A stretch of DNA of 64,000 bases from Roseburia hominis (GTDB taxonomy: Bacteria; Bacillota; Clostridia; Lachnospirales; Lachnospiraceae). Below are positions 1 through 64,000 of the stretch, piece by piece; within the stretch, counting starts at the first letter, position 1; each line of letters starts with the position of its first letter. The stretch covers positions 4,154,001-4,218,000 of the forward strand of contig CP159990.1 in assembly GCA_040702975.1 (NCBI GenBank). The letters run 5' to 3'. A program made the translations under genes and the position numbers. Below the pieces are notes generated by a model that was given only the letters and a program-made list of their open reading frames with translations, did no database searches and was not told the origin of the DNA.

Positions 1-1226
1 TTTTTATGCGAGAGCGCCAGCTTCTGTCGGACCACCTCCAGCTCCCGCTTTTCCTCTTCCATTTGCCCCTGCCCCTTCGCACAGACAAGCAAGTGCAGCT
101 TCTTCTCGATTTTCTCCGCTTCCCTCTGCAGATTATCCCGTTCCATCTCAATCATGTCCCGGTTGCTGGTATGGAAACGCATATCGTCCTCCAACGCATA
201 GATCTCGCTGGAAAGCTTTTCATACTCCACCCTGGCAATGTCCCGGCGGATTTCCTCTATCCTCTCCAGCACATCGTCCTGCTGCCCCTTAGCTTCCTTA
301 CGCAGTTCTTCCAGCTTCACGATGAAATGCGCCACCAGGTTCTCCTGGTCTCTCTCCTTCCCGGCAGCTTCCCGATAAGCCTCTGCTCTCTCCTGAATCC
401 GCATTGCTTCCTCTTTAAATGCCCGAATCGTATCGCGCCGCTTAATTTTAGAGCGGTTATCCTTATACTGCCCCACATACTTTTCCAAAATAGTCTGGAA
501 CTCCTTCATTCGGTTTCGTTCCTTATTCAGCTTACTCTCCACCGCATCTAAAAACCATTTTTCCACCAGCCCCTTCTCATCTTTACAGTCCGCAAAAAGG
601 TCCGACAGTCCGGACTCCTTTAAGTTCACCTTCTTGATGATCGACTCCCACTCTTTGTAATTGATCTGATACTCCATCAACTTGTCAAAATACTGCCGGG
701 ACTGGGCAGAATTATTCATGTCATAATAGAAAAACTTAAGCGCCCGGTCCTTTTTATACATTTCAAACATCTGCCTGCACGCCGAGAAATTTTTCAGGAT
801 CATCTCCTTTTTCCCTTTCTCCACCACCGGCAGATGATGAATGTCCTGAAGGCAGGCTCCCCGGTATTCGCAGACAAAATTGACCATATCCAGGTTCTCC
901 GCATTTCCTTCTCCCGCGTCCTGACCTCTTCTCACCATCATTCCCGTAAGCACATAGCCGGCCCCCTGGTCAAGCACCCACTCCACCAGAATAAACGATG
1001 GTTTATTCGTTGTAAAATAACTCTCGAACGGACGGTCCTTCACGTCACGGTATCTTTTATGCACGAACGGCGCCATCATCATCTGCACCAGCACCGTTTT
1101 CCCGCCTCCGTTTCTCAGCGAAAGCAGCGTGCTTTCCCCATTGAAGTGAAAACACTCGTCGCTGATCCGGATTGCATTATTGTTATAATTAAGGTTAATC
1201 AGCCTCACCGCATTTATTTTACTCAT
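1..1226 (-). CDS. jetC: Wadjet JetC, SMC/MukB-like ATPase (N-terminal part, cut by window edge)
   Basis: This is the large SMC-like ATPase subunit of a Wadjet anti-plasmid system, related to MukB/MksB. About 408 residues of the N-terminal head and start of the coiled coil are visible; the rest lies outside the window. A Walker A motif, RNGGGKT, sits at about residues 38-44, followed by a charged, Glu/Lys/Arg-rich helical stretch. The start at 1226 overlaps the jetB stop by 8 bases (ATGAGTAA), which suggests translational coupling. In known systems JetC dimers extrude and test circular DNA. The family call rests on the Walker region plus the three partner genes upstream. Confidence 0.88.
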   Translation of the reverse strand, partial: MSKINAVRLINLNYNNNAIRISDECFHFNGESTLLSLRNGGGKTVLVQMMMAPFVHKRYRDVKDRPFESYFTTNKPSFILVEWVLDQGAGYVLTGMMVRRGQDAGEGNAENLDMVNFVCEYRGACLQDIHHLPVVEKGKKEMILKNFSACRQMFEMYKKDRALKFFYYDMNNSAQSRQYFDKLMEYQINYKEWESIIKKVNLKESGLSDLFADCKDEKGLVEKWFLDAVESKLNKERNRMKEFQTILEKYVGQYKDNRSKIKRRDTIRAFKEEAMRIQERAEAYREAAGKERDQENLVAHFIVKLEELRKEAKGQQDDVLERIEEIRRDIARVEYEKLSSEIYALEDDMRFHTSNRDMIEMERDNLQREAEKIEKKLHLLVCAKGQGQMEEEKRELEVVRQKLALSHK

Positions 1227-1929
1227 CTTCCTTCACCCCCAGTACCCGCAGGACTCTCCGGTAATTATTCTGATTCAGCAGATTCCAGTCCATAAAATTA
1301 TCCAGCTTCTTTGTTGTCTTGATCATCTCGTCTGGCTCCACATATTCAATCAGTCCCTGCTTTTGCAGGAAAATCAATATATAATGAAGGAAGCCCTCCT
1401 TCGTAGTCCGGGCACGCGACCCCTTTTCATCTGAGCGGAGCGCCTCATAGGCCTCCAGCATATCAGAAAATGCGATTCCGTTCTGCTCTTCTTCCTGCGC
1501 ATTCCCTGCCCCTTCTTTCAACCGCTGGGAAATACAGTTCTGCAGCTCTCCGACCCGGATATATTCCCGCGCCTTACTGCTGCTCCCCTGCCCGTCATAG
1601 AATTCCACAAGAAGCGTCAAAATCACGAACTGCGACAAATAGTAATCTTTATCGGTCGCATTCGATTTGCAAAGCGCCGCTTTGAGCTGTGCCTTGGAAA
1701 ATCCCAGGAAATTATTTGCTTCCCTGGGTATCAGATAAATGACATTTCCATACCTCTCCACGATACTATCCGCAATCTCCCCCTGAGACTTTACCAGATT
1801 CTGTACCTCTTCCTGCTCCGTATACGCCTTATACAGAATCAGTTCCTCTTCCTCCCGAAGCTCATGATGCTCCAGCAGATAGTAAAAGATCTCCTGACTG
1901 ATCCTGATTTCTTCCAATTCATACGCCAT
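1219..1929 (-). CDS. jetB: Wadjet JetB (MukE/kite-like subunit, DUF6063-type)
   Basis: A 236-residue, acidic, mostly helical protein of the size and position expected for JetB, the kite (MukE/MksE-like) subunit that bridges the JetA kleisin and binds DNA near the SMC heads. No catalytic motif is seen or expected. It lies between jetA (6 bases upstream) and jetC (8-base overlap), so all are translated from one mRNA. The assignment comes mainly from gene order and resemblance to DUF6063-like proteins of clostridial Wadjet loci. Confidence 0.8.
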   Translation of the reverse strand: MAYELEEIRISQEIFYYLLEHHELREEEELILYKAYTEQEEVQNLVKSQGEIADSIVERYGNVIYLIPREANNFLGFSKAQLKAALCKSNATDKDYYLSQFVILTLLVEFYDGQGSSSKAREYIRVGELQNCISQRLKEGAGNAQEEEQNGIAFSDMLEAYEALRSDEKGSRARTTKEGFLHYILIFLQKQGLIEYVEPDEMIKTTKKLDNFMDWNLLNQNNYRRVLRVLGVKEDE

Positions 1930-1935
1930 ATCCGC

Positions 1936-3555
1936 CTACTCCTCCCTGATCACCCGAATCAGGACATTCGAACACCGAATGCTCTTTCTCCTGCCATTTT
2001 CGTCTAAAACATCGTCAAATGTGACCACACCTTCGTCCATGACCCGGTAGGTCTCGATTCGCCGGATCCCCGCGTTTTCCGGCCTCTCCTCCACCAGATG
2101 CAGAAGCATGTCATTGATCTGGAACTCCCCTGATCTATCCTGAATAAACTCACTGCGTTCCTTTTTCAGGACCGCAATATCAATCTCCCGATTCTTGATT
2201 AGCTCTACCATGATTTCCTTAAAGATTTCCACATTCGGAATCAGACGATTCCTCGTCTCCTCCTCAGGACATACCCGATGGCTGATTTCCTCAAGCGTAA
2301 TCTCCCCTTTTTCGGACGCAAATTCCAGCAGGCAGCTCACACTTTCCTCGTATTTTCGAAGTTTCTCCCGCCTTGCTCTCTCCTGCTCCTTGATCCAGGC
2401 TTCTTCATCGAAATCCAGCATTTCCTCACTGTCCTCTTCGCTCTTCTTTCTGGCCGGCCTTTGCAGTTCGAACGCTTTGTTCAGATTATAAGCCTTCTCA
2501 ATATCCTGATTAAACAGTGGACGGAGAAAATAATCCAGATTTTCAAGCGCCGAGGGATTTTCCAGTATTTTATCATACAGCTCCGTGCGCAGTGGAAAAC
2601 GTTTGATCAGCGACATCTGCGTCAACTGCTCCAGTTCCTTCGTATAGAGCGCTTTTAGATCAAAATGACTGTTCAATATCTTCTGGTGTTCATCGATCGT
2701 CCGGTTCAGATACATTTCAATTTCCCGGAGATGGCTCAGCTTCTCCTCCTCTTTGGCACTGAGGCGTTTTACATTGATATTCGTCTCCTCCAGTTCCCTG
2801 GCTCTGCTTTTGACCATTTCCCGGTAATTCTGGAATTTCCGCTTCGTATCACTGATTGTTTCCAGATTTTCCTCCAAAATCTCCTCATAATCCTTCACAG
2901 AATAATTCAGCGCGTTTCTCCTGATCTTTCCCATCGCCTCCTGAATCTTCTGAAGCTGAATCCGCAGAAGGTTGAATACATTTTTAATCTCATCTACCGC
3001 CTTATCGTAGCTCTGTTTTTCCAGATGCATCTGAAAAATCATCTCATGGATCGTCAGCTTCATATTATTTTCGATCTCCAGAGTCGCCAGAAGGAGGTTA
3101 TATCCGTCATCTGTCAGATAATAAGACGTGCGTTTTAGCTCCTGATCGATATAGACGATTTTATTTGCCACATAACTGATATGCATGATCTGGTACGCGT
3201 TCTGTTCAAAATTATATCCGTCAAAATACATGACTTTCCCTTCATTGGAAAGAATCACGTTGACAATAAAGTCCCCCAGCTTCCTGCACTCATCATAGGA
3301 CATGTTTTTTTGAAAATGCTGCACGTTAATGGTATCAATATACGCACCGATATCGTCCATGGTACAGTTTTCTTCTTTTAAGGACTGTTCCATAAGGTAG
3401 AGCATCACGGCAAAAATCATATTAAGCTGCTCGTCCATTTTCAAAAAGCCATACTGCTTCCAGGTCATTTTCTGACTGCTGTTCTGGATCAGTATGGCAT
3501 ATAAGCCTACATTCTTCATTCTTCTGGGGAAATGCTTTAAAAATTCATATTGCAT
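1936..3555 (-). CDS. jetA: Wadjet JetA (kleisin-like subunit, DUF5716-type)
   Basis: A 539-residue protein matching the clostridial JetA family, the kleisin/MukF-like subunit of Wadjet. The centre (about residues 200-330) is rich in Lys, Glu and Leu and looks like a coiled coil. The N-terminal (MQYEFLKHF) and C-terminal parts look like winged-helix regions. I chose the ATG at 3555 because it is preceded by AGAGG at good spacing; the open frame extends 26 codons further without a better site. It follows jetD by 132 bases and precedes jetB by 6. Confidence 0.85.
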   Translation of the reverse strand: MQYEFLKHFPRRMKNVGLYAILIQNSSQKMTWKQYGFLKMDEQLNMIFAVMLYLMEQSLKEENCTMDDIGAYIDTINVQHFQKNMSYDECRKLGDFIVNVILSNEGKVMYFDGYNFEQNAYQIMHISYVANKIVYIDQELKRTSYYLTDDGYNLLLATLEIENNMKLTIHEMIFQMHLEKQSYDKAVDEIKNVFNLLRIQLQKIQEAMGKIRRNALNYSVKDYEEILEENLETISDTKRKFQNYREMVKSRARELEETNINVKRLSAKEEEKLSHLREIEMYLNRTIDEHQKILNSHFDLKALYTKELEQLTQMSLIKRFPLRTELYDKILENPSALENLDYFLRPLFNQDIEKAYNLNKAFELQRPARKKSEEDSEEMLDFDEEAWIKEQERARREKLRKYEESVSCLLEFASEKGEITLEEISHRVCPEEETRNRLIPNVEIFKEIMVELIKNREIDIAVLKKERSEFIQDRSGEFQINDMLLHLVEERPENAGIRRIETYRVMDEGVVTFDDVLDENGRRKSIRCSNVLIRVIREE

Positions 3556-3687
3556 GATTTTACCTCTGATGATCTGTGATATTTTCCGGGTATGCCCACA
3601 AATGTTTTTTCCCGCGGAATACCGGCACAGCAACTACGGCGCAGTCTGTCCTCTCCTACTGTGGGGTATTCCACTTTCAAGCAAAGC

Positions 3688-4740
3688 TCAGGAAAAATCC
3701 GAGATATTAAGAATCTCCTGCGGCACATACTCATTGCATTCTAAAATCTTTTTCATCTGCTGCGTCTGCTCTTCGGAGAAAAACAGGAAAAATACATTTT
3801 TAATATTGCGATTCTGCTGCTCCTTTGTCTCAGGCAAATGTCCGGCCTTCTTCGCCTTTCTCAGAAGTGCCTCATACGCCGGCACAAATGGCTCAATCTT
3901 CCACTTTTCCGCGAACACTTCCGCAAGGCCTTCATAGATACCGATCCCTTCATAATCCATGTCGCCAAAATAATATATTCTGTTTCCATCTGCCTTCATA
4001 TAGGGTTCTATGCAAAATTCAAAATCCTCGAATGACCGCCGAATCCGTTTCCCTCCGCCGTAAATCAGGGTTCCTATCCTCACTCCCAGAATCCTGTCAT
4101 TTCCCTCCAGCAAATGCCGCCTCATACTATAGAACGTATCCTTATTCTCCAATATCAGCAGATTCTGCGGTACCTCTCTCGTGTGGGAATAATACGCCAG
4201 CGGTTCCACCGTCTTGTATATATTCAGAAATCCTTCCGTGAGTCCACAACGTTTTAGGATCTTCCTTCCCTGCTCTTTTGATAAAAACTTTTCCCTGCCC
4301 CAAATCTCAAAGCTTCTCTCATTCACGGATTCCGGGGATTCCAGGCATTCACTTCTGTCTTTTAAATACTCACTTAGCTTTAAGACCCAGTCCCTGTCCT
4401 GCTCATATGCCTCAAGGTGCGACAGATAATAATCTACGGAAATCTGCGGTGTGATCTGGTATTTCAGTTCGTCCTCCATGACACTGTAATCCTTGCTTTC
4501 CTCCAACAGCCAGTACTCCCGGTAAAGTGCCGGGTGCTTTCCATTGGTCCCTGACGCTTTCAGCGGTCGAATGTGGCCTTCCTTCAGAAGAAGCATCACA
4601 TATTCATACTGCTCTATATATAACAAATCCTTCTTGAAATATAATAACTGATCCAGCGAAACTCGTTTCACTTCTGTCTTCTCCCTATTTTTATTGCTTT
4701 CATTGTACCTTTTTACAGTACTCCTCGCAACATCTATCAT
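3688..4740 (-). CDS. jetD: Wadjet JetD (TOPRIM nuclease subunit)
   Basis: A 350-residue protein with the C-terminal TOPRIM (DUF2220-like) domain typical of JetD, the subunit that cleaves plasmid DNA once the SMC complex has recognised it. Visible motifs are the acidic LILENK at about residues 195-200 and GDMDYEG at about 259-265 (DxD at 260/262). Its ATG overlaps the stop of the upstream amidohydrolase by four bases (ATGA). The gene order D-A-B-C is one of the known Wadjet layouts. I am confident in the family and less so in the exact subtype. Confidence 0.88.
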   Translation of the reverse strand: MIDVARSTVKRYNESNKNREKTEVKRVSLDQLLYFKKDLLYIEQYEYVMLLLKEGHIRPLKASGTNGKHPALYREYWLLEESKDYSVMEDELKYQITPQISVDYYLSHLEAYEQDRDWVLKLSEYLKDRSECLESPESVNERSFEIWGREKFLSKEQGRKILKRCGLTEGFLNIYKTVEPLAYYSHTREVPQNLLILENKDTFYSMRRHLLEGNDRILGVRIGTLIYGGGKRIRRSFEDFEFCIEPYMKADGNRIYYFGDMDYEGIGIYEGLAEVFAEKWKIEPFVPAYEALLRKAKKAGHLPETKEQQNRNIKNVFFLFFSEEQTQQMKKILECNEYVPQEILNISDFS

Positions 4741-6026
4741 AACTTTTGCAGCGCTTTATCCAGTTCCCTCTCGCAGATTTCATTTTTCTTCACCTTTGGC
4801 TTTTCAAAAATCTGCCCCTTGCTCACGACCATATACAGCTCTCTAAGCGCATCAAATCCTTCCAGCGGATTCCTGTCCGCCACAATAAAATCGGCACTTT
4901 TTCCGGTTTCAATGCTTCCCGTCTCCTCACCGATTCCTGCGATTTCTGCATTTCTCCTGGTAGCCGTATAAAGTGCGAATGCCCGGCTTACTCCCACATA
5001 TTTGTGAAAATACTCCAGTTCTCTCCACATATCATAGTGCGTTACGAACGGACAGGCGGTATCGGTCCCAAGCCCCACCGGAATTCCATTTTCCAGTGCC
5101 GCCTTCGCTCCCTCCACAATGCCTTCCAGCACAATTTTCCCGTTATACTGCGTCATGTCCGTACTGTGCATCAGCTCCCGGTCGAAGCTGGCAAGCGGAA
5201 TCGCCGGGGAAATCGTACAGATATCGCATGCTTTCGTTTCTTTGAAAAGTGCGATGATCTCCTCGTCCGGCATTGCACCATGCTCAATCGTATCTACGCC
5301 ATTTTCAAGCGCAACTCGCACCCCTTCCGGACTTTCCGTGTGGGCCGCCACCCGAAATCCGGCCTTATGAGCTTCCTCGCAGCATGCTCTGACAAATGAC
5401 GGCGGCATTTTCAGTACGCCCGGTTCCCCTTTTACCTTGGCGTCCAGCACTCCGCCGGTAATCATGAGCTTGATCCAGTCCGGTTTTCCGCCTGTAATTT
5501 TACGCACAAGCGCGCGGCATTCCTCTTCGCTTTTCGCCGCATAGGCCACCGAACCTGCCATATGACCGCCCTCCACGGAAATCGCCATGTTGGACACCAG
5601 CATTCTCGGGCCTATGATTTTCCCCGCTTTTATGCGATCCCGGATTTTGGAATCCAACTCCCCAAGCCCACCTACTGTACGGATCGTCGTCACACCGGAC
5701 AATAATTCCGTCTTTGCATAATTTTCACACAATTTCATACCGATTTTGCGGGTCAGGGCATTGCTCATCACCAGCTTTGCCGCCTTCGTGTTGTCCTGCT
5801 CTTTTTTCTTCGGCTCACCCCCGCCCGGCAGATGGACATGGAGGTTAATCAGTCCCGGAAGAAGATACCGCCCTCCCAGGTCGACCACCTTGCTTCCCGC
5901 CAAAATCGGCACATCATGTCCAATTTCCTTAATTTTCCCGTTCTCAACGACGACCGTCATGTCTTTCTGCGGTGTCATATGTTCAGTTCCATCGAGTAAT
6001 GTCGCATGAATATATGTAGTTTTCAT
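4737..6026 (-). CDS. Amidohydrolase family protein (imidazolonepropionase/prolidase-like)
   Basis: A 429-residue metal-dependent amidohydrolase. The full ligand set is visible: NLHVHLPG (HxH) after the N-terminal beta domain, WIKLMITGG (candidate bridging Lys), AAHTES, IEHGA and GTDT (catalytic Asp). The substrate cannot be told; relatives hydrolyse cyclic amides or Xaa-Pro dipeptides. The ATG at 6026 is preceded by GAAAGGGG at good spacing. Its stop codon overlaps the jetD start, so it is the first gene of the Wadjet transcript as seen here. Whether it serves defence or is a chance neighbour is open. Confidence 0.85.
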   Translation of the reverse strand: MKTTYIHATLLDGTEHMTPQKDMTVVVENGKIKEIGHDVPILAGSKVVDLGGRYLLPGLINLHVHLPGGGEPKKKEQDNTKAAKLVMSNALTRKIGMKLCENYAKTELLSGVTTIRTVGGLGELDSKIRDRIKAGKIIGPRMLVSNMAISVEGGHMAGSVAYAAKSEEECRALVRKITGGKPDWIKLMITGGVLDAKVKGEPGVLKMPPSFVRACCEEAHKAGFRVAAHTESPEGVRVALENGVDTIEHGAMPDEEIIALFKETKACDICTISPAIPLASFDRELMHSTDMTQYNGKIVLEGIVEGAKAALENGIPVGLGTDTACPFVTHYDMWRELEYFHKYVGVSRAFALYTATRRNAEIAGIGEETGSIETGKSADFIVADRNPLEGFDALRELYMVVSKGQIFEKPKVKKNEICERELDKALQKL

Positions 6027-6639
6027 TTGTTTCCCCTTTCTACCCGTTTTTTGCACTTAAATTCATTTTCCCATACCTTTTACGCATAGCCCCTGTTGAT
6101 ATCATTGCAGACATGCCCGATTATTTTATAACGATATATATTTTAAGCACATCTCTTTTTGATATTATTATACGCAGAGGTATTTTTGAAGTAAAGCCAC
6201 ATTTGATTTTTATGCAACATTCACAAATTTTCACCCCTTCGCTCCCTTCCCCGTCAAAATTACTAAAGGCTCTCACCACAATATTTTCCGGCATTTTTCT
6301 CATATTTCCGCTTGATTTTTTCAAGAAATAACCTATCGCTTTTGTGAAACTTGTAGAATTGTATTTACCTAAATTTCTCTGTATGATGAGTACACATTTC
6401 CACAAACAACGTCGGAAATTCATAACATGACCGTACACTATGCGCATTTCTGTACAAAATATTGTTTACAAAACGTTAACTTTGCAATTCATTATGCTAT
6501 AAATAGGGAATTCCAGGCTTTTGAAATAATTATGGATGTGATAAAATAAAATATATGGTACTTGAATTCATGTATCATATTCATCCAAAAAGCCTCTTTC
6601 CCTACAGATTATCATAATCTTTAAGAAAGGGCGATTTTA
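6027..6639. other. Intergenic region, AT-rich, divergent promoters expected
   Basis: This 613-bp gap lies between two divergent units, the amidohydrolase-Wadjet operon to the left and the Rpn nuclease to the right, so it should hold both promoters. It is strongly AT-rich. A 108-codon minus-strand open frame (6121-6447) has no ribosome binding site and no protein-like composition, so I do not call it. I see no RNA gene or clear regulatory palindrome. Confidence 0.5.
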
Positions 6640-7539
6640 TTGAAAAATACCAATGACGATTTTATCATGTTACCTACTGTTGATTTCTGCTTTAAAGAAT
6701 TGATGTTGAATCCCAAAGTCCGCCAGGGCTTTATCGCCGCCTTGCTCGGGAAAAAGCCGGAGGAAATACAGGAAACTTCCCTCCTTCCCACCATTTTACA
6801 CCGCAACTCTCCCTCGGATAAGCAGGGAGTTCTGGATGTGCTGGTGCAAATGAAAGATGGCACGCAGCTCGACCTCGAAATGCAGGTGGCGTATTTTACA
6901 TACTGGAAGAATCGTATATTGTTTTACTTGGGCAAGATCTATACGGATCAGCTTCACGAAGGCGAACCCTACGACAATCTGAAAAAATGTATTCACGTCA
7001 GTATTCTTGATTTTATACATTTTTCAGACGATAAGGACTGTTATCGTAAGATTCATCTGCGGGATGACAAAACCGGTGAACTTTATACAGATTTACTGGA
7101 AATACAAATTCTAGAGTTAAAAAAATTGTCTCCAGATATACAGACCGGCCAGGATATTATTAGCTGGATGCAGTTCTTCAGTAGGAAAAACAGAAAGGAG
7201 TTTTCTGAAATGGCTAAAACAAATGAATATTTTGATGAAGCATACCAGGAACTGCTTCACTTAAGCGCGGACGAACAAAAACGCCTTGAGTATGAAGCCC
7301 GCCAAAAAGCTCTGCGGGACTATAACTCCCAAGTGAAAGGTTACCGGGAAATGGGACTAAAGGAAGGACTAGAACAAGGCATCAAGCAAGGAATCAAGCA
7401 GGGCATCGAACAGGGCATCGAACAGGGCATCGAATTAGGCCGTCAAATTTTCAAACTTCATATGCAGGGAAAGCAGCCCGAAGAAATAGCTAAGTCCTGC
7501 TCCCTGCCTCTGGAACAGGTATTAAAGGTTCTGTCCTAA
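6640..7539 (+). CDS. Rpn family PD-(D/E)XK nuclease / putative transposase
   Basis: A 299-residue member of the Rpn (recombination-promoting nuclease, PF12784-like) family. The N-terminal nuclease domain shows MLPTVDFCFKEL, then GVLDVLVQMKDG and LDLEMQV, which supply the Asp and ExQ of the PD-(D/E)XK site at about residues 64-80. The C-terminus carries repeats of the type QGIKQGIEQGIE, common in this family. The start is TTG at 6640, with AAGAAAGGG upstream. Relatives cut DNA and have been linked to RecA-independent recombination and phage defence. It stands alone. Confidence 0.85.
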   Translation: MKNTNDDFIMLPTVDFCFKELMLNPKVRQGFIAALLGKKPEEIQETSLLPTILHRNSPSDKQGVLDVLVQMKDGTQLDLEMQVAYFTYWKNRILFYLGKIYTDQLHEGEPYDNLKKCIHVSILDFIHFSDDKDCYRKIHLRDDKTGELYTDLLEIQILELKKLSPDIQTGQDIISWMQFFSRKNRKEFSEMAKTNEYFDEAYQELLHLSADEQKRLEYEARQKALRDYNSQVKGYREMGLKEGLEQGIKQGIKQGIEQGIEQGIELGRQIFKLHMQGKQPEEIAKSCSLPLEQVLKVLS

Positions 7540-7552
7540 AACCTCTGTATAT

Positions 7553-7592
7553 TGAGATGAATGTCCACCAGACGTTCACTTATGCATGCAGG
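7553..7592. repeat. Dispersed intergenic repeat family A, copy 1
   Basis: A copy of an intergenic element with the core ATGTCCACCAGACGTT, a near-palindrome, followed by CACTTATGCATGC. It resembles copies at 12391, 16449, 27993 and 35337. It lies just after the Rpn gene and before a strong hairpin. Confidence 0.6.
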
Positions 7593-7601
7593 AAGCAGGA
7601 A

Positions 7602-7640
7602 TAACCCAAAAGAAGATTTACCTTATCTTCTTTTGGGTTA
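7602..7640. terminator. Strong 16-bp hairpin downstream of rpn
   Basis: A perfect inverted repeat (TAACCCAAAAGAAGAT and its complement) with a 7-base loop follows the Rpn gene. It lacks a clear T-run on either strand, so it may act as an mRNA 3' stabiliser or an imperfect terminator. Confidence 0.5.
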
Positions 7641-7857
7641 CTTAACAACCGCCAATAAAAAATTTACACATTTACTTGACGGGCTGCAAGCCTCAAATAG
7701 AATCGACCTTTGCCGTAACTCTATTATACACCTTCCGCCAGAAAATCGGTTTCATTTATGGTGGGGACGCTTCAGCGACATGGGGGTTTACTTGACAAAC
7801 CCAACCAATATAAAAGTCCACCGAATCTGCGCTTAATATACTCTGCTGCTAAGACGT

Positions 7858-8352
7858 TTACCTGAAAGAAGTCCTTTCATAGGCCAGCCTCTTTGTCCCA
7901 TCTGCGACATAAATGATTCCCCGATATGTGAATCCATTCTTTTCCAGCACATGACGCATCGGCCCGTTTTTTTCATGTGTATCGATTCTGAGATGCCCGT
8001 CGGCTTCCTCGAGCGCCCAATTAAGGCAAAATGATGCAACGCCATGACTTTCTCTGGCCGAAGCAATTCTATGAATTACTCCGTATGCCGAATCATTTTT
8101 CCAGGCTCCCTCATATATTTTTGCATAAGTCGGCTCCTCCATTATCTTAAAGAAGAAGGTTCCCAGCACCCGGTCCCCGTCGGTACATACATAGCTGTCC
8201 CCGTCCCGAATATCCTGCTCGATCCGTGCTCTTTCCGGTCTGGTCGTTCCCCACTGTGTCGGATTCCCGCTCTCCCGCATAAATACTCTCGCATCTTCAT
8301 AGAGCTCCATGAGCCGCTCCAAATCTTCTGTTCTGGTCTTCCGAATCTGCAT
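7858..8352 (-). CDS. GNAT family N-acetyltransferase
   Basis: A 164-residue GNAT protein. It begins MQIRKTRTEDLERLMELY, and has a central strand VLGTFFFKI, a helix region with RIASARESHGVASFCLNWA (acetyl-CoA-binding region) and the C-terminal signature VLEKNGFTYRGI. The substrate cannot be told. It follows the BFD-like gene by 33 bases on the same strand and may be co-transcribed with the ferritin pair. Confidence 0.82.
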   Translation of the reverse strand: MQIRKTRTEDLERLMELYEDARVFMRESGNPTQWGTTRPERARIEQDIRDGDSYVCTDGDRVLGTFFFKIMEEPTYAKIYEGAWKNDSAYGVIHRIASARESHGVASFCLNWALEEADGHLRIDTHEKNGPMRHVLEKNGFTYRGIIYVADGTKRLAYERTSFR

Positions 8353-8385
8353 TTTATTCTCCCGGATATTCCTTCCAGCTTTCCG

Positions 8386-8568
8386 CTATTTTTCTTCAAG
8401 GAGCTTTTTTGTCAGCTTCTTTACTTTTTTCTTGCACTTCCCGCAGCCTTTTCCGGCTTTAGTCGCCTTTTTTACTTCTTTAAATGAAGAGGCTCCCTGT
8501 TCTATCGCGTCTGCTATGTCACCTTTTGTAACATGATAGCATGAGCAGATCACTTTCTTGCGGCTCAT
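8386..8568 (-). CDS. BFD-like (2Fe-2S)-binding protein
   Basis: A 60-residue bacterioferritin-associated-ferredoxin-like domain. Four cysteines in the pattern CSCYHVT ... GCGKC would ligate a 2Fe-2S cluster. The C-terminus is very Lys-rich. Bfd proteins reduce ferritin iron so it can leave the cage. The gene starts 2 bases after the ferritin stop with no ribosome site of its own that I can see, which fits translational coupling and a joint role in iron release. Confidence 0.85.
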   Translation of the reverse strand: MSRKKVICSCYHVTKGDIADAIEQGASSFKEVKKATKAGKGCGKCKKKVKKLTKKLLEEK

Positions 8569-8570
8569 AA

Positions 8571-9083
8571 TTATAATACCAGTGACGGTGCAGAATAAAC
8601 TCTTGCTCCCAGTTCATTATCCAGCATATACAGGCTCTTCGGGTCGTCTCCGAACAATTCGAATTTCTTCACAAGATTGTCTGCATTCGTCTCCTCTTCT
8701 CCCTGCTCCTTAACGAACCAATCCAAAAACTGCATGGTACGGAAATCTTTTACGCTATACGCCGCATCATAAATATTATGTATCAGACTGGTCACGTACT
8801 GCTCATGTTTTAAGCCCTCTGCCAGTACCGCTTTGGCACTCTCCAGAGCAATCGCCGGTTTATCAATCGCTTCCAATACTACCTTTTCACCATTGTTCTG
8901 CAAATACTGCACGAACAACATCGCATGATCCCGCTCCTCCTGAGCCTGAATCTTGTACCAGTTACCAAATCCGTCAAGTCCTTCATCATAATAATAGTTA
9001 GAAAAATCCAGATACAAATACGCTGAATAGAATTCCTTATTCACCTGCTGATTTAATAATTCAACTACTTTTTTATCTAACAT
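8571..9083 (-). CDS. ftnA: Non-heme ferritin
   Basis: A 170-residue ferritin that stores iron as a mineral inside a 24-mer cage. Ferroxidase residues are recognisable: Glu in QQVNKEFYSAYLYL, the QEERDHAM motif (Glu and His), and later glutamates in the helix containing QGEEETNA. Length matches the prokaryotic FtnA family. The ATG at 9083 is preceded by AGGAGG. It is followed immediately by a BFD-like ferredoxin. Confidence 0.93.
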   Translation of the reverse strand: MLDKKVVELLNQQVNKEFYSAYLYLDFSNYYYDEGLDGFGNWYKIQAQEERDHAMLFVQYLQNNGEKVVLEAIDKPAIALESAKAVLAEGLKHEQYVTSLIHNIYDAAYSVKDFRTMQFLDWFVKEQGEEETNADNLVKKFELFGDDPKSLYMLDNELGARVYSAPSLVL

Positions 9084-9267
9084 TTTCTTTACCTCCTTAG
9101 TTTGACTTTTCTTTTTATTATACGCTGAATGCTTCTTGATGTAAAGAACTCAGATAACGCTGATTTTCATTTTCCATCAGAAGATTCTCGTAAATATCAT
9201 TGTATTTCCTATAACCTTCGTGCTATTCTGATAATAAGATGTTGGGAACAAAAAGCATTTTGACCCC

Positions 9268-9311
9268 TATGATATACGGATTGCTCCGCACTTCGCGGCA
9301 CCGATATCATA
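9268..9311 (+). promoter_or_regulatory. Inverted repeat in the leader of the DUF6062 gene
   Basis: ATGATATaCGG and CCGATATCAT pair around an interior GC-rich stretch, ending 25 bases before the start codon. Possible mRNA leader structure; no known riboswitch is recognised. Confidence 0.4.
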
Positions 9312-9336
9312 AAAAATATTAAGGGAGGAATTCGCA

Positions 9337-10110
9337 ATGAAAGAAAAACTATACACCGTACCACTGACGGACGCATTTCGCGCCGCTGACGAGTGCCCTT
9401 TCTGCTTTATAGAGCGCCAGCTGGAAGAACATACCCTGGACTTCGTACTAGGTCCCGGAGCCTCCTATATGGAGGACGATATCCGGGCGCAGACAGATTC
9501 CCTGGGATTTTGCCGGACTCACTATAAAAAAATGTATGAATACGGGAACCGCCTCGGCACCGGCCTGATTCTGAAAACACATTTTCACAAATTGAGTAAA
9601 GAGTTGGACGAGCAGATTCAGGCGTTCACCCCGTCCCACACCACACTCCTGAAACGTATCAAGAAAAATGTTCCCGGCGATGCTGCGTCCCGGACCTCCA
9701 TCGGTGCCTGGGCTGCTGCCAAAAAAGAAAGCTGCTACATTTGTGATTTTTATCAAAAAACCTATCAGCGCTATCTGGATACATTTTTTGAATTGTATCG
9801 GAAAAATCCGGAATTTAAAGAACTTGTCCTTGGTAGCAAGGGATTTTGTATTCCACATTTCGGAGAACTGGTAGATGAGGCCGACCGCATACTTCCTGAT
9901 AAAGAAAAACAGGAATTCTTTGATCACCTTTTCCCGCTGATGAAGCAAAATTATCAGCGCATGTACGAGGATCTGGACTGGTTCTGCGACAAATTTGACT
10001 ATCGTTATCGGGATGCTGACTGGAAGACTTCCAAGGACGCCCTGCCCCGCGGAATGCAAAAGGCCGCAGGCGGCTATCCGGCTGATCCGCCGTATACATC
10101 GGATCGCTGA
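9337..10110 (+). CDS. DUF6062 family protein
   Basis: A 257-residue soluble protein of the clostridial DUF6062 family; its function is unknown to me. Paired cysteines and histidines recur: CPFCFIE near residue 21, CRTHYKKMY near 60, CYICDFYQ near 132 and CIPHFGEL near 168, which suggests metal or cluster binding. The start has the strong site AAGGGAGGA. It stands alone between the ferritin group and the insertion sequence. A hairpin lies in its leader. Confidence 0.75.
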   Translation: MKEKLYTVPLTDAFRAADECPFCFIERQLEEHTLDFVLGPGASYMEDDIRAQTDSLGFCRTHYKKMYEYGNRLGTGLILKTHFHKLSKELDEQIQAFTPSHTTLLKRIKKNVPGDAASRTSIGAWAAAKKESCYICDFYQKTYQRYLDTFFELYRKNPEFKELVLGSKGFCIPHFGELVDEADRILPDKEKQEFFDHLFPLMKQNYQRMYEDLDWFCDKFDYRYRDADWKTSKDALPRGMQKAAGGYPADPPYTSDR

Positions 10111-10266
10111 TTTGCCAAAACAAGGTCCACCGCCCTTCACTCCAGGGTTGTTTCATGAAGAATAATTCAAATGATTAAGCATACTGTTTTTACGGGGGTT
10201 ATGGAAATTATACATTTTTTTCATAACCCTCGACTTTTTTCTCTTGTAGAGGTATAATGTCTATAT

Positions 10267-10290
10267 AGTATAGGTATGCTCTACCTATAC
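10267..10290 (+). promoter_or_regulatory. Palindrome before the IS accessory ORF
   Basis: GTATAGGT and ACCTATAC are perfect 8-bp arms around a 7-base centre, placed after the TATAAT box and just before the AGGAGG site. It could be an operator or an mRNA hairpin limiting transposase expression. Confidence 0.5.
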
Positions 10291-10305
10291 AGAAAGGAGG
10301 ATATT

Positions 10306-10887
10306 ATGCCAGTAACAGAGAAAAAATATCCTGACTGGGTGCAGGAGAAACGGACCAGGGGAACCACCGTCAAAAAGAAAGGTGATACTTATTATCTCTA
10401 TAAACGCACTTCCAGGCGTGTTCCCGGGAAAAAATACCCACAGCCGGTAGATACTTATATCGGCATCATAACTCCGGAAGGAGTCATAAAAAGTGAAAAG
10501 AAAAAAATATCCCTGGGAGGGATAGAAGTGAGGGAGTATGGATTCTCCAGGGCAGTATGGCAGCTGTGCCCGGAGGGATGGAAGAAACCTCTGGGGAATG
10601 ACTGGGAGGATGTCCTTTCGGTTATTCTGAAAAAATGGTCACCAGAGACCTACCTTGCGAAAGAAAGAGAGATAAAAACGGAGCAGGAATTTCACTATCA
10701 GTTTAATGCCCAGGCAGCATCCCTGAGCAGACGGATTTATAAAGAGCACGGAGTAGAACTTCAAAAACTGCAGATATTGAAAAGTATTTATCTGCTGTAT
10801 TTTGAAAAAGAAAGGGTGATATCAAAGATTAGTACAGAACAGGAGGAACTGTTAGAAAAAACAGGGGTGGAACTTTCCGTGTGCTGA
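10306..10887 (+). CDS. IS accessory protein, transposase-N-terminus-like
   Basis: A 193-residue basic protein just upstream of the transposase. Its N-terminus (VKKKGDTYYLYKRTSRRVPG ... PVDTYIG) resembles the start of IS1634/IS4-type transposases, but no DDE core follows. The chosen ATG at 10306 has the strong site AGAAAGGAGG; an open frame 10 codons longer has no such site. It ends 19 bases before the transposase start in another frame. It may be a DNA-binding partner of the transposase; this is inference. Confidence 0.65.
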   Translation: MPVTEKKYPDWVQEKRTRGTTVKKKGDTYYLYKRTSRRVPGKKYPQPVDTYIGIITPEGVIKSEKKKISLGGIEVREYGFSRAVWQLCPEGWKKPLGNDWEDVLSVILKKWSPETYLAKEREIKTEQEFHYQFNAQAASLSRRIYKEHGVELQKLQILKSIYLLYFEKERVISKISTEQEELLEKTGVELSVC

Positions 10888-10906
10888 GAATGGCTTTCGG
10901 ACAAAA

Positions 10907-12172
10907 ATGCTTCTGGAATATATGAGGATGGTGCCGGATCCACGATGCGGCCGGGAGACAAAGCATGACTCTGCGGAAGTGCTGGTATGTCTGGTGACCG
11001 GTTTTCTGGCAGGAAAGACAACTATACGCAGGAGCCTTAGATGGTGTAACAAACATCTGGAAGAGCTGCGGGAATATCTTCTATTAAAGAAGGGTATCGC
11101 ATCCCCGGCAACAGCATGCCGGATCCTATGGGGGATTGACGTGGAACTGTTTGCGCTGGCATTCATGGAATGGATCGGGGAGATTGTAAGCACGAAAGGA
11201 ATCCATATATCAATTGACGGAAAGGCACTGCGGGCAGCAATGGAGAAAGTGAAGGATTTCAGGACCCCGATGATCCTGAATGCGATAGATGCGGTAACGG
11301 GACTGGTGATCGCGCAGATGCCCATTCAGAATAAAGACTGTGAGATTAAGGCGATACCGGAGCTGTTGAAACTGCTTGATATCCAGGGAAGTACAGTCAC
11401 AACAGATGCAATTGGGACACAGACGCAGATCATGGAGCAGATCCTTTCCCAGGGGGGACATTTTGTGCTGATGGTAAAAAAGAACCAGCCACAGTCCTAT
11501 GATGAGATCGTGAAATATTTCGGAGAGATGGCAGAAGACCACAAAAAGATGAAAAAAGACAGTAACTACAGGGCAAGGTATCCGGAAATGCAGGAAAAAT
11601 ATGAGGAAGTGTGCCAGCAGGAAAGGAACCGTGACAGGCAGGAATACCGATGGTACAGCGTTTGTGGGGAATGCAGCCTCCTGACAAAGACACAGAAAGA
11701 ATGGCCTTTTGTAAAAACAGTGGGATTAGCCCGTCAGATACGGATACCGGTTGAACGGGATCCTAAGGGAAATGATATCACACCAGATGTGAGGACATTT
11801 CTGGAAAAGGGTTCAAGAAGAAGGCCCAGACCAGTCCAGGATGAGGAAAGGCCAAAGGATATACAGAAAACAGGAATGATCTCGGATATGGAACTGACAG
11901 CGGAAGAAATGGGACGTATAAAAAGGGAGCACTGGTCGGTCGAAAACCGACTTCACCATGTGTTAGACGATACGTTCCGTGAAGACAGGTCCCCGGCGAA
12001 AAAATCAAAGATCAATCTGGCCCTGATCAGGAAGTTTGCCTATAACATCCTGCGGATAGCTATGCTGGCCGGGGACTGTTCGGAGATCATGACAGAAGCT
12101 ATGGACGAGTTCAGTGATGATCCATTCTTAAGAAAGAAATATGTCTTCAACGGGATAGCCAGTTTCTATTGA
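10907..12172 (+). CDS. ISAs1 family transposase
   Basis: A 421-residue DDE transposase of the ISAs1 type. The N-terminal associated domain (MVPDPRCGRETKH ... LVTGFLAGKTTIRR) is followed by the first Asp in SIDGKAL (residue 104), the second in TTDAIGT (167), and the family signature WSVENRLHHVLDDTFRED with the catalytic Glu near residue 350. No frameshift or stop is seen, so it may be active. Confidence 0.9.
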   Translation: MLLEYMRMVPDPRCGRETKHDSAEVLVCLVTGFLAGKTTIRRSLRWCNKHLEELREYLLLKKGIASPATACRILWGIDVELFALAFMEWIGEIVSTKGIHISIDGKALRAAMEKVKDFRTPMILNAIDAVTGLVIAQMPIQNKDCEIKAIPELLKLLDIQGSTVTTDAIGTQTQIMEQILSQGGHFVLMVKKNQPQSYDEIVKYFGEMAEDHKKMKKDSNYRARYPEMQEKYEEVCQQERNRDRQEYRWYSVCGECSLLTKTQKEWPFVKTVGLARQIRIPVERDPKGNDITPDVRTFLEKGSRRRPRPVQDEERPKDIQKTGMISDMELTAEEMGRIKREHWSVENRLHHVLDDTFREDRSPAKKSKINLALIRKFAYNILRIAMLAGDCSEIMTEAMDEFSDDPFLRKKYVFNGIASFY

Positions 12173-12390
12173 TATAAAATAAGTATAAGTTATTTTGAAA
12201 AAAGTGTAAATAAGATATAGGGATATTTTGCGCCTTTTTAGAGGGCAAACATCTTGGATGCGGGTAAGGAATTGCAAAGGATGCGTTTAGAAAGATTCTG
12301 ATCTGAATAATAGAGGGGTTATAACAAATGAAGCTGTTTGGGAAGATTCATGAAACAACCCTGCCCTTCACTCAGGCATGCATGGATACC

Positions 12391-12441
12391 GAGATGAACG
12401 TCCACCGGACGTTCACTTAGGTATGCTTGGCAACGTAAAAA
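12391..12441. repeat. Dispersed intergenic repeat family A, copy 2
   Basis: The best-preserved copy: GATGAACGTCCACCGGACGT, then TCACTTAGGTATGC, then TTGGCAACGTAAAAA. The core AACGTCC-ACC-GGACGTT is palindromic. On the minus strand it follows the T-run of the long hairpin at 12440-12530. Confidence 0.7.
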
Positions 12442-12532
12442 CACATGTATTACCTGGAGATAAATAAGTCAGCACGGTACCATCGTTCCGTAATCAGATT
12501 TACTTACCTCCAGGTAATACATGTGTCGTTTA
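12440..12532 (-). other. Long imperfect hairpin, possible small RNA or terminator
   Basis: Arms ACACATGTATTACCTGGAG and its complement (19 bp) enclose about 55 bases that fold further (ACGG/CCGT, TAAATAA/TTACTTA). On the minus strand a TTTTT run follows. No gene is present on that strand to the right, so this is not an obvious gene terminator; it may be a small RNA. The surrounding gap 12173-12708 otherwise holds the IS right end and the tRNA promoter. Confidence 0.45.
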
Positions 12533-12646
12533 CGATTTTTATATTTTATCAAAAACTGATTATTTTGTCAAAGTTTTTTAAGTTATAAAGCCAGCACAAA
12601 CTCAAAAATAGTCCAAAAATAATTTTCTTTTTCTTTTCAAAAACAC

Positions 12647-12675
12647 TTGCAAAATCCAGAAAGGTGTGCTATTAT
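12647..12675 (+). promoter_or_regulatory. Promoter of tRNA-Glu/tRNA-Cys
   Basis: TTGCAA (12647-12652), a 17-base spacer, and TATTAT/TATAAT (12670-12677) lie about 35 bases before the tRNA-Glu gene. Confidence 0.6.
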
Positions 12676-12708
12676 AATCTACGGTCACTGCTTAAAGCGA
12701 CGATATCC

Positions 12709-12780
12709 GGCTCCTTGGTCAAGCGGTTAAGACATCGCCCTTTCACGGCGGTAACACGGGTTCGATTCCCGTAGGAGTCA
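12709..12780 (+). tRNA. tRNA-Glu (TTC)
   Basis: The cloverleaf is complete: acceptor GGCTCCT/AGGAGTC, anticodon TTC in CCCTTTCACGG, T arm ACGGG-TTCGATT-CCCGT, discriminator A. CCA is not encoded. Confidence 0.95.
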
Positions 12781-12813
12781 TTAGAGAGTAATCTCTCACA
12801 TATAATAGAATAT

Positions 12814-12885
12814 GGCGCAGTAGCCAAGTGGTAAGGCAATGGTCTGCAACACCAGTACGCGCCGGTTCAAATCCGGCCTGCGCCT
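12814..12885 (+). tRNA. tRNA-Cys (GCA)
   Basis: Acceptor GGCGCAG/CTGCGCC with discriminator T, anticodon GCA in GTCTGCAACA, T arm GCCGG-TTCAAAT-CCGGC. It lies 33 bases after tRNA-Glu and shares its promoter. Confidence 0.95.
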
Positions 12886-12890
12886 CTAAG

Positions 12891-12927
12891 AAAAACCGTA
12901 ATCCAACATTGAAATTACGGTTTTTTA
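12891..12927 (+). terminator. Terminator of the tRNA pair
   Basis: AAAAACCGTAAT and ATTACGGTTTTT form a 12-bp stem with a T-run right after tRNA-Cys. Confidence 0.85.
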
Positions 12928-13025
12928 TTGTTCTGTATTCCTATGCGAAACGTCCTTCGGACTTCCCACATGGTTTATTGTTCTGTATTCCTATGCGAAA
13001 CGTCCTTCGGACTTCCCACATGGTT
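12924..13025. repeat. Perfect 50-bp tandem direct repeat (two copies)
   Basis: A 50-bp unit beginning TTTATTGTTCTGTATTCCTA and containing the inverted pair GTCCTTCGGAC occurs twice head to tail at 12924-12973 and 12974-13023 with no mismatches. It sits directly after the tRNA terminator. Confidence 0.85.
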
Positions 13026-13092
13026 ATTTCCAGAAAACTTCGTCAAGCGCTAAATTTGCAAACCACTTCGGATTTCCATTAACAGGGTTTCA

Positions 13093-13839
13093 TCAACGCG
13101 CCCTCTGCTGATTCCATCTCCCATACCACCTCAGTACTAAGATTCCCAGTACAACGAAAACACTTCCTCCAAAAATAAATATTTTTGTACGGTACGGATC
13201 ATCGATAAATCGATTAGCCAGCCTTTGCAACACATTTTTACCTGAATCGGTCGCCCCCCTACGCACAATCGCCATCATAAGAATGAATCTGCTCCCCCCA
13301 AGGATAAGACCCGACCCTCCGGCGCAAATCCATCTGAAATCTACCCTTTTACATAAATTCCAAACCATATATCCTGCCAGTATAATCAGAAGCACGCCGA
13401 GTATTCCCTGTAAAACTAAAAACGGCTGTTCCTCAACATATTCCTGGGCTGTATAAATATGTTTCCATTCTAATTCGTATTCTTTCGTTATTCTATACTG
13501 ACCAATACTTTCCAGTAGCCAGGCCAGACCCACGATCGGCATTAGTGCCGCCTCTATACTTCCCAAAAATTTCAAAACTGTCTCCGTTTTTATTCCGACC
13601 CGCTTCTCCCCTTCATGGACCTGTATTTGCGGTTCCGGAACCTTTCCTCGCACCAGTTCATCTAAAGAAAGATTAAATATTTCGCAGACTTGTACCAATT
13701 TTGCCAGTTCCGGAACCGAGCTGTTATTTTCCCATTTTGAAATAGACTGTCTCGATACATGGAGCATTTCCGCGAGTTCTTCCTGGGATACCTGATATTT
13801 TTTACGTAGCTCATAAATTCTGTTTCCTATGTTTTCCAT
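13093..13839 (-). CDS. XRE family regulator with membrane segments
   Basis: A 248-residue protein. Residues 1-65 are a Cro/C1 helix-turn-helix (QEELAEMLHVSRQSISKWEN). The rest has several hydrophobic segments (for example GILGVLLIILAGYMVWNL and IFIFGGSVFVVLGILVL), so it is probably a membrane-tethered regulator. I chose the ATG at 13839, with GGGGGAG at good spacing; the frame also opens at a GTG two codons earlier. Function unknown; it stands alone. Confidence 0.8.
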   Translation of the reverse strand: MENIGNRIYELRKKYQVSQEELAEMLHVSRQSISKWENNSSVPELAKLVQVCEIFNLSLDELVRGKVPEPQIQVHEGEKRVGIKTETVLKFLGSIEAALMPIVGLAWLLESIGQYRITKEYELEWKHIYTAQEYVEEQPFLVLQGILGVLLIILAGYMVWNLCKRVDFRWICAGGSGLILGGSRFILMMAIVRRGATDSGKNVLQRLANRFIDDPYRTKIFIFGGSVFVVLGILVLRWYGRWNQQRAR

Positions 13840-14146
13840 AATCACTCCCCCTCTTTTCTTTACTAATTTCTCTTTATTATAATATCAATAACTATAAAAA
13901 GCTATCAAGTCCGCTTGAAACCTTCGCAACTTGCGGTTGCGGACGGCTTTTCATAACGCATTTATTACTTTTTCTATTAACAATCCTACACTGAAAATAA
14001 ATCTCCCATCTGAGGTTAAACTATTGTTTTCCTCTCTATCAACATGCTATACTTTTCTCAATCCCCGGGCCGCAAATCATTTTGCCCCTGTCTGCCACTT
14101 TACGAAACCTTTATTTAGATGTATAGCACACAAAGGAGAATTTTAC

Positions 14147-14548
14147 ATGGAGCTACGTGAATATACTGTTTTTAACAAGGAAGAAATCCTGCCTCTCTAT
14201 ATCAGTGCCGGCTGGACGAATTATGCAAACAACCCTGACAGATTAGAGAAGGCGTACCAGAATTCCCTTCTGAAAATCGGCGCTTTTGACGACGGGCATC
14301 TGATCGGCATCATCAGAGTCGTAGGCGATGGAGAATCCATTATCTTTATTCAAGACATCCTGGTACTCCCCGAATATCAGCGAAACGGAGTCGGAACCCG
14401 GCTGCTGCGTGCAGTGATGGAACGCTATCCTTCTGTATACCAGATGGAGTTAATGACCGATAACACGGAAAAAACGGTTGCATTTTACAAATCTCTCGGA
14501 TTTCGTAAAGCAGACGAACTCGGTTGCTGTGCTTTTATGAGAATGTAA
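14147..14548 (+). CDS. GNAT family N-acetyltransferase
   Basis: A 133-residue GNAT. The acetyl-CoA signature QRNGVGTRL (about residues 83-91) and the C-terminal NTEKTVAFYKSLGF are clear. The frame extends 72 codons upstream, but the ATG at 14147 has AAAGGAG at the right distance and the upstream part is not protein-like. It resembles small amine-acetylating GNATs; the substrate is unknown. Confidence 0.83.
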   Translation: MELREYTVFNKEEILPLYISAGWTNYANNPDRLEKAYQNSLLKIGAFDDGHLIGIIRVVGDGESIIFIQDILVLPEYQRNGVGTRLLRAVMERYPSVYQMELMTDNTEKTVAFYKSLGFRKADELGCCAFMRM

Positions 14549-14760
14549 CCGGGATATTGAACCCTCTAACTTTTCACTCAAGTATGCCCAGCCTCCAAAT
14601 AAACACCGATGAAGCTTCACATAAATATTCTCTGCAACGCAAAAGCAGCGCACTGATATAGCATGTTACCTCAACCGGACCTTGATCCCATCCAATCATT
14701 TTGAACATGCCATACCCGTGTGCTGCCTGATTATATCTCACTAAAATCTACTGAACGATT

Positions 14761-14979
14761 CTAGACTGCCCAACGATCTAACTGCTTCATGAATTTCTCA
14801 TCATCAGAAACGACCTTTACCGGCTTTTTATAATCGATTGCCATAAGCCCAAGAACAGATTTACCATCTGCAATCTGGTTATCCATAGTATGTACCCCTA
14901 CGTCCATCGTGGAAGTGCAGGCAAGGTGCATGAAATCTCTTAAATCATTTGATGTATGCAACATTATTTCACGGATCAT
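14761..14979 (-). CDS. HPr-like protein lacking the phosphorylatable His
   Basis: A 72-residue protein with an HPr-like fold. The segment ADGKSVLGLMAID matches the HPr region around Ser46, but the N-terminal part (MLHTSNDLRDFMHLACTS) lacks the usual His15 context. It could act like Crh, which signals only through the serine, or as a small pathway-specific regulator; this is inference. The start at 14979 has GGAGG. Its promoter carries a sequence shared with the ABC importer promoter at 25100. Confidence 0.7.
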   Translation of the reverse strand: MIREIMLHTSNDLRDFMHLACTSTMDVGVHTMDNQIADGKSVLGLMAIDYKKPVKVVSDDEKFMKQLDRWAV

Positions 14980-15007
14980 TATTTTTCCTCCTATCATCTA
15001 CAATATA

Positions 15008-15058
15008 GTATCCAATATCCAATGTAGTATAGCATCTTTAGAACTAAATTGCAATCCC
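15008..15058 (-). promoter_or_regulatory. Promoter with GntR-type operator candidate before the HPr-like gene
   Basis: On the minus strand TTGCAA, a 17-base spacer and TATACT form a promoter, followed at the start site by TTGGATATTGGATAC, then TATATTGTAG. Nearly the same string (GGATATTGGATACaATcTTG) occurs at the start site of the ABC importer operon (25102-25122), in the opposite orientation to its gene. Confidence 0.6.
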
Positions 15059-15098
15059 TTACCAGATTCCAAAATAGGATTCTCCTGCTTACGTCTAT

Positions 15099-16373
15099 TT
15101 ATTTGTGATATCCCCAAAGTTCTATCGCTGTCTGCAGCTCCTCCTTCTCTTTCGCAGCTTTCTCAAACTCTTCACCGCTCATAGCAATGTCGATTGCCTG
15201 TCGCATTGCTCTGGCTCCTGCCGCTGCCCCGCCCGGATGCCCCTGGACTGCGCCGCCTGCGGCGAGAACGATATCCGTCCCGACTTCACCGATATATTTC
15301 TCTACCATACCTGGATGTACACCACCGCCAATCGAGGGCATGGATGGCTTGATTCCATACAACGGCAAAACCAACTGTGCCACCGTCTGGATATATTTCT
15401 GGGGAAGCAGCGGATAACCTCCATAGGGCGTATTTACCATGACAATATCCGCTCCACTAAGTCTCGCCAGTTTCCCGGCCGCAAGCGGCGTTGTCATTCC
15501 ATTTAAGATTCCCTCGGACACCATGCCGACCCCGGCAGCATGCCCCAGAATCGGAAGAGTTGTATGTTCTGCCACCATTTTCAATACGCTGTAGCCCACA
15601 GTAGCAAAATTAATCATGACGCCATCTGCGCCGGCTTCTTCCACGCGCTTCACGTTATCCAGAATCTCTCCCGCCCCGCTTGTGATATTGACAAAATATC
15701 TTGTACGCTCTCCTGTGATCTCATATGCTGCCTCGGCCGCTTTTTTGAACTCCTTCACACGGTCCCAGGGACGGCTATATGCCGGATTCCCCAGAAGCTC
15801 ATCATCCTTGATAAAATCCACGCCTCCGAGCGCTGTCTCATAGAAGATTTTCGCTCCCGCCTCCGGACTAAGCCCCGTACACGGCTTGATCATATTCAAG
15901 AACAACGGCCTTTTCTCTACACCCGAGAATTTCCTGATTCCCTGTACGCCATACCGGGGACCTGCAAAATTTCCAACAAATTCTTCCGGGAATTCTATAT
16001 CCATAAGCTTCACCTGTGCGGAAGTGGAAGCATCATTTCCCAAAAGGGAGGTAAGCATAAGCGGAAGCTCTGTTCCGAAATTGACAGCCGGATACGCAAT
16101 CTGTATCAGATATTCTCGTTGTTCCTCTCCCACCTGAGTCGTAAGCTCCAGCGCCGGAATGTCAAAAATGCTGACCACCTTTCCCATATATTTTTCGCGA
16201 AGTGCATCCGTAATTCCCGGAATCGGAATCCAGGTCCCGATTGTCTGGCCGACTGCCAGGGTGCCTGCCTTTTTCACCACATCTACTTCTTTTGGCAGTT
16301 TGATATAATAAGTTGCAATAATATAATTCTGCTTATGTATCATTTCCGGTAATGTATATAATATTGAATCCAT
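15099..16373 (-). CDS. RuBisCO-like protein (form IV type), sugar catabolism
   Basis: A 424-residue RuBisCO large-subunit homologue. The metal/carbamate motif is intact, FIKDDE with Lys189, Asp191 and Glu192. Also present are IKPCTGLS (first catalytic Lys163 kept, second replaced by Cys165), GHAAG (His278), SIGGGVHPG and GGAVQGHPGG for phosphate binding. The loop-6 Lys of true RuBisCO is absent, so carboxylation is not expected. Such proteins enolise, decarboxylate or isomerise phosphorylated keto-sugars. The ATG at 16373 has AGGAGAG. It is the last gene of the cluster beginning at 25053. Confidence 0.88.
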   Translation of the reverse strand: MDSILYTLPEMIHKQNYIIATYYIKLPKEVDVVKKAGTLAVGQTIGTWIPIPGITDALREKYMGKVVSIFDIPALELTTQVGEEQREYLIQIAYPAVNFGTELPLMLTSLLGNDASTSAQVKLMDIEFPEEFVGNFAGPRYGVQGIRKFSGVEKRPLFLNMIKPCTGLSPEAGAKIFYETALGGVDFIKDDELLGNPAYSRPWDRVKEFKKAAEAAYEITGERTRYFVNITSGAGEILDNVKRVEEAGADGVMINFATVGYSVLKMVAEHTTLPILGHAAGVGMVSEGILNGMTTPLAAGKLARLSGADIVMVNTPYGGYPLLPQKYIQTVAQLVLPLYGIKPSMPSIGGGVHPGMVEKYIGEVGTDIVLAAGGAVQGHPGGAAAGARAMRQAIDIAMSGEEFEKAAKEKEELQTAIELWGYHK

Positions 16374-16448
16374 AGTCTCTCCTTTTCCTGCTGCGTTCAC
16401 TCGCAGCTCCGTCAACTGATTCTTTTCCAAACAGATATCTTGGCAACC

Positions 16449-16499
16449 GAGATTAACGTCCACTGGACGTTCATTTAGGTATGCTTGGCAACGTAAAAA
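16449..16499. repeat. Dispersed intergenic repeat family A, copy 3
   Basis: AACGTCCACTGGACGTTCAT, then TTAGGTATGCTTGGCAACG, then TAAAAA. On the minus strand it directly follows the terminator T-run of the GntR gene. Confidence 0.7.
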
Positions 16500-16531
16500 G
16501 CCCGGGCACCGCTTAAGGCGTCCAGGCTCTT
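16495..16531 (-). terminator. Terminator between the GntR and RuBisCO-like genes
   Basis: On the minus strand AGAGCCTGG...CCCGGGCT forms a GC-rich stem followed by TTTTT. It lies inside the cluster, so the RuBisCO-like gene needs readthrough or its own promoter. Confidence 0.7.
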
Positions 16532-16556
16532 GAAATACCACTGATATCTGCTATAT

Positions 16557-17282
16557 TTAAGTATTCTCATGAAAATAAGCATCAGAATAATATGGAATAT
16601 TCTCTGACCTTTTCTTCAAATTGCATTCCAACAAATGACTAATCAAATCCGAATCCCGTTTTTCCAGTGCATTCAAATAGCTCTCATGCTCTTCGATCAT
16701 GCTCTCTCTGGAATCTCCGCTGTCGAGCAGCTTCTGGCCATAAATCAATTTGAAAAACGAAAGATTATCCCAGAGGGACTCTATCATCGTGCAGACTCTG
16801 TCAAGCTGGCTTGCTTTATAAATAGAGAAATGATAGAGTCTGTTCTGCTGATACACATCTATCGCATCCAATTCTTTCTGACGTACAATGCATTTATACT
16901 CCTCCTGAATCTCACGGATATGTTTGATTTCTTCATCTGTGATCTTCTCGCATGCATATCTTGCTGCTACCGGCTCCAAAGCGGTCCGCGCAATATAAAT
17001 CTGCCGTACATCTTCTTTAGTCAGTGTGACCAGTCTTGTCCCGGCGTAAGGAATCGATTCTGCCAGTCCTTTTTTCTCCAGGTTGCTGAGTGCCTCTCTG
17101 ATCGGCATACGGCTGACACCGAGCTGACTTGCCAGTTCTTCCGTGTTCAGCTTATCTCCCATCGACAGCTTCCCGCTCATGATCCAATCCATTAATTTAT
17201 CAAGAACCAAATCAGGCAGCTTGCTGTGTGCAAGCACATCCTGGTTCAAATCATTCATTGTAATACGCATATTTACTCTCAT
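16557..17282 (-). CDS. GntR family regulator (FCD/FadR subfamily)
   Basis: A 241-residue regulator. The N-terminal winged helix shows LNTEELASQLGVSRMPIREAL, followed by an all-helical FCD ligand domain with candidate metal/ligand residues in RTALEP and EEHESYLNAL. FCD members usually bind organic acids or sugar acids, which fits the neighbouring genes. An alternative start 4 codons later (17270) also has a GAGAG site. It probably controls the ABC importer promoter and the HPr-like gene, where matching operator-like sequences are found. Confidence 0.88.
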   Translation of the reverse strand: MRVNMRITMNDLNQDVLAHSKLPDLVLDKLMDWIMSGKLSMGDKLNTEELASQLGVSRMPIREALSNLEKKGLAESIPYAGTRLVTLTKEDVRQIYIARTALEPVAARYACEKITDEEIKHIREIQEEYKCIVRQKELDAIDVYQQNRLYHFSIYKASQLDRVCTMIESLWDNLSFFKLIYGQKLLDSGDSRESMIEEHESYLNALEKRDSDLISHLLECNLKKRSENIPYYSDAYFHENT

Positions 17283-17304
17283 ATAGTTCTACCTATGTAA
17301 GTGT

Positions 17305-17910
17305 CTACAATCCAAGCTTCTGTACGGCCGCCTTTAAAATAGCCACCTGCGCAGTTTCTTCTATTAATTCTGCAGTATGTTCTGCGTTTACAGCATCTTT
17401 TCCAACTGCCACGAGACCGTGGTCAACTAACAGAAATCCCGGGAGGTCCGGATTCTCTTTATAGATTTCCTCCACAAGTGAAAAATATTCCGGTTTCACC
17501 ATTGCGGCAGGAACATTGAGTGTCGGCAGGTCCGCACAAATTTTTAATTTAGAGTGCCAGGTAGTTCTCGGCAGGGCTTTTCCCGTAGCTGCCCATGCGA
17601 TTGAATACGGTGAATGTGTATGTACTACTGCATTCACATCAGAGCAGATACGATACAGCAAACCGTGCAATAAAGCTTCTCTTGTAGGTTTTCCTTCCCC
17701 TTCTACTAAATTTCCATCAAAATCTGTGATTACAAATCCTTCCGGTGTACAATCAGCAAAAGAACCGCCACTGGCCTTAACGATCATAAGGTCCTTGCCG
17801 GGTATTCTTGCACTAACATTCCCACCGCTTCCGGTTTGTATGCCTCTAGTATAAGCTCTTTTAGCGGCAATGACAAGTTCCTCTGCAATTTTTTTTACAT
17901 CTTCTGTCAT
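17305..17910 (-). CDS. Class II aldolase/adducin family protein
   Basis: A 201-residue protein of the fuculose-phosphate/ribulose-phosphate aldolase family. GSGGNVSAR binds phosphate; Glu78 (PTREALLH) is the likely catalytic acid; His97 and His99 (HTHS) and His164 (VDHG) bind the metal. All key residues are kept, so it should be active on a phosphorylated sugar. The frame extends upstream to 17973, overlapping the Tm-1-like gene; I chose 17910, and 17919 is also possible, because of AGGAAGG. Confidence 0.85.
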   Translation of the reverse strand: MTEDVKKIAEELVIAAKRAYTRGIQTGSGGNVSARIPGKDLMIVKASGGSFADCTPEGFVITDFDGNLVEGEGKPTREALLHGLLYRICSDVNAVVHTHSPYSIAWAATGKALPRTTWHSKLKICADLPTLNVPAAMVKPEYFSLVEEIYKENPDLPGFLLVDHGLVAVGKDAVNAEHTAELIEETAQVAILKAAVQKLGL

Positions 17911-17953
17911 TTTAACCATATCCTTCCTATCAAAAATTGGTAATCTTTCCTGG

Positions 17954-19207
17954 TTATTCATACTGAATTTCATCGCCGATCACACCGCGCTCCTTTAGCT
18001 CATCGATCATATGATGTGCAGCCGCAGTCCCCCATTCCACCGTGTCCAGGTTTCCCGGAATCGTGATGATCTCAATATTTTTGTTTTTTACTGCTTTAAT
18101 TTTTGAGATTATAATATCATCTACTTCTTTATAATAAAGTTCTTCTCCTTTACGGGTGTTATGCCGCATTCCCTCCGTCGGGATCAACAGCTTCACCGGA
18201 TAGTCAATCTTCTCCAGCCTCTCTACAAAACGCGCAGTTGTAAGGTAAGCTTCATCCGGCAGGAGTTTAATATGTGCCATCGTCGCGTTGTGCATCATAT
18301 ACACACGTTCATCCATACGTGGCGGAAATTCACCTACTGCAAAATCAATAAAATCCAGACCGCCAATACTGACGACCAGAGGCACTTTTTTCTCCACGCC
18401 TTTTACAAGCCTGTATTTTGCGCCTTCCCCGTAAGAAAATCCACCTTTGAAATACTCTTGTGTAATCTCATGCGTCGTCAGATCCAAAATACCGTCAATC
18501 AGCCCATCTGCTGCCATTTGCTCCATAATAGCGCCGCCCACACCGGTAGCATGGAATCCGATCACCTCCATTCCTAACCGTTCCAGTTCATCAACGGCCG
18601 CACAGGCACCAGTATTCGTAATCCCCATCAAAGTAACGCCCACCACCGGTTTCTTTCCTTTTTCCAACACTTTTCCGGCTGTCTTCACCATTCCCACACA
18701 ACATGCGCAGGCATTAGCGATGATCTGCCGGGTCACAAGATTCAGCCCTGTAAAGTCGCAAATCGACGGAATCACTACGATGTCTTTCTCCCCAACAACC
18801 GGTTCAAATGTCTTTTTCCCACATGCGACCGTCGTTGCCATTACCTTCGGGAAACCGATTGGAAGGCGCCGCATCGCGTTCGTCGCCATCACAGTATTCT
18901 GGAGACCTCCTGCTGACACGATACCGTCAATCTTTCCTTCACGGTAGATCTGTTCCACATAAGACGCGCAGGCTTCCATCATAAACCCGATCTTTTCCCC
19001 TTTTGTCTTCGGCTCCAACTCTTCCCAGCTGCTGCCCGCTGCTGCTACGACCTCTGCCCTCGAAACATCGTAATTATAAGAAGGGTTGGGGCCCGTGGCA
19101 ACATCGATGACCAGGGCGGAAATACCCTCAGCTTCGATCAGTTCTTTCATATAGGCAACTTCTCTGTATTTTGTATCACAGCTTCCAATGACCGCTATTG
19201 TTTTCAT
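17954..19207 (-). CDS. Tm-1-like ATP-binding domain protein (UPF0261)
   Basis: A 417-residue member of the UPF0261 family. The N-terminus is MKTIAVIGSCDTKYREVAYM, then GGLQNTVMATNAMRRLPIGF and a Gly-rich HATGVGGAIMEQMA. The plant homologue Tm-1 binds ATP. Bacterial members sit in catabolic operons with aldolases and TIM-barrel enzymes and their reaction is not settled. In this cluster there is no recognisable sugar kinase, so it may supply the ATP-dependent step; this is inference. Confidence 0.82.
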   Translation of the reverse strand: MKTIAVIGSCDTKYREVAYMKELIEAEGISALVIDVATGPNPSYNYDVSRAEVVAAAGSSWEELEPKTKGEKIGFMMEACASYVEQIYREGKIDGIVSAGGLQNTVMATNAMRRLPIGFPKVMATTVACGKKTFEPVVGEKDIVVIPSICDFTGLNLVTRQIIANACACCVGMVKTAGKVLEKGKKPVVGVTLMGITNTGACAAVDELERLGMEVIGFHATGVGGAIMEQMAADGLIDGILDLTTHEITQEYFKGGFSYGEGAKYRLVKGVEKKVPLVVSIGGLDFIDFAVGEFPPRMDERVYMMHNATMAHIKLLPDEAYLTTARFVERLEKIDYPVKLLIPTEGMRHNTRKGEELYYKEVDDIIISKIKAVKNKNIEIITIPGNLDTVEWGTAAAHHMIDELKERGVIGDEIQYE

Positions 19208-19221
19208 ATCTGACTCCTCTA

Positions 19222-19265
19222 ATATAGTTATTGTGAAGACTGCCCGTCAGAGCCGTCTCCACAAT
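19222..19265 (-). other. Intercistronic hairpin
   Basis: TTATTGTGaAGAC and GTCTcCACAATAA form a 13-bp stem with one mismatch between the MBL-fold and Tm-1-like genes. There is no T-run, so it may stabilise or process the mRNA. Confidence 0.45.
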
Positions 19266-19311
19266 AATTTTACTCCTGTGTCATCATATCAGGCAACAGT
19301 TTTCTACATTT

Positions 19312-20310
19312 TTAGCCAAAATACTTGGTCTCAGCTTTCTTTGCTGCTTTCTTTGCATCTTTTTCAATGATCGCTGTCTTGTATTCATCAAATACAAAGT
19401 CCGTATCCTTGGTACCGATTACCGGAAGTTTATTTTCATGAGTCTCCTCATATTTTTCAACTGCTGCAGAGAGAATGGTGTCATGAGCAAGCAGAAGATG
19501 TTTGTGCGGGTCTACGCCTGCTTCATTACAACGACGAACATGATCACGAATGGTCTTCCATGCTGCAACAAGGTCTACGAAACGTCCCGGCGGGCAGATA
19601 TCGTAGTGAAGCTCATCCTGCATAGCCTGCGGAGCATCGATGTTGCCCATTACGAATACAGAGTCACCTACGCAGAAATACGGTCCGTCCTCTGTCTCAA
19701 CAGCAACAGCGATATGTCCCGGACAGTGTCCGAATGCTTCGTATGCGGTTACGCCCGGAGCAATCTCCACTTCACCTGTGATGGTCTCGAAACGCTCTTT
19801 TACGCCCGGGATATCGTACGGTGCGATGAACTCGCCATTGTATGTAACATCGCCATCTTTTGCGATGATCGGACGGCAGTATGATTTGTAGTGAAGCGGA
19901 ATCGGATTGTGTGCATAATCCCACTCAATCTCATGGCAGATGAAACGTGCCTTTGTAAATTTCTCAAGATAGAATACATGGTCCCAGTGAAGATGTGTAA
20001 ATACAACGATATCCACATCTTCCGGTTTGTATCCGACCTGAGCCAGACGGGACTCGATATCATCGATTCCCGGTTTCTGCATAGACGGTCCGTGATGATA
20101 TTTGTCTGCATGCTCGTTCCATGACATACCTGTGTCAACAAGGATCAGCTGCTCGCCGCCTTCGATCAGGAATGTGAAGTCCGGTAACTGATCGGATTCA
20201 TTTGTTACGCCAAGTTTCTCAACATATTTTTTGCAGGAGAAATGATACCAATACTCCAGTGGTTTTGTGGGGATGTAACCAGAATTAAGTGGTCTGATTG
20301 TTAATGCCAT
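19312..20310 (-). CDS. MBL-fold metallo-hydrolase (lactonase-like)
   Basis: A 332-residue metallo-beta-lactamase-fold enzyme. The metal motif THLHWDH is at residues 105-111 (His106, His108, Asp110, His111); later ligands are in AFGHCPGH and the C-terminal LLAHDT. It is of the kind annotated as N-acyl-homoserine lactonase. Next to sugar catabolic genes a sugar-acid lactone or related ester is the likelier substrate; this is inference. Confidence 0.85.
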   Translation of the reverse strand: MALTIRPLNSGYIPTKPLEYWYHFSCKKYVEKLGVTNESDQLPDFTFLIEGGEQLILVDTGMSWNEHADKYHHGPSMQKPGIDDIESRLAQVGYKPEDVDIVVFTHLHWDHVFYLEKFTKARFICHEIEWDYAHNPIPLHYKSYCRPIIAKDGDVTYNGEFIAPYDIPGVKERFETITGEVEIAPGVTAYEAFGHCPGHIAVAVETEDGPYFCVGDSVFVMGNIDAPQAMQDELHYDICPPGRFVDLVAAWKTIRDHVRRCNEAGVDPHKHLLLAHDTILSAAVEKYEETHENKLPVIGTKDTDFVFDEYKTAIIEKDAKKAAKKAETKYFG

Positions 20311-20383
20311 AATACATGTCCTCTCTTTCTCTTAATTATAATTTTTCTCATATCTTAAAATTGTTACCAATTTTAATTCGCAC

Positions 20384-21343
20384 CTAAGCTGCTTTTCTTT
20401 CCTGTCTTCTCTTGTTATATGTATCGAAAAGTACCATCGCGATGATTACGATACCCACGACCATGCCCTGTGCAAAGGAAGAGATCCCTTTTAAGTTCAT
20501 AACGTTTACGATGATGGTCAGAATCAGAGAACCTACTACCGTACCCAGAACTCCGCCTTCGCCTCCCAGCATGGAGGTTCCGCCGATAACGACTGCTGCT
20601 ACTGTCTGAAGACCGTAGCTGTCACCCATTGCCGCGTCAGCCGCATTTAACCGGGCTGTGATCAGCATACCTGCCATACCTGCACACATACTGCACATCA
20701 TAAATGCAGATACCATAATCTTCTTTACCGGAATCGCCGCATATTTTGCCGCCGTCGGGTTTGAGCCGTATGCATATACCTGACGTCCATAAGTCGTTCT
20801 CTGAAGGAGCACATAAATAATAATAACTACGATCGCTGCAATGATGATCAGGTTCGGAATCGGTCCGGTATATCCTACGCCGATCTGTGTAAACCCTTTC
20901 GGAAGGTCGTAGATTACGGCGCCCTGCATAACGATTACAGCAAGACCGCTCATGACCCAGTTGGTTCCGTAAGTTGCGATGAAACTCGGAAGGATCCCTG
21001 CCAGAAGTCCGTTGATGCAGCCTACCACCATACCGATGAGAATTCCAATCAGGAATACAAGCGGAATGGAAAGCCCTTGTTTCAGGAGCTGCGCACAGAT
21101 ACAGCCAATAAAGCCTGCCGTAGCACCTACGGAAAGATCCATGCCTCCGGTAAGAAGGACGGCCGTAAGACCTGCACTCAATACCAGAAGTACACTGGCC
21201 TGTCTGAAAATCGTAATCATATTATCAACTGTTCTAAAGTTAGGAGCTATAATTGCTGAGACAACGATCAGGATGATCAGTCCCACCAGGCTGTAAAATA
21301 CTTTCGAGCTTTTAATTTCTTCAAATATTTTCTTTGCATTCAT
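20384..21343 (-). CDS. Ribose/sugar-type ABC transporter permease 2
   Basis: A 319-residue RbsC-like permease with about eight to ten hydrophobic helices. Family signatures are TGGMDLSVGATAGFIG and VVIGGTSMLGGEGGVLGT. It lies 12 bases after the other permease gene. With the ATPase (22293-23819) and binding protein (23932-25053) it forms a CUT2-type importer with two different permeases. Confidence 0.9.
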   Translation of the reverse strand: MNAKKIFEEIKSSKVFYSLVGLIILIVVSAIIAPNFRTVDNMITIFRQASVLLVLSAGLTAVLLTGGMDLSVGATAGFIGCICAQLLKQGLSIPLVFLIGILIGMVVGCINGLLAGILPSFIATYGTNWVMSGLAVIVMQGAVIYDLPKGFTQIGVGYTGPIPNLIIIAAIVVIIIYVLLQRTTYGRQVYAYGSNPTAAKYAAIPVKKIMVSAFMMCSMCAGMAGMLITARLNAADAAMGDSYGLQTVAAVVIGGTSMLGGEGGVLGTVVGSLILTIIVNVMNLKGISSFAQGMVVGIVIIAMVLFDTYNKRRQERKAA

Positions 21344-21355
21344 GTTCCAGTCCCC

Positions 21356-22306
21356 CTATTCTTTTGCCTGAATACGGACAACCGCATCGATGATAATAGC
21401 TGCTAATACGATAGAACCGATAATTGCGTTCTGCATAATAGACTGTACGCCGATTACGTTCAGACCATTCTTGATGATCTGAATCAGGAACACGCCAAAG
21501 ATCGTACCGGTTACACCGCCTTTTCCTTCACGGAGGGAGGAACCACCCAGAAGTGTTGCCGCAACTGCCTGGAATTCCCAGCCGGTCGCCACGGTCGGCT
21601 GACCGGATTCTACACGACAGAGGGTGATGACACCTGCAATACCTGCGATGAGACCGGCAAATGCATAGGTCTTAATCTGACATTTGACCGGGTTAATACC
21701 TGCAAGCACCAGTGCTTCCTTGTTTCCGCCAAGTCCATGGATATTGGTTCCGAATTTTGTCTTATTCAGGACAATCCAAACGATAACGAATACCAGAACT
21801 GCCACCCACACCATGAGCGGGATTCCGATGATCGTAGTCTCCGTTACAATACGATACGTAAAGCTGGAGAAATAGATGGAAGAACCTGCGGTCAAAAGCA
21901 GCGATATACTATTTACAATGTTCTGCATACCATAAGTAGCAATGAACGGAGGGATATTTCCCTTCGCCACGATCAGTCCGTTGATCGCACCGATCAGCAT
22001 GGTTGCCAAAACTGCGATTACCATAGCAACTTCAAGAATAATTCCATGAGTAGCCAAATATACGGTAAAAACAGTTACGAAGCTGACCTGCGCACCAAGC
22101 GACAGATCCGTTCCCTGTGTCAGCACGATACAGGTCTGTCCGAATGCCACAATCATAAGCGGCGTGGACTGGATCAATACGTTCCTGAAATTTGAAAGTG
22201 AGAAGTAATGCGGGTCCAGAAAACTGAACACAGCAATAATCACAATCAGCATGTACGCTACCGGAGGTATATTCTTAATCCGTTCTTTCACACTAATTTT
22301 CTGCAT
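21356..22306 (-). CDS. Ribose/sugar-type ABC transporter permease 1
   Basis: A 316-residue RbsC-like permease. Family signatures are TQGTDLSLGAQVSF and LLGGSSLREGKGGVTGT. The ATG at 22306 has GGAGG 8 bases upstream and lies inside the end of the ATPase gene (14-base overlap); the frame opens at a GTG at 22315. It pairs with the second permease downstream. Confidence 0.9.
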   Translation of the reverse strand: MQKISVKERIKNIPPVAYMLIVIIAVFSFLDPHYFSLSNFRNVLIQSTPLMIVAFGQTCIVLTQGTDLSLGAQVSFVTVFTVYLATHGIILEVAMVIAVLATMLIGAINGLIVAKGNIPPFIATYGMQNIVNSISLLLTAGSSIYFSSFTYRIVTETTIIGIPLMVWVAVLVFVIVWIVLNKTKFGTNIHGLGGNKEALVLAGINPVKCQIKTYAFAGLIAGIAGVITLCRVESGQPTVATGWEFQAVAATLLGGSSLREGKGGVTGTIFGVFLIQIIKNGLNVIGVQSIMQNAIIGSIVLAAIIIDAVVRIQAKE

Positions 22307-23819
22307 TATCCGCACCTCCTGCTCCCAGCATCATGCGGGCACCGATGACTTCGGAGTTGAACGCTTCGGTTCCTCTCTTCACCTCATCCACAATCTCGCC
22401 CTCATGCATGATATAGATTCTGTCACTCATACCGATGACCTCCGGAAGCTCTGAAGAGATCATAATCAGTGCCTTTCCCTCAGACGCCAGTCTGTCCATC
22501 AGGCTGTAAATCTCCATCTTAGCTGCCACGTCAATACCACGGGTCGGCTCATCAAAAATCAGAATGTCCGGATCGAAACTCAGCCATTTCGCAAGAACTA
22601 CCTTCTGCTGATTTCCACCTGACAAATATTTACATGCTTTATTCACGCTCGTCGTCGCGATACGAAGCTGCTTCTTATAATCCTCCGCCACTTCGCGAAT
22701 CTTCTTATTAGATATGAAGAATTTCGGGAATATTTTCTTAAGGCTTACTGCCACCGTGTTAAGAGCGATGGATTCATCAAGAGCAAGCCCTTGTTTCTTA
22801 CGGTCCTCACTTACCAGACCAATGCCGAGCTTCGTAGCCTGAATCGGAGATTTGGCATTCACCTTCTCGCCTTTAATATAAACATTGCCGGACTTCATAG
22901 GGCGGATGCCATAAAGCAATTCTGCTGTCTCTGTTCTTCCTGCGCCTACCAATCCTGCAAGACCTACGATCTCACCTTTGCGTACCATAAAGTTTACATT
23001 TTTCACACGACCGTTATAATCGCATAGGTTCTCTGCTCTTAACGCGATTGCTTCATGTTTATTTTCCGTACGCACATACACCTGGGAAACATCACGTCCG
23101 ACCATCATGTTTACCAGTTCTTCATTCGTGCAGTCGTTAATACCTACGGTGTTGATCTTCACACCATCACGAAGAATCGTAATTCTGTCGCCGATCAGCG
23201 GGAACTCCTGCATTCTGTGGGAAACGTAAATGATTCCGATTCCCTCTTTTTTCAATCTGTGGATCTGGGCAAAAAGGGATTCCACCTCTCTGTCTGACAA
23301 AGTCGCTGTCGGCTCGTCAAATACCATGATCCTGGGTTTAAAAGAAAGCGCCTTTGCAATCTCTACCATCTGCTGCTCAGCAACACTTAAATTCTTTACA
23401 TAACTTTTTACGTCAATATATTCACAATTCAGGGACTTCAGGAGTTCTCTCGCTTCTGATTCCATTCGTTTATGGTCTACAAGCCCCAGTTTTGTCTTAT
23501 ATTCCCGGTTCAAAAAGATATTCTGCGCTACGGTGATATAAGGAACCAGTGTAAATTCCTGATATACCGCTACGATTCCTTTTTCCAGTGCATCTTTGGT
23601 TCCACCAAATTTCACAACTTCCCCGTCAAATGTAATCTCGCCTTCTTCGGCTTTATATGCACCTAATATTACCTTGGCAAGGGTACTTTTTCCTGCACCG
23701 TTCTCGCCGACCAGGATATGTACCTCTCCTTCCTGCAAATCAAAGTCCACGTTATCAAGGGCTTTCATTCCCGGGAAAAGCTTCGTAATATGGCGCGCTG
23801 TTAATATTGTTTTTCCCAT
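22293..23819 (-). CDS. Sugar ABC transporter ATP-binding protein (RbsA-like)
   Basis: A 508-residue protein with two nucleotide-binding domains, as in RbsA/XylG. The first half has Walker A GENGAGKST and Walker B RIMVFDEPTA. The second half has GLVGAGRTE, the signature LSGGNQQKV and LIFDEPTRGID. As in this family, the second Walker A is degenerate. The ATG at 23819 has GAGGTG. The protein energises uptake of the cluster substrate. Confidence 0.93.
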   Translation of the reverse strand: MGKTILTARHITKLFPGMKALDNVDFDLQEGEVHILVGENGAGKSTLAKVILGAYKAEEGEITFDGEVVKFGGTKDALEKGIVAVYQEFTLVPYITVAQNIFLNREYKTKLGLVDHKRMESEARELLKSLNCEYIDVKSYVKNLSVAEQQMVEIAKALSFKPRIMVFDEPTATLSDREVESLFAQIHRLKKEGIGIIYVSHRMQEFPLIGDRITILRDGVKINTVGINDCTNEELVNMMVGRDVSQVYVRTENKHEAIALRAENLCDYNGRVKNVNFMVRKGEIVGLAGLVGAGRTETAELLYGIRPMKSGNVYIKGEKVNAKSPIQATKLGIGLVSEDRKKQGLALDESIALNTVAVSLKKIFPKFFISNKKIREVAEDYKKQLRIATTSVNKACKYLSGGNQQKVVLAKWLSFDPDILIFDEPTRGIDVAAKMEIYSLMDRLASEGKALIMISSELPEVIGMSDRIYIMHEGEIVDEVKRGTEAFNSEVIGARMMLGAGGADNAEN

Positions 23820-23931
23820 TGTTTCACCTCTTCGCTTCTGTTTGCTCATACTGTTCGAGGCTGCTGCATATACTGCGGCAGCCTCGGGTGAAATTTTCTG
23901 ATAATCTGTATGTATGATCCCAGGCTATCCC

Positions 23932-25053
23932 TTACTGGATAATCTTCCACCAAGCTACGTTTTCTTTGTAATCAGCTACGGAATCTTTGGTGATCAACGG
24001 ATCGTTTGCTGCTGTCGGGAACGGGATGAACTTACCTTCCGGCTCAGTTCCGTCGTTCAGGTATTTTACAGCATATGCACAAGCGATGTATCCTGAACCA
24101 TACGGATCAGTATTGTAAGTGATGAACATATCGCCTGATTCTACTGCGTTTGTAGCATCAACAGAACCATCGAATCCAGCTACCAGTACATCATTCATAC
24201 CTGCAGCCTTCAGAGCCTGAACTGCACCAAGTGCACTCTCATCGTTACATCCAATCACGCCCTGAACATCTGTATATTTCTGAATCAGGTTCTCTGTTAC
24301 AGACATACCTTCTGTTCTCTTGAAGTTTGCAGTCTGAGATGCAACAATTTTGATGTCCGGATACTCAGCAAATGCTTCTTTGATACCTTCCAGACGCTCG
24401 ATTGCGTTTGCAGCTCCCGGAGGGCCCTCAAGGATAATGATGTTACCTTTTCCGCCAAGTTCCTCTGCCATTGCTTTTGCAACTGTAGCACCAGTCTCTT
24501 TGTAGTCAACGCCTGTTCTAAGGAAGGTATCCTCAGATGCCGGTGTTCCAATCGTAAGAACGAGTTTTCCAGCTTCCTGTGCTTTTCTGACACCTGGCAT
24601 GATACCGTTGGAGTCTGCACAGTGAACGATGATTACATCTACATCCTGCTGAATCATGTCTTCCATGATCTTAACCTGCTCTTCTACGCTGTCTGCGGTA
24701 GCCGGAGCCTGCGTAACTGCTGTGAATCCCATGTCTTCGCCAGCCTTCTTAACACCTTCAGCCTGTGCGACCATGTACGGGTTGGTTGTGTTCTTAGCGA
24801 TGTAACCAATCTTGTAATCTTCCTTCGCCTTCACATCCGAAGTAACCTTCGCTCCGATTCCCTGCACCGGAAGCTTGTCTGCATCCACTACAGTTGCTGC
24901 TTCTCTTTCACCGGTAGATGTCTTCTCATCAGAAGTTCCCTCGGTCTTCTTGTCGTCTCCGGAAGTCTCCTGAGTCGGTGTACTACATCCTGCAAGGAGA
25001 GTACATACAAGCGTTGCTGCCAACAAAATTGATACTAACTTTCTCTTTCTCAT
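23932..25053 (-). CDS. Sugar ABC transporter substrate-binding lipoprotein
   Basis: A 373-residue periplasmic-binding-protein family 1 protein. A lipoprotein signal ends in LLAGC (Cys23), followed by a Ser/Thr/Glu/Lys linker. The binding domain shows IGYIAKNTTNPYMVAQAEG, VIIVHCADSNGIMPG, VIGCNDESALGAVQAL and VAGFDGS, as in RbsB-type proteins. The ATG at 25053 has AGGAGG; the open frame upstream contains the promoter and is not coding. It is the first gene of the cluster. Confidence 0.92.
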   Translation of the reverse strand: MRKRKLVSILLAATLVCTLLAGCSTPTQETSGDDKKTEGTSDEKTSTGEREAATVVDADKLPVQGIGAKVTSDVKAKEDYKIGYIAKNTTNPYMVAQAEGVKKAGEDMGFTAVTQAPATADSVEEQVKIMEDMIQQDVDVIIVHCADSNGIMPGVRKAQEAGKLVLTIGTPASEDTFLRTGVDYKETGATVAKAMAEELGGKGNIIILEGPPGAANAIERLEGIKEAFAEYPDIKIVASQTANFKRTEGMSVTENLIQKYTDVQGVIGCNDESALGAVQALKAAGMNDVLVAGFDGSVDATNAVESGDMFITYNTDPYGSGYIACAYAVKYLNDGTEPEGKFIPFPTAANDPLITKDSVADYKENVAWWKIIQ

Positions 25054-25084
25054 TTTCGTCCTCCTTTTCTTTTTTATCCGACAT

Positions 25085-25158
25085 TTGGGATTTTGGATAT
25101 CGGATATTGGATACAATCTTGTTGTACATAATATATCATGTCGTTTTTTGTCTGTCAA
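25085..25158 (-). promoter_or_regulatory. Promoter and operator of the RuBisCO-like/ABC cluster
   Basis: On the minus strand TTGACA (25153-25158), a 17-base spacer and TATATT (25130-25135) form a strong promoter. At the start site is TACAA-CAAGA-TTGTA, an inverted repeat, then degenerate repeats of ATCCAAT. The string GGATATTGGATAC is shared with the HPr-like gene promoter. A GntR target is likely. Confidence 0.7.
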
Positions 25159-25368
25159 TAATAAATATATTAATTATTTTTTTAACAAGTATTTTTGTAC
25201 AATATGAACAATTTGACAGTTTTGAATCTGTAAAATATTTTGGTTCTACTCTTATTTTCTGATTATGCAAATTATACAAACAGCTCCCATTATTCTACGT
25301 TTCTCGATTCTTGTAAAACCGGTTTTATCCTCGATTTTCCGGCTTTTTTCTAACACAGCAAAATCACC

Positions 25369-25405
25369 AAAAAAAATCTCCCACGGCATACATTACCGTG
25401 AGAGA
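25369..25405 (-). terminator. Terminator of trxA
   Basis: TCTCtCACGG and CCGTGgGAGA pair on the minus strand, followed by eight T residues. Confidence 0.8.
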
Positions 25406-25444
25406 CTCTCTCATAAACAAATTGTCCAAAAGCAGCCGTTTCCG

Positions 25445-25756
25445 CTACTTATCTAAAACCTCTGCCAGTTCTTCCTTGGTCTGACCGCCCATCGTTCTTC
25501 CAACTACCTCGCCATTCTGATAAACCAGGAAAGTCGGAATGGACATCACGCGATATTTTCTCGCAAGCTCCATCTGCTCGTCCACATTCACCTTGCCAAA
25601 TTTGACGTCGCTTCTCTCCTCTGCCAGTTCATCAACGACCGGCCCCATCATCTGACACGGTCCGCACCATGTAGCCCAAAAATCTACAAAAACTTTCCCT
25701 TCTGCCTTCAATACTTCCTGTTCAAAATTGTCCGCTGTTAATTCTATTACTGCCAT
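25445..25756 (-). CDS. trxA: Thioredoxin
   Basis: A 103-residue thioredoxin with the active site WCGPC at residues 30-34, the cis-proline segment SIPTFLVY and the Gly-rich C-terminal turn. Start and length are normal for the family. It is a single-gene unit with its own terminator. No thioredoxin reductase is nearby. Confidence 0.95.
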   Translation of the reverse strand: MAVIELTADNFEQEVLKAEGKVFVDFWATWCGPCQMMGPVVDELAEERSDVKFGKVNVDEQMELARKYRVMSIPTFLVYQNGEVVGRTMGGQTKEELAEVLDK

Positions 25757-25942
25757 AATGTTTCTCCTTTCATTATTTTACAAATTCATTCTATTCTGAC
25801 GAAGATATATGTCTCCCTGCATATACTAATGCATGAGGTATGCTATTTCGCCATTCATATAATCAGTATATCCTATTTCAGAAATTCTATCAATGTCCAA
25901 AGTCATCGTTGACATATAAACTTCCCAACTTGTTCGGCCATT

Positions 25943-26680
25943 CTAGCAAAAGCTATTGCTACTAGCATAAAAATCTTTCCAGAACTGTCCGAAACTAATC
26001 TCACACTTTTCACACAATACGTCAATATCCATCTCTTCGGCAATCCTGTAAAAAGTCTCTCTGCTACTGATTTCATGATATTGTTCTAAAACTCTTCTCA
26101 TATAATTTTTCGGATAATTACTATTTCTGTTATCTTTTTCGCCCCAGATTAATTCCGGCCTGATTGGAAGAGACGGTTTCACCGGCATATTTCCAAAACA
26201 TCTAATATACGCACCTTCATCAGCCAACAGCCACGATTCAATCATTTTCAAAGCAACCATAGGAAGCCCCAGCCAAAAACACGGCTCATAATCAAGTCCT
26301 TGCTCTACTTCATCATATATTCTTTCAAATTCTTTCCTGCATACATTTTCATTTGTATTACTGCCAGACATCATTTTATCTGTATCACAATAAAAAATCC
26401 CCAATCTATATCCTTGCTGAAGAGCATATATTTTGAAGTAACGTGCCGGAATGGCTTTCCCTTTGAGTCCCCGAAGCTGTCTTACCCCTAATTTTACTCG
26501 TTCTTTTCCATCAATAAATCTTTTTTCCACACATTCTATCTCGATATCTACTCCGGCTTTTTCCGCGCATTTATAAATCAGACATATGATAGGGCCTGAT
26601 TCCCATTCTTCTTTTCCGAACACCTTTTTCCCATAATCCGTAGGCCCTTCTCCATATACTGCTACTTTGGCCTTTGCCAT
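25943..26680 (-). CDS. TOPRIM-domain protein (DUF4276/RloB-like), probable defence effector
   Basis: A 245-residue protein with TOPRIM nuclease features: GEGPTD (Glu11) near the N-terminus and FYCDTDKMM (Asp99, Asp101). Its ATG follows the stop of the AAA ATPase gene directly, with no gap. ATPase plus TOPRIM pairs such as PARIS, AbiL and RloAB-like modules act in phage defence, the ATPase sensing or restraining the effector. The exact family should be confirmed by profile search. Confidence 0.7.
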   Translation of the reverse strand: MAKAKVAVYGEGPTDYGKKVFGKEEWESGPIICLIYKCAEKAGVDIEIECVEKRFIDGKERVKLGVRQLRGLKGKAIPARYFKIYALQQGYRLGIFYCDTDKMMSGSNTNENVCRKEFERIYDEVEQGLDYEPCFWLGLPMVALKMIESWLLADEGAYIRCFGNMPVKPSLPIRPELIWGEKDNRNSNYPKNYMRRVLEQYHEISSRETFYRIAEEMDIDVLCEKCEISFGQFWKDFYASSNSFC

Positions 26681-27892
26681 TTACCTCTCTCCTCTTATCT
26701 TCAGTAAAACTTCAATGATCTCTTTGTTACTCATATTCATCAAAACTTCTCCCGGATATAAATAGTCTAATCTGTCTGCAAATTCAGGCACTTCAAACAA
26801 GGTGACGCCTTGAGAAAATCCGGTAACCGGATCCTTATACAGATAGACAATATCCTCTTTATCGACGTAGTCCACAAATGTCGCGCTGTGTGTCGTCACA
26901 ATCAACTGATTCTTCTTTTCCGTACATACCTCTTTCAGAATCCGAATCATTTCTTCAGCATAATCCATGTTAATGCCATTTTCAATCTCATCCAGGAGCA
27001 TAACTACCTGTCTCTTATTAATTTCACTGATTGCTACCAAAGCTAACATTCTCAGCATCCCGTCACTCATGTTCTGCGATGTAATGGTGACCGACTTATC
27101 CTTATATCTCTCAGTTGACACAATCCGCGTCCAGCCGGGCTGACCCTTTGTCTGAGCCTCCACTGCCGTTAACCTTTTTCCCCATATTCTCCCTACTTTA
27201 TCCATAAAACTTTTCTTCTGATCTGCATTCATAGATTTTAGAAAGGAAGGTAACTTCTCACCTGCGTTCCCGATGGTCGTGACAGTCCCGCGGCTTGACA
27301 ACCTCATTTTTTCCGGCGACAGTAATTCAAAAGAATCTGAATTTATTAAAAATTCTTTTACAGCAACTAATATGCGATATTTCTTTTTGTTTTCTTCTGA
27401 TATACTCACAAATTTCATGAAAGAAGACTGCACCCCTGATATCCCGGATATTCGCTCCTTGTTCCCGTCATCGCAAAGGAAATAGCACTCTCCTGCTGTA
27501 TCAAAATGTAGCAAAGTCATTTTTTTCTCTTCCGACATCAGAAAAATATCTTCATTCACAAGTTCCATAATATTCTTCGTAGTATAAACATTTACAGTAA
27601 GATTCCATCTGACAGCCATATCCTTTCCGTCAACTGGCAAAAGCAGATCGCATTCAAAAGTCATTTTCGACCTGTTACCATATAATTTTGAGCGAATATC
27701 TCCTACCGTCCATCCTCTTCTTTCAAGAACTACGTTAAAATCTTCTCTTACGCTTCCTGCAAGAAAATCTATCACCTGTAAAACCGTGCTTTTTCCTGCT
27801 GTATTGTTTCCGACAATCACCGTGAACGGACTCATACATATTTCAAAATCATTCAAAGATTTAAAATTGTCCACATATAATCTTTTAATCAT
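26681..27892 (-). CDS. AAA/ABC-type ATPase of a two-gene defence-like module
   Basis: A 403-residue SMC-like ABC ATPase. The N-terminus has FKSLNDFE and Walker A GNNTAGKST (residues 28-36). The C-terminal half has SQNMSDGMLRMLAL (signature-like), Walker B VVMLLDEIENG and the H-loop VTTHSATF. This is the OLD/RecF-like, AAA_21-type architecture. It is followed immediately by a TOPRIM protein. A role in phage exclusion is inferred from similar pairs. Confidence 0.8.
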   Translation of the reverse strand: MIKRLYVDNFKSLNDFEICMSPFTVIVGNNTAGKSTVLQVIDFLAGSVREDFNVVLERRGWTVGDIRSKLYGNRSKMTFECDLLLPVDGKDMAVRWNLTVNVYTTKNIMELVNEDIFLMSEEKKMTLLHFDTAGECYFLCDDGNKERISGISGVQSSFMKFVSISEENKKKYRILVAVKEFLINSDSFELLSPEKMRLSSRGTVTTIGNAGEKLPSFLKSMNADQKKSFMDKVGRIWGKRLTAVEAQTKGQPGWTRIVSTERYKDKSVTITSQNMSDGMLRMLALVAISEINKRQVVMLLDEIENGINMDYAEEMIRILKEVCTEKKNQLIVTTHSATFVDYVDKEDIVYLYKDPVTGFSQGVTLFEVPEFADRLDYLYPGEVLMNMSNKEIIEVLLKIRGER

Positions 27893-27992
27893 CTATATCT
27901 TACCTTTCTGCCAGTGCTTATCCTCTTTTACTTGAAATTCTTCCTTGATAATAGTATATCCATCCCTATCCACAAAAGCAAGTTTCTTAGTC

Positions 27993-28034
27993 AAAAACGT
28001 CCGCCGGACCTCATTTCAGGCATGCATGGCAACT
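27993..28034. repeat. Dispersed intergenic repeat family A, copy 4 (diverged)
   Basis: AAACGTCCGCCGGACcTCAT, then TTCAGGCATGCATGGCAAC. The second palindrome arm is partly degraded. It lies beyond the trpB2 terminator on the minus strand. Confidence 0.55.
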
Positions 28035-28072
28035 GAAAACGTCTATCATCGTTTTCGCCTATGCATAACAGC

Positions 28073-28115
28073 AAAAAAACAGAGCCATGATGATTTTAGC
28101 TTTTCATGACTCTGT
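28073..28115 (-). terminator. Terminator of trpB2
   Basis: On the minus strand ACAGAGTCATGA and TCATGGCTCTGT form a 12-bp stem with a mismatch, followed by seven T residues. Confidence 0.8.
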
Positions 28116-28190
28116 ATTACATTGTATCCTATAAGTTTACGATATTAGAGCACAAACCCTTTGTCTCCATAACGCCTCCGGCACTCTCTA

Positions 28191-29564
28191 CTATTCTACC
28201 TTCGGAAGCCCTGCAAATCCAACTTCCAGATCCGCATCGGTCGGGATATAATCGCTCATTTCACCGTTATTGAATTTTTCGTAAGCAACCATATCAAAAT
28301 ATCCTGTTCCGGTAAGGCCGAATACGATCGTCTTTGCTTCGCCGGTCTCTTTACATTTCAAAGCCTCGTCGATGGCAACGCGGATCGCGTGGCTGCTCTC
28401 CGGTGCCGGGAGGATTCCTTCTACTCTCGCAAATTGCTCCGCAGCCTCAAATACAGCGGTCTGCTCCACTGATCTTGCCTCCATCAATTTATCATCATAA
28501 AGCTGGGACAATACGGAACTCATGCCATGATAACGAAGACCGCCTGCGTGGTTCGGTGACGGGATAAATCCGCTTCCTAATGTGTACATCTTAGCCAGCG
28601 GACAAACCATTCCGGTATCGCAGAAATCGTATGCGTATCTACCGCGTGTCAGGCTCGGACAGCTTGCCGGTTCTACGGCAATGATCTGATAATCGGCCTC
28701 CCCGCGAAGTTTCTGACCCATGAACGGAGAAATCAAACCTCCCAGGTTGGAGCCGCCGCCTGCGCAGCCAATGATCATATCCGGTTTGATACCATATTTA
28801 TCCAGGGCCGCTTTCGTCTCCAGACCGATAATGGACTGATGAAGCAGTACCTGCGATAACACGGAGCCGAGCACATAGCGGTAACCTTCTTTGGATGTCG
28901 CCGCCTCTACCGCCTCGGAAATCGCGCAGCCAAGGCTTCCTGTGGTGCCCGGATGCTGCTCCAGGATCCTGCGTCCTACGTTCGTCTTATCTGACGGGGA
29001 AGGAGTTACATTTGCCCCATAAGTCCGCATAACCTCGCGGCGGAACGGTTTCTGCTCGTAAGAGCATTTTACCATATATACTTCACAGTCAAGTCCCAGA
29101 TATGCACACGCCATGGAAAGTGCAGTTCCCCACTGGCCTGCTCCGGTCTCTGTCGTCACGCCTTTAAGTCCCTGCTGTTTTGCGTAATACGCCTGTGCAA
29201 TCGCGGAGTTCAGTTTATGGCTTCCGGAGGTATTATTTCCCTCGAATTTGTAATAGATCTTCGCCGGCGTATCCAGAGCTTTCTCCAGACAATATGCACG
29301 TACCAGCGGAGACGGACGATACATCTTGTAAAAGTCCTGGATTTCCTGCGGAATATCGAAATATGCTGTAGTATCGTCTAATTCCTGTTTTACCAATTCA
29401 TCACAGAATACGCCGCGCAGCTCTTCAAATGTCATCGGCTGTAAGGTCCCCGGATTCAAAAGCGGAGCCGGTTTATTCTTCATATCGGCGCGGACATTGT
29501 ACCACTGTTTCGGCATCTCATTTTCTTCCAGATAGATTTTGTAAGGGATTTTTGTTTCACTCAT
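28191..29564 (-). CDS. trpB: TrpB2-type tryptophan synthase beta-like protein
   Basis: A 457-residue PLP-dependent enzyme of the long TrpB2 class, making tryptophan from indole and serine. The PLP lysine is Lys117 in SGSHKLNSA; the phosphate loop is CAGGGSN; ETGAGQWG is the TrpB catalytic Glu region. No trpA or other trp gene is near, so it probably salvages indole, which is abundant in the gut. A Trp T-box precedes it. Confidence 0.92.
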   Translation of the reverse strand: MSETKIPYKIYLEENEMPKQWYNVRADMKNKPAPLLNPGTLQPMTFEELRGVFCDELVKQELDDTTAYFDIPQEIQDFYKMYRPSPLVRAYCLEKALDTPAKIYYKFEGNNTSGSHKLNSAIAQAYYAKQQGLKGVTTETGAGQWGTALSMACAYLGLDCEVYMVKCSYEQKPFRREVMRTYGANVTPSPSDKTNVGRRILEQHPGTTGSLGCAISEAVEAATSKEGYRYVLGSVLSQVLLHQSIIGLETKAALDKYGIKPDMIIGCAGGGSNLGGLISPFMGQKLRGEADYQIIAVEPASCPSLTRGRYAYDFCDTGMVCPLAKMYTLGSGFIPSPNHAGGLRYHGMSSVLSQLYDDKLMEARSVEQTAVFEAAEQFARVEGILPAPESSHAIRVAIDEALKCKETGEAKTIVFGLTGTGYFDMVAYEKFNNGEMSDYIPTDADLEVGFAGLPKVE

Positions 29565-29654
29565 TGCTTCTTACCTTCCTTTTCTTTTTATTTCTTTCAA
29601 ACCGATGAGCCGGGCGTTGGGCTTTTCTGATAAAATAGAATCCTGCTCGCGGAA

Positions 29655-29940
29655 ATAAAAAATCCTGCCCTATATCAACTATAGGACAGGAGTTATATCT
29701 TATTCCTGCGGTGCCACCTAAATTCATTCATGGAATGCGCTCAGCCATGTACCAACATACATGCTCCACTGTAACGGTTGGAATCCGTCTCCCCTACGGC
29801 AAAATGCTTGCTTTCGGTTCGCCCTCCCAAGTCCATTCGATCTACCTTGTAATGCTCCGATCCCACCACCCGGAACTCTCTGGGAATACGCCGATAAATG
29901 TACTACTCTTGTTCGTCGGTTTTTCATTTCGTTTATCATA
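29655..29940 (-). promoter_or_regulatory. T-box riboswitch, tryptophan-specific
   Basis: The T-box core AGGTGGCACCGC (29708-29719) precedes a terminator CTCCTGTCCTATAG...CTATATAGGGCAGGA-type stem with a run of T at 29657-29694. Stem I has the AGAGAG distal motif and the specifier loop GAATGGACTTGGGAG, with UGG (Trp) at 29833-29835. Uncharged tRNA-Trp should allow transcription of trpB2. Confidence 0.92.
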
Positions 29941-30007
29941 CTCCTTAAACGTAGGATCTGTCAAGTTTTTTTTGATTTTCCATGTCAAATTCCGGGGCAC
30001 ATCCGGT

Positions 30008-30751
30008 TCAATCTCCCTGCTCAACCGATCGTCGCACCGCCAACGCTATATCCGGCCTATTTGTGATCACCGCCGTTACCCCTGCACGGATCAGCCATTT
30101 CAAATCATCCTCTTTATTTACCGTCCACACCCGTACTGCCAGGTGGCTTTGCTGATACTGCTCCAGCAAATTCTCCATCCTTGCCAGATACAAAGGCGGA
30201 TGCAAACCGTCCACCCCATGGGCCTTCGCATAATTTTCCGCTTCCAGAATAACGTCACTATATAAAAATGCCGTTTCCGCTTCCGGAGCAATCTCACGCA
30301 CCTTACGGATACTGTAATGATTGAAGGAGGAATAGATAACTCTGTCCTCCAATCCGGCCGCCTTCACAAGCGCAATTGTTTTTTCTTCTATCCTGGGATA
30401 ACGATAAATCCCTGTTTTCAGTTCAATATTCAGCTTCATCTCCCAGGGTTTTACAAGGCTCAGTACCTCCCGGAGGGTGGGAATCCCCACCCTGCCGTAT
30501 TGGTCCATATGATTGTCAAAAGAAAATCTGCGCAGTTCCTCCAGCGTATATTCCCGCACGGCGCCCCGTCCGTCACTCACTCTGTCGATCGACTCATCGT
30601 GGATCACAACCACTTCCCCGTCTTTCGTAAGCTGCACGTCCAGTTCAATTCCGTCCGCCCCCTGTTTGTGAGCCAGTATAAAGGCTGCCCTCGTATTTTC
30701 CGGAGCATAACTGCTCGCCCCGCGATGTGCAAATATCTCTGTTCTTCCCAT
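30008..30751 (-). CDS. Glycerophosphodiester phosphodiesterase
   Basis: A 247-residue GDPD-family enzyme that cleaves glycerophosphodiesters to glycerol-3-phosphate and an alcohol. Signature residues are seen: AHRGASSYAPENT near the start, GIELDVQLTKDGEVVVIHDES, and NIELKTG. The ATG at 30751 has GGAG. It is the last gene of the ugp-type operon, 19 bases after ugpB, so imported diesters can be hydrolysed inside the cell. Confidence 0.92.
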   Translation of the reverse strand: MGRTEIFAHRGASSYAPENTRAAFILAHKQGADGIELDVQLTKDGEVVVIHDESIDRVSDGRGAVREYTLEELRRFSFDNHMDQYGRVGIPTLREVLSLVKPWEMKLNIELKTGIYRYPRIEEKTIALVKAAGLEDRVIYSSFNHYSIRKVREIAPEAETAFLYSDVILEAENYAKAHGVDGLHPPLYLARMENLLEQYQQSHLAVRVWTVNKEDDLKWLIRAGVTAVITNRPDIALAVRRSVEQGD

Positions 30752-30770
30752 AATCCACTCCACCACTTAG

Positions 30771-32162
30771 TTAATTATTTACTAAATTATATTCTTCTAT
30801 CGATTTGTTGATCGAGTCTGCCATATTTTTCACGGCTGCATCTATATCTTCGTTGCCATTCAATAATTTCTCGATTTCCGTCTCCACAGTAGCTCTCGCC
30901 TCTGGGAATACGCTGAGCAGTGCGCCCGCATACTCCGGAGCGGAATCGTGCAACTGGTCAATCGCTGTCTCGAACTGCGGATATTGTGCGATATTATCCA
31001 GGAAAACCTGCTCCTCGTGAGCTGCTACCGTTACCGGGAAATAACCCGTCTGGGCATTCCAGTACGCCTGGGATTTGGCAGAAATCAGGTATTTTACGAA
31101 TTCCCAGGTGGCGCGAAGCTTCTTCGGGTCCTCATTATTCAAAGCCCACAGAGACGCGCCACCGATGGAAACGCCGCCCACATCCTCTGAGCTGATTTTC
31201 GGAAAATATGCCGTGCCTACCTCAAACTTACCGTTCACATCCTGAAGGATCTGCTTTAAGGATGCCGTAGAACCCAGCGTGATCGCCGATTTCCCGGAAG
31301 AGAAATCTGCAAGTCCCGCGTCGCCGCCGCGCCCTACGTTTGGCGCATACCCCAGATCGGACAGATTCTTCCACGCCTCCAGAATATTCTTTGCCGCGCC
31401 GTTTTTATCGAATTCCACTGCCGTTGCAGCCTCGCTTCGTCCATTTCCGTTATTCGCATACTCCAACCCCTGCTTGCCTATAAACTGTTCAAAGAACCAG
31501 CCATAGATTCCCAGGGAGATGACTTCCTTCGCGCCGCCTTCCTCAAGCAGCTTGTCCCCCACCTCTGCGATAGCCTCCAGACTGTCCGGGATCTCCGTAA
31601 TCTGCGCCGCCTCGAACATATCTTTATTGTAGTACATGATCGGGGTGGACGAGTTGAACGGCATAGAATACAGTTTTTCATCAATCGTATAGTATGCGGA
31701 GAGGTTCGGCTCGATGGAAGACATGTCATAGCCGTCTGCGTCGACCATATACTGCATGGGCACGATCCAGCCGGACTCAATCATAAATCTGGTCCCAATC
31801 TCATACACCTGCACCAGATCAGCCCCCATGTTGCCGATCTGCGCACTCTTTAATTTGTTGAGCGAATCGTCATATTCTCCCTGATACTGCGCATTTACCG
31901 TAATTCCCAGCTCATTTTCTTCATTGAATTCCTTAACCAGCGCATCAATGGCCTGACCATTTACTCCGCCCATTGAATGCCAGAAGGTGATCTCTGTTCC
32001 ATCCACCTCCGACGGATCCGCGATACTGATCTCCTGTCCTTTTGCATCATTTCCACCGGAATTCTGTGCATCCTCCAGCGTTTTTCCCTTTCCACATCCG
32101 GCAAACAGCCCCGTTACCATAGCGGCTGCCACAAGCACTGCAACAATTTTCTTCTTCATCAT
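30771..32162 (-). CDS. ugpB: Glycerol-3-phosphate-type ABC substrate-binding lipoprotein
   Basis: A 463-residue family-1 extracellular solute-binding protein. The lipoprotein signal ends at GLFAGC. Motifs EITFWHSMGGVNGQAIDALV, GNMGADLVQVYEIG and the tryptophan-rich pocket GYFPVTVAAH match UgpB. Strong AAGGAG upstream. With two permeases, an ATPase and a GDPD it forms a ugp-like operon. Confidence 0.88.
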   Translation of the reverse strand: MMKKKIVAVLVAAAMVTGLFAGCGKGKTLEDAQNSGGNDAKGQEISIADPSEVDGTEITFWHSMGGVNGQAIDALVKEFNEENELGITVNAQYQGEYDDSLNKLKSAQIGNMGADLVQVYEIGTRFMIESGWIVPMQYMVDADGYDMSSIEPNLSAYYTIDEKLYSMPFNSSTPIMYYNKDMFEAAQITEIPDSLEAIAEVGDKLLEEGGAKEVISLGIYGWFFEQFIGKQGLEYANNGNGRSEAATAVEFDKNGAAKNILEAWKNLSDLGYAPNVGRGGDAGLADFSSGKSAITLGSTASLKQILQDVNGKFEVGTAYFPKISSEDVGGVSIGGASLWALNNEDPKKLRATWEFVKYLISAKSQAYWNAQTGYFPVTVAAHEEQVFLDNIAQYPQFETAIDQLHDSAPEYAGALLSVFPEARATVETEIEKLLNGNEDIDAAVKNMADSINKSIEEYNLVNN

Positions 32163-32196
32163 TATAACTCTCCTTTTGCTTTATTTTGTATTTTAT

Positions 32197-33114
32197 TTAT
32201 CCTTTTACTGCCCCGGAGAACATGCCCCGGATCAATTGCTTCTGACCCACGATAAAGATGGAAATAGATGGGATGATAATCATCACCACTCCCGCGATCA
32301 TAAGCGTGATTGACTGCGAGTCCACACTGTTCAGCATACTGATTCCAATCTGCACCGTCCGCATGGTGTCAGAACCTGTCACCAAAAGCGGCCACATATA
32401 CATGTTCCATGCATTGATAAACGTATACACCGCCATCGCTCCGATTGCCGATTTGGTAAGCGGCGTCAGAATCTGTACGATAAATCTGAGATTTGAACAT
32501 CCATCCAGCTTTGCTGATTCGTAGAGTGAAATCGGAAACGTCATATAAAACTGCCTGAACAGGAAGATTCCCATAGCCGAGGTCAGGTACGGAATGATCA
32601 GTACCGGATAGGTATCCAAAAGCCCCAGTTCTCCTACTGTCAAATAGTTGGAAATGATCGTTGCCTCTCCCGGCACCATCATCGTAGCCATGACCAGCAT
32701 AAACAGAATTCCCTTCCCCTTGAATTCCAGAAAAGAAAACGCAAACGCCGACAGGGAACAGGATATAATCTGTCCGATGGTAATGCAGCCCGCCATGATA
32801 AAAGAATTCAGGATAAACCGCAGCAGTGGCACATTCCGAATGGCGTCCGCAAAATTCTGTAACGTCGGATGCTTCGGAAGCAAATTCATCTCCGTGGTGA
32901 ACAGCTCGTTGGACGGCATGAATGCTATACTGACCGCATAAAGCAACGGGAGCAGCACCACAAACGCCACCACAAGGTTAGCTGCCACCCGAAGCACTGT
33001 TCGTGTTCTGCGCTTCAGAAGTGCCTTCTCATTCATCGCTTTTTTCAATTCACACAATTCTTCCCGGGTAAGGCTCCCCTTCCCACTCATTGTCATATCG
33101 CCTGCTCCACTCAT
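32197..33114 (-). CDS. ugpE: ABC transporter permease, UgpE-like
   Basis: A 305-residue permease with six helices and the EAA-loop YESAKLDGCSNLRFIVQILTP. The first ATG follows the ugpA stop directly; a second in-frame ATG at 33096 has GGAG at better spacing and may be the true start. Partner of UgpA. Confidence 0.87.
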   Translation of the reverse strand: MSGAGDMTMSGKGSLTREELCELKKAMNEKALLKRRTRTVLRVAANLVVAFVVLLPLLYAVSIAFMPSNELFTTEMNLLPKHPTLQNFADAIRNVPLLRFILNSFIMAGCITIGQIISCSLSAFAFSFLEFKGKGILFMLVMATMMVPGEATIISNYLTVGELGLLDTYPVLIIPYLTSAMGIFLFRQFYMTFPISLYESAKLDGCSNLRFIVQILTPLTKSAIGAMAVYTFINAWNMYMWPLLVTGSDTMRTVQIGISMLNSVDSQSITLMIAGVVMIIIPSISIFIVGQKQLIRGMFSGAVKG

Positions 33115-33978
33115 CTAATACTTCACTCCCTTCTTCTCAATACGGAACATCACCAGCGTGACCAGCATAATGATAAAAAACAGGATCACAGACTGGGCCG
33201 CGGCGCTTCCAAACCGATAATTAAAGAATGCATCGCGATAAATAGAATATACGATCACGTTCGTCGTATCATTCGGACCGCCTTCCGTCAGAATCTTGAT
33301 CTGCCCGAAAGACTGGAACGCCTGAATGATATTGACTACCAGCGTGTAAAACATGATTGGCGACAGCCCCGGAAGTGTCAGGCTGAAAAATTTCTGCACG
33401 GCATTCGCGCCATCCACCGACGCACGTTCATAAATGGTTTCATCAATATTTCCCAGCCCCGCCGAGAAATACAGAAAATTAATTCCGCTGTTCAGCCATG
33501 CCGTCAGGACCGCCACGCAATACAGGGCCGTATTGGGGTCATTAAGCCAGTTGATCTCCAGTCCCAAAAGCTTATTCACAATTCCTACTGCCGGGTGAAG
33601 CATGATCTGAAAGATCATGGCCGCCGAGCTTGAGGCGATCGCCATGGGAAGGGCGTAAGCCGTGCTGAATACCCGGATACCCGGAAAAGCTTTATTGCAC
33701 AAAACGGCCGTCACCAGTCCCAGAAGCATCCCTCCAATTACAACGATCACAACGAAGATCAACGTTACCTTCAGGCTGTTCCTGAAGCTTTCCGAGCTCA
33801 GAAGCTCTGCATAATTTCCCAATCCCACGAACAGCTTCGCCTGCCCCATCTTATCCGTCTTATACAGGCTCAGATAGATTGTCTTAAAAAACGGATAGAA
33901 CAGGAATACGGCAAACACCAGCATACTGGGAACCAGATAAAAATAAGGGGTGATCCCATTCCCTTTTTTTGTATTCAT
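33115..33978 (-). CDS. ugpA: ABC transporter permease, UgpA-like
   Basis: A 287-residue permease with six helices and the EAA-loop YERASVDGANAVQKFFSLTLP. The ATG at 33978 has GAGGAGG and overlies the end of the intergenic stretch after ugpC (14 bases). Partner of UgpE. Confidence 0.87.
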   Translation of the reverse strand: MNTKKGNGITPYFYLVPSMLVFAVFLFYPFFKTIYLSLYKTDKMGQAKLFVGLGNYAELLSSESFRNSLKVTLIFVVIVVIGGMLLGLVTAVLCNKAFPGIRVFSTAYALPMAIASSSAAMIFQIMLHPAVGIVNKLLGLEINWLNDPNTALYCVAVLTAWLNSGINFLYFSAGLGNIDETIYERASVDGANAVQKFFSLTLPGLSPIMFYTLVVNIIQAFQSFGQIKILTEGGPNDTTNVIVYSIYRDAFFNYRFGSAAAQSVILFFIIMLVTLVMFRIEKKGVKY

Positions 33979-33992
33979 TTCTTCTCTCCTCC

Positions 33993-35123
33993 TCAAAGCA
34001 ATACATTTTCTTCCGTATCCTTGTCAAACACATGAATGCGCGAGGGGTCAAAATAAAGCTGTACTCTCTCTCCCACCACGCTGCGGTTCTCCGGTTTCAA
34101 TCTGGCCGCAAAGTTCCTTCCCTGCTCCTCAAAATACAGGATGACCTCCGCACCGAGCATCTCCCTTGCAACAACCGACTTTATGATTCCCACACTTTCC
34201 ATGTCAAAACCACCTTCACGGGCGTCCTCATACTCATAGATATCCTCTGGGCGGATTCCCATGATAACTTCTTTCCCGGCATACCGATTGTATAAATACT
34301 CCGCTTTCGGTCCTCCAAGATGTACTTTCATCCCCGAATTCCTGTTCCCGATCGCCAGCCACACGGAACACTCTTCTCCTAAAACATAACAGTTAAAGAA
34401 ATTCATAGACGGCGCTCCCACAAAACCGGCAACAAATTTATTGGTCGGATACCGATACAGGTGCGCAGGCGTATCTACCTGCTGTATAACACCCTCCTTC
34501 ATTACCACGATCTTCGTTCCCAATGTCATCGCTTCCGTCTGATCGTGCGTCACATAGATGATTGTAGTTCCCATTTCCTTATGTATTCTGGCGAGCTCCA
34601 CCCGCATCTGCGCCCGCAGCTTGGCGTCCAGGTTCGACAACGGTTCATCCATCAAAAATGCTTTCGGTCTGCGTATGATCGCGCTGCCGATGGCCACACG
34701 CTGCTTTTGCCCGCCTGACAAGGCCGATGGCCTTCTTTTCAACAAATGCTCAATCTCCAGAAGCTTCGCCACCTCATGCACTCTCTTATCAATCTCTTTT
34801 TTCGGGATATTCCTGATTTTAAGCGCAAACGCCAGATTCCCATATACCGTCATATTCGGATATAAGGCATAATTTTGAAATACCATAGACATTCCCCGCT
34901 CCTGCGGTTCCAGATAATTGCAAAGCTGGCCGTCAATCCATAACTCCCCGTCACTGATATCCTCCAGACCGGCTATCATCCTAAGAGTCGTGGATTTTCC
35001 GCATCCCGACGGCCCCACAAAGATAACAAATTCCTTATCTGCGATATCCAGGCTGAAGTCCTTGACAATATCGTGTTCATTGTCGTATGTCTTATAGATA
35101 TTCTTTAACGCAATCTCAGCCAC
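33993..35123 (-). CDS. ugpC: ABC transporter ATP-binding protein, UgpC/MsmK-like
   Basis: A 376-residue MalK-type ATPase. Walker A is GPSGCGKST, the signature LSGGQKQRVA, Walker B AFLMDEPLSNLD, followed by the C-terminal OB-fold regulatory domain. It is the first gene of the operon. MsmK-type ATPases often serve several importers, so it may also drive the ATPase-less importer at 41449-45193; this is inference. Confidence 0.92.
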   Translation of the reverse strand: MAEIALKNIYKTYDNEHDIVKDFSLDIADKEFVIFVGPSGCGKSTTLRMIAGLEDISDGELWIDGQLCNYLEPQERGMSMVFQNYALYPNMTVYGNLAFALKIRNIPKKEIDKRVHEVAKLLEIEHLLKRRPSALSGGQKQRVAIGSAIIRRPKAFLMDEPLSNLDAKLRAQMRVELARIHKEMGTTIIYVTHDQTEAMTLGTKIVVMKEGVIQQVDTPAHLYRYPTNKFVAGFVGAPSMNFFNCYVLGEECSVWLAIGNRNSGMKVHLGGPKAEYLYNRYAGKEVIMGIRPEDIYEYEDAREGGFDMESVGIIKSVVAREMLGAEVILYFEEQGRNFAARLKPENRSVVGERVQLYFDPSRIHVFDKDTEENVLL

Positions 35124-35336
35124 TTCTTTTTCTCTCCTTTCACCTGACTTCCTTGTAAATTATACAATTTCCAGTCTCTTCCTGTCCGCAAGAGTAAATT
35201 AAATCTACTTTAAATTTGGGTTAATAAGAAATTGAACACAATCCCTCTCATATACACGCTATTTACGGAGAATGTGTAAGTGTATTTGATATTCAATCTG
35301 CTGAAATGTTAGAGGATAATCTGCCAGACAAGGCTT

Positions 35337-35385
35337 TAATGAATGCCCACCGAATGTTCGCTCAAGCATACATGGCAACATAATA
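35337..35385. repeat. Dispersed intergenic repeat family A, copy 5
   Basis: AATGcCCACCGaAtGTTCGC, then TCAAGCATACATGGCAACAT, then AATAAAAA. On the minus strand it follows the tRNA-Asn terminator. The remaining part of the gap 35124-35336 shows only AT-rich sequence and should hold the ugpC promoter. Confidence 0.6.
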
Positions 35386-35417
35386 AAAATCCTGTAGACT
35401 ATATATCTACAGGATTT
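35384..35417 (-). terminator. Terminator of the rRNA/tRNA-Asn operon
   Basis: AAATCCTGTAGA and TCTACAGGATTT make a 12-bp stem, with a T-rich run on the minus strand after tRNA-Asn. Confidence 0.85.
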
Positions 35418-35422
35418 CCTAA

Positions 35423-35494
35423 CTCCCCGAGTTGGGTTCGAACCAACGACCCTTCGGTTAACAGCCGAATGCTCTACCGCTGAGCTATCGAGGA
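35423..35494 (-). tRNA. tRNA-Asn (GTT)
   Basis: Cloverleaf on the minus strand: acceptor TCCTCGA/TCGGGGA, discriminator G, D arm GCTCAGCGGTAGAGC, anticodon GTT in CTGTTAACC, T arm GTTGG-TTCGAAC-CCAAC. It is the last gene of the rRNA operon, 121 bases past the 23S end. CCA is not encoded. Confidence 0.95.
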
Positions 35495-35614
35495 TTACTT
35501 ATTTTATTATAACCACTTGTTTTCTATTTTACAAGTGGTTTTTTCCTTTTTTATTTCATGTACCTTCAAAACAGCATACAAAGAATCTTCTTCCATCCAT
35601 TAACCTATCCTACC

Positions 35615-38503
<2,889 letters not shown>

Positions 38504-39031
38504 AAACGCTTCCTCTCACGGGAATGAGAGTCGGCTACACATACTAGCGTGTATGTGTTGGTATTCAGGTTTGTTTTTTTACTTCGTTGTCTCGAAGTGT
38601 CAGTTAATTGTTATCCTTAAGAACAACAATCACCTCGGATGTCTTTCTCTTTTATTTGAGAATTGATTTATCTTTGTATGCAGTTTTCAAGGTACATTCT
38701 GACTGAAATCTTTATCAGTCATTAAAGAACAAAACTCATCGTTTTACCCTTTAATCACTGGTAAAAACCAGTTATCATAACAGCACTGCCCTGCTGATCG
38801 GGTTGGCCGCAGGAGCCCCTCGGTCCTGTGCCTGTATCTATCCTGAAAGACTGACACGGTAGCGAACCGCTCTTCAGCCGCCTGACCGCTCCGGAGCGAT
38901 TCTCCAAAGCATTTCTTATCAAGCTCAGTCTGCTTTATCAGTTTCGGAAGTTCGCCTCACTTTGTTCGACGAACGGCCTAAAAAACTAAGTTCAGCTGCC
39001 TTCCGGCATCTTCACTAACTTTTTTATGGTC
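38504..39031 (-). other. 5S-23S spacer with processing-stem half, no tRNA
   Basis: This 528-base spacer holds no tRNA that I can fold. It carries the 5' half of the 23S processing stem (38669-38693) and several GC-rich inverted repeats. It lies between 5S (upstream in transcription) and 23S. Confidence 0.7.
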
Positions 39032-39148
39032 TCTGGCGGCCACCTGCTCTCCCACACCGTCTCCAGTGCAGTACCATCGGCCGCTTAGGTCTTAACCATC
39101 GTGTTCGGGATGGGAACGGGTGTGACCCCTAAGCGCATCGCCACCAGA
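39032..39148 (-). rRNA. 5S ribosomal RNA, placed between 16S and 23S
   Basis: On the minus strand TCTGGTGGCGATGCGC...GCCGCCAGA, about 117 bases, with the conserved CACACCCGTTCCCATCCCGA loop. It lies between the 16S and 23S genes instead of after 23S. Confidence 0.95.
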
Positions 39149-39355
39149 TATATTCCGTCAATCAACACCGTGAGTGCCGGCTCTCATCTAGCTCAATTCC
39201 GCTCCGCTCCATTTCGCTAGATTCAATCCTTCTTATGCATCTTAGCTGCCATGTGCGCTCCTGAAAGCAAGCTTTCGTCGCACCCCTGCCAGCTAATCTG
39301 CGCACTCACTCCTTGATGACTAAATAACAGACAACAACTCTCCCTACTTCTTCTT

Positions 39356-40893
<1,538 letters not shown>

Positions 40894-41072
40894 GTGTTTG
40901 TATCCAGTCCAGAATCGCTTGGCAATTCTGTTCCTGTTTACTGTTCTTAGGTTTCGAATCTTGTCGATTCAACGTTCTTGAAAATCTCTTTAAAGAATTT
41001 TCAGGGTTGTTGTCTATTATTTAATTATCAAAGTTCTTTGTGTTGCCTGCCGTCGTTTGCGACAGCTTTTAT

Positions 41073-41101
41073 AGCTTATCACATTCATTCGTGTTTGTCA
41101 A
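41073..41101 (-). promoter_or_regulatory. rRNA operon promoter, proximal
   Basis: TTGACA (41096-41101), a 17-base spacer and TAAGCT (41073-41078), followed by AAGCTGTCGCAAA at the start site. Confidence 0.8.
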
Positions 41102-41168
41102 CACTTTTTTAATTTTTTGTTTGTCACTTTTGATCAACGTTTGCATCTCTCTTTGCGACAGCTTATTT

Positions 41169-41197
41169 AGATTACCACATCTTTCGACGTGTGTCAA
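41169..41197 (-). promoter_or_regulatory. rRNA operon promoter, distal
   Basis: TTGACA (41192-41197), a 17-base spacer and TAATCT (41169-41174), again followed by AAGCTGTCGCAAA. The stretch 40894-41448 otherwise holds only the rRNA leader and AT-rich sequence. Confidence 0.85.
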
Positions 41198-41448
41198 CCA
41201 CTTTTTTACTTTTCTGAAAGATTTTTGATCCACTTTCTTGAGCCACAGCTCTTGTCTCATGAACTCCCATACTCAGCAACACCAATCATATCATCTCAAT
41301 TTAGAATTGTCAATATTATTTTTATTGTTTATTTACTTTGCACAATTCAGACAATTTTACTTTTTCTCGTTTCCCCGAAATAAAAAGGAGCCAAGAAGCA
41401 TTTTCATCTGCTCTCTTTGCCCCCCCCAGATCTTCTTGCTTATCCTTC

Positions 41449-42702
41449 TTACTCTTTCACCAACGTCCCATACTGTTCTTCTAACTGCCCGGCAAGGAGT
41501 GCCAGCTGCTGGCTTAATCGCGCATCATCCAACTCCCGAAGACGGTTTACCATTTCCTGAACGCCGTTTGTCATCTTCCTCTCTACCACCGTAGAAAAAT
41601 ACGCGCCGTCCAGCTGCTGGAAACTAAAAAGCACCTTCTCGTACACCGCTTCATCTGTCAAATTATAATTGCCCAAATACTCTTTCCATGCACTCTCCTG
41701 CACCGGCACGCCGTCTATTCCCAGCATCCCCTTCACGCGCGTATAATCCGCACCCAGCTTCTCCACCATCTTATCATTCAAAAACAACATCAAAAATTCA
41801 TATGCCAGCTCCTTTTCCTTGCATCCCATTCCTACCGCGCCATAAGCATCCACCGTCGCAAGCCTCTGCCCGGACGCGCTTGGAATCGCTTCCATATAGT
41901 CTGCACCTGCTGTAAAATAAGAATTGCACTGTGCGATATTTCCGACAAAATATTTGCCCGTGTCAACAACATCGCTTTCTATACGCTTCCGATAGATCTC
42001 CAACTGCTCTTCCACTATCCCACACCAGGCATTCTTGTCAAACAATACTTCTTTCTTTTCATAATCAACGGCCGGCTGGCACAAGCCGGGACTCGTAAGC
42101 ATAAGGGTTCCTGCCGCAATCACCTGCCTAAGCTCCTCGTCTTCTGCCGCCTTTGCATCAGCAAACCACTGCGTAAGTGTACCGGCAGTGAGCAACGTTC
42201 CTTCAGCCGTCTTTGCAAAGACATCATAATTACAGGAAAGTGGGATGACATACTGTCTCCCCTGAAACTGCCCGGCTTTTAGAAATTCCTTCTTGTAGCT
42301 TCCTTCTTCCCAGTAAACATCTTGTTCCATATATTTATCCAGTCCTGCAAACACACCGCTCTCCATCGTCTTAGGTAAACTGGCAAACAAGGACTCGGTT
42401 TCTTCTCGATTCGGCAAATCTCCCTGCAGCAGGAACACATCCGGTCCTTTCCCTGACATAGTTTCGGTTCGCAGCTTCTGCACTTTTGCTTCCCGCTCCT
42501 TAGCCTCTATCGGTAATACCTGCACTTCCACCTCCACGCCCTCATATTTCTTTCGGAAATAATCTGCCGCCTCACTGACCTGCTCTTTGTAAACAGCTTC
42601 CGTTACTACCTGCAGGGTAACTGCCTCGTTTTTCCTGCCACAGGCACACAAACCAGTTATGATACATCCTAGCAGAACAATTGTCATTCCTCTCCTTCTC
42701 AT
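41449..42702 (-). CDS. Extracellular solute-binding lipoprotein (carbohydrate type)
   Basis: A 417-residue family-1 solute-binding protein. The signal ends in GLCAC (lipobox-like). The segments AADYFRKKYEGVEVEVQVLP and GKGPDVFLLQGDLPN are typical. It is the last gene of a five-gene operon and overlaps the upstream membrane-protein gene by four bases. Ligand unknown; the position downstream of a lanthipeptide locus is unusual. Confidence 0.82.
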   Translation of the reverse strand: MRRRGMTIVLLGCIITGLCACGRKNEAVTLQVVTEAVYKEQVSEAADYFRKKYEGVEVEVQVLPIEAKEREAKVQKLRTETMSGKGPDVFLLQGDLPNREETESLFASLPKTMESGVFAGLDKYMEQDVYWEEGSYKKEFLKAGQFQGRQYVIPLSCNYDVFAKTAEGTLLTAGTLTQWFADAKAAEDEELRQVIAAGTLMLTSPGLCQPAVDYEKKEVLFDKNAWCGIVEEQLEIYRKRIESDVVDTGKYFVGNIAQCNSYFTAGADYMEAIPSASGQRLATVDAYGAVGMGCKEKELAYEFLMLFLNDKMVEKLGADYTRVKGMLGIDGVPVQESAWKEYLGNYNLTDEAVYEKVLFSFQQLDGAYFSTVVERKMTNGVQEMVNRLRELDDARLSQQLALLAGQLEEQYGTLVKE

Positions 42703-43562
42703 TTCTGCTTCCTCCTTCTTTGCTTTCTTACAGCAAACCTCCTCCCCTCGGCCATCGCAAGCCAGAAGGCAAGAACTGCAGCACTGCCTATTCCTATGAT
42801 TCGTATATACTCTGTCCGCATCGACTCATATGCCACCCGGTTCTCCCACCCATTCCCCATACAGGTAAAAAAATGACAAATCCGCTCCACATAGAAAGTC
42901 AGGTCAAATATCTGCTCCTCAGGAAGAAATTCCCTGGGGATGCGCAGGATCCCTGTTATGCCATATATCGTTGTCAGCAGGACTGTCAGAAATATCATCC
43001 CCTTAACCGCTTCTCCATACTTTCCATCTTGAAATGCCTGCAGCTTTTTCAAAATAGCACCAAAACAAAATAATAGCACCGGAAACAGCGCAGCTCCGAC
43101 AAACAACAGACCAATCTGTTTCACAAATCTACGGTGCAATGTCATGATATCCTTTTTCTCTTCGGTTACCGTCACCTGATCGCCCGCCTTCACCGGATAA
43201 GAAGAATAATAAATCACATCCAGCGGATTCAAATCCTCATCCCTTACTTCCGAAGCGTTCACTTCTATCTCATCCTGCGTCTCTTCCAACAGGTTGACCG
43301 GTTTTTCAAGAACCTGCCACTTTTCGCCGCCAAAAATCCCTTTTACTGTACGGACAGCACACACATACGTTATTCCTTCCCTCTCGATGATCGCAGATGC
43401 GGGAAACACACGGGTTTCCTCGTTCCCATTTTTACCCTGAATCCCTCTGGTTGTCTTCACATCAATTTGCATCATGTTCTCAATCCGGGCAGACAGCACG
43501 GTACATGTAGATAATAAAAGAAAAAGGATGCAGCCGATTTTCCATATCATTTCTTTTCTCAT
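42699..43562 (-). CDS. Membrane protein of unknown family in ABC operon
   Basis: A 287-residue protein I do not recognise. An N-terminal anchor (IGCILFLLLSTCTVL) is followed by an extracellular domain of about 120 residues, whose SAIIEREGITYVCAVR and YPVKAGDQVTV look like the beta-barrel part of membrane-fusion proteins. Three more hydrophobic segments follow (near residues 148-170, 185-207 and 250-268). It starts 4 bases after the permease stop and overlaps the binding-protein gene, so it is part of the transporter unit. Confidence 0.65.
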   Translation of the reverse strand: MRKEMIWKIGCILFLLLSTCTVLSARIENMMQIDVKTTRGIQGKNGNEETRVFPASAIIEREGITYVCAVRTVKGIFGGEKWQVLEKPVNLLEETQDEIEVNASEVRDEDLNPLDVIYYSSYPVKAGDQVTVTEEKKDIMTLHRRFVKQIGLLFVGAALFPVLLFCFGAILKKLQAFQDGKYGEAVKGMIFLTVLLTTIYGITGILRIPREFLPEEQIFDLTFYVERICHFFTCMGNGWENRVAYESMRTEYIRIIGIGSAAVLAFWLAMAEGRRFAVRKQRRRKQK

Positions 43563-43566
43563 AGTC

Positions 43567-44343
43567 TCAACTCCAAAATGCTTCTCCGATTCCCTCTACC
43601 AATTCCTGATTATAATAGAAGAATAACAATGTTACCGGTATTAAACAGAGAATTCCGCAGACCGACTGTACTGCAATGCTCTGATCTACTACACTCGCCA
43701 AAAAGACCGACAACGGATACTGCTCCGGTCCTTTCAGAAAAGTAATGGGCTGTTCTACCATATTCCAACTCTCCACAAAGCTCAGAACAAACAAAGTAAT
43801 CACCGCCGGTTTTGCGGCAGGAACCATGATTTGAAAGACGCCGGTCAACTTTCCCGCACCATCCAGGCTTGCCGCCTCCAGCCACTGTGCCGGTAAAGCA
43901 CGGAAGATAAACGTCATCCAGACCGTTCCGAAAGGCGCGAAAATCCCGGGGATGATCAGCGCCCACCAGGTATTTAAAAAATGCAGCTTATCCAGAAGAA
44001 TATAATTTGGCACCAACGTAACCTGAATCGGAAGCATCATGAACAATGCCAGCAATACAAGCCATACCCGCTTTCCTACAAACCGATACTGTGCAAATGC
44101 TACTCCCGCCATACAGCTCACCACAGTCTGTCCTGCCGCCACCGCGACAGACAGGCCGATACTTCTCCAAAACTTCATGAGATATCCCGGCGTTTCCAAA
44201 AATACCCGATAAAATCCCATCAAAGAGACGCCTTTGCCCGCTTCCGACAAAAAAGCACAGACTATCATATAGAAAACAGGAAGCAACATCACAAACGCCA
44301 GCAAATAAAAGAAACCATATCTCCTGTCTTTCTTCTTATCCAT
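43567..44343 (-). CDS. Carbohydrate-type ABC permease (UgpE/MalG-like)
   Basis: A 258-residue permease with six helices and the EAA-loop LEAASLDGAGKLTGVFQIMVP-like segment near residue 165. It overlaps the other permease by 8 bases. No ATPase gene is in this operon. Confidence 0.85.
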   Translation of the reverse strand: MDKKKDRRYGFFYLLAFVMLLPVFYMIVCAFLSEAGKGVSLMGFYRVFLETPGYLMKFWRSIGLSVAVAAGQTVVSCMAGVAFAQYRFVGKRVWLVLLALFMMLPIQVTLVPNYILLDKLHFLNTWWALIIPGIFAPFGTVWMTFIFRALPAQWLEAASLDGAGKLTGVFQIMVPAAKPAVITLFVLSFVESWNMVEQPITFLKGPEQYPLSVFLASVVDQSIAVQSVCGILCLIPVTLLFFYYNQELVEGIGEAFWS

Positions 44344-45193
44344 GCCGCTCCCTCCTTGTCACAAACCAGTAGATTCCACCTGCAAGCCCGGCAGATAGTA
44401 ACACCACCGTCATCATCACCACAGCGGCAGAAGAAATCTTCTGATAATTCAGATTCTGAAAGTTATTATTCATAAAATGCTGCAGTAGATAAATGCTTTC
44501 ATCCGGATAATTTCCTCCGATCAAAAACGCTTCCTTGTAGCATTTAAAAGAATTCATCACCGCAAGCAAAAGCTGAAACAAAATCACAGGGCGAATCAAA
44601 GGCAGAGTAATATCCCAAAAACACGCCCATTTCCCCGCCCCAAAAAGGTTCGCATTCTCATAGTAGTTTTTCGGAATCATCTTAAGCCGCGCGTAAAAGA
44701 TCAGCACATGATATCCCATATATTTCCACCAGTATAGAATGCAGAGAACGAAAAAAGCCGCAGAAGAGTGAAACCAGTCCTTCCCTTCCCGCCCCAAAAA
44801 CGAACGCATTACATTTATCACTCCCGTCTCTCCCCAAAGCATCTGCATCCCCATGATTACAGAGGCAATGGGCAGAACCATCGGATAAAAATATGCAAGG
44901 CGCAGGAAATGAACTCCTCTGGTAATTCTCTGCAGCATCACGGCAAGTCCCAGCGACCCCGCCAAAATCACAGGCACACTGACTAAAAGGAAACGAAACG
45001 TGTTCTTCATTGCCAGCAGAAACATCTCGTTCCCCAATAATTCCTCAAAATTCGCCATTCCCACAAACTCACGCTGCCCGATTCCAAAAGAGACCGAATA
45101 CCACAGTGTAATCAGGAATGGGAGAAAATAGAATATAACAAATCCGGCAAGAGCCGGAAGTGCCAGAAGTAATCCTCCGTTTTTCTTTCTCAT
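44336..45193 (-). CDS. Carbohydrate-type ABC permease (UgpA/MalF-like)
   Basis: A 285-residue permease with six helices and the EAA-like loop YENANLFGAGKWACFWDITL. It begins 11 bases after the stop of a secreted protein gene, so the two should be co-transcribed. It lacks a dedicated ATPase; UgpC at 33993-35123 is a possible partner. Confidence 0.85.
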   Translation of the reverse strand: MRKKNGGLLLALPALAGFVIFYFLPFLITLWYSVSFGIGQREFVGMANFEELLGNEMFLLAMKNTFRFLLVSVPVILAGSLGLAVMLQRITRGVHFLRLAYFYPMVLPIASVIMGMQMLWGETGVINVMRSFLGREGKDWFHSSAAFFVLCILYWWKYMGYHVLIFYARLKMIPKNYYENANLFGAGKWACFWDITLPLIRPVILFQLLLAVMNSFKCYKEAFLIGGNYPDESIYLLQHFMNNNFQNLNYQKISSAAVVMMTVVLLSAGLAGGIYWFVTRRERHG

Positions 45194-45204
45194 AAGCTGT
45201 CCTC

Positions 45205-45828
45205 TTATTCCAGGAACTCCGAGGTTGTATATGCAAATGTCTCATCCAACAGATATTTGTACTTTCTTTTTCCATACTGTGATTTTCCAATTTCCGAAAA
45301 TTTCGCATTATTATCCAAATTATTATTTTTTGTTTCTAACACAATTTCCCCCAGCACATCCATGTATATCAAATCTTCCGATTCTTTTCTTAACGAATAA
45401 TTAATATTTTCACTATATAGATCAGCATCCCCTGTAAGACTTATCGAGCTATAAACCGACTCGCCAAATGCGACATTCTCATTTTTTTCCATATCAACTA
45501 CGACTTCTGCCAACAAACTTCCCACTATTTCTATCCCATTTCCAATACGCTTCTTATTAGGTATCTTTACATAATGCAAATGATAGCTTTCATCTGACAA
45601 ATAGCTGTTTTCTTTATTTATCTGTTCTAATAACTCTGCTGCCTGGACCTGCGAAAGATTATATACCTGGGCATAGGCCTGCGTAAATTCGTCTTTTGTT
45701 ATCTGCACCACGCCCTGGTTCATCTCACTTTCCTGGTGCTGCAATGCTGAATTACTATTCCATATACCAACAAGAACGATAAATAGAATACTACTGACTA
45801 ATATAGCGAATAATCTTTTTTTCTTCAT
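45205..45828 (-). CDS. Secreted/anchored protein, paralogue 2 of an unknown family
   Basis: A 207-residue protein of no family I know. A hydrophobic segment at residues 6-25 anchors or exports it. It is paralogous to the product of 46090-46710: both have an ITxxEF...A helix pair near residue 45, then IYMDVLGEI and KYKYLLDETF near the C-terminus. The start at 45828 has AAGGAGG; the leader TTGTACAAGGAGG is shared with the paralogue. It is followed 11 bases later by an ABC permease gene. Confidence 0.7.
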   Translation of the reverse strand: MKKKRLFAILVSSILFIVLVGIWNSNSALQHQESEMNQGVVQITKDEFTQAYAQVYNLSQVQAAELLEQINKENSYLSDESYHLHYVKIPNKKRIGNGIEIVGSLLAEVVVDMEKNENVAFGESVYSSISLTGDADLYSENINYSLRKESEDLIYMDVLGEIVLETKNNNLDNNAKFSEIGKSQYGKRKYKYLLDETFAYTTSEFLE

Positions 45829-46089
45829 ATCTTCATTCCTCCTTGTACAATTCATAGATAAGATTAATGCTTTTTCAGATATCTACAATGATTGTTTCCA
45901 TTAACGCAGACTTGGAACCTACCAATCAGTGCAACTGTTCTTGCAAGCCAATGCGCGAATCTTTACGGCTTTCGATATATCTATTTTACAACAAACATAT
46001 CAGGCGACTTCTAATACTTAAAAGCCGTCTGATATATAATAATTAAACTAATTTATAAACTTATTTGCTAACATTCGTTTCTTATAAAA

Positions 46090-46710
46090 CTATGGTGTAA
46101 AAGTAAAAGTTGTATCTACCAAATACTTATATCTTGTAGTTCCTGACACTCCTGTTCCTACAGTAACAAACCCCCCTCCAGATATTTCAGTAGTAGTAAC
46201 CATATCAAAATAAATTTCTCCCAACACATCCATATAGATGATACTCTGCGACGGGTGTCTCATATTAATGGACCCACTATAGTTATATAATGTGGCTTCT
46301 CCTCCCGTAGTCAAATGCTTTGTAGCTATAGTGCCAAAACCCACTCTTCTTCCACTCGTTGTTTCCGTTATAACCTCAACCTTGATACGTGCAACTAAGG
46401 TGGCACCATAACCTATATTTTTTGTCCGGGTTAATGTCTCATATCGTATTGTATATAGTGGTGCTCTTGCATTCAGCATCGGGTTTTTCGCATGTTCATC
46501 AGCGACATACTCTTGTGCTTCTTCATATGATATACCCTTTTCCTCAGCTACAGCTTTCAAAAACTCTTCTTCCGTAATCTCTTCTCTAACCAAAATTTCA
46601 TCATTTTCAATAATACACTCAAGATTATCCTCACCTGCTACTGCACTCATTGTTGTGTAAAATACCAAAAGACTGCACATTATTATCAATCCCTTAATTC
46701 GCCTTTTCAT
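46090..46710 (-). CDS. Secreted protein, paralogue 1 of an unknown family
   Basis: A 206-residue protein with a clear signal peptide ending near TTMSAVAGED. Then an acidic helical part (ITEEEFLKAVAEEKGISYEE) and a Thr/Gly-rich, beta-type C-terminal domain with IYMDVLGEI and RYKYLVDTTF. I chose 46710, with AGGAGG at 7 bases; the ATG two codons earlier is too close. A LytTR-type promoter at the lanM stop drives it. It may be an immunity or sensing protein; this is inference. Confidence 0.7.
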   Translation of the reverse strand: MKRRIKGLIIMCSLLVFYTTMSAVAGEDNLECIIENDEILVREEITEEEFLKAVAEEKGISYEEAQEYVADEHAKNPMLNARAPLYTIRYETLTRTKNIGYGATLVARIKVEVITETTSGRRVGFGTIATKHLTTGGEATLYNYSGSINMRHPSQSIIYMDVLGEIYFDMVTTTEISGGGFVTVGTGVSGTTRYKYLVDTTFTFTP

Positions 46711-46774
46711 AGTCATACCTCCTTGTACAATTTCAGTTTCTTTAGAATGTCGACACTCTTTATAACTTGTTTAT

Positions 46775-46843
46775 AGTCTATTACCATTTTCTTCCAGCTT
46801 CAACCCTTTGACCTCGAGCGGTAGTAAATCTGGTCCTAAACGG
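46775..46843 (-). promoter_or_regulatory. LytTR-type promoter overlapping the lanM stop
   Basis: CGTTTAG (46836-46842) and CGCTCGA (46814-46820) are repeats 22 bases apart. Then TTGAAG as -35, 17 bases, and TAGACT (46775-46780) as -10. The layout matches the promoter upstream of the response regulator base for base in spacing. Confidence 0.75.
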
Positions 46844-49800
46844 TATCTCTAATTTCATTTTCGATGCATTCCGATAAGGCATACGCCACCCCACTCCATC
46901 CATTCATCAGCCCATAGCACACCCTTTCCTGATGCAACATCTCCAGACAATTTCCGTTGACTGCATCCGTCAACACTTCTTCAAACCTGTTCCAAAGTTC
47001 CCATATTTCTTCGCTCTTTCCCCATTTCGCTGCCTGCTTTAACATAAGCATATTTCCGCAAGTACCATGACATAAGCACCAACTGTCTCTGATGGGGTAT
47101 TCAAAAAGTGTCTGCAAAGCCCTTTCTGCGTCTTGGTAAATGGTATTCTCCAGCTCTGTACCCTGAACATATTCCATACATTCCAACCGGGATAACAGAA
47201 TCCCAGCTGCGCCATGACACCAGGCAACCGCCCCCGGTTTGTCCTGCTCTATACCTGTTCCACCTTCCACCCGTACATCTCTCCAATTTCTGATTCTTTC
47301 GTCATATAATCGGTCCTCATATTGCAAAATCTTCTTGGCGGTGTTCAGATATTGTTGTTCTCCCGTATCGTTCCACATCTGTAGGAAGGGCAGTAGTATT
47401 CCGCTGTTTCCGTGCGCCATTCCTGCCATGGGCGGCAGGTTTTCTTCCACAATCCACCCCATTCCTTCCTCTACATCCACCGCGGCTTTTTCCAGTAATC
47501 TTAAAGCCTCTTGCGCCTGTTTCTTATAATGCTTCTCTCCCGTCTCCTCATACAAAAACAGAAAAACTCTTGCCGCCCCTGCATTTCCATATAACAAATC
47601 ATAAGTGGTATCCTGTTCTAATATCCGTTCCACAATCCGACTATGTTTTTCCGCATATACCAGATATTTTTCCTGTTTTTCTATCCGATAAAGCAGAAGA
47701 TATGCATATACAATCGAACTTTCTCCTTCATACATTCCGGTAGATGTTGATTGTAGTTTCCTTTTTTCACAAAGACAGTCATCCGTGTATGCAAAGAGCT
47801 TTTTGTCCAACAAGGCTATTATTTCACCTGCTTTTTTTCTGGTATCCACTTTCCTGATTTGATGAAAAAATACCGCCATGCCCGCTATCCCGCTGTAAAA
47901 ATAGAGATTCACCGGCCGCACTTCCCAATTCTGTCTGCTAAATGCCGCCAGTTCGATACCATACCAACTTACGTCTGTTCTTTCTTTGTTAAAAATCGCC
48001 GCCTGGTAAATCCTATCCACCAGTTTTTCAAGGGCCGCCCTTTTTTCTGCTACTTCCACTTTTCTCCTGTTCGCACATTTTTTCGAAAGCCAGGCATTTC
48101 GATGACGCACGCGGTTATGAAGCTGTCTCTTTTTATCCGGCATCAGTTCCATAGACAAACGGATAAAGTCACACTGTCGTTCCATATCTTCCGGATTCAA
48201 AAATTCCACTTTATCAAAAACCCATTCTATCACCGGCGTCTCAAAGTAGTCCTTGATTCTCTTTCCTCGAAAATCTTGTAAATCTTTCGATTTCAAATTA
48301 TAGCGAAAATAAGGGATGTCACCATTTACCATATCTTGAATCTCACTCATTATCACCTGTCTGTTCTTCTCTTCCTGTCTCCTTCCGAGCCACATACTGT
48401 GTAGAAAAAGTTCTCTCTTTGCTCCATCTCGCAGAAGCTCGGGGTGATAAGAGGCAGAAAGAAGCATGGCATAACGCTGCGTATCCGCTGCCAAATATCT
48501 GCTGGCAGAAATACTCAATCGTGTGATTTTTTGCTTAAACTCTTCCTTGTCCCTGAGCACCGCATCATATGCTTTCACGAATCCCCGAATTAATGCGTCC
48601 CCATACTCTGCCGGATTGCAAAACACTCCGTTCAGAGTGGCCAAATTATCATTTTTCTCTGTTTTGGGATAAAGATAACAAATCTTCATCTCAGAAGTTT
48701 TGGGGTGTTCCACAACCGGAATCCGGAAGGGATAGACCTGCCCCTCCATTCCTCCAAGAGCACTTGCATTCACACCTTTCCCATCCTGCTTCCACACATA
48801 AAAGGGCAATAGTCCTGTGTAGAGAACGGAATGAGACAATTGGTAAACGATTTCTTCTTCTCCCGTACTTCTCCGATACGTTCCCGGAAGCTGAATCAGA
48901 GTTTCCAAATCTATCAAAACCGGATATGCACCGGCGGCAATCAAATTTTCGCTATGCAAGTCTTTTGTACCCAGCACATAGGCAAGGAACAACTGTACTC
49001 CCAGCCGTTCATAATACGCTGCCAGTTCCCCTTCGCTTTTGCACGCTGCTTTTTTTATCACACTGCACCAACTGTGGGTGGATGTGCTGTGGATATCATA
49101 TTGTCTCTGGTCAATTCCTGTTTTTTTTGCAAACCATTCAAGCAGCTCCTGATGGCACAATTCATTCTCCATGGGGCGGGGCTTGTACATCAATTCCTCT
49201 CCATTTTCCAAGAGAACTTTTGCTACCTGTCGTCCCCCCTGGTGGGTATCTCCCGAAGTCAGCCGGATACTTGCTATACGCGGAACTTCCCTTTCCGTTT
49301 CATAATAATGGACAATTTCCGCAAAGAATTCTGTTTTCCTCCTTACTTCCATTTCCATACATCTGCAAAGTACCGGGTACTCCTTTAGAATCCCCCTGCA
49401 ATAAGACGTATCAGAAAGCAGCTCCTCACAAAAGAAATCATACTCTGCTTCTTTACTTGCCCCTTTTAGATTTCCCTCCTCCTTCTCCCGATGCAATCGC
49501 TCTATCATCGTGCGCATACAGATTGTCTCCAACGCTCTGCCCAGCGCTTCCTGATAATCTTCCATACATTCCGGCGTCCAACAAGGAGATGTTTTTATAT
49601 TCTCCTTTAGTGCCCCGGCACCGGATTTTAAAAAAGGGAACAGAAAGTTGTAAAACAAATAGTCCCCCTTCTCCTTTGTCCGCTCCCAATGCAACAGATT
49701 CCTGTCTGCCTCTCCCCATTCCTGTCTGCTCACCCGAAAGGGTATATCATGAAGATAGCCATAAACAGAAGGTTCTTCCCCGATTTTATGCATCACATCT

Positions 49801-49901
49801 TCTCCTAAAAGTTCCGTCCAATAACGTAGCTTGTCACGATTTTTCTTTCCTTCTCCCTGGTATATCCGTTCAAAAAGATAACTCTTCTTCTCTTCCTTCA
49901 T
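46836..49901 (-). CDS. lanM: Type 2 lanthipeptide synthetase LanM
   Basis: A 1021-residue bifunctional enzyme that dehydrates Ser/Thr and forms thioether rings. The N-terminal dehydratase domain has GDTHQGG (217-223), KPRPM (240-244), KDLHSEN (313-319) and DLETL (331-335). The C-terminal LanC-like cyclase has the zinc ligands in WCHG (894-897) and CLCHG (942-946). All known key residues are present, so it should be active. It lies 50 bases after the precursor gene. No LanT, LanP or LanFEG is in the window. Confidence 0.95.
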   Translation of the reverse strand: MKEEKKSYLFERIYQGEGKKNRDKLRYWTELLGEDVMHKIGEEPSVYGYLHDIPFRVSRQEWGEADRNLLHWERTKEKGDYLFYNFLFPFLKSGAGALKENIKTSPCWTPECMEDYQEALGRALETICMRTMIERLHREKEEGNLKGASKEAEYDFFCEELLSDTSYCRGILKEYPVLCRCMEMEVRRKTEFFAEIVHYYETEREVPRIASIRLTSGDTHQGGRQVAKVLLENGEELMYKPRPMENELCHQELLEWFAKKTGIDQRQYDIHSTSTHSWCSVIKKAACKSEGELAAYYERLGVQLFLAYVLGTKDLHSENLIAAGAYPVLIDLETLIQLPGTYRRSTGEEEIVYQLSHSVLYTGLLPFYVWKQDGKGVNASALGGMEGQVYPFRIPVVEHPKTSEMKICYLYPKTEKNDNLATLNGVFCNPAEYGDALIRGFVKAYDAVLRDKEEFKQKITRLSISASRYLAADTQRYAMLLSASYHPELLRDGAKRELFLHSMWLGRRQEEKNRQVIMSEIQDMVNGDIPYFRYNLKSKDLQDFRGKRIKDYFETPVIEWVFDKVEFLNPEDMERQCDFIRLSMELMPDKKRQLHNRVRHRNAWLSKKCANRRKVEVAEKRAALEKLVDRIYQAAIFNKERTDVSWYGIELAAFSRQNWEVRPVNLYFYSGIAGMAVFFHQIRKVDTRKKAGEIIALLDKKLFAYTDDCLCEKRKLQSTSTGMYEGESSIVYAYLLLYRIEKQEKYLVYAEKHSRIVERILEQDTTYDLLYGNAGAARVFLFLYEETGEKHYKKQAQEALRLLEKAAVDVEEGMGWIVEENLPPMAGMAHGNSGILLPFLQMWNDTGEQQYLNTAKKILQYEDRLYDERIRNWRDVRVEGGTGIEQDKPGAVAWCHGAAGILLSRLECMEYVQGTELENTIYQDAERALQTLFEYPIRDSWCLCHGTCGNMLMLKQAAKWGKSEEIWELWNRFEEVLTDAVNGNCLEMLHQERVCYGLMNGWSGVAYALSECIENEIRDTV

Positions 49902-49951
49902 CTTTCCTCCTTAAAAAGCGAACCTTTCCACAGAAAGATTCGCCTTCCTCT

Positions 49952-50107
49952 TTAACAGCAATAAATTGTTAAAAAAACTCCACATTTCGCAGTATGGGTA
50001 GCACTCATCTCGCTACCTCCCTCCTCGGGTATCAATTTTCTAAATTCTTTCAGTTCCTCTCTCAAATCACCTGTGTTTTTGTTTGCTTCTTTCCTACTTA
50101 ATCTCAT
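49952..50107 (-). CDS. lanA: Lanthipeptide precursor (51 residues)
   Basis: A short peptide whose leader is charged (LREELKEFRKLIPEEGG) and ends in a double glycine at residues 30-31. The 20-residue putative core begins SEMSATHTAK and ends CGVFLTIYCC. It has two Ser, three Thr and three Cys, so up to three thioether rings. The ATG at 50107 has GAGGAGG; this start overlaps the end of the histidine kinase gene by 14 bases. The core does not match lacticin 481, mersacidin or nisin types that I remember. Confidence 0.85.
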   Translation of the reverse strand: MRLSRKEANKNTGDLREELKEFRKLIPEEGGSEMSATHTAKCGVFLTIYCC

Positions 50108-51437
50108 TTTGTCTTTCCTCCTCATTAAAAAATGTAATATCCGTAATAAAGCTGTCAATTTTTACCTGCATCTCTATCTCTCCCTCATACTTTTCCACGA
50201 TTCGCTTGACGCTCTTTACACCCAAACCATGTAACTTCTTGTCCTCTTTTCCGGTCAGGAATTCACTGCCCTCCATCCGAGGAAGGCGGTCTATGCTGTT
50301 CTCAATCCGAATGAATATCATTCCCTGCTTTCTTTCCAACGTGACACAAACCCATCTTTTTCCTTTCTCCATCCTGAGGCAAGCTTCCAGTGCATTATCC
50401 AACAGATTCCCGAACAGAGCACTGATTTCTGCTTCTTTCAAAAGCATCTGAAAATCACTGTCTACATACAGATTCATCTCTATCCCGGCCTGCTCCGCCT
50501 CCCAGAACTTCTGATTTAGAATCAAATTCAGTATTTCTGACCGAGTCCATGGGATTTTTTGCAGCCGCACTAAAGGCTCCTGGATATCATCCAGATAGGT
50601 CCGCAAGTCCTCCAGTCTCCCCTCCCTTGCATAATCACGAAGAATTTGAAAATGATGCTTCATATCATGCTGCAACTGCTGATTTTCCTCCAGAAGCCCC
50701 CTCAGATTTCTATAATTCTCTTCCCGCAACTTATCCCGGCTCCGGATAAATATCATTTCCTGCTTTACATAAGTAATCTTTGCCCACATCCATACAAATA
50801 TACCTGCGACTACCACCATAAGAAACAGGGACAGCGCAATCCCCTTCGTATGCAGGGTTGTGCCTACATCATCGAAGCCTGCCATCGCAATCTGATATCT
50901 GCGGAGTAACACAACCAGTCCCACGCAAAAAAGAACCGTCCCCTTCTTATATGTAGCAAAAATTTCTTTCAACTGCCCGGCTCTCATTTGCATTTCCAAA
51001 AACATCCCCATCATAACACACCTGGTAAACAAAAAGATGCCCACCTTATACCCATTCATTCCAAAGAACACATTCTCAAAAAAATTTACTTTTACTTCCA
51101 TAACGACAAATACTGCCAGAAAATCTACCAGGGCAATCAAAGTGAACCAGATGATCAGCAGACTCAGTGCCATCAATTTCTTCTTAGGAAACAACAAAAG
51201 CAACGGAATGCCTGTCAGAATCACTTGTAAAACAAAAAGGTTCGATGAAAATAATGCTATCTCTCTATTTATCCCCGCCAAAATCCCCATCACCACAGCG
51301 AGTACGTTCATCAGTACTTTTCCTGCCCGTGTGATTTCCTCGTCATTCACCCAGCATACAGTCAAAAAACGGTATCCCAGATACATCTCACCGATACTCA
51401 GCGCCACAACTATGATTCTCATTCCTACTTCTGTCAT
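50094..51437 (-). CDS. AgrC-like GHKL sensor histidine kinase
   Basis: A 447-residue kinase. The N-terminal 220 residues have about six hydrophobic helices, the peptide-sensing domain of AgrC-type kinases. The phosphoacceptor is in QHDMKHHF; the ATPase has the N box GNLLDNALEACL and the G box GLGVKSVKRIV. It overlaps the response regulator gene by four bases and the precursor gene by 14. Likely ligand: the processed lanthipeptide or another peptide; there is no agrBD here. Confidence 0.88.
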   Translation of the reverse strand: MTEVGMRIIVVALSIGEMYLGYRFLTVCWVNDEEITRAGKVLMNVLAVVMGILAGINREIALFSSNLFVLQVILTGIPLLLLFPKKKLMALSLLIIWFTLIALVDFLAVFVVMEVKVNFFENVFFGMNGYKVGIFLFTRCVMMGMFLEMQMRAGQLKEIFATYKKGTVLFCVGLVVLLRRYQIAMAGFDDVGTTLHTKGIALSLFLMVVVAGIFVWMWAKITYVKQEMIFIRSRDKLREENYRNLRGLLEENQQLQHDMKHHFQILRDYAREGRLEDLRTYLDDIQEPLVRLQKIPWTRSEILNLILNQKFWEAEQAGIEMNLYVDSDFQMLLKEAEISALFGNLLDNALEACLRMEKGKRWVCVTLERKQGMIFIRIENSIDRLPRMEGSEFLTGKEDKKLHGLGVKSVKRIVEKYEGEIEMQVKIDSFITDITFFNEEERQNEIK

Positions 51438-52144
51438 AACTTACTCCTGTTTTGATGAATCTCCTTTTTTATCTTAGGCAATAGCCGTCTGCTGACCGGA
51501 AGTACCGTTCCGTCAACCATCACAATGTTATTATCCACGATTCTCTGCATATGGCTGGCGTTGATAATGTAGCCACGCTCAATCTTCATAAAGGGAAATC
51601 CTTCCGCTTCCTGCCACACTGCATCCAGGCTTTCCCGCTTCCGGTATTTTCCGCTCCTTGTAGTAAATTCTACATATTTCCCGTCCTTTTTGATGTACAT
51701 GACATCCGCACGAGGCACCCGCGTCATCTCTCCTACTCTCTCAAGATACCAGTACTTTTCCCTTCTGTCTACCATCCGATTCCCCAGCTTGTTCAGATAA
51801 AAAGGCAGCCGCACCTCCATCTGCTCCTTCATCACATACTGGTACGCTTCCACCTCGTATCCCTCCAGCGCATAACAATCATAAGCAGTCAGATAGATGA
51901 GCGGAATCTGTGCATCTCTCGCCCGCAGCCACTTTCCCAACTCTATCCCGTTCATACTGGGAAGGCCGATATCTGCAACAAGGATATGATACTCTTCCCC
52001 TGCCTCCAACGCGGCAATAAGCGGCTCTGCTCGGGAAAATGTAAGAACCTCCATTTCTTCTTTACATTCCCAGCCAGCCTTTATAATCTCCACTTCTCTT
52101 TTCAACAATTCTTCATTATCTTCTACCAGTGCAATTCGTATCAT
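51434..52144 (-). CDS. AgrA-like LytTR response regulator
   Basis: A 236-residue regulator: receiver domain (Asp58 in HILVADIG, acidic residues VEDNEE, Lys in VMKEQ) plus a C-terminal LytTR DNA-binding domain (ADVMYIKKDGKYVEF ... FMKIERGYIINASH). First gene of the lanthipeptide operon. It should bind the paired repeats at 52228-52261 and 46814-46843. Confidence 0.9.
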   Translation of the reverse strand: MIRIALVEDNEELLKREVEIIKAGWECKEEMEVLTFSRAEPLIAALEAGEEYHILVADIGLPSMNGIELGKWLRARDAQIPLIYLTAYDCYALEGYEVEAYQYVMKEQMEVRLPFYLNKLGNRMVDRREKYWYLERVGEMTRVPRADVMYIKKDGKYVEFTTRSGKYRKRESLDAVWQEAEGFPFMKIERGYIINASHMQRIVDNNIVMVDGTVLPVSRRLLPKIKKEIHQNRSKL

Positions 52145-52190
52145 TCTTTATCCCATCCTTTTTTCGATAAAACATCCCCATTTTTGACTG

Positions 52191-52261
52191 ATTCTACCAT
52201 ATTCTCTTCTATTTTTCATCCTTCTGTCCGCAAACAGTAGTAAATCTGTCCCTAAACGGTC
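52191..52261 (-). promoter_or_regulatory. LytTR-type promoter of the lanthipeptide operon
   Basis: Repeats CGTTTAG (52252-52258) and TGTTTGC (52230-52236) lie 22 bases apart on the minus strand. A weak -35 ATGAAA, a 17-base spacer and TAGAAT (52191-52196) follow. Same geometry and same inner sequence AGATTTACTAC as the promoter at the lanM stop. Confidence 0.75.
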
Positions 52262-52387
52262 ATTTTTCACTGTAAACTTACGAATCAAAATAAGTTCCAC
52301 CGGACACACGGCGACAGAAAAAGGACTGCTCCTGCAGCCCCTTCTTGCACTATATTTTTCATTTCCCAACGCAAAGAGATTCCTACA

Positions 52388-53290
52388 TTATCGGAAAACG
52401 GTCATCATTTTCATGATCAGATTATGTTCATAGAGAAACCTAAGAAAATCGCTTTCCTCCACCAATTTCATCAACATCTTTCCTACCGGTGTGATATATA
52501 AAAGTGTGATGATCACAAAACAAAAGTCAATAATGATCAGCGAAATCGAACCGCCCACCAGAATTCCCGCCAGACGATTGAGTATTCCCAGCACAGGAAG
52601 CTCCGCCACAAAATCGAGCGCGAACACAACAGCCCGAACAATAATCGTGACAATCACAAATGTCACCAGGAACGAGATAATATCAATAAGCAGCTTTGCC
52701 ATATATTTCCCGATATAATCCAGGAAAGTTGATGCGCCAAGACTCTGATACACTTCACTGTTATTATTGGAAAGGAGCAAATCCTTGAACACCTTCGGCA
52801 GATCCGCCATCTCAATCGCCTCAATCTGAAGCTGCCGCGGAATCTCCGCATCCAAAAGGGATTCTTTTACCTCCTCCTTGTTATGACCGGCCAGGACCCC
52901 TGCCGAAATGCCATGCTTTGCCAGGTCCTTACCGGAAACCTTGCCATTTACGATATCTTCCACTGTTATTCCTGCTGCCGCCAGCTCTTCCTCTGACACT
53001 CCGGCCCCTGCCAGCATGGAACGCACCTGTTCCTCCGTGAATCCGATCCGCTTCGGTTTATCAGGATCCAACGCCTTGGAAATCACTTTCAGGCATTGCT
53101 CCTCGATCATCTCATCTACGGGCGTAAATGAGATGATTGCTTTGCTGATATAGGGCGTGGCCACAAACACCACGACCACCGTCAGGACCGTCGCCACAAG
53201 AGATACCGCGATCCGGATCGCACCTCTCGCGAATCCGATCACCGCACCGATCGCCAGAATTCCAATTACACTCATCAATAACCAGTTCAT
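52388..53290 (-). CDS. CvpA-like membrane protein
   Basis: A 300-residue protein with N-terminal helices (IGILAIGAVIGFARGAIRIA) and C-terminal helices (IISFLVTFVIVTIIVRAVVF ... LAGILVGGSISLIIID) in the CvpA pattern, separated by a long charged insert of about 110 residues with several ITVEDIVNGK/GISAGVLAGH-like segments. Function of CvpA-like proteins in Firmicutes is unclear. It follows the DUF5711 gene by 8 bases. Confidence 0.78.
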   Translation of the reverse strand: MNWLLMSVIGILAIGAVIGFARGAIRIAVSLVATVLTVVVVFVATPYISKAIISFTPVDEMIEEQCLKVISKALDPDKPKRIGFTEEQVRSMLAGAGVSEEELAAAGITVEDIVNGKVSGKDLAKHGISAGVLAGHNKEEVKESLLDAEIPRQLQIEAIEMADLPKVFKDLLLSNNNSEVYQSLGASTFLDYIGKYMAKLLIDIISFLVTFVIVTIIVRAVVFALDFVAELPVLGILNRLAGILVGGSISLIIIDFCFVIITLLYITPVGKMLMKLVEESDFLRFLYEHNLIMKMMTVFR

Positions 53291-53298
53291 ACTCTCTC

Positions 53299-54474
53299 CT
53301 ATTTTACAAACCGGATCTCGTCCATCCCGCTTGCACTCATCACTAAGTATTTATTTATTCCTGACAGTGGGATCATTTCCAGAATATCTGTTTCCAGCTC
53401 TCCTTCAAACTTCCGGACGCCCCAACTGGAGAATACCAAACATTGTTTTCCATCAAACATGATTACATTTTCACGGGAAATCTTGATATGGTTATAATCT
53501 CCGGTAAAATTCTTTGACAGCTTCTGTTCTCCCGACATGCTGTAAAGCCGCAGCTCATATCCCTCTTCTCCCTCGCCATGCAGTACAAATCCCAGGTAAC
53601 GTTCATCGTGGAATACGCTCCGGATCTCCTTGCCAAGTTCCACCGTTTTCGTAAGCTTAGGTTTATCCTCGCCGCTGTAGATCATAAACGACGTATCGCC
53701 TACCAGAACAGATTTCCTGGAATTCAGGAAAAATGTCTCTGGAATCACTGTATTTTTATAAATATCTTCGGTCACCTGATATTGATCCTTATCCGCACCG
53801 GCCTCCTCGAAATTAAAATATACCACCCTGGACGCCTGCACGCCATCTGCCACGCAAAGATAGGAAATCTGCAGTTTGGTCCCGTCCGGCGAGATAGCCA
53901 TACCGACCGGATAGCCCGTGGTGCTTATGGACGCTTTATGTTCCACCAGAACACTTCCCATAGCGTCGTAGCATACGATCTGGGGCGTACTCTCATTTCT
54001 GAGGAGCGCACATACGATTCCATTCTCGGCAACCACGATCTTCTCAATCGGGAAATTCGTATGAATCTCCCCCTTTAATCCTTTTTTGTCAAATACCAGG
54101 ATATCGTTGCCTCCCTGATCGCCGACAGCCACCGCATCGCCGCTGATATTTATGATTGGATTCTTGATCTGATAGGGCTGGTTCCATTTTTCCTGCCCCT
54201 TCGTATCCAAAAATGCGATTCCGTCCCGGCTGTATTTTAACGCGCCGTCTGAATACTGTACAAAGCTGCTGTTATCTACCGCTTCCTCGCCATAGCTGCG
54301 GACCACCCGCACCTTATCATATGTCTGAAGCGCGACCAGCAGATACGTGCTGACAACCGCCGCCAGCAAAGTGAGCACCGCCAACACCTTCTTGCGCCGC
54401 GTCTGCTTTTTATATGTTTTGATTTTCTCTTCAAGGTCCTCCTGAGGGTCCCGCACTTCTATAATAACTCCCAT
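53299..54474 (-). CDS. DUF5711 family protein, membrane-anchored beta-propeller-like
   Basis: A 391-residue protein with one N-terminal helix (VLAVLTLLAAVVSTYLLVA) and repeated beta-strand blades (for example ISGDAVAVGDQGGNDILVFD, GIVCALLRN, MAISPDGTKLQISYL), so a propeller outside the cell. I chose 54474, with AAAGGGG; the open frame extends 17 codons into a palindromic repeat. Cell-envelope role unknown. Confidence 0.75.
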   Translation of the reverse strand: MGVIIEVRDPQEDLEEKIKTYKKQTRRKKVLAVLTLLAAVVSTYLLVALQTYDKVRVVRSYGEEAVDNSSFVQYSDGALKYSRDGIAFLDTKGQEKWNQPYQIKNPIINISGDAVAVGDQGGNDILVFDKKGLKGEIHTNFPIEKIVVAENGIVCALLRNESTPQIVCYDAMGSVLVEHKASISTTGYPVGMAISPDGTKLQISYLCVADGVQASRVVYFNFEEAGADKDQYQVTEDIYKNTVIPETFFLNSRKSVLVGDTSFMIYSGEDKPKLTKTVELGKEIRSVFHDERYLGFVLHGEGEEGYELRLYSMSGEQKLSKNFTGDYNHIKISRENVIMFDGKQCLVFSSWGVRKFEGELETDILEMIPLSGINKYLVMSASGMDEIRFVK

Positions 54475-54494
54475 AGCTTCCCCTTTGTCATATT

Positions 54495-54547
54495 GTATAC
54501 CCAAAAGGGCATCCCGTATGGCCATTCGGCCGTTTCACAAGGTCTAC
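54495..54547. repeat. GTATAC-ended palindromic element, copy 1
   Basis: GTATACCCAAAAGGGCATCC, then CGTATGGCCATTCGGCCG, then TTTCACAAGGTCTAC. It lies 20 bases before the DUF5711 start codon. Other copies: 57746-57797, 57792-57840 and 63410-63460. Confidence 0.8.
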
Positions 54548-54584
54548 ATATAATCTTCTGTTAGTATAGCACGTCACCCCCCTT

Positions 54585-55769
54585 TTATGGAAGTAATAAT
54601 TTCTGACCTATAAAAATCAGATTGCCGTCCGTAAGACCATTCATTCTGCAAATGGCGTCCACATGACTGGTATCGCCGTACATCTGCTTGCTGATCTTTG
54701 CCAGAGTATCTCCCTTTTTTACGATATAAATATCTTCACTCATCTCCTGCATCGTACTGACATTTTTCTGGTCCGTCTCCGCCTTCTTTTTATCGTCCTC
54801 TGACTGGCTATTCTCCGAAGACTGCTCCGCCTCGGTTGCCCGCTCATCTGACTCCGCTTCTTTCCCTGCCTCAGGCTCCGTCGTCTCGGCTTGTCCCTCC
54901 GGCGCTTTTACGTCCGTCTCTGCATTTCCCGGATCCCCCTGATTCGTCCCGGCTATGGCCGTGCCGCTGGCCGCCACCGCCTCTTCGGGCTCGTTCTTTG
55001 AAAAGGAATTCCTGATATCGTCCAGAGAAGATTGTACGGAGCGCATTTTATCATAATTGTTGACCGTAGTCACACCGATGATGAGTACGACCAGTACCAA
55101 AAGTACGCTGGCGGCGTACATCGCCCGGGAGGAATGCTTCTGCTCTTTTATTTCGTATCGCTCTCTTACCAGACTACGAAACTCTTTTGCAGCGTGATCC
55201 TCCACAGCTTCACTGGGAGAAACGCAATTCTGTTTGCGCGAGGATACCATGTAATTCTGCATGGGTTTATTTTTCTCATAATATATGTAATGTCCGCTCA
55301 TCTGCATGAGCTCTTTATATTTGTAGGCGAAAAATGCTTCTTCCTGCTCTCTGGCGTCGCCCAGGATCAATACGGTGTTAGGCGAAGCAAAATTTTCCTC
55401 ATGTATTCTTATCAAATTCTGGTTCAGAACAAGCGGGCGCCCGGGTATGGCAAGAAACCAGCCGATAAAACCGGCGTCTCCAAAATATTCTCTTCGTTCT
55501 TCGCTTGCCTTCGCCCAGGTTTCTTCGCTGATCAGGACGTCTTGTCCATCTGTTTCAAGCTCGTCCATGCGAATAGCGCCGGATATGTATACGCATTCCT
55601 GTTCATCTTGTTTTACAGTATGTCCGATGAGAAACGCCCCTGCCGCATCTTCATCGTTCTTTTCGCAAATGTGGTTTAAAAATGTATCTACGTAATCTTC
55701 TACATAAATCTTTGGAGTATCGCTTACATTTCCTATCTGGCGTACGTTTTTCGGAAATCTGTTTTCCAT
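54585..55769 (-). CDS. LysM protein with degenerate MPN/JAB-like domain
   Basis: A 394-residue protein. Residues 1-165 resemble an MPN/JAB fold (GAFLIGHTV ... GWFLAIPGRPLVLNQN) in which the catalytic His-x-His of GWxHSHPG is replaced by Leu and Ile. A single membrane helix at about 215-235 (ASVLLVLVVLIIGVTTV) is followed by a Glu/Ser/Thr-rich linker and a C-terminal LysM domain (YIVKKGDTLAKISKQMYGD ... IFIGQKLLLP) that binds peptidoglycan. The domain call at the N-terminus is inference. Confidence 0.75.
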   Translation of the reverse strand: MENRFPKNVRQIGNVSDTPKIYVEDYVDTFLNHICEKNDEDAAGAFLIGHTVKQDEQECVYISGAIRMDELETDGQDVLISEETWAKASEERREYFGDAGFIGWFLAIPGRPLVLNQNLIRIHEENFASPNTVLILGDAREQEEAFFAYKYKELMQMSGHYIYYEKNKPMQNYMVSSRKQNCVSPSEAVEDHAAKEFRSLVRERYEIKEQKHSSRAMYAASVLLVLVVLIIGVTTVNNYDKMRSVQSSLDDIRNSFSKNEPEEAVAASGTAIAGTNQGDPGNAETDVKAPEGQAETTEPEAGKEAESDERATEAEQSSENSQSEDDKKKAETDQKNVSTMQEMSEDIYIVKKGDTLAKISKQMYGDTSHVDAICRMNGLTDGNLIFIGQKLLLP

Positions 55770-55827
55770 ATACTCTCACCTCAATTTGCATATTTTTGAT
55801 TATGATAGCATAGGGAAAACGCTGATT

Positions 55828-56400
55828 TTATCGCTTTATGTCTACGAGATAGGTAAAACGCTCGACAAGCCGGGACAAATCCCTTCGGATTCTGGTGGTA
55901 TCTACGTCTTTTCGCCGGCTGGTCTCACAGCTTCCGCAGTATTTGTCCGTGAGTGTCGTGATCCAGCCTTCTTTTGTATGCGGAAGGGTAAACAATGTCA
56001 CGGGCCACATATGACTGCGAATGACATCTTTCTCCGTATCGTTCAGGTCAAAGAATTTTTCCGCATTTTTAAGCGCCACCGCCGGGTGCGTCATACCGTG
56101 AAAATGATCGCCGGTCTTCTTTGCATGGGTATGCCAGTCATACAGGAAAAGATCGTGAAGCATACCGCCGCGGGCGGCTGAGCGGGCGTCTAATTTTAGG
56201 AAACGGCACCACTGGTAATTGTAATATGCCACATGGATACAGTGCTGATAGCAGTTGCTGCCTCCGTGATGCGGGTAGAGCTTCATGCGAAGGACTACGG
56301 GGTGTGTTGCAATGTCTCGTATATTTTCGTAAAATTCTTCATTCCATTTTTGGCGGACGTCCTTTAGTCGTTCGGATAGGTCTCTTCGGATTCTCAGCAT
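55828..56400 (-). CDS. HD-domain hydrolase
   Basis: A 190-residue HD-family phosphohydrolase with His in NCYQHCIHVAYY, the HD pair in GGMLHDLFLYD and further His in HPAVALKNAEKF. The frame runs on for 101 codons upstream, but the ATG at 56400 has AAAGGAG and the extension covers a G-rich tract and foldback element. Substrate unknown. Confidence 0.83.
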   Translation of the reverse strand: MLRIRRDLSERLKDVRQKWNEEFYENIRDIATHPVVLRMKLYPHHGGSNCYQHCIHVAYYNYQWCRFLKLDARSAARGGMLHDLFLYDWHTHAKKTGDHFHGMTHPAVALKNAEKFFDLNDTEKDVIRSHMWPVTLFTLPHTKEGWITTLTDKYCGSCETSRRKDVDTTRIRRDLSRLVERFTYLVDIKR

Positions 56401-56465
56401 AACTGGCTCCTTTGGTTCTTTCTGTGATGGGCGAAATGTTCTGCCATGGTTAAGTATAGCAAAAA

Positions 56466-56495
56466 TGGGAGGGTGAGGGAAGAGGGGGTGGGGAA
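56466..56495 (+). other. G-quadruplex-type tract upstream of the HD gene
   Basis: GGGAGGGTGAGGGAAGAGGG, then GGTGGGG: four or more G-runs with loops of 1 to 4 bases on the + strand, in the leader/promoter area of the HD gene. Confidence 0.55.
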
Positions 56496-56522
56496 AATTA
56501 GGAAAATCATAAGAAATGTGGG

Positions 56523-56705
56523 GTGTGGAAAGGGGGACGCGCCCGGAGGATATTAGTATCCGGCACTCGCTCTCGCTCGGACGAAAACGCAGCGGTACGT
56601 ACGATGCCAGAGGCGCCGCCTGGAAGGGCGACTGCTGCCATCTAGTGCCGGCGTTTTCGACGGTGCCGGATACCAATATCCTCCGGGCGCTGGCTTGTTC
56701 CACAC
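56523..56705. repeat. 183-bp foldback element
   Basis: Nested inverted repeats: GTGTGGAA/TTCCACAC outside; 28-bp arms at 56539-56566 and 56663-56690 (one mismatch, starting GCGCCCGGAGGATATT); GaCGAAAACGC/GCGTTTTCGtC-type arms inside; and a small GGCGCC-centred hairpin. GC content is far above the surroundings. It fills most of the gap 56401-56834. No ORF of its own. Possible MITE or structured RNA. Confidence 0.75.
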
Positions 56706-56834
56706 GGGGAGAAGCACATAATGGGGTTGCGTGGGGAGCGTTGTTATTTTTTTGGGAGGGTAAATATTATCAACTGGGTGAGAATTCACGACTAATCTGC
56801 CTTTTGGGGCCAGTTGTTATCAAGTAGGTACCTT

Positions 56835-57575
56835 TTAATAAGCTCCTGACTTGGTATTTTTCTCGGGGTTTTCAGCTTTTTTCCATATCCATAGTGCATA
56901 GCTGGCAGAGATAACGCACAGTGCCATGGCAGTGGCTATGTTGAATGTCTGGGAGCCTTGAATGGCAAAAATGGTTAGTGAGTTGACGATGCCATGTGTC
57001 GCGATACATGGTAGAAGGCTTTTTCCTTTGTAGAAGATTGTTGTGAAAAGGAAGCCGATTGCGGTTGCATAACATATTTGTAGAAGAGTGGGTAATATGT
57101 CTGCACCGTTCAGTAAATTTACAATGTGGCCGATGCCAAAGGTGATACTTGAGATCAGGATTGCCTGCTTTACGTTGGTTTTGCAGATTGCTTTGAAGAG
57201 AAGTCCCCGGAAGATGACTTCTTCGATAAAGCCTACGCACAGCATGCTCAAAATGTGGAGTATAGCTTCCGTAATGGAAGTGTTCATGGCAACTCCGTTC
57301 CATAAATTTGTGGTCATAATTAGGAGAAGCGGCGCGAAGTATAAATAATCCTTGTAATTTCCTTTAAACGAACACAGACCGTATTTTTCTGACAGGTTAT
57401 GGTTTCTGATCCAGATGAAAAGGAAGAGTGCAAGACATATGCCTGCCGGGGCAGTAATTATTTTTTCAAATCCTAAAGATTCTGAAAGATTATCTGCCAC
57501 GCTAAACAGGACAACATAGGCGATAATCCACGCCAGTGAAAATGTTAATTCGTTTTTTTCATATAATTTACTCAT
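56835..57575 (-). CDS. CPBP family intramembrane glutamic protease
   Basis: A 246-residue membrane protein with about eight helices. CPBP (Abi/CAAX protease) motifs are present: EEVIFRGLLF, FGIGHIVN and HGIVNSLT, which supply the Glu-Glu, Arg and His. The ATG at 57575 has AGGAGG and overlaps the TetR stop by 8 bases (ATGAGTAA), so the two genes are coupled. Members process prenylated or signal peptides, and some give bacteriocin self-immunity; substrate unknown here. Confidence 0.87.
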   Translation of the reverse strand: MSKLYEKNELTFSLAWIIAYVVLFSVADNLSESLGFEKIITAPAGICLALFLFIWIRNHNLSEKYGLCSFKGNYKDYLYFAPLLLIMTTNLWNGVAMNTSITEAILHILSMLCVGFIEEVIFRGLLFKAICKTNVKQAILISSITFGIGHIVNLLNGADILPTLLQICYATAIGFLFTTIFYKGKSLLPCIATHGIVNSLTIFAIQGSQTFNIATAMALCVISASYALWIWKKAENPEKNTKSGAY

Positions 57576-58233
57576 TATCTTTTTCCTCCTGTAATGCCAG
57601 TATCGCTCCACGATAGGCGCGCTCCAAATGGGTTGTCACAACTCTTTCGTCATATTCCAATGCATTGTTAGCAATGATGCTTGCGTACCCGTGAACGAAC
57701 ATGGCAAGTGTTATAAAGACCTCTTTGATCTGGTTTGTATCAAGTCCTGTACCCAAGGGCTTCCCGTATGGGCATTCGGCTGTTTCGCAAGGTATACCCG
57801 AGGGCACCCCGCTTGGCCATTCGGCCGTTTCACAAGGTATCGCTTCCTGCATTGCGGAAATGATAGGTTTCAGTTCTTCGGAGTCTACCATTTCAAGCAA
57901 ATTGTTTTCAACAGCGAAGCCTGACTGGAAGAGAAAGCGGAATAGGTTTGGTTCTTCCACTGCAAAACGGATATAATTCAGCCCAATTCCAAGCATAACG
58001 TCTTCCTTCGGATTGATATTCAGGAGATATTCTGTGTGAAACTGGCCCACTTTTTCATAAACTGCTCTTTTCATATCCTCGATTTTTGTAAAATGGTACA
58101 TAATCGGCTGTGTAGAGCAGCCGAGCTTTTTTGAAACGGTCCGTGCATTGACATTTTGGGCTCCCTCTGCTCGTGTGACTTCAAACGCTGCGTCTATTAC
58201 CATCTCTTTTGTGATTTTCGCTTTCGGCGGCAT
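57568..58233 (-). CDS. TetR/AcrR regulator with in-frame palindromic repeat insertion
   Basis: A 221-residue regulator. The N-terminal HTH (VIDAAFEVTRAEG...RTVSKKLGCSTQPIMYHF) is normal. In the ligand domain residues 132-161 are two 15-residue repeats (IPCETAEWPSGVPSG and IPCETAECPYGKPLG), encoded by a tandem pair of the GTATAC-ended element. The reading frame is kept, so the protein is probably still made. It likely represses its own operon with the CPBP protease. Confidence 0.85.
   Translation of the reverse strand: MPPKAKITKEMVIDAAFEVTRAEGAQNVNARTVSKKLGCSTQPIMYHFTKIEDMKRAVYEKVGQFHTEYLLNINPKEDVMLGIGLNYIRFAVEEPNLFRFLFQSGFAVENNLLEMVDSEELKPIISAMQEAIPCETAEWPSGVPSGIPCETAECPYGKPLGTGLDTNQIKEVFITLAMFVHGYASIIANNALEYDERVVTTHLERAYRGAILALQEEKDNE
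57746..57840. repeat. GTATAC-ended palindromic elements, copies 2 and 3 in tandem inside tetR
   Basis: Two head-to-tail units with a 45-bp period (57751 and 57796 are equivalent positions). Each carries CCGTATGGgCATTCGGC or CCGCTTGGCCATTCGGC, then TGTTTCgCAAGGTATAC-like ends. 45 bp is 15 codons, so the frame is unbroken. Confidence 0.9.
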
Positions 58234-58250
58234 GTTGTCCTCCCTATTTG

Positions 58251-58302
58251 TAATTATTGTTATATAACATTAATTATACTTTGTGAGTCCCCGTTTTGTC
58301 AA
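58251..58302 (-). promoter_or_regulatory. Promoter and operator of tetR-CPBP
   Basis: TTGACA (58297-58302), an 18-base spacer and TATAAT (58273-58278) on the minus strand, then the palindrome TGTTATATAACA (58258-58269) near the start site. A TetR operator is likely. The gap 58303-58561 holds nothing else I recognise apart from the promoter area of the Fe-S gene. Confidence 0.7.
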
Positions 58303-58561
58303 GTTACAAAGAGGTACATCTACAAAAACGCAGTTGATTTCATGCTTTTCTGCACATAGCGCTTTCGCCCAATTTCTGCTAAACGAAAAGCAACTGGTCA
58401 TTGTCCTTGTAATCTGATACAATATTCTAAAAGCGAATTTAAAATTTTTCTGCGGTGAGGGTTCCGCGATACGTATGTTGTTCTTGCGGATATTCGGAGG
58501 AGTGGATCGACAAGAAGGATATTCCCCTGTTGATTCGTAAATTCAGGTAAGGAGGACTGTT

Positions 58562-59395
58562 ATGAGATGGCTCAGGAAATATAGTGCGCCGCTTATTATG
58601 CTGGCGATTTTTGAAGGGGTCGCGATCTCGCTTTGGCTCGGGAAGGGCAATCTGTTCTATCTGTTTAATTTCAGCTATATCGGCGGGGCGATCGCGTTAG
58701 GGCTGGTTTTGTATATCCGGAAATATAAGAATGCCCGGCGGGTCGTACAGTTTTTGGTGGGAATGTATATGCTACTGTATCTGGGGCTTCTTGGCAATGA
58801 GAATATGCAGATAGAGGGGTTCTGGTATTACCTGTTTACCGGGGTCTTTGAGGCGGCCACAATTCATTATGCAGTGGCAAAGATCTTCGGGCCTTTGTTT
58901 TTCGGGCGCGGTTGGTGCGGGTACGCCTGCTGGACGGCCATGATTCTTGATCTGCTGCCATATAAACAGCCCAAAGGTCCCCGGAAAAAGATTGGGTGGA
59001 TTCGGTATGTCATGTTCGCAGGGTCCTTCGTTTTTGTCAGTATGTTATTCTTGTTTCAGGTGGGAAATCTGGAGCGCATCATGTTCTGGTGTTTTTTGTT
59101 CGGGAATCTTTTGTATTACATAATCGGGATCGGACTGGCGTTTTTGTTCAAGGATAACCGGGCGTTTTGCAAATATATTTGCCCGATTACCGTGTTTCTG
59201 AAGCCGATGAGTTATTTCTCGGCCCTGCGGGTCAAAATGGACGAAGGAAAATGCATCGGCTGCGATAAGTGCCGCCGGATCTGTCCGATGAATGTGGATA
59301 TGCGGGACAATTCCCGGAAACGGGAAAATGGAACCGAGTGCATTCTGTGTATGGAATGCGTGGATAACTGTCCGAAAGGGGCTTTGAAAATATAG
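58562..59395 (+). CDS. Membrane 4Fe-4S protein (NapH/polyferredoxin-like)
   Basis: A 277-residue protein with five or six helices and two C-terminal 4Fe-4S motifs: CIGCDKCRRICP and CILCMECVDNCP. The internal GRGWCGYACW and FCKYICP motifs are typical of NapH/YccM-type membrane electron carriers. Strong AAGGAGG precedes the ATG. It stands alone; the electron donor or acceptor is not visible here. Confidence 0.88.
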   Translation: MRWLRKYSAPLIMLAIFEGVAISLWLGKGNLFYLFNFSYIGGAIALGLVLYIRKYKNARRVVQFLVGMYMLLYLGLLGNENMQIEGFWYYLFTGVFEAATIHYAVAKIFGPLFFGRGWCGYACWTAMILDLLPYKQPKGPRKKIGWIRYVMFAGSFVFVSMLFLFQVGNLERIMFWCFLFGNLLYYIIGIGLAFLFKDNRAFCKYICPITVFLKPMSYFSALRVKMDEGKCIGCDKCRRICPMNVDMRDNSRKRENGTECILCMECVDNCPKGALKI

Positions 59396-59405
59396 GAGAT
59401 GGTTA

Positions 59406-59431
59406 CAGGGCGGCGGACCGCCCTGTTCTTT
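59406..59431 (+). terminator. Terminator of the Fe-S gene
   Basis: CAGGGCGG-cgga-CCGCCCTG followed by TTCTTT. Confidence 0.7.
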
Positions 59432-59515
59432 ACGCTTACGGAAAGTCCGGTCTTCTTAGATATTCTTTCGAACCTCTGCTAAATATTTTACTCATTATCC
59501 ACTCAGGTTGTTGCA

Positions 59516-59547
59516 TTTTTTAGTAAAAAGTGCTATTTTTACTAAAG
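59516..59547 (+). promoter_or_regulatory. LacI-type operator pair upstream of the LacI gene
   Basis: TTTTTAGTAAAAA and TATTTTTACTAAA face each other, 50 bases before the gene. The same TTTTAGTAAAA word occurs three times before the GPH transporter at 63204-63269, which suggests autoregulation and a shared regulon. Confidence 0.6.
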
Positions 59548-59584
59548 AACGTAATGACATGATTTTGACTACTTGTTTCTTTAA

Positions 59585-60664
<1,080 letters not shown>

Positions 60665-60676
60665 GGCATCTAAAAC

Positions 60677-60708
60677 AGAGAATGGTTATCACGCCATTCT
60701 CTATTTTA
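60677..60708. terminator. Bidirectional terminator between lacI and punA
   Basis: AGAGAATGG and CCATTCTCT form a 9-bp stem with ATTTTAATT on the + side, between the convergent LacI and punA genes. Confidence 0.7.
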
Positions 60709-60744
60709 ATTCCTTTTCACATTGTGTCTGAATGCACCGGGTTT

Positions 60745-61569
60745 CTAAATTTGACACACAATCTCCGTGATCAGTTCTTTGAACTGTTTTGCCACCCGGT
60801 CAGCCGTCTCCTGGACCTCTTCGTGATTGAGCTGCCCCGAAGATATTCCCGCCGCAAGATTCGTGATGCAGGAAATCCCACACACTTCCATTCCCATATG
60901 CCGCGCCGCCATCGCTTCACACGCGGTACTCATACCGACCGCATCTGCTCCCCATGCCCTGCACATGCGGATCTCCGCCGGGGTCTCATAGCTCGGCCCG
61001 GTAAGCTGCACATAGACGCCCTCCCTAAGCTCGATTCCAAGTCCTGCTGCCGCCTTCTTTATCACATCGCGCATGCGGGCGCTGTATACCTCGCTCATGT
61101 CCGGGAATCTTACCCCCAGCTTATCCAGGTTCTCCCCGATCAGTGGGTTCGGCACGGCCGTTGTAATGTGATCTTTGATCAACATAAAATCCCCCGGTCT
61201 GTAATCAAAATTAATGCCTCCTGCCGCATTGGTAAGGATCAGTTTTTTGGCTCCCAGCATTCCCATGAGCCACGTGGGAAGGACCACATCGGACATCGGG
61301 TAACCTTCATAGAAGTGGACGCGGCCCTGCATGATCACGACCGGAACTTTCTTCACATACCCAAACACGAATCTTCCCTTGTGCCCCTCCACGGTGGAGG
61401 TCGGAAATCCTGCGATCTCCGCATAATCTACGGTGTGCGAGATTTCAATCTCCTCGGCGTAGTCTCCCAGGCCCGATCCCAGGATCAGCGCCACCTCCGG
61501 CTGAAAATCAACCCTTTCCCGCACACTTTCCACGCACGTCATCAATTTTTCATATACTTTATTCATCAT
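60745..61569 (-). CDS. punA: Purine-nucleoside phosphorylase
   Basis: A 274-residue trimeric-type PNP that splits (deoxy)inosine and guanosine with phosphate. Signatures: LILGSGLGDYAE, VEGHKGRF, GRVHFYEGY, LTNAAGGIN, TGPSYETPAEIRM, GADAVGMST, and the purine-binding Glu and Asn in TGPSYET and CITNLAAG. It follows deoC by 12 bases; the three nucleoside genes form one operon. Confidence 0.95.
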   Translation of the reverse strand: MMNKVYEKLMTCVESVRERVDFQPEVALILGSGLGDYAEEIEISHTVDYAEIAGFPTSTVEGHKGRFVFGYVKKVPVVIMQGRVHFYEGYPMSDVVLPTWLMGMLGAKKLILTNAAGGINFDYRPGDFMLIKDHITTAVPNPLIGENLDKLGVRFPDMSEVYSARMRDVIKKAAAGLGIELREGVYVQLTGPSYETPAEIRMCRAWGADAVGMSTACEAMAARHMGMEVCGISCITNLAAGISSGQLNHEEVQETADRVAKQFKELITEIVCQI

Positions 61570-61581
61570 TTAGTCCCGCTC

Positions 61582-62247
61582 CTAATATCCAGATGTCTGT
61601 TCGTTTTTCACAATCTTCACAATGCGGCTCGTTCCAAGACGCTCTGCCCCCAGGGAAAGGAATTTCTCCGCGTCAGCCAGGGAGGAAATCCCGCCTGCGG
61701 CTTTCATCTTCACGCCCGGTCCGATGTGTTTCGCAAACAGTTCTATATCCGCAAAGGTCGCCCCGGCACTGGAAAATCCGGTGGAGGTCTTGATATAATC
61801 TGCCCCGGCCCTCGTCACGATCTCGCACATTTTCACCTTTTCTTCCTCAGTCAAAAGACAGGTCTCAATGATCACTTTGAGCACCTTATCCCCGCACGCA
61901 GCCTTCAGGGTACGAATCTCCTCTTCAATCAGTTCATATTTTTGATCCTTCACCCAGCCCATATTGATGACCATATCGATCTCGGACGCACCATTTGCGA
62001 TGGCGTCTTTGGTCTCGAATTCCTTTGCCCTGGTCGTCATATATCCATTCGGAAATCCGATCACCGTGCAGATTGCCATCTTGCCCTCCACATACTCGCT
62101 CGCCTGCTTTACATAGCTTGGCGGAATGCAGACCGACGCCGTCTGATATTTGACAGCGTCGTCGCAGATCTGCCGAATCTCCTCCCACGTCGCCGTCTGT
62201 GACAAAAGCGTATGGTCTACATGTTTTAGAATCTCTTTCACATTCAT
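61582..62247 (-). CDS. deoC: Deoxyribose-phosphate aldolase
   Basis: A 221-residue class I aldolase cleaving deoxyribose-5-phosphate to glyceraldehyde-3-phosphate and acetaldehyde. The Schiff-base Lys is in YIKTSTGFS, the second Lys in VKMKAAGGI, the Asp in [10 protein letters not shown] and the second catalytic region KVIIETCLL. Middle gene of udp-deoC-punA, using the sugar phosphate made by the two phosphorylases. Confidence 0.96.
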
Positions 62248-62262
62248 GTTCCTGGTCTCCTT

Positions 62263-63048
62263 CTATCTCTCTTTCTTCTGGTCTTTCTGAATCAAAGTGC
62301 GAATCGCCTCGATCGCCACCTGAATCGCCATATCGGTATCATGAACGACCGGATTTTCCAGTCCCAGTCTCTCTCTTTCCTGATTCGCCACAACGAGGAA
62401 ACAGGAACCCACTCTCACGCGCAGATGGCTCGCCACGACAAATAACGCCGCCGATTCCATCTCCGATGCAAGGCAGCCCAGCCGCTTCCACGCTTCCCAC
62501 TTATTCATCAGCTCATAGCTTACCGGTTTTACTTCCGGCTCATGCTGGCCGTAAAAAGAGTCCTTGCACTGTACTACTCCCGTGTGGAAGGGGTATCCCT
62601 TTTTTTCCGCCGCCTCTGCCAGCGCATTCGTCACGCCAAGATCGGCAACGGCCGGAAATTCGATCGGCGCGTATTCCCGGCTGGTCCCTTCCATGCGGAT
62701 CGCGCCTGTCGCCACCACGACATCGCCGCTTTTCACTTCCGGCTGCATACCGCCGCAGGTACCGATACGGACAAATGTATCGGCGCCGCACCGATATAAC
62801 TCTTCCATCGCGATCGACGCCGACGGCCCGCCGATACCGGTAGATGTGACACTGACCTTTACGCCGTCTAAGGTCCCGGTGTAGGTGATATATTCCCGAT
62901 TATCTGCGATCAGAACCGGATTGTCAAAATACCGGGCGATCTTCACACACCGTTTCGGGTCCCCCGGCATGATCACATAACGGCCTACCTCCCCTTTTGC
63001 CACCTGAATATGATATTGTCTGCTTGCATCTTCCGAATAGTTCTTCAT
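62263..63048 (-). CDS. udp: Uridine phosphorylase-type nucleoside phosphorylase
   Basis: A 261-residue NP-I family enzyme. [34 protein letters not shown], and [12 protein letters not shown] are characteristic of Udp. The frame extends 17 codons upstream, but the ATG at 63048 has AGGAGAGG. It is the first gene of the nucleoside operon. Confidence 0.92.
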
Positions 63049-63203
63049 AGTATCATTCCTCTCCTTTATATTATATGATATACGATGCAGTTCAAACAAG
63101 CAATGCCCTTTGAATAAACCAATTAAAATTCCCCCCTTGACGACTTCTCTTTTTTCCTATAGCATATACGGCAATTATAAATATGATAGCGACTCCTCAG
63201 AAA

Positions 63204-63411
63204 TTTTTAGTAAATATTTTATTCTATAAACGGAATTTTTAGTAAAATATTTATTGACTTTTAGTAAAATTTGTGTTATTTTTTTATTAGAAACCACAAG
63301 ACAATACGTAAGAGAAGGCTTGAATACATGGACATCTGCATTGTTTTGTAGAAAAAGGAATCCAAGTAAAACTTTTACTTCAGTAAACCTGTAACGAGTT
63401 TTTACTGAAGT
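63204..63411 (+). promoter_or_regulatory. Operator array and promoter before the GPH transporter
   Basis: TTTTTAGTAAAT (63204), TTTTTAGTAAAA (63236) and TTTTAGTAAAA (63259) are three copies of one word, the last overlapping TTGACT (a likely -35 at 63254, then 16 bases and TTATTT). Further on ACTTCAGTAAA/TTTTACTGAAGT (63377-63411) forms a hairpin. Best candidate regulator: the LacI protein at 59597. Confidence 0.6.
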
Positions 63412-63460
63412 ATGCCCAAGGGCACTCCGTATGGCCATTCGGCCGTTTCACAAAGTATAC
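63410..63460. repeat. GTATAC-ended palindromic element, copy 4
   Basis: GTATGCCCAAGGGCACTCCG, then TATGGCCATTCGGCCG, then TTTCACAAAGTATAC, just before the AAGGAGG of the GPH transporter gene. Confidence 0.85.
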
Positions 63461-63485
63461 TTGGGAGAAAAAAGGAGGAAACAAT

Positions 63486-64000
63486 ATGCAAAAAAAACTG
63501 AGTTTTATCTCAAAACTGTGCTTTGGCATCGGTGCTTTTGGTAAAGATGCCGTGTACGCAATCGTAGGTACCTATTTAATGATGTACCTGACAGACTACC
63601 GGTCTGTGGCGCCGGCTTTCGTCGGTTCGCTCTTCATGGTCGCTCGTATCTGGGACGCGTTCAACGATCCGTTTATGGGAATGGTCGTGGACAACACCCG
63701 TACCAAATGGGGCAAATTCCGTCCGTGGATCATGATCGGTACCGTTCTGAATGCCATTGTACTGGTATTACTTTTCATGGATAACGGCCTGGAAGGAAAA
63801 AGCTACCTGGTATGGTGTTCCGTATTCTACATTCTTTGGGGTATGACCTATACGATTATGGACATTCCCTACTGGTCTTTGGTTCCGGCTCTTACGGACG
63901 ACGAAGACGAAAGAAGCCAGATTTCGGCTATCCCGCGTATCTTCGCAAGCTGCGCATGGCTCGTCATCAACTCATTCGGCCTTTTGATGGTATCCAAACT
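63486..64000 (+). CDS. GPH family sugar transporter (MelB-like), N-terminal part
   Basis: The first 171 residues of a glycoside-pentoside-hexuronide:cation symporter, cut by the window edge. GIGAFGKDAVYAIVGTYLMMYL, RIWDAFNDPFMGMVVDNTRT and WGKFRPWIM are the family hallmarks, with the Asp pair of the cation site. Strong AAAAAAGGAGG. Three LacI-type operators and a palindromic element lie upstream. The LacI gene nearby suggests a glycoside substrate. Confidence 0.9.
   Translation, partial: MQKKLSFISKLCFGIGAFGKDAVYAIVGTYLMMYLTDYRSVAPAFVGSLFMVARIWDAFNDPFMGMVVDNTRTKWGKFRPWIMIGTVLNAIVLVLLFMDNGLEGKSYLVWCSVFYILWGMTYTIMDIPYWSLVPALTDDEDERSQISAIPRIFASCAWLVINSFGLLMVSK

Follow-up and report, generated by a model that had tools for sequence, protein, structure and literature searches.

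What is a lanthipeptide precursor gene for when it lies between a sensor kinase and a lanthipeptide synthetase? The question is raised by a locus in the window, that is, in the whole stretch of 64,000 nucleotides of Roseburia hominis DNA that was analysed. The best explanation, to which we give a probability of about one half, is a self-inducing lanthipeptide signal produced by an Agr-like autoinduction cassette.

A precursor gene between kinase and LanM

The original prediction had placed a 51-residue peptide at 49952..50107. It is present there as claimed, on the minus strand: the open reading frame encodes MRLSRKEANKNTGDLREELKEFRKLIPEEGGSEMSATHTAKCGVFLTIYCC, ends AKCGVFLTIYCC and matches the precursor profile, and its last 20 residues hold the two Ser, three Thr and three Cys that had been counted. 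The ATG lies inside the gene of an AgrC-like histidine kinase (GHKL; 50094..51437, minus strand, PF14501) with the predicted 14-base overlap, and the ribosome site that had been announced, GAGGAGG, stands just 5' of this ATG within the last kinase codons. On the other side, 50 bases separate the precursor stop from the start of the gene for a 1021-residue LanM lanthipeptide synthetase (46836..49901, minus strand; TIGR03897, 744.8 bits for a cut-off of 304); the reading as a LanM precursor placed between this kinase and a LanM whose active-site residues are intact is supported. A LytTR response regulator is encoded at 51434..52144 on the same strand (PF00072 and PF04397 above cut-off). The precursor is more than a chance reading frame: at E ≤ 0.01, a profile built from 41 precursor rows hits 62 protein clusters, among them that of the window, and relatives also lie between kinase and LanM. 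When the first possible start codon was used, precursor and kinase genes overlapped in 10 of 36 loci, were 0 to 60 bases apart in 23 and further apart in 3; an overlap of this sort is usual within the family. We regard the peptide gene as confirmed, real and located as described.

The closest solved relatives of the window LanM are LicM2 and CylM. Dehydratase and LanC domains are both present with their active-site residues, whose functional roles are general knowledge, and the adjoining precursor has a Ser/Thr/Cys-rich C-terminal core. Two features that mark a class II lanthipeptide are thus present, and the third, thioether rings in the product, is predicted. The best solved relative of the kinase is AgrC (E 1.9e-5), and simple hydropathy gives it five hydrophobic segments. 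After the LanM gene, between 45205 and 46716, two related proteins with hydrophobic N-termini are encoded on the minus strand: a secreted-looking protein of 208 residues, possibly in the same operon (46090..46716), and one of 216 residues with an N-terminal hydrophobic segment (45205..45855), which clusters with it. Neither has a family match above cut-off. By a crude hydropathy rule, a secreted-looking protein adjoins LanM in 15 of 38 loci, and these proteins are mostly unrelated to one another. Elsewhere in the window (35423-40892, minus strand) lies an rRNA operon with the order 16S, 5S, 23S, then tRNA, the usual order being 16S-23S-5S.

Two pieces of the precursor are conserved. In the leader it is TGDLREEL (50051..50074, minus strand; AGDLxxEL in the family), a stretch whose loose pattern was found in 49 of 57 precursors, a set chosen partly by the CC end. 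In the core it is THTAKCGVFLTIYCC (49955..49999, minus strand), also seen in pattern counts: the pattern [ST]x[ST]xxCxxxx[ST]xxCC is matched by the window and by 56 of 105 precursors, and the family core can be described either by this pattern or by just its last five residues. L038, L049, L060 and L085, the last with no precursor found, lie outside the sets of 57 and 105. The most conserved piece is the C-terminal T-I-Y-C-C. Of the 62 profile-found clusters, 58 end in [ST]xxCC, and 59 end in [ST]xxxC within four residues. The first Cys is missing from some precursors (for example L048, L051 and L052), and two loci (L049 and L060) have a single terminal Cys.

Two further claims held in part. 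The GG at the end of the leader exists in the window sequence, but it is not the family's leader end: among 101 precursors it occurs in the window alone, and GA or GS stands at that position in 4. As a processing site the GG was rejected, no other of the 101 precursors having it and the C39 exporter being absent from the 48 clade loci described below. The core had also been said to match no classical type. Indeed, the window peptide is hit by no NCBIfam model; its Ser/Thr/Cys order, however, is that of a shortened lacticin 481 or plantaricin C, and the precursors served by the sister LanMs belong to the plantaricin C family. Judged by this order, then, the core is a shortened lacticin-481/plantaricin-C pattern. 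For the lacticin 481 group, the lipid II motif is TXS/TXD/EC (PMC4985645). Only 3 of 56 precursors carry an acidic residue ahead of the first ring Cys, and the window has Lys there, so this motif is not found here.

Distribution and ancestry of the cassette

The cassette occurs once more in the host genome, a single contig of 4.26 Mb, near 2.61 Mb (L020, G000:C1, about 2610800-2616700). The gene order of this copy is S200 (an uncharacterised protein, see below), regulator, kinase, a precursor whose core differs and ends TITMNCTSFFTIICC, and LanM, the latter 41% identical to the window LanM over the aligned part. Comparison of the window LanM with 98 genomes gave matches in 12, host counted, of which 3 were weak (E above 1e-5, cyclase part only). 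A contig search with a single LanM found no relative; the LanM alignment used as query did. A six-row precursor profile was then compared with 397 genomes of the family. At E ≤ 0.1 it had hits in 43 of them, for the most part marginal ones, and it gave 18 matches in 16 genomes at E ≤ 1e-6, including the host's two. In the 12 stretches around such matches (from 11 genomes, some identical to named loci), a LanM match adjoined the precursor in every case, and the kinase was present in 11, the twelfth stretch ending at a contig edge. In L145 the LanM match is a short open reading frame only (8145-8609), beside an intact precursor; in L056 (7977-10782), LanM is split over two reading frames, also beside an intact precursor.

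With a protein database added, 105 distinct short LanM precursors were collected. Their loci are mostly from Lachnospiraceae, as are the best-matching named relatives of the window locus. Named carriers include Faecalicatena contorta, F. orotica, Dorea sp. 5-2, Frisingicoccus caecimuris, Schaedlerella arabinosiphila, Merdimonas faecis and Diplocloster species. Several of the precursors P0041-P0073, together with L147, form a natural allele series, in which a near-constant leader, MENRKNENSMNLAGDIRKEM, is followed by many different cores ending TIxCC. Searches of open literature showed no description of the family, and text searches for six core endings returned no paper.

The cassette consists, often, of S200, the LytTR regulator, the AgrC-like kinase, the precursor and LanM; apart from the precursor, these were the only gene clusters common to at least 20 of 42 oriented loci. 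S200, of about 185-260 residues, precedes the regulator in 21 of the 42 (for example L030:4924-5508 and L020:15916-16704) and was not seen ahead of the window's own regulator. Five S200 proteins scanned against Pfam had no match above cut-off, and a predicted model (mean pLDDT 84.8) had no PDB match at E ≤ 0.001, so that neither a known family nor a known fold was retained for it.

In a FastTree phylogeny of LanMs, the cassette sequences and L085 form one clade of 47 tips (support 0.93), made of L085 and 46 cassette sequences that represent 45 loci, L024 and L053 being an identical locus. The tree and the residue counts leave aside L056, whose split LanM has a piece of less than 700 residues, and L039, which is cut. 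Ten LanM active-site residues are retained in all 46 cassette sequences. The sister of the clade comprises the LanMs of L042, L046 and L094 (joint support 0.992), loci that possess a C39 exporter and whose precursors score above the NF000539 cut-off, that of L046 ending CTFTVECDQFFTLICCK. Within the clade, a C39 exporter was found in none of 48 loci, compared to 24 of 42 loci outside it; flanks of up to 8 kb, shorter at contig ends, were scanned, and the window was covered instead by a search of the whole host genome, where the only match was a 338-residue protein that is not an exporter. As the exporter is missing in many outside loci too, its absence alone is not special, though it is uniform in the clade. 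No exporter or other neighbour, such as an immunity transporter, is conserved among the 42 oriented loci: ABC ATPases occur in 15, scattered, and L037 and L049 have ABC exporter-like proteins that lack the C39 domain. Nor was an exporter, a leader protease or an AgrB above cut-off found; for AgrB, the host genome gave two sub-cut-off matches only, the better one inside an ABC permease-like reading frame. Taken together, these features make the family look like a lantibiotic lineage that has no export and leader-cutting module of its own and has kept ten active-site residues of LanM.

There are alternatives to a signal. The cluster could be a decaying relic without function, an idea fed by the loss of exporter and GG leader end, by the split LanM of L056 and by the short one of L145; given that all 46 sequences retain the ten LanM residues, that the core pattern persists over many genera, and that repeats and hairpins recur, we find it very improbable. 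The product could also be a shortened but otherwise ordinary class II lantibiotic that kills competitors, with kinase and regulator controlling its output by autoinduction or in response to another signal. The intact LanM active site, a core ordered like those of lacticin 481 and plantaricin C and the plantaricin C-family precursors that the sister LanMs serve all speak for it, and variable cores are equally usual in antibacterial peptides. On the other hand, LanT is found in 0 of 48 loci, no immunity transporter or other further neighbour is conserved, and the acidic lipid II residue is mostly gone (3 of 56). We consider a plain lantibiotic rather unlikely, although an antibacterial role, alone or alongside signalling, is possible.

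Regulation and joint divergence of kinase and precursor

Upstream of the regulator gene lies a LytTR-type direct repeat, ACCGTTTAGGGACA-8-ACTGTTTGCGGACA (52225..52260, minus strand), whose spacing is as expected for LytTR regulators. It is the sole match in the 4.26-Mb genome for both patterns used (up to 3 mismatches; looser spacing). Similar pairs of 9-mers 21 bases apart were found at 11 of 33 operon starts, compared to 1.4 expected, which is the top value of 26 offsets, several of these pairs belonging to other motifs. A matrix built from the window and L049 was applied to 31 held-out upstream regions: 12 of them scored p ≤ 0.05, 8 of these even p ≤ 0.01, and a significant repeat was missing from the other 19. 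No further repeat match that would indicate a wider regulon was found anywhere in the host genome. The visible output is therefore the operon itself, perhaps plus the two proteins after LanM; that no regulon outside the operon is visible would suit a lantibiotic as well.

Two other elements were noted. Between precursor and LanM, a 16-bp hairpin with a T run (49913..49948, minus strand; z -3.43) is a possible attenuator. The stretch after the precursor folds with z ≤ -2 in 25 of 38 loci (mononucleotide shuffles), with differing sequences, and such hairpins would fit partial termination that keeps the precursor above LanM. Just 5' of the precursor, the promoter-like TTGACA-16-TACATT (50131..50158, minus strand) is weak evidence for a promoter, 19 such sites being found in the region compared to 16.5 expected.

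The main reason for thinking that the kinase reads the peptide is joint divergence of the two genes in two close pairs of loci. The pair table was drawn from 31 loci with a kinase of more than 400 residues and with regulator and precursor found; 33 pairs with LanM identity of at least 45% were listed. L028 and L035, both metagenome assemblies, share 99.6% of amino acids in the regulator and 97.5% in LanM, compared to 77% in the sensor part of the kinase, 86% in its kinase part and 76% in the leader; only 2 of the 9 variable core positions are equal. Followed along L028 in 100-base bins, the two agree at 94-100% as far as about 6600, at 67-88% from there to about 8100, and again at 92-100% to the LanM end, the divergent tract also covering about 35 LanM codons. 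For L040 and L166, S200 (96%), regulator (98%) and LanM (89%) frame a sensor part of 62%, a kinase part of 73% and a core with 3 of 9 positions equal. Here the bins drop to 56-85% from about 6500 to about 8000 of L040, the flanks being at 88-99% upstream and 75-97% in LanM. A control pair, L040 and L057, has a LanM identity of 83%, a sensor identity of 95% and 8 of 9 core positions equal, with no drop at kinase and precursor. In the agr system, specificity groups consist of a variable peptide-kinase pair amid conserved genes, and the arrangement seen in the two close pairs, with kinase and precursor diverging jointly between near-identical regulator and LanM genes, resembles them.

Other comparisons count against a peptide signal. 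L040 and L144 have a sensor identity of 65% and a core with 6 of 9 positions equal. L030 and L034, with 70% nucleotide identity in the sensor region, 90% in the precursor and a kinase reading frame shortened in L034, do not clearly fit the pattern of joint divergence. Over all pairs of 24 loci with a full core, core similarity was not correlated with sensor identity (Spearman 0.07; partial correlation with LanM and regulator controlled, 0.03, permutation p 0.365). Most of these pairs are distant, so that saturation may account for the result; yet it lends no support. It lowered our probability for the signal from about 0.55 to about 0.5, made us slightly more reserved about LanM acting in place of AgrB (see below), and raised the two main rivals.

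One of these rivals is the lantibiotic, for which the joint divergence of kinase and precursor would not be required. The other holds that the kinase senses something else and that the precursor is a downstream target, co-carried in recombination tracts: kinase and precursor are adjacent or overlapping, so one tract may bring the precursor along. The lack of an overall core-sensor correlation and the tract that includes the LanM start agree with this, but drops across kinase and precursor occur in two independent pairs, and in L040/L057 a conserved sensor accompanies a conserved core despite a more different LanM. Co-carriage by adjacency alone seems to us improbable.

A candidate signalling cassette and known systems

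Several observations lead us to favour the signal: the placement of the precursor between kinase and LanM recurs from one locus to the next; kinase and precursor form a swap cassette in two lineages, with L040/L057 as control; the repeat is unique in the genome and reaches p ≤ 0.05 in 12 of 31 held-out regions; an acidic lipid II residue occurs in only 3 of 56 precursors; AgrC is the kinase's closest solved structure; and the LanM residues are intact in 46 of 46 sequences. Counting against it are the null correlation, the pairs L040/L144 and L030/L034, the fact that two close pairs carry the case, the 19 of 31 regions with no repeat, the exporter, protease and AgrB that were not found, and the lack of a wider regulon.

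From gene order, intact LanM residues, conserved core, repeat and joint divergence in the two close pairs, all of which are read from the sequences, we infer the following course. LanM would bind the leader at the TGDLREEL region, dehydrate the conserved Ser/Thr residues and close thioether rings with the Cys residues, yielding a small multi-ring peptide. The modified peptide would be exported and its leader trimmed through host factors, by a route not encoded at the locus. The adjoining AgrC-like kinase would then sense it, and the LytTR regulator, acting through the direct repeat, would presumably increase transcription of the operon. A broader proposal, to which we give somewhat less than even odds, is that the cassette is a counterpart of Agr, widespread among gut Lachnospiraceae: LanM replaces AgrB, cells read one another by way of small C-terminal thioether rings, swaps of kinase and peptide create specificity groups, and a general or unknown transporter exports the product. 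If this is true, many exporter-less LanM loci of Lachnospiraceae are communication systems with stable thioether signals, whose specificity could be tested directly on the natural allele pairs L028/L035 and L040/L166. Loci of this kind may then be misclassified in genome mining as antibiotic clusters minus their exporter.

Among known systems, the plantaricin C family (NF000539) is approached through the sister LanMs of L042, L046 and L094, which serve precursors above the model cut-off, and through a leader of the NPAGNxxxEL type and the ending FFTLICC (L046) in common. In contrast, the window peptide has no NF000539 match, and the conserved GG-type end and C39 exporter are missing; of 41 precursors compared with the model, 6 matched at E ≤ 1, the best with E 0.0029 and 18.0 bits for a cut-off of 29. 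With the lacticin 481 group (type AII), whose ring links are established, the family shares the order [ST]x[ST]xxC ... CC and the three Ser/Thr and three Cys of the conserved core, but its core is shorter and comes without the acidic residue of TXS/TXD/EC, the C39 exporter and a conserved GG.

Autoinduction offers a second comparison. Bovicin HJ50 is a lanthipeptide sensed by the kinase of its own cluster, and nisin-type clusters carry exporter and immunity genes. The window locus likewise combines a lanthipeptide with a cluster kinase, sensing being here only proposed, and differs in that no exporter was found and no immunity transporter is conserved beside it in the family. Part of the nisin literature describes nisin, too, as sensed by the kinase of its own cluster, and gives NisK two membrane segments and a large outer region, unlike the five hydrophobic segments of the window kinase.

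The staphylococcal agr system (AgrBDCA) shares with the window family an AgrC-like kinase, a LytTR regulator and a variable peptide-kinase pair amid conserved genes. The difference is that the host genome has no AgrB above cut-off and LanM stands in its place, so that one expects a thioether where agr has a thiolactone. The closest published parallel (PMC10301443) is CA_C0082 of Clostridium acetobutylicum, a LanM-like protein encoded, as here, beside an Agr-type kinase and regulator, and next to agr. In that account, its homologues, of 670-728 residues, are encoded beside agrBD without the zinc and dehydratase residues, and CA_C0082 is dispensable for AIP; the LanM of the window family, in contrast, retains the ten residues in 46 of 46 sequences and has a precursor of its own.
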